Of a DNA stretch of 21,592 bases, positions 1-21,592 are shown one piece after another. Made by a program: the position numbers and the translations under genes. The stretch spans positions 1-21,592 of the IMG/VR virus record IMGVR_UViG_3300026478_000590; one strand, 5' to 3'. The notes beneath the pieces are model-generated. The model had not been told where the DNA came from and made no database searches. It saw only the letters and a list, made by a program, of their open reading frames with translations. Every line of letters starts with the position of its first letter. The stretch's first letter is position 1. The stretch is from a virus.

Positions 1-99
1 TTTGCGTCCAACGCCCCGATCACGGTGACACAGGTGGGCACTGCTCCGCGCACTGTGACCTATGGCTTTGACATGACTCCTCTCGCCACTCTTCCCTAA
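1..99 (+). CDS. C-terminus of a tail-fibre-like protein (5' truncated)
   Basis: The frame is open from base 1 to a TAA at 97-99 and encodes 32 residues. The fragment contains NAPITVTQVGTAP and ends MTPLATLP. This resembles the next gene downstream, which carries GTAPITITG repeats and ends SKLTLLP, so it is probably a paralogous fibre or fibre-repeat protein. Only 5 bases separate its stop from the next ATG, consistent with one operon. The fold and length of the complete protein cannot be judged. Confidence 0.6.
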   Translation, partial: FASNAPITVTQVGTAPRTVTYGFDMTPLATLP

Positions 100-104
100 G
101 AACC

Positions 105-1133
105 ATGCCTGTACAGAACACTGACCTGATGGTCATTCAGCAGGGCACCACGGCCTACAAGGTCAGTGCTCAAACGCTGAAAGCCTTTTTCCAGAACGGC
201 GTCACCCTCAACCCCGCCACTGCGGCTGTGTTGGGTGGCATCAAGGTTGGCACCAACCTGACGGTGACAGCTGATGGCACGTTGTCAGCCAATGTCACCG
301 GTGCTCTCACCTACAAGGGCACTGCCAACCTGACGGCTGCACCGGGCACTGGTGTCACCACTGGCCTGGCTGTTGGTCACCTGTATGTGAGCACCACCGC
401 TGGTGCGATTGATGCTGGCTGGACTGGCATTGGTGGCCGGACAGCAGCTGTTGGTGAGATGGTCCTATGGGATGGGACCAAGTGGGACATCGTTGGCGCT
501 GGTGCCAGCACTGGTGTCACCACTGTCACCGGCACTGCACCGGTCACGATTGGTGGTACGGCAACAGCGCCGGATGTGCGGGTTGCTGATGCTGTGGCAT
601 CCACCGCTGGTGCTGGTGGTTCGGCCGGTCTGATCACGGCAGTGCAGCTGGAGAAACTGAACGGCATTGCCTCGGGTGCGCAGCCTGGCACCGTCACCAA
701 CGTCTCCGGTACTGCGCCAATCCAGGTGGCGACCGGCACCAGCACTCCGGTGATCAGCGTGCAGGACGCCAGCACCACGGTGAAGGGTGTGGTGCAACTG
801 GCTGATGCAGCTGCAGTCACAGCTGGTACTGCTGGTCTGGTGGTTACTGCTGACCAGCTGAAGCTCACCAACGATGCGATTGCTACTGCTGCTGGTGGTG
901 GCATCACTGGCATCAGTGGTACGGCACCGATCACGATCACGGGTCCCAACACCGCAAAGGTAGTTGCTGTTGCTGATGCACTGACCACAGCCAAGGGTGT
1001 GGTGCAGCTGGCCACCAACACAGAGACCGCTTACGACGTTGCTGCACCGCTGGCAACCAAGGCGGTGACGCCTTCTGGGTTGCAGGCGAACTACATGCCG
1101 AAGGACATCTCCAAACTCACCCTGCTGCCCTGA
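105..1133 (+). CDS. Repeat-rich tail fibre protein
   Basis: This 342-residue protein is dominated by Gly, Thr, Ala and Val. It contains repeated units, each with a GTAP(V/I)x(I/V) strand followed by KGVVQLA: GTAPVTIG near 148, GTAPIQVA near 204 and GTAPITIT near 273, with KGVVQLADAA near 228 and KGVVQLATNT near 298. KGVVQLA-type repeats are typical of trimeric phage tail fibres. The N-terminus (QNTDLMVIQQGTTAYKVS) matches that of the DGR target downstream (QNTDVFAVTRGTNTYKVS), which suggests a shared virion-anchoring segment. There is no obvious Shine-Dalgarno sequence. The next gene starts 2 bases after the stop. The large open frame on the opposite strand here is a by-product of the repeats. 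Confidence 0.8.
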   Translation: MPVQNTDLMVIQQGTTAYKVSAQTLKAFFQNGVTLNPATAAVLGGIKVGTNLTVTADGTLSANVTGALTYKGTANLTAAPGTGVTTGLAVGHLYVSTTAGAIDAGWTGIGGRTAAVGEMVLWDGTKWDIVGAGASTGVTTVTGTAPVTIGGTATAPDVRVADAVASTAGAGGSAGLITAVQLEKLNGIASGAQPGTVTNVSGTAPIQVATGTSTPVISVQDASTTVKGVVQLADAAAVTAGTAGLVVTADQLKLTNDAIATAAGGGITGISGTAPITITGPNTAKVVAVADALTTAKGVVQLATNTETAYDVAAPLATKAVTPSGLQANYMPKDISKLTLLP

Positions 1134-1135
1134 TC

Positions 1136-2698
1136 ATGAGCAAGCTACAGAACACTGATGTCTTCGCTGTCACGCGAGGGACGAACACATACAAGGTGAG
1201 CTTTGGCGACATCGTTGCCGGGTCTCAGGCTGGCAGCAGCACTGCCCCCGCTGCGCCCACCGCCGGGCAGGTGTGGGTGGATAGCAGCACCAGCCCGAGC
1301 ACCATCAAGGTGTGGAACGGCACTACCTGGGTGTCGCAGGTTGGCACCACGGTGACCAGCGCCATGGCACCGACCACCCCGGCGACGGGTCAGATCTGGA
1401 TTGATACCAGCGCAACCCCCAGTGTCACCAAGATCTGGGATGGCACGGCATGGGTGACAGCTACACCTGATGGATCGGCGGCTGCGGCGATTGCCAACGA
1501 TGCGAAGTATGCGACGAAGGCAGAGCTACAGGCTGAAGATCTGTGGGACAGGGTTGGCAATGAACTCCGTCCCAAAAACGCTGGTGATCTTGTTGCCCGC
1601 ACTGTACTGCCTGCTGCATCAACTTCTGCCCAGGGTGCTGTGCAGATGGCTGACGCCGCTGCGGTTGCAGCTAGCACTGCAGGGCGTGCTGTTGATGCTG
1701 CTCAACTGCGGTCAGTCTTGCTTTACAACAGACGCCCCGCATTGCATCGAGGTTCACTGTTCAGCAAGACAGGAGCCAATGCCATCAGCATTGCAGCAGG
1801 TGCGGTGTTAAACGGTCGGCTTTATTCGACAGCTACGGCAGTGACGATGCCTGGCACGCACACAAACAATGCTGACTATGCAATTTGGCAGCACCCCACA
1901 ACAGGCGCACTTGCCGCTGATGCGAGTTTTGTCACACCTCCCGCCGTGGCGGCTGGCGGCAGCATTGTCGGCGGGTATCACTACATCCCTGCTGGCAGGC
2001 CAACTGGCTTCAACGGCGGCGCGCCAACAGCTGCAGCGGAGATTCTTGAGTTCAGCATTTGGGATTTGACATGGCGGCCGAGCTGCCCAGATCCACGCGC
2101 AATGGCGTGTATCGAAGGTGGATTTTGGATTGACCTGTATCTGCTTGGTGCGACCAGCTATGCCAGTAACAGTTTCAGCGCAGTTCCCAGCAGCCGCATT
2201 GGCTTGACGATTGCTGATGGCTCCAGCCCGCCATTGATCCCAGCGCAATATGGCGGCAATGGGACGACGGCCTATGCCGATGGCAAGTGGTATGTCTTTA
2301 GTGAAGTGGCGCGGAGTTTTGGCAAGCGGTTGCCGACTTACGACGAGTTCAGTGCAGCGGCCTATGGCGCGCCAGAGCAAACCAGCCGTGGCACCGATCC
2401 AGGAACTGTTCAATGGGAGCGCATCAGCAAGTTTGGTTTGGCACAGGCCACGGGGACGCTGTGGGTATGGGGCCAAGAAACTTGCACCACGACGCAACCA
2501 TCAGCGTGGACAACAGGCACAGAGACAGCTGGTCGTGGTCAGGTGTATGGATCTGAAACCCGCGCCGTCCTCCTCGGGGGCGACTGGAACGTTACTTCCA
2601 ATTCCGGTTCACGTTGTGCTAGCTGGACCGACACTCCTTGGAACTCCGGCAGCCACATTGGGGGTCGGCTGTCGGCCGGGCACCTGGTGCTTGGTTAA
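1136..2698 (+). CDS. DGR target: tail fibre / receptor-binding protein with variable C-terminus
   Basis: This 520-residue protein carries the variable repeat. Residues 1-20 share the anchoring motif of the preceding fibre. Two similar modules follow, GQVWVDSSTSPSTIKVWNG near 45 and GQIWIDTSATPSVTKIWDG near 85. The C-terminal part (about 200-520) is rich in Trp and Gly and looks like the C-type-lectin / formylglycine-generating-enzyme-like fold usual for DGR targets. Residues 476-514 are encoded by the VR and contain the scaffold GSRCxxWxxTPWNS. Adenine-derived changes hit residues 479, 483, 486, 496, 498, 499 and 505-507, while Cys494 and Trp484, 497 and 502 are kept. By analogy with Mtd of BPP-1 this is likely the host-range determinant. 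The fold call is inference. Confidence 0.9.
   Translation: MSKLQNTDVFAVTRGTNTYKVSFGDIVAGSQAGSSTAPAAPTAGQVWVDSSTSPSTIKVWNGTTWVSQVGTTVTSAMAPTTPATGQIWIDTSATPSVTKIWDGTAWVTATPDGSAAAAIANDAKYATKAELQAEDLWDRVGNELRPKNAGDLVARTVLPAASTSAQGAVQMADAAAVAASTAGRAVDAAQLRSVLLYNRRPALHRGSLFSKTGANAISIAAGAVLNGRLYSTATAVTMPGTHTNNADYAIWQHPTTGALAADASFVTPPAVAAGGSIVGGYHYIPAGRPTGFNGGAPTAAAEILEFSIWDLTWRPSCPDPRAMACIEGGFWIDLYLLGATSYASNSFSAVPSSRIGLTIADGSSPPLIPAQYGGNGTTAYADGKWYVFSEVARSFGKRLPTYDEFSAAAYGAPEQTSRGTDPGTVQWERISKFGLAQATGTLWVWGQETCTTTQPSAWTTGTETAGRGQVYGSETRAVLLGGDWNVTSNSGSRCASWTDTPWNSGSHIGGRLSAGHLVLG
2562..2678 (+). repeat. DGR variable repeat (VR)
   Basis: These 117 bp are collinear and gap-free with the template repeat at 3133-3249. 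I count 11 mismatches, and in every one the template base is A: changes to G or C and one to T. No C, G or T of the template is altered. The repeat ends in an unchanged G/C-rich block (GGTCGGCTGTCGGCCG), the expected place for the initiation-of-mutagenic-homing site. The VR stops 17 bases before the target gene's stop codon, so it encodes nearly the extreme C-terminus. Confidence 0.97.
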
Positions 2699-2700
2699 GA

Positions 2701-2714
2701 GGCGCGCCAGCGCC
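2701..2714 (+). other. Small hairpin downstream of VR
   Basis: GGCGC, a GCCA loop and GCGCC form a 5-bp stem with a 4-base loop just after the target gene's stop codon, 22 bases beyond the VR. Several DGRs need a GC-rich hairpin with a tetraloop just 3' of the VR for efficient homing. This is the best-placed candidate, but the stem is shorter than the usual 7-10 bp. Confidence 0.4.
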
Positions 2715-2722
2715 GATCTCCG

Positions 2723-3127
2723 ATGACCAGCAAGCGAGCCTCTGCGGATCCCTCCAAGGAGGCTCATGGCCTCTACATGGTCGAGAAGTACGAGCGGGTG
2801 ATCGACTATCTCTACCCGCTTGCTCAGACCATTCCACGCAAGCACGGCACCTTCCGAGAGCTGCTGATCAAGCAGCTCTTTTTGGTGGCCGAACACCTTA
2901 ACGACGCCATCAAGGCAAACCAGCTGAGCCGCTGCTACGTGCTTGACGGCAGCCTGGGCCAACTGCGATTGATGCTTCGGTTCATGGTGCATCACAAGCG
3001 CAAGCTGATCACTGAGCATCAGCTTGAAACCAGCCAGGCTTTGATCGGAGAAGTGGGCGCGATGCTTGGCGGCTGGATCAAGCGGTTGCAGGAAAACAAG
3101 AAACAGCCAAAATCAGAACGGTCTTGA
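2723..3127 (+). CDS. avd: DGR accessory variability determinant (Avd-like)
   Basis: This 134-residue, helix-rich basic protein sits between the VR-bearing gene and the TR, the position of avd in BPP-1-type DGRs. Helices are predicted by eye at about 14-36 (KYERVIDYLYPLAQTI), 43-66 (FRELLIKQLFLVAEHLNDAI), 75-98 (DGSLGQLRLMLRFMVHHKRK) and 101-125. This fits the four-helix bundle of Avd, which pentamerises and binds the reverse transcriptase and TR RNA. The tail is lysine-rich, as expected for nucleic-acid binding. The stop codon lies 5 bases before the TR. I identify it by length, helix pattern and context rather than a catalytic motif, since the family has none. A terminator-like hairpin lies inside the gene. 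Confidence 0.85.
   Translation: MTSKRASADPSKEAHGLYMVEKYERVIDYLYPLAQTIPRKHGTFRELLIKQLFLVAEHLNDAIKANQLSRCYVLDGSLGQLRLMLRFMVHHKRKLITEHQLETSQALIGEVGAMLGGWIKRLQENKKQPKSERS
2857..2883 (+). terminator. Terminator-like hairpin inside avd
   Basis: AGAGCTGCT (2857-2865), a GATCA loop, and AGCAGCTCT (2871-2879) form a perfect 9-bp stem. The last stem base begins a run of five T (2879-2883). This has the form of an intrinsic terminator but lies within the coding sequence. It could attenuate transcription between the target gene and TR/RT, or arise from the Leu/Gln-rich coding sequence. The structure is seen; the function is inference. Confidence 0.4.
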
Positions 3128-3132
3128 TGGGA

Positions 3133-3249
3133 GCGCCGTCATCCTCGGGGGCAACTGGAACAATACTTCCAATTCCGGTTCACGTTGTGCTAACTGGAAC
3201 AACACTCCTTGGAACTCCAACAACAACATTGGGGGTCGGCTGTCGGCCG
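3133..3249 (+). repeat. DGR template repeat (TR)
   Basis: This is the invariant 117-bp donor of the VR, lying between avd and the reverse transcriptase. I count 27 adenines, arranged mostly as AAC/AAT codons when read in the VR frame. That is the usual DGR design, because mutating AAC at its adenines gives many amino acids and no stop codon. Eleven of these adenines differ in the VR. After 3249 the similarity drops sharply (TR continues TGGCAACTG, VR GGCACCTGG). Confidence 0.97.
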
Positions 3250-3301
3250 TGGCAACTGCAAAACACCACTTTGCTCTGCTGTTTCTACGGGGCAGCAGGC
3301 C

Positions 3302-3323
3302 GGTGCCAGCCAGGTGCCAGCCA
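3302..3323 (+). repeat. Tandem 11-bp repeat in TR-RT spacer
   Basis: GGTGCCAGCCA occurs twice head to tail without interruption. It lies in the non-coding spacer that would form the 3' part of the TR RNA. It may be a structural element of that RNA or a simple duplication. Confidence 0.6.
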
Positions 3324-3404
3324 TCAAGTCCAGCTTCGGCAAACTCAGGGCCGAGTGGTGGCAATGGCAGGGAGTAGCCCATCGAAACCTGCCGCTACCT
3401 GCTG

Positions 3405-4379
3405 ATGGGACAGAAGTTTCGCAACCTGTACCAGCAGATTTACGACTGGGAGAATCTGCTTGCAGCTTACAAATCAGCCAGACGTGGCAAGACTTACAGC
3501 AGTTCGTATCTCCGCTTCAAGGAGTATCACCTTTCCAGTCTTAGGCATCTGCAGTTGCGGCTGATTGAAGGGGCATGGCGCCCTGACCCGCAGCTTGAAT
3601 TCGACATCATTGACCCCAAGAAGCGAACGATTGCCTGTCAGAGCTTTCGTGATCGTGTACTGCACCACGCCTTGATCCAGGTGGTGGGTCCGATCTTGGA
3701 TGCAGCGATGATGCCTCAGGTTTATGCCTGCAGGGTGGGGCTAGGCACGCATCGCTGTGTCGTGAAGATGCAGCAGTTGATTCGGCAAAACCCCGACAAG
3801 TGGATTTTGCATGTGGACTTCAGCAAGTTCTTCCCAACAATTCCGCAAGACCTTTTGTTGGACTACCTCGGCAAAAAGTTGACGTGTCGTCGGACCCTGC
3901 TGTTGATTCAGCAGGTGTTGTCGGTGCAGCCAAGCGGGGTGCCGATTGGTGCGCTGACCAGCCAGACCTTCGCCAACTACTGGGGCGGCAAGCTGGATCG
4001 CTTTGTCGCAGGCCAGGTCGGCGGACGCTTTGTGCGCTACATGGATGACGCTGTATTGATCGTGAATAGCAAGGCAGAGGGGCTGTCCTTGAAGGCTGAG
4101 ATTTGTGCGTTTGTAGCCAGCGAAATGGCTCAGCGCATTGGCAAGTGGAGCCTGTCCCCTGCTGGTCGAGGCGTCACCTTTTGCGGCTTTCGCATTCGCC
4201 GCCAGTTCAAGCTGATCAAGCGCCAATCCATGGCGAAGCAACGGCGCAAGCTGGCAGGGCTTCTGCGTGCTGGGGATGACGAGGGATGGCGCCGGTCTCA
4301 GGTTGCCTGGATTGGCCATCTGCGGCACGCTGATGGGCAGAATGCGTTAGTCCGTTTGGGGCTTGCCTCACCATGCTGA
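3405..4379 (+). CDS. rt: DGR reverse transcriptase
   Basis: This 324-residue reverse transcriptase has the standard order of motifs. These are VYACRVGLGTH (about 106-116), catalytic LHVDFSKFFPTI with Asp138, GVPIGALTSQ (178-187), catalytic RYMDDAVLI with Asp214-Asp215, and TFCGFRI (258-264). The IGxxxSQ form of motif 4 distinguishes DGR reverse transcriptases from group II intron and retron enzymes, which usually have QGxxxSP. The enzyme copies the TR RNA with adenine-specific errors, acting with Avd. There is no maturase or endonuclease domain. Its stop overlaps the next start (ATGCTGA). The start at 3405 has little Shine-Dalgarno character. All catalytic residues are present, so it is probably active. 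Confidence 0.96.
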   Translation: MGQKFRNLYQQIYDWENLLAAYKSARRGKTYSSSYLRFKEYHLSSLRHLQLRLIEGAWRPDPQLEFDIIDPKKRTIACQSFRDRVLHHALIQVVGPILDAAMMPQVYACRVGLGTHRCVVKMQQLIRQNPDKWILHVDFSKFFPTIPQDLLLDYLGKKLTCRRTLLLIQQVLSVQPSGVPIGALTSQTFANYWGGKLDRFVAGQVGGRFVRYMDDAVLIVNSKAEGLSLKAEICAFVASEMAQRIGKWSLSPAGRGVTFCGFRIRRQFKLIKRQSMAKQRRKLAGLLRAGDDEGWRRSQVAWIGHLRHADGQNALVRLGLASPC

Positions 4380-4624
4380 TCAACACGATTGAGGACTTGG
4401 CATCTGTAGACCAAACCCGCGAGCGCCAAGCATTTCTCCAAGCACTACTCAATGACTACATCACCTTTGATGATGCCAGTTATCCTGCTGACTATGATCG
4501 CTTGTTGACACCATCTGACGCTGGGTATGTGGTGCCAGTGTTGAGAAAAGAATGGAACGCTGGAGCTGCTGCAGCTTGGGGGTTTAGTTCACAAGATCAA
4601 ATCAAAGCATTGCTGCACGCTTGA
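4373..4624 (+). CDS. Small protein translationally coupled to the DGR reverse transcriptase
   Basis: This 83-residue acidic protein starts inside the last codons of the RT gene, so the two are probably coupled. The sequence is well-formed, with DDASYPADYDRLLTPSDAG, VVPVLRKEW and AAAAWGFSSQDQIKALL. There is no signal peptide, membrane segment or metal motif. I do not recognise the family. Position suggests a DGR-associated accessory protein or simply the next gene of the fibre operon. The same frame stays open after its TGA through the next small gene. Confidence 0.65.
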   Translation: MLINTIEDLASVDQTRERQAFLQALLNDYITFDDASYPADYDRLLTPSDAGYVVPVLRKEWNAGAAAAWGFSSQDQIKALLHA

Positions 4625-4699
4625 CCTGAAACCACTAGCCCATCAGAACGATGTCCTTTCCTTCTGTTCTGTGAACGTGCCCTCTACGAGGAAAGCAAG

Positions 4700-4852
4700 A
4701 TGCTGGAGCGTGAGGCAGTAGTAAAGGCCCCATTGAAGTTCACTGAGGTCTGTCCTGAAGTCAGGCAGCGGGCAGAGACGAACCTGCAGAAGTGGTTAGA
4801 GGTGTTGCTGGCGTTGATGGTGCAGTTCCACCCGCCGGGAGCTAAGCCTTGA
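4700..4852 (+). CDS. Small helical protein, 50 residues
   Basis: ATG at 4700 follows a good ribosome-binding sequence (GAGGAAAGC, 4688-4696). The product begins MLEREAVVKAPLKF, has a helical segment RAETNLQKWLEVLLALMVQF and ends GAKP. The frame is open upstream as far as the TGA of the 83-residue gene at 4622-4624. It may therefore be a separate gene, or the 3' part of a longer one interrupted by that stop. Its end overlaps by 11 bases the convergent ribbon-helix-helix gene. Function unknown. Confidence 0.45.
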   Translation: MLEREAVVKAPLKFTEVCPEVRQRAETNLQKWLEVLLALMVQFHPPGAKP

Positions 4853-5018
4853 CCCTCCCCTTGCGCTGCTCTGCACCGGTCTCCAGCAGGTGACAGCAGA
4901 GGGAGCTGAGGGACCGCCCTTCGTAGTCAGCGATCTGCTGTAGCTCTTCAAGCAATAGCTCAGGCACCGTGACGTTGATGCGCTTGGGCTTGCGGAACAT
5001 CACCAGCGAGGCAGCCAT
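4842..5018 (-). CDS. Ribbon-helix-helix (CopG/MetJ-like) DNA-binding protein
   Basis: From the ATG at 5018 the product has 58 residues. The pattern KRINVTVPELLLEELQQIAD followed by EGRSLSSLCCHLLETG is a classic ribbon-helix-helix: one DNA-contacting beta strand (RINVTV) and two helices separated by a short Gly turn. Such proteins bind operators as dimers and act as small repressors in phages and plasmids. The frame is open up to 5147, but the added N-terminal residues look non-coding, so the inner start (or MFRKPKR, 18 bases further in) is preferred. It is divergent from the exported-protein operon at 5178 and could control it. Confidence 0.75.
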   Translation of the reverse strand: MAASLVMFRKPKRINVTVPELLLEELQQIADYEGRSLSSLCCHLLETGAEQRKGRVKA

Positions 5019-5177
5019 CGGAGGGTATGTGCCCTGCGCAACCAACACGCCAAGGATGCACCATCCATCACTCACATGCGATGGGATGTGGGATAGAGCA
5101 CTCACAGGCGAGGCATTTTGTTGGGGACGCAGGCAAGGCTCTTCCACCAGCCTTAGCCAGTCCCTTCTGGACTATCC
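5019..5177. promoter_or_regulatory. Divergent intergenic region between RHH gene and exported-protein operon
   Basis: This 159-bp region must hold the start signals of the leftward ribbon-helix-helix gene and the rightward 5178 gene. I see no convincing sigma-70 pair. The 12-mer AAGGATGCACCA (5052-5063) is shared with the element upstream of the 14003 gene. CCAG-TCCCTT-CTGG (5158-5171) is a short inverted repeat directly before the 5178 start. Confidence 0.35.
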
Positions 5178-5678
5178 ATGAAGAACCTCTTCCTGGCTGC
5201 TGCAGCTGCCCTTGTGGCTGCTCCCGCCATGGCTGGTGACATCACCAGCACCCACTCTGTTCAAACCGTGCTCGGCGTTGATGCCCTGTCGGTGAAGAAC
5301 GAGCGCAAGGCTTCCTCCGTCAGCGTGTCTGGCGAGAACGTCACTGTCACCAGCCTGCCTTCCCTGGGTGCTGGCGCTGCTGGCACGGCTGTTGCTTCCA
5401 CCGCTGGTGTGACCGCTGGTCTTGCCACTGCTGGCTCTCCTTTCAGCTACAGCGAGTCGGCCTTCGCTGGTTCGACTGCTTCTGCCATGACTCCCACTGT
5501 GGCCGCTGGCGCTGTGACCGCTCTGGGCGCTGCTGACGTGCAGACCGTCACCAACGGTGGCGTGGCTGGCACTTTGGCTGGCACCAACCTGGCCACTGGC
5601 ATTGCGACCATCACCGCTGGTGGCGCTGGCACCCAGGCCACCCTCACCCGCAGCAACACCCTCTCGGTGTTCCAGTGA
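5178..5678 (+). CDS. Exported Ala/Gly/Thr-rich protein
   Basis: This 166-residue protein has a clear signal peptide (MKNLFLAAAAALVAAPAMA, cleavage before Gly20). The mature part is low-complexity Ala/Gly/Thr/Val, with SVSVSGENVTVTSLPSLGAG, SPFSYSES and the C-terminus LTRSNTLSVFQ. The next gene shares the GEN(V/I)...LG...G-PF-(Y/F)SE...NSLSVF layout, so the two are paralogues. From memory, similar exported proteins occur in marine T4-like cyanophages as unknown or virion-associated proteins; this is unchecked. Its TGA overlaps the next ATG (TGATG). Confidence 0.75.
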   Translation: MKNLFLAAAAALVAAPAMAGDITSTHSVQTVLGVDALSVKNERKASSVSVSGENVTVTSLPSLGAGAAGTAVASTAGVTAGLATAGSPFSYSESAFAGSTASAMTPTVAAGAVTALGAADVQTVTNGGVAGTLAGTNLATGIATITAGGAGTQATLTRSNTLSVFQ

Positions 5679-6070
5679 TGCAGAAGCGCCTACTCCTGGC
5701 GCTGATCGTGGGGGCCGTCATGGCCCCCCTTTCTGCAAGCGCCCAGATCTACAACTATTGGTATGGCCCTGGCACGCTGCGGGCTGGGACCACTACGGGC
5801 ACATCCACCAGCACCAGCACTGAGACGGTCAACTCTGTGCAGCAGGTGTATGGCGGCACCACCTACAGCGCCACTGGAGAGAACATCCAGCCTGGCGGTG
5901 CTTTAGGCCCTGGTCAGACCTACACGGTGGCTCGCCCTGGAGAGCCGTTCCAGTTCAGCGAGACCTACCAGCCTGCAGGCATCGTGAGCATCACGACCAC
6001 GGGCAAGACCGCTGTCACCAACACGCTCACCAATTCGTTGAGCGTCTTCTCTGAGATCGGGACCAACTGA
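5678..6070 (+). CDS. Exported Thr/Ser-rich protein, paralogue of the preceding one
   Basis: The ATG at 5678 overlaps the upstream stop. A GTG one codon earlier is possible but unlikely. The product has 130 residues with a signal peptide (MQKRLLLALIVGAVMAPLSASA). The mature chain is Thr/Ser/Gly-rich, with YSATGENIQPGGALGPG, PGEPFQFSETYQPAG and the ending NTLTNSLSVFSEIGTN. It matches the preceding protein in motif order. It has no Cys and no membrane segment after the signal. Probably exported to the cell surface or a virion/periplasmic component. Function unknown. Confidence 0.75.
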   Translation: MQKRLLLALIVGAVMAPLSASAQIYNYWYGPGTLRAGTTTGTSTSTSTETVNSVQQVYGGTTYSATGENIQPGGALGPGQTYTVARPGEPFQFSETYQPAGIVSITTTGKTAVTNTLTNSLSVFSEIGTN

Positions 6071-6609
6071 TGCGTCGCCTCCTTGCCCTGCTGTTGTTGT
6101 TGGCTGGTCCTGCAATGGCGCAGACCACAGCGCCGATCGCTAACAGCATCAACACCACCAACGCAGGACAAGCGTCGGGCACGGTGCTCAATAGCAACAC
6201 TCAGCTCAACCAGCTGCCGATCATGCAGCAGGAGTTTGGTGCTGGTTTCCGCTGTCAGAACAGCACCGTCAGCTTCTCGCCCTACTACGTCGGTAGCGAC
6301 ACCAGCTATTCCAGCTACGTCGGGGCCAGCGGTTACGGCGGGATGGTGACGGTGAGCGTGCCGCTCGATGGTCGCGGCGTTGAATACTGCATGGCGATGG
6401 CCAAAGCCAGGGTCGAGAAGGAACAGTTCGACCTTGTGATCGTCCGTGCGCTGAAGTGCGCTGACCTGCTGCGTGCAGGCATCGTCTTCACCGATGAGAA
6501 CACCAAGAAGCTGTGCGACGGGCTGGCCTATGTTCCGCAGCGCGACAGCACCAAGGGCGTTGCATTGCCAGTGCCTCAGAAGACGCCTGAAGTGATCTTG
6601 ACCCGATAG
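6070..6609 (+). CDS. Exported protein with four cysteines
   Basis: The third member of the overlapping trio (TGATG at 6068-6072) has 179 residues and a signal peptide (MRRLLALLLLLAGPAMA). Asn/Thr-rich residues follow, then a compact domain with FRCQNSTVSFSPYYVG, VTVSVPLDGRGVEYCMAMAKARVEKEQ, and RALKCADLLRAGIVFTDEN followed by KKLCDG. The four Cys could form two disulphides after export. From memory, a protein family with a CQ(G/N)xT...SFSPY...S(I/V)PLD...C...R-LKC-L--GI-F pattern is widespread in marine cyanomyoviruses. If so, this trio is a mosaic module shared across cyanophage families; unverified here. Confidence 0.8.
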   Translation: MRRLLALLLLLAGPAMAQTTAPIANSINTTNAGQASGTVLNSNTQLNQLPIMQQEFGAGFRCQNSTVSFSPYYVGSDTSYSSYVGASGYGGMVTVSVPLDGRGVEYCMAMAKARVEKEQFDLVIVRALKCADLLRAGIVFTDENTKKLCDGLAYVPQRDSTKGVALPVPQKTPEVILTR

Positions 6610-6700
6610 CTCTCGCTAAGTTGGCTATCCGTCCTTTTCTGAGGGAACGGGTAGTCCGCTTTGGCAGGACGCGGTGAGGCTGGCACCTCGTGAGGACCAG

Positions 6701-6904
6701 CTACCTGCCACCCCCATTGATGTATTCAACGGAATAACCGTTTGGCATGAGCGGGTTCTCTCTGACATTGACCACCGGCCGGCCATAGAAATCAGGAAGG
6801 GTGCAACCAGTGAAGGGTGCATCTTCTGGTGTGATGTCAGTACCGAGGTAGTAGCCGCAGGGAGGGCCTGCCAGCTGAGCAAGAAGCAATGCAGTGGTGA
6901 GCAT
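6701..6904 (-). CDS. Small exported protein downstream of integrase
   Basis: ATG at 6904 lies 4 bases after the integrase stop and is preceded by a strong Shine-Dalgarno sequence (GGAGG, 9 bases upstream), itself within the end of the integrase gene. The 67-residue product begins MLTTALLLAQLAGPPCGYYLG, a signal-peptide-like segment, and has three Cys in all. It continues with PDFYGRPVVNVRENPLMPNG. Function unknown. It is the last gene of the leftward operon. The 91 bases between it and the convergent gene ending at 6609 have no clear terminator. Confidence 0.6.
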   Translation of the reverse strand: MLTTALLLAQLAGPPCGYYLGTDITPEDAPFTGCTLPDFYGRPVVNVRENPLMPNGYSVEYINGGGR

Positions 6905-6908
6905 GTGA

Positions 6909-7898
6909 TCAGGCCTCCAGTGCGCTGACGCAGGCAGCGAGTGCATCGGTTTGAAGGTGCAGGTAACGCTGCACAGAGGCCAGCGAGGTCCAACCACCAA
7001 AGGTCATGAGCTGGTGCAGAGGGATGCCTGCAGCGGCGAGCTTGCTGGCGCAGCTGTGTCTGGTGGTATGGATGCCGAGCTGTGGGTCATCACCAACACC
7101 GGCGTACTCAGCAGCCTTCTCAAACAGGCGTCTGTATTGGGCGTAGGTGTAGGGGAAGACGCGATGGGTGCGGATAGCAGGCAGGTGCTGCTCAACAGCA
7201 GCTACAGCCTTGGCAGTGAGCGGGATGCTGCGGACCTTGTTGTTCTTGGTCTTGGCAAAGGTCACACGTCTACGGGCGAGGTCAATGTCTGCACCAGTGA
7301 GGTGTTCAAGCTCACCCCAGCGAGCACAGGTCTCAAGCAGGAACACCAGGCAATCGGCCGCTGCAGGTTCTCCAATGCGTTGGAAGTATTGGCAGAACAG
7401 AGCGGTCTCCTCATCAGAGAGCACGCGGTCCTTGGTGTTTTGCAGCTTGAGCTGTTGCGGGAAGCGCGGCACCTGCTGGATGTGACCACGCAGGTGAGCG
7501 TCATTGAACATGGACCGCAGTGCTGAGACCTTCTTGTTGACGGTGGAAGGCCTGTTACCGGCGGCTAGGAGCTTTTGCCGCCAGGCATCGACATCAGGCG
7601 CTGTGATCTCACTGAGGAGGGTGTGAGGGCCGAAGTAATCAACAGCTGCTTGTGAGTACATGGCAGCTGTCCGTTCAGCTGAGGTGCCATCCCAGCGGAC
7701 CTTGAGGGACAGGCGTCGTGCATCTTGCAGGCTGAACAGCTGGATGGGTGTAGCGGGCTTGGCCAGCAGTGCTTCGAGCAGCTCACGCTTACGGCTGATG
7801 GCCTCACGTTTGGTCTTGCAGAGAGCTGTCTTGCGCTTGCCATTGACGGTGACATCAGCCACCCAGCCAGTGGGTGTATGGCGGATAGAGCCGGACAT
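6909..7898 (-). CDS. int: Tyrosine integrase
   Basis: This 329-residue recombinase has an N-terminal arm-binding-like domain (GWVADVTVNGKRKTA), a core-binding domain (about 75-160, with STVNKKVSALRSMFNDAH) and a catalytic domain. Catalytic residues are visible: Arg193 in CARWGEL, a Lys near 216-221 (KTKNNK), His277 and Arg280 in HTTRHSC, Trp303 in FGGWTS replacing the second His, and the nucleophile Tyr312 in VQRYLHL. All are present, so it should be active. It would catalyse site-specific integration and excision. The translation start is preceded by 24 bases made only of A and C. The only plausible att site seen, the tRNA-Leu fragment at 18048, lies about 10 kb away. Confidence 0.95.
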   Translation of the reverse strand: MSGSIRHTPTGWVADVTVNGKRKTALCKTKREAISRKRELLEALLAKPATPIQLFSLQDARRLSLKVRWDGTSAERTAAMYSQAAVDYFGPHTLLSEITAPDVDAWRQKLLAAGNRPSTVNKKVSALRSMFNDAHLRGHIQQVPRFPQQLKLQNTKDRVLSDEETALFCQYFQRIGEPAAADCLVFLLETCARWGELEHLTGADIDLARRRVTFAKTKNNKVRSIPLTAKAVAAVEQHLPAIRTHRVFPYTYAQYRRLFEKAAEYAGVGDDPQLGIHTTRHSCASKLAAAGIPLHQLMTFGGWTSLASVQRYLHLQTDALAACVSALEA

Positions 7899-7922
7899 GG
7901 TGGTGGTTGTTGGTGGTGGTGG
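7899..7922 (-). promoter_or_regulatory. A/C-only leader before integrase
   Basis: On the coding strand the whole 24-base gap between the upstream stop and the integrase ATG is built of A and C (ACC/AAC units, containing CCAACAACCACCACC). There is no Shine-Dalgarno sequence. The same core precedes other genes of this operon (9041-9058, 9296-9329, 9721-9737). Confidence 0.75.
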
Positions 7923-8240
7923 TCAGAGCCCTTCGATCTGACGCCGGAGGGCTTTGCCTTTGGGTGTGAGCTGAACAAGGAAACGCCTGCCTTCTGCTGG
8001 ATCACGCACGACCTGAACAAGGCCAAAGCCCTCATGACCTTTGCGGTTCATGGGGCCTAGAGCATTGATGGTGCGGCTGACAGCGCTGTTGGAGAGGTCC
8101 AGGCGTTGTTCGATCAGCCGGAGTGTGCAGGGCTCGCTTTCGGCAACGACCAGGAAGACCTGGGCGAAGTGAATAGGGAGATGGGTTGGGTCTAGGGACG
8201 CAAACACGTCCAAAGCCCTCTCCAACAGACGTAAATCCAA
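7923..8240 (-). CDS. Winged-helix (MarR-like) regulator
   Basis: The product has 105 residues from a TTG start at 8240. An in-frame TGA two codons upstream rules out a longer form. Residues 38-61 (CTLRLIEQRLDLSNSAVSRTINAL) form a helix-turn-helix. Residues 71-98 (FGLVQVVRDPAEGRRFLVQLT, then PKGKAL) form a beta-wing typical of MarR proteins. It lies directly upstream of int in the same operon, so regulation of lysogeny or of excision is likely. An operator-like dyad (8272-8283) sits 31 bases before the start. It could also be a recombination directionality factor, but the wing favours a transcription regulator. Confidence 0.8.
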   Translation of the reverse strand: MDLRLLERALDVFASLDPTHLPIHFAQVFLVVAESEPCTLRLIEQRLDLSNSAVSRTINALGPMNRKGHEGFGLVQVVRDPAEGRRFLVQLTPKGKALRRQIEGL

Positions 8241-8461
8241 GGATCAGCTCTTGCCTGGGTACTAGGAGTCTCGCACCTGTGCACGGCGAGCTGGCGTTTG
8301 CCAGGCGACAGCAGCCCCCATAGGCGAAACCCTGTCCTGCCAGTGGATGTAGGCAGGTCCAGGGCTGCTAGAAATACCCAGCTTGTGCTGGGATCTGCAT
8401 CTGATTTACAGCGCATTGACTACTAGGTATGCACGGGTGATGAGTAGGTGGACCCTACAGG
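8241..8461. promoter_or_regulatory. Intergenic region between the two winged-helix genes
   Basis: This 221-bp region has no convincing gene. It contains CGCACCTGTGCA (8272-8283), nine of ten arm positions of the TGCAC-NN-GTGCA operator, and a weaker TGCACGGGTGAT (8430-8441). CTGGC-GTTT-GCCAG (8291-8304) is a hairpin, and TTTGCCAGGCG recurs at 8296-8306 and 8471-8481. A leftward promoter for the downstream winged-helix gene and int is plausible, but I cannot assign -10 and -35 boxes. Confidence 0.4.
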
Positions 8462-8800
8462 TCACTGGTTTTTGCCAGGCGTCCTGAGGGAATCAACGAG
8501 GTGTTGGCCTTGTTCAGTGAGCAGGAGTTGGCGGCCGCCTTTATGCGGATGTGGTCTTGCTTCCAGAAGGCTGAAGGGGCTTGGTTTCCAGGCGCCTGAC
8601 ACGTAGGCAGCACGGCCAAGGAGTGCTGAGACGATGCGGTGCGCTGTACGACCTGACAGGTCCATGACCTGCTGCAGTTCAGCGACTGAATCGACGCCAT
8701 CAGCTACATGGAGGAGGGCCTCAGCTGTTGCTGCTGTGGTGGTTGGTGAGCAGCTGCGGAAGGCCGACAGGTAGGCCTTGAAGGGTTGGAGATTGTTCAC
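8462..8800 (-). CDS. Second winged-helix regulator
   Basis: The GTG at 8800-8798 overlaps the TGA of the upstream gene (GTGA), so translational coupling is likely. The product has 112 residues. A helix-turn-helix lies at about 37-62 (DSVAELQQVMDLSGRTAHRIV) and a wing ends in GRQLLLTEQGQHLVDSL (89-105), the MarR-like LTxxGxxL signature also present in the downstream regulator. The two are likely paralogues. The N-terminal segment SPTTTAATAE is encoded by an A/C-rich stretch like the operon's leaders. An overlapping frame starting at 8700 has unnatural composition and was set aside. Confidence 0.7.
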   Translation of the reverse strand: MNNLQPFKAYLSAFRSCSPTTTAATAEALLHVADGVDSVAELQQVMDLSGRTAHRIVSALLGRAAYVSGAWKPSPFSLLEARPHPHKGGRQLLLTEQGQHLVDSLRTPGKNQ

Positions 8801-9039
8801 AAGCCGCAACGATCAAGCAGGGCTGACAAGATCTCCTCAGTCACTGGCACCTGGCCCCAGTTGATGGCTGGAGGGTTCTTGATGGCGTCAATGCGGGCCA
8901 TTGCCTCGATGGCTTCAATGCTGGGCTTTCCTCGCTTGAAGCTGTCCTTCTGCCGGCTGGCAGCGAAGCAAGTGAGGGCAACAGCAAGGCCAGCAGGGCC
9001 AGCCAGGACTGAGAGCGGAAGAATGAAGAACCAGGCCAT
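8797..9039 (-). CDS. Small membrane protein
   Basis: From the ATG at 9039 the product has 80 residues. A hydrophobic segment spans residues 2-27 (MAWFFILPLSVLAGPAGLAV and on). A basic stretch (RQKDSFKRGK) and a soluble tail with WGQVPVTEEILSALLDRCGL follow. The ATG follows CCAACAACCACCACCG, the leader motif shared in this operon, which fixes the start over a longer frame beginning at 9087. Function unknown; membrane anchoring with a cytoplasmic tail is inferred from the positive residues. Confidence 0.65.
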   Translation of the reverse strand: MAWFFILPLSVLAGPAGLAVALTCFAASRQKDSFKRGKPSIEAIEAMARIDAIKNPPAINWGQVPVTEEILSALLDRCGL

Positions 9040-9040
9040 C

Positions 9041-9058
9041 GGTGGTGGTTGTTGGTGG
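9041..9058 (-). promoter_or_regulatory. A/C-only leader before small membrane protein
   Basis: The coding strand reads CCACCAACAACCACCACC, one base before the ATG at 9039. It is the same core as before int, with no purine-rich ribosome-binding site. Confidence 0.7.
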
Positions 9059-9108
9059 ACAGCTGGTGAGAGCTGTAGAGGGCCCAACAGGAGGGCCCAG
9101 TGCAGCTG

Positions 9109-9291
9109 TCAGCCGTTGGCCAGTGCGAAGGACTGGAAGGCGTCCAGCAGATCGCTGAAGAGCTGGGCCTCTTCCTCGTCCTTGATCAGTTCAGGCGCTT
9201 TGGCAGCCAGCCGGTTAAGGGCTGCAAGGGTGAGCCGTATCTCCTGGCTGTTGACGAAGGCAAAGGAAGGGACGGGTTCGCGGTTGGTCAT
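9109..9291 (-). CDS. Small acidic helical protein, 60 residues
   Basis: MTNREPVPSFAFVNSQEIRL leads into a predicted helical pair (LTLAALNRLAAKAPELIKDE and EEAQLFSDLLDAFQSFALAN). There is no membrane segment or known motif. The start is preceded by an extended A/C-rich leader (9296-9329). It resembles the size and helical style of small phage regulators or chaperone-like proteins, but I do not recognise it. Confidence 0.6.
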   Translation of the reverse strand: MTNREPVPSFAFVNSQEIRLTLAALNRLAAKAPELIKDEEEAQLFSDLLDAFQSFALANG

Positions 9292-9295
9292 GGCT

Positions 9296-9329
9296 TGTGG
9301 TGGTGGTTGGTGGTTGGTGGTTGTTATTG
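9296..9329 (-). promoter_or_regulatory. A/C-rich leader before the 60-residue gene
   Basis: On the coding strand this is AACAACCACC followed by three AACCACC/ACCACC units and ACA, nearly free of G and T. It ends four bases before the ATG at 9291. It is the longest of the four leaders. Confidence 0.7.
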
Positions 9330-9349
9330 AGAGGCCTCTAGGAGGCCCG

Positions 9350-9490
9350 CTAAGGGCCTGTCAGTAGCCCAGAGCTGTGAGTGGTGCTGAGAGGCCTTAC
9401 AGGCTCTCGCTGGCCCTTGTGAAGGTCAGTGGTGCACAGGATCGCCAGAGCGAACCCCAGCACCACGCAAGCCAAACGGTTACAGGTCAT
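9350..9490 (-). CDS. Possible 46-residue membrane peptide
   Basis: An ATG at 9490 lies 10 bases after the stop of the preceding gene, with a purine-rich stretch (GAGGGCAAGGGA) just upstream. The product MTCNRLACVVLGFALAILCT carries one hydrophobic helix and a polar tail ending SSGLLTGP. It could be a small membrane protein or a lipoprotein-like peptide. It is too short for certainty, and its leader differs from those of its neighbours. Confidence 0.4.
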   Translation of the reverse strand: MTCNRLACVVLGFALAILCTTDLHKGQREPVRPLSTTHSSGLLTGP

Positions 9491-9500
9491 TCCCTTGCCC

Positions 9501-9713
9501 TCAGCCTTTGAACGTTGCACCGATTGCAAGACCCCTCAAAAACTCCTTGGCCTCTGAGGCAGTCAGACACTCAGCCAGTGCGTCAGCACCTTTGCCGTTG
9601 GTCCTCATAACTGAGTAGCCAGTCAGCGACTTCTGCAGCCAGAGATCCCACTGAGTGGCAATAGCTGCGGTCTCAGCTCTGCCGTCCAGCTCTTTCCTTG
9701 TGATGCGTGCCAT
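9501..9713 (-). CDS. First gene of the leftward operon, 70-residue protein
   Basis: From the ATG at 9713 the product begins MARITRKELDGRAETAAIAT and continues with QWDLWLQKSLTGYSVMRTNG and LTASEAKEFLRGLAIGATFK. It is a mixed basic/acidic single-domain protein with no membrane segment. A longer frame from 9899 crosses the promoter and operator and is rejected. An A/C leader (9721-9737) and a leftward promoter (9763-9792) lie directly upstream. As promoter-proximal gene of the lysogeny-type operon it may be regulatory, but no helix-turn-helix is obvious. Confidence 0.65.
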   Translation of the reverse strand: MARITRKELDGRAETAAIATQWDLWLQKSLTGYSVMRTNGKGADALAECLTASEAKEFLRGLAIGATFKG

Positions 9714-9720
9714 TGCTCTG

Positions 9721-9737
9721 TTGGTGGTGGTTGTTGG
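9721..9737 (-). promoter_or_regulatory. A/C-only leader before the 70-residue gene
   Basis: The coding strand reads CCAACAACCACCACCAA, seven bases from the ATG. The 13-mer TCCAACAACCACC spanning its start also occurs on the plus strand at about 10360-10372, in the leader of the rightward winged-helix gene. Confidence 0.7.
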
Positions 9738-9746
9738 ACCGATGCA

Positions 9747-9760
9747 GTGCACCGGTGCAC
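9747..9760. promoter_or_regulatory. Operator OL: 14-bp perfect palindrome
   Basis: GTGCACCGGTGCAC is a perfect palindrome. Its inner 12 bp, TGCACCGGTGCA, have the same arms as the palindrome in the rightward promoter (TGCACATGTGCA). It covers the expected start point of the leftward promoter, a position for repression. Confidence 0.7.
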
Positions 9761-9762
9761 AC

Positions 9763-9792
9763 GTCATAGCACCTCTTTGACACTTGTGGCAA
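9763..9792 (-). promoter_or_regulatory. Leftward promoter for the integrase operon
   Basis: On the minus strand TTGCCA (9792-9787), an 18-bp spacer and TATGAC (9768-9763) form a plausible sigma-70 promoter about 50 bp upstream of the first gene. The -35 box lies within an imperfect dyad TTGaCAC-TT-GTGgCAA (9777-9792), a possible second binding site. The operator 9747-9760 overlaps the predicted start. Confidence 0.5.
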
Positions 9793-9821
9793 TTGGGCGC
9801 GGGGATTGGCGTGCTGCTTCC

Positions 9822-9839
9822 TATGCGTGTAGACGCATA
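9822..9839. repeat. Inverted repeat TATGCGT-GTAG-ACGCATA
   Basis: Perfect 7-bp arms with a 4-base spacer lie about 30 bp upstream of the leftward -35 box. It could be a second class of operator or a recombinase-type core site. Only the repeat itself is certain. Confidence 0.5.
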
Positions 9840-10284
9840 CAAGCCATGCAGCCATGCCTGCTCACAGCCGGCCACACCACCACCACGCACCACACACACC
9901 AGCCCTCAACACCACGTCAGCGGATCTCAAATCCGCAGACACACCAGTCAGCACCTGCCCCTACCGCCCCCGCCTGCCCAGCACCTGCTCACACCCCCTG
10001 CCCCTGCCCTCAAAACGACATCAGCCCCTACCCCCAGCAACCAGCGCTCACAGCCCCAAGCACCGGGGGCATGGGGGGAACGTCACCGTCGCGCTGTAGC
10101 GGAAGCCATCACATCGCGCGAGGTAAAACTGGGAAATGAGTGAGGTGAGTGCACCCCTTGAAGTGAGTGGGTCCGAAAGGAGCCAGGAGGGAGAGGGGTG
10201 CAGGAGATCTCCAGTAGTGAGATCTAGTGACTGAATAAGAATCTAAAGAGGCGGAAAAACGGGCTAGGTGCGGACGGAGAGGTA

Positions 10285-10315
10285 TTGACACCTATGTCTG
10301 CACATGTGCAATACT
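10285..10315 (+). promoter_or_regulatory. Rightward promoter with embedded operator
   Basis: The -35 box TTGACA (10285-10290) is perfect. A -10 candidate (CAATAC/AATACT, 10309-10315) lies 18-19 bp further on. Between them is the 12-bp perfect palindrome TGCACATGTGCA (10299-10310), with the same arms as the leftward operator. A repressor bound there would block RNA polymerase. The -10 match is weak, so activation or precise spacing is uncertain. Confidence 0.65.
10299..10310. promoter_or_regulatory. Operator OR: 12-bp perfect palindrome
   Basis: TGCACATGTGCA lies between the -35 and -10 of the rightward promoter. It shares arms TGCAC/GTGCA with the palindrome at 9748-9759, which strongly suggests one dimeric regulator for both promoters. 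Confidence 0.7.
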
Positions 10316-10430
10316 CGGGGTATGGAACCCGTTGCCCTGACAGGGGTGACAAATGTGTCCATCCAACAACCACCGGTATCACTGGCTTCTGGCTGCCCTT
10401 CCCCAATGGCCAATACCAATCCATCCCCCA

Positions 10431-10796
10431 ATGCTTTTACCTATGGACAGAACGAGCTTTGTGATGGTTCACCTCAAGGACACCGAGAGGGTCATGGACC
10501 TGTACTCGCAGCGAGCGATCAAGCCCAGGGACGGGATGCTGCTTTGGTGCCTGCTGTCGTTTGCTGATCCATCTACCGGTCGGATCTGGGCATCAGCTGA
10601 CGGGCTGGCTGACCGGATGGGCAGCAACGCTGCAGAGATCCGCGCTGGCATTGCCCGTCTGAAGAAGCAGCACCTGCTCAGGCAGATCAAGAACTCTGTG
10701 ACCGGTGAGCGGTATTACCGGATCAACCCATGGATGGTCTCCTGCGGGAAGTCTCAATCCATCGGTCTGGCCATGAAGGAGTTCGAGGAGGCCTGA
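10431..10796 (+). CDS. Winged-helix DNA-binding protein (replication-initiator-like)
   Basis: The product has 121 residues from ATG 10431; ATG 10443 is also possible, and 10353 would give a doubtful Pro/His-rich extension. Residues 54-83 (SADGLADRMGSNAAEIRAGI, then ARLKKQHLLRQ) form a helix-turn-helix. The wing is IKNSVTGERYYRINPWMV (86-103). The wing ending YYRINPWMV-x-x-G resembles plasmid/phage RepL-type or initiator winged helices. It is the first gene after the operator-controlled rightward promoter, so an early regulator or replication-control role fits. The leader contains CCAACAACCACC like the leftward genes. Confidence 0.65.
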   Translation: MLLPMDRTSFVMVHLKDTERVMDLYSQRAIKPRDGMLLWCLLSFADPSTGRIWASADGLADRMGSNAAEIRAGIARLKKQHLLRQIKNSVTGERYYRINPWMVSCGKSQSIGLAMKEFEEA

Positions 10797-10797
10797 G

Positions 10798-11304
10798 ATG
10801 AAGTTCCTCGCAGCTCTCGCGGCAGTGTTCCTGGCGGCACCTGCCTATGCCCAACAAGAGGCACCCGCGCCATGTGCTCGCAACATGGTCGAGAAAACAG
10901 ACGCCAACCGCTGGTGCGCAAGGCGTTACAGCGCTGAAGACATCCAATGGCAAGACCGTCAAGCGGCGGCCTACTGCCGGATGGATCGTGATCTGCGGCT
11001 TGTCCGTGGTGACGTTCTCGCTCAGCAGGGGCAGTACCTGGAGATCGCTACCAACAGGGTTTCCTGGGATTACCAGGTCCAGCGTTACGACGGGTTGATT
11101 GCCCACGGCCCATTCATTGATCGCATCGCTGCTTGCACGGCTGATCAGCGAACCGCTTTTCACAAGCGCTACATCGAGCCGATGTTGTCTGGCGTTGGCA
11201 GCTACTACCCCTCGTACACCGGTGGCCCTGTCCACGTCCGTGCACACACCCGCTGCAATGCGAGGAAGTGCTGGTCTGTGAGGAGCTACACCCGGCGGCG
11301 CTAA
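10798..11304 (+). CDS. Exported cysteine-containing protein
   Basis: The ATG lies one base after the upstream stop, so this is the same operon. The 168-residue product has a signal peptide (MKFLAALAAVFLAAPAYAQQ) and a basic mature part with several Cys (PCARN, WCARRY, YCRMD, ACTAD and RCNARKCWSVRSYTRRR). No catalytic motif is recognised. It is the fifth signal-peptide protein on this element if the short 6701-6904 product is counted. Lysogenic conversion or cell-envelope modification is a guess. Confidence 0.65.
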   Translation: MKFLAALAAVFLAAPAYAQQEAPAPCARNMVEKTDANRWCARRYSAEDIQWQDRQAAAYCRMDRDLRLVRGDVLAQQGQYLEIATNRVSWDYQVQRYDGLIAHGPFIDRIAACTADQRTAFHKRYIEPMLSGVGSYYPSYTGGPVHVRAHTRCNARKCWSVRSYTRRR

Positions 11305-11511
11305 GGTCCAGTCATCCGTAACGGGTGGTGCCGACGGAGCTACTGGAGTTTGGATTTGCTGGCCGAGACAGCGGATTCCAGTTCCGGTGGTTGTTGGGGA
11401 AGCCCCTGCTGCTTACGGGTGGTGGGGGCTTCCTTGTGGCTGCAGGAGGCTGCAGGTCGACTGCGGCGCGACAGCGCTGCAAACTGGGTGTGATGCACCA
11501 GTGCCTTGTAA
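11305..11511. other. Structured intergenic region
   Basis: These 207 bp have no convincing gene. GGAAGCCCC (11398-11406) and GGGGCTTCC (11425-11433) form a perfect 9-bp stem around an 18-base loop, with no T run after it. ACGGGTGGTG occurs at 11319-11328 and inside the loop at 11415-11424. The 3' end contains the 23-bp element listed separately. Candidates are a transcript-processing site, an attenuator or a structured RNA. Confidence 0.4.
11481..11503 (+). promoter_or_regulatory. 23-bp element, copy 1 (before the 11512 gene)
   Basis: AAACTGGG, three variable bases, then GATGCACCAGTG. The same 23 positions recur at 13973-13995 with 20 identities and identical spacing. It ends 8 bases before the ATG at 11512. 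The length equals that of T7-class promoters, so a phage RNA polymerase promoter is one reading. A regulatory or translational element is another. Confidence 0.5.
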
Positions 11512-11733
11512 ATGGCCTATCTCACCAACAACGAACGACTGGATCTTGGTCTGATCGGTCAGTCCGATCGTCCTGTTGCTGACATCCAAGCAGCGCTGGC
11601 CACAGCACCTGCTGGCTACTACGTCGAGGGTGTTGCTGTTGCTGGCCCTCCTAAGGGCGGTCCTGGTGCACCTGGTCCTTCCGGTAGCGCTGGCGGTACT
11701 GACCCCGGTAGCACCAAGCGGATGCGCAAGTGA
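11512..11733 (+). CDS. Small protein with collagen-like Gly-Pro tail
   Basis: This 73-residue protein has a helical N-terminal half (MAYLTNNERLDLGLIGQSDR) and then PVADIQAALATAP. A Gly/Pro-rich segment follows at 44-64 (AGPPKGGPGAPGPSGSAGG) and the end is basic (KRMRK). Collagen-like runs are common in phage tail proteins. The gene lies just ahead of the terminase and its TGA overlaps the next ATG (TGATG), so it belongs to the packaging/late operon. Function unknown. Confidence 0.6.
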   Translation: MAYLTNNERLDLGLIGQSDRPVADIQAALATAPAGYYVEGVAVAGPPKGGPGAPGPSGSAGGTDPGSTKRMRK

Positions 11734-11900
11734 TGGAGTTCCAGGCTGAACAGATGAGGGATGACTGCGTGAAGGTCTCCCTCTCCCATAACGGCCTGGA
11801 AGCCGTCTGCTTCGTCTCTTCCTTCCATCTGGTGGCAGATAAACGGAAGCAGCTTGAAGCGGCCTTACAGGAGCTTCTAGAGGTGGCTGAGGGCGTATGA
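11733..11900 (+). CDS. Small protein upstream of terminase, 55 residues
   Basis: It overlaps both neighbours (TGATG at its start, ATGA with the terminase). The product is acidic and partly helical: MEFQAEQMRDDCVKVSLSHN, then FVSSFHLVADKRKQLEAALQ and ELLEVAEGV. It fills the usual position of the small terminase subunit but is much shorter than T7 gp18 and lacks a recognisable DNA-binding motif. It is probably a separate unknown, because a better small-subunit candidate lies after the terminase on the other strand. Confidence 0.6.
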   Translation: MEFQAEQMRDDCVKVSLSHNGLEAVCFVSSFHLVADKRKQLEAALQELLEVAEGV

Positions 11901-13702
11901 GCTGGCAGCCTCTGCCCGAGGAACTCCAACCCCTCTCCCATTTCTGCTGTTACCTGCTGCGGGAACTCAACCTGGCTGAAACGCCAACCAAGCAGCAGGT
12001 CTCAATCCTCAACTACCTGGAGAACGGTCCTGATCGACAGATCATCACCGGCTTCCGTGGTGTGGCTAAATCCACCCTCACAGGCATGTATGCCCTGTGG
12101 CGTTTGCGTATGGACCCCTTCCGCGAAAAGGTCCTCATCGTTGGTGCCACATCCGACAAGGCTGTTGAGATCACCAACTGGATGCTGCGGTTAATCCGTG
12201 ACATCGACATCCTTCAGTGCCTGGCTCCTGCTGCTGATGGTCGTGGTTCTGTTCAAGCCTTTGACGTTGGTCCAGCAATCGTTGACCAGTCACCATCTGT
12301 TCGCGCTGTTGGCATCCTTTCCCCTTCACTGACGGGTAAGCGCTGTACCGTTGCAATCGCGGATGACATTGAGACACTTAGCAACTCCATCACACCGCTA
12401 AAGCAGGAACGATTAGCTGCTGCCATTACAGAATTAGAGGCGATCAGAAAGCCTGCAGTGGAAGGGGAGTTACCACGTAAGACCATCTTCCTTGGCACGC
12501 CTCACCTTGAGTCATCGCTATACCTACGCCTCAATAGAGAGCGGAATTATGGGATGCGTATGTGGCCTGCCCGTTATCCCAACCCTGCTGTTGATGACGA
12601 GTGGAATTGCTATGACGGCAATCTTGATCCACTGATTGCTGCAGAGGTTGAAGAGGATCCATCACTGATTGGTGAACCCACCGATCCAGAACGCTTTGGT
12701 CATGACGAGTTACTGAAGCGTGAGATGTCGATGACACGTTCATCGGTGCAGCTTCAGTTCCAGCTCAACTGTCGTCTCTCAACCCTGGATCGTTACCCCA
12801 TTCGATTGGGGGACATGATCGTGATGGATCTCGATGGCAAGGCCTTGCCGGAGGTGATCAGCTGGGCGTCAGGTCCTGACCAGCGGATTCAAGATCTGAT
12901 CTGCATCGGGATGGGTGCTGATCGGTGGTATCACCGGCCCATGCTCACGCAGGGTTGGATTGCGCAGGACGAGACCTGGCGATGCGTGTTGGCCATCGAC
13001 CCTTCTGGTCGTGGTGCCGATGAGTTGGCCTGGTCTGTGGTGGCCGAGCTGAACGGCAACTTCTTTGTGCTGGAGTCCGGCGGTACGACGCAGGGCTATG
13101 CCGATGAGGTGTTGAAGCTGCTGGCGATGCGTGCCGAGCGCTGGAAGGTCACCCAGGTGGTGGTCGAGAGCAACTTCGGCGATGGCATGTTTGAGGCCCT
13201 TCTTGCACCGGTGTTGAACAGGGTGCATCCGTGTGGCATCGAGCCGATCAAGGTGACGATGCAGAAGGAGCGTCGGATCGTGGACACCATTGCACCGTTG
13301 GTGCAGCAGCACCGTTTGGTGATGTCTGCGGAGTTGATCAGGAAGGATTACCGCGAGGCAGAGCGTGATGCGGAGAAGGGTCACCAGCGGTCATTGATGT
13401 ATCAGCTCAGTCGGATCACGACAGAGCGTGGCGCCTTGATCCATGACGACCGCATTGATGCGTTGTCGTTAGCGCTGAAGTTCTTTACCGATGCCGCTGC
13501 TCAGGACCAGGTACGTGAGCAGCAGCTACGGCAACAGGATCTGATGGATTGGTCAGTGGAGTGTTTCTTGGATGAGAGCGGTGCCAGCTTGGATGCGTTG
13601 GCAATGGGTTTTAAGCCTGGTGCTGCGATGCCTCGTCGGTCGTATGGGGGTGTGAGACGGAGCGAAGGGGAACCACTTTCTCCTGGAGTGCGGAGAAGTT
13701 GA
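11897..13702 (+). CDS. terL: Terminase large subunit (T7 gp19-like)
   Basis: The product has 601 residues, about the family size. The ATPase domain shows Walker A GFRGVAKST (52-60), Walker B TVAIADDIE (151-159) and a coupling motif IFLGTPH (197-203). The RNase H-like nuclease domain shows LAIDPSGRGADE (365-376, Asp368), VVESNFGDGMF (422-432, Glu424) and HDDRIDALSLAL (516-527). All catalytic acids are present. GFRGVxKS is the T7-type Walker A. It packages concatemeric DNA into proheads. The last 92 bases overlap the convergent 13611-13922 gene; the Arg-rich tail ending GVRRS may be a recent extension. Confidence 0.95.
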   Translation: MSWQPLPEELQPLSHFCCYLLRELNLAETPTKQQVSILNYLENGPDRQIITGFRGVAKSTLTGMYALWRLRMDPFREKVLIVGATSDKAVEITNWMLRLIRDIDILQCLAPAADGRGSVQAFDVGPAIVDQSPSVRAVGILSPSLTGKRCTVAIADDIETLSNSITPLKQERLAAAITELEAIRKPAVEGELPRKTIFLGTPHLESSLYLRLNRERNYGMRMWPARYPNPAVDDEWNCYDGNLDPLIAAEVEEDPSLIGEPTDPERFGHDELLKREMSMTRSSVQLQFQLNCRLSTLDRYPIRLGDMIVMDLDGKALPEVISWASGPDQRIQDLICIGMGADRWYHRPMLTQGWIAQDETWRCVLAIDPSGRGADELAWSVVAELNGNFFVLESGGTTQGYADEVLKLLAMRAERWKVTQVVVESNFGDGMFEALLAPVLNRVHPCGIEPIKVTMQKERRIVDTIAPLVQQHRLVMSAELIRKDYREAERDAEKGHQRSLMYQLSRITTERGALIHDDRIDALSLALKFFTDAAAQDQVREQQLRQQDLMDWSVECFLDESGASLDALAMGFKPGAAMPRRSYGGVRRSEGEPLSPGVRRS

Positions 13703-13922
13703 GCTTGGCGGCCATCTTGCTTTTCAGCGCCTGGGTATCGGTTTCAGCCAGATTGGCGGTGATGGAGTTTTGCTTAAGCAGTTGCAGAGCAACGCGGAGA
13801 TCATCGTTGCTGACGGGTTTGTAGTTGCCGTCTTCATCTTCGCTGCCGTTCTCAATGCGCTCACGAACCGAGCGAACGACTGAGGCATGGAGTTGTTCTA
13901 ACTCCTTGGCGAGATCAGCCAT
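13611..13922 (-). CDS. Candidate terminase small subunit
   Basis: The product has 103 residues beginning MADLAKELEQLHASVVRSVR and continuing ERIENGSEDEDGNYKPVSND and DLRVALQLLKQNSITANLAE. The pattern (helix with ELxxLHxxVxxxxxERIE, acidic linker, then DLxxALQxLKxNxI) matches, from memory, small terminase subunits of T7-like and related phages, including the LKxNxI helix. It is on the strand opposite terL and overlaps its 3' end by 92 bases, an unusual arrangement. The leader before ATG 13922 is A/C-rich (ACCACCTATCACCA). Without a database hit the assignment is tentative. Confidence 0.55.
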   Translation of the reverse strand: MADLAKELEQLHASVVRSVRERIENGSEDEDGNYKPVSNDDLRVALQLLKQNSITANLAETDTQALKSKMAAKLNFSALQEKVVPLRSVSHPHTTDEASQHQA

Positions 13923-13972
13923 TGGTGATAGGTGGTGTTGAGTTCATTGTGGCCTGACGCGCCATAGGAGCG

Positions 13973-13995
13973 AAACTGGGAAGGATGCACCAGTG
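13973..13995 (+). promoter_or_regulatory. 23-bp element, copy 2 (before the 14003 fibre gene)
   Basis: AAACTGGG-AAG-GATGCACCAGTG ends 7 bases before the GTG start of the long fibre gene. It matches 11481-11503 at 20 of 23 positions. Both copies contain an ATG CAC CAG TG string; here it would be a four-codon frame ended by TAA just before the GTG. Confidence 0.5.
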
Positions 13996-14002
13996 GTAAG
14001 CA

Positions 14003-16297
14003 GTGTCCTTTCCTTTCCCCAAGAATCCGACTGATGGGCAGGTGGTCAGCTCCACCGCCCCTGATGGCTCGATTCTGACGGCCACCTATAGGGCAGCGAA
14101 GAATGAGTGGGAGGTGAGCAGGGCGCTGCCACCGCCGACCACGATCACGGGCACACCAGCGATTGCGGTGACGCCTACTGCTGACGGGCAGGTGATCACC
14201 TGGGATCAGGTGGCTGGCCGGTGGGTAGCCAAGACCCCAAGCACTGCTGCCACTGGCACCACCAAGAGTTTCGTCAAAGCAGCGCAGGCTGATGCTGACC
14301 AGGCCAATGGCGTGGGTCCTGCGCAGCTGAAGCAGGGGGATGTGCAGTTCACCGCTGAGAACCTGCACAAGGAGATCAAGTTCTGGAATGGTGCGGCCTG
14401 GGTTGAGAGCCTGAGCGAGGACACGATCAAGCAATGGATCAGCGCTGGGTCGTTGTTCCGTGGCGTGGTGAAGGAGAGCAGCTTGAGCACGCTGCCCGCA
14501 CCAGCTGTTGCGAACCGGGGTTATTACTTCAGCTGGACCGGGAACCCTGGCCATGTGGTGGCAGCGGGTGACCCAGCCATTGGCACCGACCTGGCTGGTG
14601 AAGTGCTGCAGGTGGGTGACTGGATCCAGTCGGATGGCACCAAGTGGGTGCATGTTCCTGGTGACCTGCTGAGTAAGCAGCGCTGGGATTCGCTGGGTTC
14701 ATTCCAGCCTTGGTCTGACACCAGCTGGGAGAGCGGTTCTGTTGTCAGCTATCAGAAGGCGTTCTTCCGCGCTTCTGCACTGGTCTCGCCTGGTGATGCA
14801 GCGCCTGGCACTGCTGGCAGCAAGTGGGTAGACATCACCCCGCTGCCTCATATGGGCTTGGAAGACCTGAAGAAGGTCAACGCCAACGTTGCTGACCCAG
14901 ACCTGCATGGAGCTGTCTTCCAATGGGATGACAACATCAATGAATGGGTAGCCAGTGACACCTTGCAGATCGGTGCTGTCCGGTTTGACGATGAGGGCGT
15001 CGGTCCTGAGATCACGGGCTTTGCTGATACAGACTTCTCTGTAGCAGGTACTGATGACGCTAGTTATGTTCCTTCTGTCTATGCAGTTAAGGAGTATATC
15101 AACGCACAACCTAAGCCCTTCCTGGAAGAGTTGGATGACTGCGGTGATCTAAGCCTGGCACTTAATGGTCAGGTGCCCAGCTGGGATGCAGCCAATAGCA
15201 AGTGGATTCCAACCACTGTCAGTGCTGCTCTGTCTGGCCTGACAGATGTTGACCTAGCAACCACACCTCCTACTGATGGTCAGTACCTGAAGTACAACGC
15301 TGCTGGTACTAACTGGATTCCTGAAACACCTGTCACTGCTCTTGATGGGCTGTCTGATGTAACCCTGGCCACTCCTAGTGATGGCCAGCTGTTGAAGTTC
15401 AACGGCACCAGTGGTCAGTGGGAGAACATCACACCGAACTACCTGAACCCCACCAACGGTTACACCAAGACCGAGGTCGACACCAAGCTCGCCACCCTCA
15501 CCACCACGTTGGAACATGAGGAGTCGGTCATGGCGATTGCCAATGATCCTCCTGCTGTACCAACACTCAACGACCTCTACATCACGGGCACAGTCCCGAC
15601 TGGGTTATGGGCTGGGCACGCAGGAAAGCTGGCTCGCTGGGATGGCACAGCCTGGCAGTTCGCTGATCCCCGCACTAACGAGACACACCTCGTTGAAGAT
15701 GTCGCTGAGACGTGGCACTGGAATGGAACGGCATGGGTGAAGGTGGCAGTAGCCACAACAGCAACAGCTGTTTCCACTACTCCTGTTGGAACAATCATTC
15801 AGTCGGTGCTGACCCCTCAGCAGTTCCAGACTGCAATGGGCGCCGATGGCAGCAAGTGGCGTCTTGCTGCTGGTGGTGATTGCACGGGTACTGCCTACGC
15901 AACTCTCACTGGTGCCACAACACTGCCTGACCTGCGGGGCTCCTTCCTGCGGATGGCTGGGCAGAGCCTGTCTGGTTGGGACGGCGGTGCGCTCAACGGA
16001 TTTACTGAGGACAGCACTGCACGTCCAAAGAACGCCTTCACTGGTTCAACCGACTCCGCCGGAGGCCATACGCACAACCTGTGGTCAAGGCGGATGAGCG
16101 CTTACTCGGGTGCTGGCTATTACCCCGCTGCTCAAACAGTTGGCGAAGGTATCTCGGCAGGGGGTGTGGCAGACGTTTCTGGGCGGTGGATGGATAGCGA
16201 TGGCGCTCACACCCACACCGTTCAAATCACAGGCGGCGGTGATGCTGAAACCAAGCCCAAGTCCTACGCCGTCAACTACTTCATCAAGGTGAACTGA
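14003..16297 (+). CDS. Long tail fibre / tail-collar protein
   Basis: This 764-residue protein starts at GTG 14003, the only start after an in-frame TAA at 13997. The N-terminal and central parts repeat a module of the type DGQVxxWDxxxxxWVxxTP (for example near 52, 395 and 430), the bead-like repeat of trimeric fibres. WDGTAW and WNGTAWV recur near 550-580. The C-terminus has the phage tail-collar / receptor-tip signature: PVGTIIQSVLTPQQF, TTLPDLRGSFLRMAGQS, GGHTHN, GAHTHTV and a final KPKSYAVNYFIKVN. It carries no VR-like segment. It shares the WxGTxWV module with the DGR target, so the fibres evolve by module exchange. Its last base overlaps the next ATG. Confidence 0.88.
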   Translation: MSFPFPKNPTDGQVVSSTAPDGSILTATYRAAKNEWEVSRALPPPTTITGTPAIAVTPTADGQVITWDQVAGRWVAKTPSTAATGTTKSFVKAAQADADQANGVGPAQLKQGDVQFTAENLHKEIKFWNGAAWVESLSEDTIKQWISAGSLFRGVVKESSLSTLPAPAVANRGYYFSWTGNPGHVVAAGDPAIGTDLAGEVLQVGDWIQSDGTKWVHVPGDLLSKQRWDSLGSFQPWSDTSWESGSVVSYQKAFFRASALVSPGDAAPGTAGSKWVDITPLPHMGLEDLKKVNANVADPDLHGAVFQWDDNINEWVASDTLQIGAVRFDDEGVGPEITGFADTDFSVAGTDDASYVPSVYAVKEYINAQPKPFLEELDDCGDLSLALNGQVPSWDAANSKWIPTTVSAALSGLTDVDLATTPPTDGQYLKYNAAGTNWIPETPVTALDGLSDVTLATPSDGQLLKFNGTSGQWENITPNYLNPTNGYTKTEVDTKLATLTTTLEHEESVMAIANDPPAVPTLNDLYITGTVPTGLWAGHAGKLARWDGTAWQFADPRTNETHLVEDVAETWHWNGTAWVKVAVATTATAVSTTPVGTIIQSVLTPQQFQTAMGADGSKWRLAAGGDCTGTAYATLTGATTLPDLRGSFLRMAGQSLSGWDGGALNGFTEDSTARPKNAFTGSTDSAGGHTHNLWSRRMSAYSGAGYYPAAQTVGEGISAGGVADVSGRWMDSDGAHTHTVQITGGGDAETKPKSYAVNYFIKVN

Positions 16298-16536
16298 TGA
16301 CACCTCGTTGGCTCACAAGCAGCATCGTGTTGGTGGTTGCCACCACTGCGGTGCTGTCTGTGGGTTGGAGTGCAGCCTGCACCTTTTACATCGGACCACG
16401 GATGTTTGATGCCGCCATGCAGGGCAAGTTGCAACATGAGCCTGCTGTCTGTGAAGACGCGGAGAACCGTGCCCTGCAGGTGCTCACGGCATTGCTAGCC
16501 ACGTTGATTGGCTTGCGCAGTAACCCACCTGAATGA
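16297..16536 (+). CDS. Small membrane protein, holin candidate
   Basis: This 79-residue protein starts in overlap with the fibre stop. Two hydrophobic segments are visible: residues 7-29 (TSSIVLVVATTAVLSVGWSA) and 57-73 (NRALQVLTALLATLIGL). A polar loop with two Cys overall lies between them. Two membrane segments, short length and a position between fibre and endolysin fit a class II holin, but there is no family motif. It overlaps the next gene by four bases (ATGA). Confidence 0.55.
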   Translation: MTPRWLTSSIVLVVATTAVLSVGWSAACTFYIGPRMFDAAMQGKLQHEPAVCEDAENRALQVLTALLATLIGLRSNPPE

Positions 16537-16820
16537 CGAGCCCTAGAGAGTCACTGATCGCCAAGGAACATGCAGCAGGTGCCGCTGCACTGCTCACTGC
16601 TGTCAGTGGCTTGTTGGCTTGGATGATCAGTGCTGGCGTTCAACTGGACGGCAGGATCGACAAGCTCGAACAGGCGACACGAATCCTGCTGGGACCTGAC
16701 GGCAAGATCATTCCTGCGCCTGAATCAGTGGAAGCAAAGTTCCACGCTCAGGCATTGGAACGTGAGATCACCACGTTGAGAGACCGGGTGAAGGAGCTGG
16801 AGACGAGGGCGTTCAGGTGA
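16533..16820 (+). CDS. Membrane-anchored coiled-coil protein, spanin/holin candidate
   Basis: This 95-residue protein has one membrane segment at about 14-35 (AAGAAALLTAVSGLLAWMIS) and a charged C-terminal coiled coil (about 63-92, with EREITTLRDRVKELETR). An N-terminal anchor plus periplasmic coiled coil resembles an i-spanin or T7 gp17.5/18.5-type lysis protein. It follows the holin candidate in overlap and abuts the convergent lysis-side genes, overlapping the 16813 gene by 8 bases. Confidence 0.55.
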   Translation: MTSPRESLIAKEHAAGAAALLTAVSGLLAWMISAGVQLDGRIDKLEQATRILLGPDGKIIPAPESVEAKFHAQALEREITTLRDRVKELETRAFR

Positions 16821-17130
16821 CCATCCGTGTTTGGAAGTTCGGGTCCGACTCATCGAGGTGAACCTCAGGGCCGAACCCGGTAGCTGCTAGCTCAGGGCTG
16901 ATTCCTTCCTGTTGCAGCTTGGGTCTCTCGGCTGTGACCTCTGCAATCCAGGCATCGAACTTGGCCCTGGAATCGGTCTTCACCGGAAGGCTGAGGAACT
17001 TCCGCAACAGCTTCACGTCACGGAAGAACATCGAGCAGCCATTGCGATAGGCCACGTAGTAGCGGCCATTCCAGTCAGGGCCTGTCTCGATGAGCATCCC
17101 GCCGCCGAGGTCGAGCTTGGCTCGCTTCAT
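16813..17130 (-). CDS. Conserved-looking unknown protein downstream of endolysin
   Basis: This 105-residue protein begins MKRAKLDLGGGMLIETGPDW and continues NGRYYVAYRNGCSMFFRDVK and LLRKFLSLPVKTDSRAKFDA. The start overlaps the endolysin stop by four bases, so the two are co-translated. It is soluble, with no membrane segment or known motif. It could modulate the lysin, but nothing in the sequence shows this. Confidence 0.65.
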   Translation of the reverse strand: MKRAKLDLGGGMLIETGPDWNGRYYVAYRNGCSMFFRDVKLLRKFLSLPVKTDSRAKFDAWIAEVTAERPKLQQEGISPELAATGFGPEVHLDESDPNFQTRMVT

Positions 17131-17714
17131 CGGTGCTCCTGCATGATGCGGACCAGCTTCTGCGGGTAGGAGCTGTCGGTGGCGTAACCCTGGCGCTTGA
17201 GGTCATACGCCGCGTCCTCAGCCGTGCGGCAGTGGTTCACCCCCTGGTAGCCCTTGTAATCCAGATACCAGCGGGACACGAGGTAGTTCACCGAGTCCTT
17301 GAGGGTGGGGAAGTCGATGAAGCCAGCGGTGATGGTGACCATCTGGCCGTTCACCTCTTCCTGGGTGACGTGCTGCGAGCCGCTGCCCTTGATGCCGAAG
17401 AAGTTGTTCTTGCCGCTGACAGCCGTGCCGTGGGCGGATTCCAGGGACCACTGAGCAGCAACCAGCTCTGGGAACTTGGCACCGCAAGCCTGCGCTGCTG
17501 CCTTCACCCCATCCCAGGTGTTCGGGTAATCGGCTGGTGCAGGGGGCCGCTCATGGAAAGCCTGCGTCCACGCTGCTGATTCGGTCAGCAACGAGGGGTC
17601 GGATTCCAGGATGTGCTGCCGGAGGATCTCGATGGCCTTGAGCTGCTGCGGTTCGCCACGGAAGAACTTCCAGAACTCGGCCCAGCGCTCAGCGGAGAAG
17701 GTGATGTCGCTCAT
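17127..17714 (-). CDS. Endolysin, GH73-type N-acetylglucosaminidase
   Basis: From ATG 17714 (MSDITF) the product has 195 residues; a start at 17735 would run into the operator-like sequence. The catalytic domain shows VAAQWSLESAHGTAVSGKNN with the general acid Glu92, then NNFFGIKG (103-110), an FxxF/Y region (AGFIDFPTLKDSVNYL) and the C-terminal YATDSSYPQKLVRIM (177-191). These match FlgJ/LytG-like peptidoglycan hydrolases. There is no signal peptide, so a holin is needed for release. It is transcribed leftward, opposite to the fibre and holin candidates. An operator-like CCCACCGGTGCA lies just upstream. Confidence 0.9.
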   Translation of the reverse strand: MSDITFSAERWAEFWKFFRGEPQQLKAIEILRQHILESDPSLLTESAAWTQAFHERPPAPADYPNTWDGVKAAAQACGAKFPELVAAQWSLESAHGTAVSGKNNFFGIKGSGSQHVTQEEVNGQMVTITAGFIDFPTLKDSVNYLVSRWYLDYKGYQGVNHCRTAEDAAYDLKRQGYATDSSYPQKLVRIMQEHR

Positions 17715-17730
17715 CATTGGCCTGTTGTAG

Positions 17731-17742
17731 CCCACCGGTGCA
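17731..17742. promoter_or_regulatory. Operator-like half palindrome between endolysin and 17808 gene
   Basis: CCCACCGGTGCA matches 8 of 10 arm positions of the TGCAC-NN-GTGCA sites and shares ACCGGTGCAC with the leftward operator. It sits in the 93-bp divergent gap, 17 bases from the endolysin start. The resemblance is suggestive only. Confidence 0.3.
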
Positions 17743-17807
17743 CAGAAAGTATTAGGGATAACTGCATCGTTTGGTTACAGTTAGTCCATAAATTGCTGGA
17801 GGTCTCC

Positions 17808-18029
17808 ATGACCACGGCGCAAAGAGAGATCAGGGAGATCAAGAAGGAGCTAGCGGAATCAGGAGCCGACCCGTTTGAGGTGGCCGCTGAAGCGCTTGCA
17901 TCCGCCCGTCGCTACCGCCAACAGCTGGATGAGTTGAAGGCTGTAATGTTCCTGCGTCCACCGGATGCCAATTTCTGCTGGTTCAACCCCGCAGACTGCG
18001 GCAGTCGGCAGAGCACGGGATCCTTCTAA
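17808..18029 (+). CDS. Small early protein upstream of RNA polymerase
   Basis: ATG 17808 is preceded by a good Shine-Dalgarno sequence (GGAGG at 17798-17802, 5 bases away), unlike most genes here. The 73-residue product has a charged helical N-terminus (MTTAQREIREIKKELAESGA and FEVAAEALASARRYRQQLDE) and a short tail with two Cys (CWFNPADCGS). It lies left of the RNA polymerase, where T7-like phages keep small host-takeover genes. No family recognised. Confidence 0.7.
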   Translation: MTTAQREIREIKKELAESGADPFEVAAEALASARRYRQQLDELKAVMFLRPPDANFCWFNPADCGSRQSTGSF

Positions 18030-18047
18030 TCCCTTGCAGGACAAGGC

Positions 18048-18085
<38 letters not shown>

Positions 18086-18121
18086 AGCGCGTTTGATCCA
18101 TTCACCTGTGCATAGCAGTTG

Positions 18122-18150
18122 CGCTGGAATGGTTTGAAGCCTTTCCAGCG
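18122..18150 (+). other. Hairpin upstream of RNA polymerase gene
   Basis: CGCTGGAA (18122-18129) pairs with TTCCAGCG (18143-18150) around a 13-base loop, 8 bp perfect. There is no T tract. It lies between the tRNA fragment and the polymerase start and could be an RNase III-type processing site, a weak terminator or an integrase arm element. Confidence 0.4.
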
Positions 18151-18164
18151 TTGCTGGCAAAGAT

Positions 18165-20519
18165 GTGCACTGGTGGGGTGGAATTACTGCTGAAAGCAGC
18201 CAACTCTGCACGGTGAAACCCGAAAACGCGCCTTCCACACCGGTGGATGAACTGCAGCTGCAGAGGCTCAGGAGGGAGGTCAGGCGGGCCAAGGAGCGTG
18301 CTGAGGCCATGCAGCGCAACCTCAGGGATAAGGGCCGAGAAGGTTCCACGGGTTACGGGGCTGCCCTGTTTGAGCTGTATGGCGAAAGCGTCGGGGTTGC
18401 GATTGATGCGCTGCTCACAGATCTGCTGGAGAACCCCACCCGTGCGGGGAAGCACTTCAGCGCTTGGCCGCTACTACTGCACTTCTGTGATCGCGGCCCA
18501 CGGTCCATTGCGGCGATAGCTCTTGGTGTGGTGATTGATGGGATCTCAACCACCCCACAGCGACCGATTCTGGCTAAGCGCATTGGTCGCGCTTTGCAGG
18601 ATGAACTGAAGGCCATCCGCCTACGGAGGGGTCGCGGCGCGGTGCTCGCTGAGATGGTCAAGAAGGAGTACGGCAAGCGTGCGGTTTCAACCCGAGTGTT
18701 GGGTCAGTTGCATGTGGACCCATCGGGTTGGACGGTGCAGGACCGCCGTGAGCTGGGTCAGTTGCTGCTGGAGGTGATCGCTGCCAACACCAACTTGATC
18801 ACCTTCAGTGATGAGCGGATCCCACGGGTGCTGCCTACTGAGGACGTGCTTGAGGTGGTGCGCCTCAACCCGCCGCGACCACTGCCGGTACGGATGCTGC
18901 CGTCGATCGTGCCGCCTGAACCCTGGTGCGACGTGAGGCGTGACGGCAAGGCGCTGGTTTCCAGCCGCCGGCCGATGGATCTGTCCCACATCACGGCCAA
19001 GAGCTGCGCCACTCAGTTGGAGGTGGTGAATTACGTGGAACAGCAGCAGCTGCAGATCGACCCCTGGATGGTGGCGGTGCAGCGTGAGGCATGGGACTGC
19101 AACCTGCCTGGTCTGTTTTCAGTGCAGCGTGACCCACAGGAACGGTGGCTAGCGACGCAGCAGGCGCCAGAGCGTGCACGGATCGAGGAGTCACTGCGGC
19201 AGTTCACCGAGGTACAGGGCTATCCGATCTGGCTGGAGCATGACTTTGACTTCCGTGGCCGGCTGTATTGCTCAAGCCGCATTGCTGGTCACCAGGGTCC
19301 TGATCATCAGAAGGCCCTGATCTCGTTTGCGCAAAAGGAAGCGGTTGACGATGATGCGTTCAACCAGATGCTGTCGGCCGCCGCTGGGCACTACGGGTTA
19401 GGCCACTGCACCTGGGACGAGAGAGTGGAGTGGGGTAGGGACCACCTCTCTCGTCTGCAAGCAATTTCGGCGCAGCCGTTGGATCGCTTGGATCTCTGGA
19501 AGAGCGCCAAGGATCCCTGGCAGTTCCTCCAGATCGCACGCGCCATCTCGGATGTGGTGGCTGGCGACCTCTACAGCGGGGTGCCGATTCGCTTTGACCA
19601 GACCGCAAGCGGGATGGGGGTCATCGGTGCGCTGTGCCGTGACCGTCAGCTGGCGCTGCACACCAACATCATCGGGGATCGACGTTCTGATCTCTATGCC
19701 TACATCTCAGGCTGCCTGCTGAATCTCCTCCAGGCGGATCTGGATTCGTTCGACCCGCGTGATCAACGTCTCGCTGAGATGTGGTTGCAGTACCCGATCG
19801 GCCGTGACCTCGCCAAAGGGCCAACCATGACGACGATCTATGGCGCTCGTCATTTCGGAATCGTTGAACAACTGATCGACTGGTTACGGCAGAAGAAGCC
19901 TGACGTACCGGTTGAGCGCTGGGCAAGGGAGTACACGCTTCCTGCGCAGTACCTGGCGCACAAGCTGAACATTGCGATTGGGGCTGAGCTGAAGAGCTGC
20001 GTTGAGCTGGAGAAGTGGCTCAGGAAAGTCAGCGCTTTATGCGTGAAGAAGCAGAAGCGGATTGAGTGGACCAGTCCACTGGGGTTCCCGATCGCGCTTG
20101 GTAATGAGCTGGAACGTCAGCAGAAGGTGCGCACGGACCTTCATGGTGCACGGCGCTGGCAGCAGGCTGATGCCGGCTGGGAGCCGGGTGAGCTGAGCGC
20201 TCGCGCAACCAATCGCGGCATCACCGCCAACACGATCCACACCTTTGATGCCGCCCACTGTCAGGCAGTGGTCCTCAGATGTGCACAGATCGAAACTCCG
20301 GTACTGACCAACCACGACTGCTTCGCCACGATCCCCGCCAGGGCGGACTGGTTGCACCATGCGTTGCTGCATGAGCTGTCGGCTCTGTATCGGCAGGACT
20401 GGCTGGCTGAGATGCGGGTAGAAATTGGCAAGAGGGCAGGCGTACACCTACCGCACCCACCGATGGTTGGAGATCTTTGCGAAGGTGAAATCGGCCAGAA
20501 CCCCTACTGCTTCAGTTGA
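18165..20519 (+). CDS. T7-like single-subunit RNA polymerase
   Basis: Up to 784 residues from GTG 18165. Later GTG codons (18213) or ATG 18309 are alternatives, and the start is unsettled. Palm and fingers motifs are clear: HDFDFRGRLYC (359-369), motif A FDQTASG (477-483, Asp478), motif B RDLAKGPTMTTIYG (547-560, with Arg547, Lys551 and Tyr559) and motif C NHDCFATIP (716-724, Asp718). The C-terminus ...GQNPYCFS keeps the aromatic foot that positions the substrate. The protein is about 100 residues shorter than T7 RNA polymerase (883), mostly in the N-terminal promoter-binding part. It transcribes phage middle/late genes from its own promoters. Motif C has Cys where T7 has Ser. Confidence 0.96.
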   Translation: MHWWGGITAESSQLCTVKPENAPSTPVDELQLQRLRREVRRAKERAEAMQRNLRDKGREGSTGYGAALFELYGESVGVAIDALLTDLLENPTRAGKHFSAWPLLLHFCDRGPRSIAAIALGVVIDGISTTPQRPILAKRIGRALQDELKAIRLRRGRGAVLAEMVKKEYGKRAVSTRVLGQLHVDPSGWTVQDRRELGQLLLEVIAANTNLITFSDERIPRVLPTEDVLEVVRLNPPRPLPVRMLPSIVPPEPWCDVRRDGKALVSSRRPMDLSHITAKSCATQLEVVNYVEQQQLQIDPWMVAVQREAWDCNLPGLFSVQRDPQERWLATQQAPERARIEESLRQFTEVQGYPIWLEHDFDFRGRLYCSSRIAGHQGPDHQKALISFAQKEAVDDDAFNQMLSAAAGHYGLGHCTWDERVEWGRDHLSRLQAISAQPLDRLDLWKSAKDPWQFLQIARAISDVVAGDLYSGVPIRFDQTASGMGVIGALCRDRQLALHTNIIGDRRSDLYAYISGCLLNLLQADLDSFDPRDQRLAEMWLQYPIGRDLAKGPTMTTIYGARHFGIVEQLIDWLRQKKPDVPVERWAREYTLPAQYLAHKLNIAIGAELKSCVELEKWLRKVSALCVKKQKRIEWTSPLGFPIALGNELERQQKVRTDLHGARRWQQADAGWEPGELSARATNRGITANTIHTFDAAHCQAVVLRCAQIETPVLTNHDCFATIPARADWLHHALLHELSALYRQDWLAEMRVEIGKRAGVHLPHPPMVGDLCEGEIGQNPYCFS

Positions 20520-20613
20520 TCTCAGATTGAACCCAATCGGACTCCTCCTAGGGGTCTTGCGCGGCCACACCTACGCCACTACGGTCGCGCTGTTCCCCAC
20601 CTGTGCAGAACAC
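20520..20613. other. RNA polymerase - SSB intergenic gap
   Basis: This 94-bp gap holds an imperfect hairpin GACTCC-TCCTA-GGGGTC (20539-20555) and no clear promoter. A phage promoter would be expected about here in a T7-like genome, but neither of the repeated elements seen elsewhere occurs. Confidence 0.35.
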
Positions 20614-21279
20614 ATGGCACGCGAGCTGATCGTCTCCCCACGGGGTGAGGCGCTCTGGGCAAAGATCCTTGGCGAACCCACCGCCTATGAGGACAACCCC
20701 AAAGCGTGGTCCGTCTCCCTGCTCCTTGATCCCCAGGATCCCGAGACGATTGCCTTCATTGAGCGACTGGAAGCCTCCTTTGAGGAGTTCCATGGCTCCA
20801 AGCCCAAGGTCGCCACGCATGGCTGGCCCTTTGCTGAGGAGACCATCAAGGATGAGAAGGGTCGCCCTGTCCCCACCGGCAAGGTCAAGTTCAACTTCAA
20901 GCGCAAGCAGGAGACTGCACGCGGCGGCATCAAGGATGGTCCGATCGTCCTGGATTCCAAGAAGAACTACTGGCCCCATGACCAGCTGATCGGCAACGGC
21001 AGCAAGATCAAAGTGGCCTTCACCCCCTGGCCCTGGTCTGGCCCCAGCGGCAAGGGAATGAGTCTCGAACTGGAATCAGTCCAGGTCATCGAGCTGGTTG
21101 GCTACTCGAAGGAGGCGGTTGAGAGCGTCTTTGGCGAGGAAGAGGGCTACGTGGTGGATACCCCTGCTGCTGCTGTCCCCTTCAACGATGAGCCGACCTT
21201 CGCCGAAAAGCTGAAGGCACGCGCTGCTGAGGTGCAAGCCGAAGCCGCTGATGTGCTCGCTGAGGAAGTCCCCTTCTGA
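20614..21279 (+). CDS. ssb: Single-stranded DNA-binding protein (T7 gp2.5-like)
   Basis: From ATG 20614 the product has 221 residues, close to T7 gp2.5 (232). It starts MARELIVSPRGEALWAKILG and has KAWSVSLLLD, GKVKFNFKRKQ and DQLIGNGSKIKVAFTPWPWS, which fit the OB-fold strands of this family. It ends in an acidic tail (ADVLAEEVPF) with a terminal Phe, the element that contacts polymerase and helicase in T7. It lies directly after the RNA polymerase as in T7. Its stop overlaps the next ATG (TGATG). Upstream frame to 20425 is not part of the gene. Confidence 0.88.
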   Translation: MARELIVSPRGEALWAKILGEPTAYEDNPKAWSVSLLLDPQDPETIAFIERLEASFEEFHGSKPKVATHGWPFAEETIKDEKGRPVPTGKVKFNFKRKQETARGGIKDGPIVLDSKKNYWPHDQLIGNGSKIKVAFTPWPWSGPSGKGMSLELESVQVIELVGYSKEAVESVFGEEEGYVVDTPAAAVPFNDEPTFAEKLKARAAEVQAEAADVLAEEVPF

Positions 21280-21592
21280 TGAAGCAGGCGGACTTCGTTC
21301 TGCCTGTCAATCTCCAGCCCAAGGCACGTCCGCGCTTCCGCCGGTTTGGCAAGGCCTACACCGATGAGAAGTACCGGGCCTGGATGGAGAACACCGCTTC
21401 GATCCTTTCCGAGTGGTGGCCACATCCACCTCTTGAGAAAGGGGAAGTCATCGCTATCCACATGATCTTCCACGGTCCTGGGACCAGCGATCTGGACAAC
21501 CTTGCCGGTGCCGTCATGGATGCAGGTCAAGGTGTGGTCTGGGCTTCTGATCGAGTGACTGTTATCCGCCGCTTGGAGTTGGAGTGGGTCGG
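21279..21592 (+). CDS. rusA: RusA-family Holliday junction resolvase (3' truncated by window end)
   Basis: 104 codons are present. The start MKQADFVLPVNLQPKARPRF followed by RRFGKAYTDEKYRAW is the RusA N-terminus. SDLDNLAGAVMDAGQGVVWA with a following SDR is the RusA catalytic block, where the Asp residues of DLDN and xxD bind metal. It resolves or trims branched DNA before packaging. It occupies the place of T7 gp3 endonuclease I and probably replaces it. It overlaps the SSB stop. The C-terminus lies beyond the window. Confidence 0.88.
   Translation, partial: MKQADFVLPVNLQPKARPRFRRFGKAYTDEKYRAWMENTASILSEWWPHPPLEKGEVIAIHMIFHGPGTSDLDNLAGAVMDAGQGVVWASDRVTVIRRLELEWV

Follow-up and report, generated by a model that had tools for sequence, protein, structure and literature searches.

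Diversity-generating retroelement (DGR) machinery, which rewrites the tip of the fibre with which a phage grips its host, was reportedly first discovered in a Bordetella phage. In BPP-1, a target hairpin occupies an analogous position after the variable repeat (VR), and published target hairpins have stems of 7-10 bp with the loop consensus GRNA (PMC3240598). The BPP-1 elements have also been expressed in a laboratory strain of E. coli (PMC12875486). For the locus reported here we infer from the BPP-1 literature the transcription of the template repeat (TR), the steps of priming and homing, cDNA synthesis by reverse transcriptase (RT) and Avd, what the hairpin and the RNA do, and the consequence for host range. 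A TR transcript with a structured 3' spacer RNA would be copied to cDNA by an Avd-RT complex that misreads roughly half of the template adenines, and this cDNA would take the place of VR, which closes the mtd-like gene and lies upstream of the target hairpin. The new VR would in turn give fibres with altered receptor-binding residues and altered adsorption, from which fibres with new receptor specificity could be selected, as in BPP-1.

The stretch analysed, called the window below, comprises a 21,592-base virus record and represents a fragment (21.6 kb). Judged from its sequence, it almost certainly carries a complete, recently active BPP-1-type DGR. The phage has an integrase together with RNA polymerase and terminase genes that are T7-like, and its host would most likely be a Synechococcus-like cyanobacterium. 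An earlier note on this DNA had placed a complete, apparently active element at 2562-4379, and every testable defining part was indeed present: RT motifs, TR and VR, Avd, target, RNA and hairpin. The gene order that it gave (target-VR, avd, TR, RT) was borne out (Table 1), although its interval does not take in the hairpin, the small gene overlapping the RT stop or the remaining part of the target gene.

Table 1. Features of the DGR locus in the window
Feature	Position	Strand	Description and basis
Target gene	1136..2698	+	520 aa, Mtd-like receptor-binding fibre protein; Pfam, phrog and PDB matches
Variable repeat (VR)	2562..2678	+	final coding stretch of the target; 117 bp, differing from TR at 11 positions
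Post-VR DNA hairpin	2701..2714	+	GGCGC-GCCA-GCGCC, candidate target-recognition element; 5-bp GC stem, 4-nt loop
avd	2723..3127	+	accessory variability determinant, 134 aa; PF22296 bAvd 1.5e-20; phrog_3206
Template repeat (TR)	3133..3249	+	non-coding, 27 A; read in the VR frame AVILGGNWNNTSNSGSRCANWNNTPWNSNNNIGGRLSA
Structured RNA downstream of TR	3273..3399	+	non-coding part of the DGR RNA; Rfam RF03022 Phage_DGR
DGR reverse transcriptase	3405..4379	+	324 aa; PF00078 1.4e-13; phrog_1423 3e-84
Small gene overlapping the RT stop	4373..4624	+	83 aa; phrog_30757; remote homologue of BPP-1 bbp4

The target protein matched the second domain of Mtd at residues 208-310 (PF21916, 1.4e-16) and the tail protein family phrog_11262 (1.3e-118), and its C-terminal domain, at about residues 425-512, is of the C-type-lectin/FGE-like kind, with an FGE-sulfatase match (PF03781, 2e-4) slightly below the cut-off of that family. 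Alignment with the Bordetella phage Mtd structures reaches the C-terminus (1yu4, E 1.7e-60), and VR lies at the 3' end of a gene for which the sequence, through the Mtd second domain and the Mtd structure alignment, indicates a C-type-lectin-like fold. The variable positions of the target match those of BPP-1 Mtd in the alignment. Homology to this solved receptor-binding protein supports the reading of the variable region as a fibre tip; a structure predicted for the Mtd-like domain from 23 relatives reached a pLDDT of 38.8, too poor for placing residues as exposed or buried.

TR and VR align without gaps, and their similarity breaks off abruptly at both ends; the alignment reproduced the positions, the lengths and the A-only mismatches that had been claimed for the pair. 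Relatives keep the TR in the same location, and no second VR was found when both strands of the window were scanned over their full length. The 3' end common to both repeats is G+C-rich (GGGGGTCGGCTGTCGGCCG), with no clear 21-bp copy of IMH* downstream in TR. Nine residues templated by asparagine had been proposed as the variable set. All nine are changed in this VR and eight have asparagine as template, but the template of residue 479 is ATC (Ile), and the set of targets is larger, as codons 485, 489, 503 and 508 also vary in relatives while being unchanged in the VR of the window. Whatever replaces A in the asparagine codons AAC and AAT, no stop codon arises.

The product of avd matched Bbp7/Avd (PDB 4dwl) at 1.1e-28. 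The RT has intact IGALTSQ and YMDD motifs, as claimed, and these satisfy the [I/V/L]GxxxSQ and YxDD patterns of the DGR clade. Downstream of TR, the RF03022 model was matched over its full length (1-127) with 69.3 bits against a gathering threshold of 50, and the same RNA was present in BPP-1 and in 12/12 scanned DGR-bearing relatives. The proposal of a spacer RNA rests on this Rfam match because single-sequence folding of the TR-RT spacer gave no unusual stability (z -0.41). The candidate hairpin occurs at an identical offset in almost every close relative, and across these relatives the stem shows compensatory changes between GGCGC/GCGCC and GGCCC/GGGCC; its loop is GCCA in the window and GNYA across the family. 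Its 5-bp stem is shorter than those published and its loop falls outside the GRNA consensus, whereas the BPP-1 hairpin has a longer stem and the loop GAAA.

A repeat together with an RT might by itself reflect an ordinary duplication, in which one copy had been mutated by chance or by other hypermutation beside a bystander RT of the retron or group II intron type. Nothing beyond their bare occurrence speaks for such an origin, and we consider it refuted, with next to no probability left to it. All 11 mismatches lie opposite a TR adenine, for which random placement over the 117 TR positions gives P = 1.5e-8, and the pattern recurs in dozens of relatives. The RT matched the BPP-1 Brt structure (8ub7) at 4e-71, compared with only about 1e-15 for the RTs of group II introns, with affinity to DGR families, and both Avd and the RF03022 RNA stand alongside it. 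In 46 TR/VR pairs, each 100 bp or longer, template A was changed at 681 of 1,235 positions (55%; 348 to G, 174 to T and 159 to C), template C at 4/1,611 and template G at 6/1,462, plus one N (0.3% of C and G); the counts are not independent events, as some loci are of common ancestry. Differences at non-A template positions in relatives, which the earlier note had set as a refuting observation, do exist; they are rare (41 and a single N, compared with 681 at A, under a pairing score that penalises non-A mismatches and may trim segment ends) and do not overturn the reading.

Alternatively, the locus could be a DGR that diversified VR in the past and is now frozen, intact in appearance yet inactive. 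Loss of the cassette does occur in this family: the cultured Synechococcus phages S-CBS1 and S-CBS3 retain mtd, a hairpin at the same position and the small gene after the cassette, as in the window, but they are without avd and TR, and their RT is reduced to its last ~48 codons. For the window this explanation is nevertheless very improbable, being largely refuted by two pairs of near-identical genomes. The near-clone contig L002 differs from the window at 7 positions in 6,802 bp with an identical TR; four of the seven fall in VR, of which 104 bp are covered, and 4/4 are at template A. Two contigs of one other metagenome (L020 and L128, the contig of L021) show no difference in TR, avd (0/454) or RT (0/1100) and 3/600 in upstream mtd, against 8 differences in VR, 8/8 at template A. 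Both RT and Avd are moreover under strong purifying selection, with dN/dS about 0.04-0.1 for RT (about 0.04 against L003; dN 0.008, dS 0.21), and the VR of the window has zero mismatches at non-A sites. The suggestion of an apparently active element was thus upheld, and recent DGR activity is well supported by these comparisons, well past what the A-only pattern would give.

Besides A, T was the sole template base changed noticeably in the 46 pairs. It was altered at 32 of 1,047 positions (Fisher P 1e-11 versus C plus G), in 28 cases to G, so that T-to-G accounts for 28 of the 41 non-A differences. These changes occurred before C, A or T and never before G (0/353); after an A they were found at 12/81 sites where that A was changed and at 0/74 where it was not. 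The VR of the window itself has none. A control set of nine DGR phages (cultured or deposited genomes) yielded just two T mismatches; each was T-to-G and occurred in Pseudoalteromonas phage ACA1, which is the same direction in numbers too small to decide. In a published survey, non-A substitutions were found in many DGRs, with T mainly changed to C, and 0-0.5% was cited for BPP-1 (PMC6642488).

A later change of TR would account for the T-to-G difference at position 39 of L003, but it fails for positions 10, 42 and 97, where T-to-G recurs; decay of TR is not the cause at these three because T stands there in every one of the group's 31 TRs. Selection for certain residues could contribute, with Ile to Arg at codons 479 and 508 and Ser to Ala at codon 490, although selection alone is opposed by the synonymous nature of some of the changes. 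Even chances may be given to a second, weaker infidelity of the RTs of this group at template U, in which dC placed opposite U would yield T-to-G in VR, never before G, and beside A only if that A is changed. The most straightforward reading is that one and the same enzyme inserts dC opposite U, since in these pairs C is also what is most often misplaced opposite A. If true, T-to-G would open codons beyond the reach of A-only mutagenesis, e.g. Ile to Arg.

The mtd products of S-CBS3 and S-CBS1 are the closest annotated target proteins, being 70% and 62% identical to that of the window, respectively. Compared with the best TR of a relative, the S-CBS3 VR has 13/17 differences at A. Both phages look like fossils of the cassette, in which one ancestral internal deletion may have frozen the target. 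The small gene lies directly 3' of RT in 40/40 DGR loci checked and also behind the RT remnant of these two phages. Its profile matched BPP-1 bbp4 by hhalign (93%, E 2.4e-7) and by hmmsearch (2.7e-7 in a set of 8); in the DGR phages of Vibrio, Aeromonas and Pseudoalteromonas, the bbp4 slot holds an unrelated small protein. Since the gene is retained in S-CBS1 and S-CBS3 without RT, its distribution suggests a role that serves the fibre and not retrohoming.

The remaining genes of the window include a T7-type terminase, a T7-like RNA polymerase, a Gp2.5-like protein, an integrase and an endolysin; no tRNA marking an attachment site was found in it. The closest annotated phage relatives are the uncultured Mediterranean phage S38-C3 (terminase 76.5% identical) and Synechococcus phage S-SRP02 (terminase 67%, integrase 64%, RNA polymerase 48.5%). 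The complete window had zero megablast matches among phage records. Genome scans of 84,980 bacterial and archaeal species found no relatives of the RT or the integrase, so the identity of the host rests on the phage relatives, which point to Synechococcus-like cyanobacteria as the likely host.

The main finding is a well-described kind of element with an already known type of machinery, and most of the novelty lies in the side observations. A BPP-1-type cassette is placed in phages that probably infect Synechococcus-like cyanobacteria, and the 46 TR/VR pairs, several of which share one TR, constitute, at the sequence level, a natural data set of DGR output in the wild. S-CBS1 and S-CBS3, which have lost the machinery, offer with the window a ready comparison between a receptor-binding protein that is fixed and one that rewrites itself. 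The T-to-G signal and the constant small gene after RT provide testable leads.

The order mtd/VR-avd-TR-RT is common to the window and BPP-1, in which bbp4 follows RT, and both have the RF03022 RNA and a post-VR hairpin. Identity between the two is 41% for Mtd, 39% for RT (Brt) and 76.7% over 90 bp for TR. Read in frame, the TRs (GGNWNNTSNSGSRAANWNNGPSNSNANIG in BPP-1, GGNWNNTSNSGSRCANWNNTPWNSNNNIG in the window) have coinciding asparagine positions, the codons lying at corresponding places in the pattern GGNWNNTSNSGSRxANWNNxPxNSNxNIG. The annotated TR and VR of BPP-1 are 134 bp long, whereas identity in the window spans 117 bp, because the last ~17 bp of the BPP-1 VR (IMH) are without a similar counterpart in the TR of the window. 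The window also differs in the ~190-aa extra N-terminal part of its target relative to BPP-1 Mtd and in a backbone with a T7-like RNA polymerase.

Closer to the window are viral contigs of IMG/VR that have the cassette in common (37 RT relatives by the first search and about 47 by the second), with RTs 69-100% identical and, in most, a TR/VR length that agrees with the window. Their backbones differ: an RNA polymerase relative, 28-51% identical, was detected in 6/12 records and on none of the others. These differing backbones suggest that the cassette travels, or is retained, as one block, although some of the 12 records are fragments. A global DGR survey (PMC8144416) has in common with the window A-biased TR/VR pairs, C-type-lectin targets and DGRs carried by viruses; the text passages found in it name no cyanophage group with this cassette.

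Across the 46 TR/VR pairs compared (the window and related loci), template T was replaced by G in the VR at 28 of 1,047 positions, a rate far above that of any change at template C or G. None of these replacements had G as the next base, and those following an A were restricted to cases in which the preceding A had also changed.

The cultured Synechococcus phages S-CBS1 and S-CBS3 carry deleted DGRs, in which mtd with its VR and the post-VR hairpin is retained and is followed by the final ~48 codons of the RT, while avd and TR are absent from both remnant loci. Existing annotation describes these loci as mtd and a hypothetical gene, and nothing more.

DGR remnants, variant loci and the small gene 3' of the RT
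Feature	Location	Remark
DGR remnant, S-CBS3	L143 8859-9142	
DGR remnant, S-CBS1	L142 about 4842-5128	
First VR	L078 near 2358-2473	
Second VR	L078 near 3487-3602	
Continuous mtd-TR frame	L014 807-1770	
Shortened VR	L011 about 4218-4280	
83-aa gene, phrog_30757	window 4373-4624	overlaps RT stop

A more distant relative, L078, is a two-target DGR with two TR/VR pairs served by a single TR. In locus L014 the mtd reading frame runs continuously into TR and avd was not found, and in L011 the VR is shorter than normal; these layouts may reflect either TR-VR recombination or assembly collapse spanning the repeats. Two records labelled Escherichia phage T7 (LR745708 and LR745707; matches H17 and H18), whose tail fibre gene 17 matched the Mtd-like C-terminus at 43%, are probably engineered phages.

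The 83-aa gene occupies the same slot in all DGR loci checked, still adjoins mtd in loci that have lost the RT, and is a remote homologue of bbp4, the small gene after the RT in Bordetella phage BPP-1.
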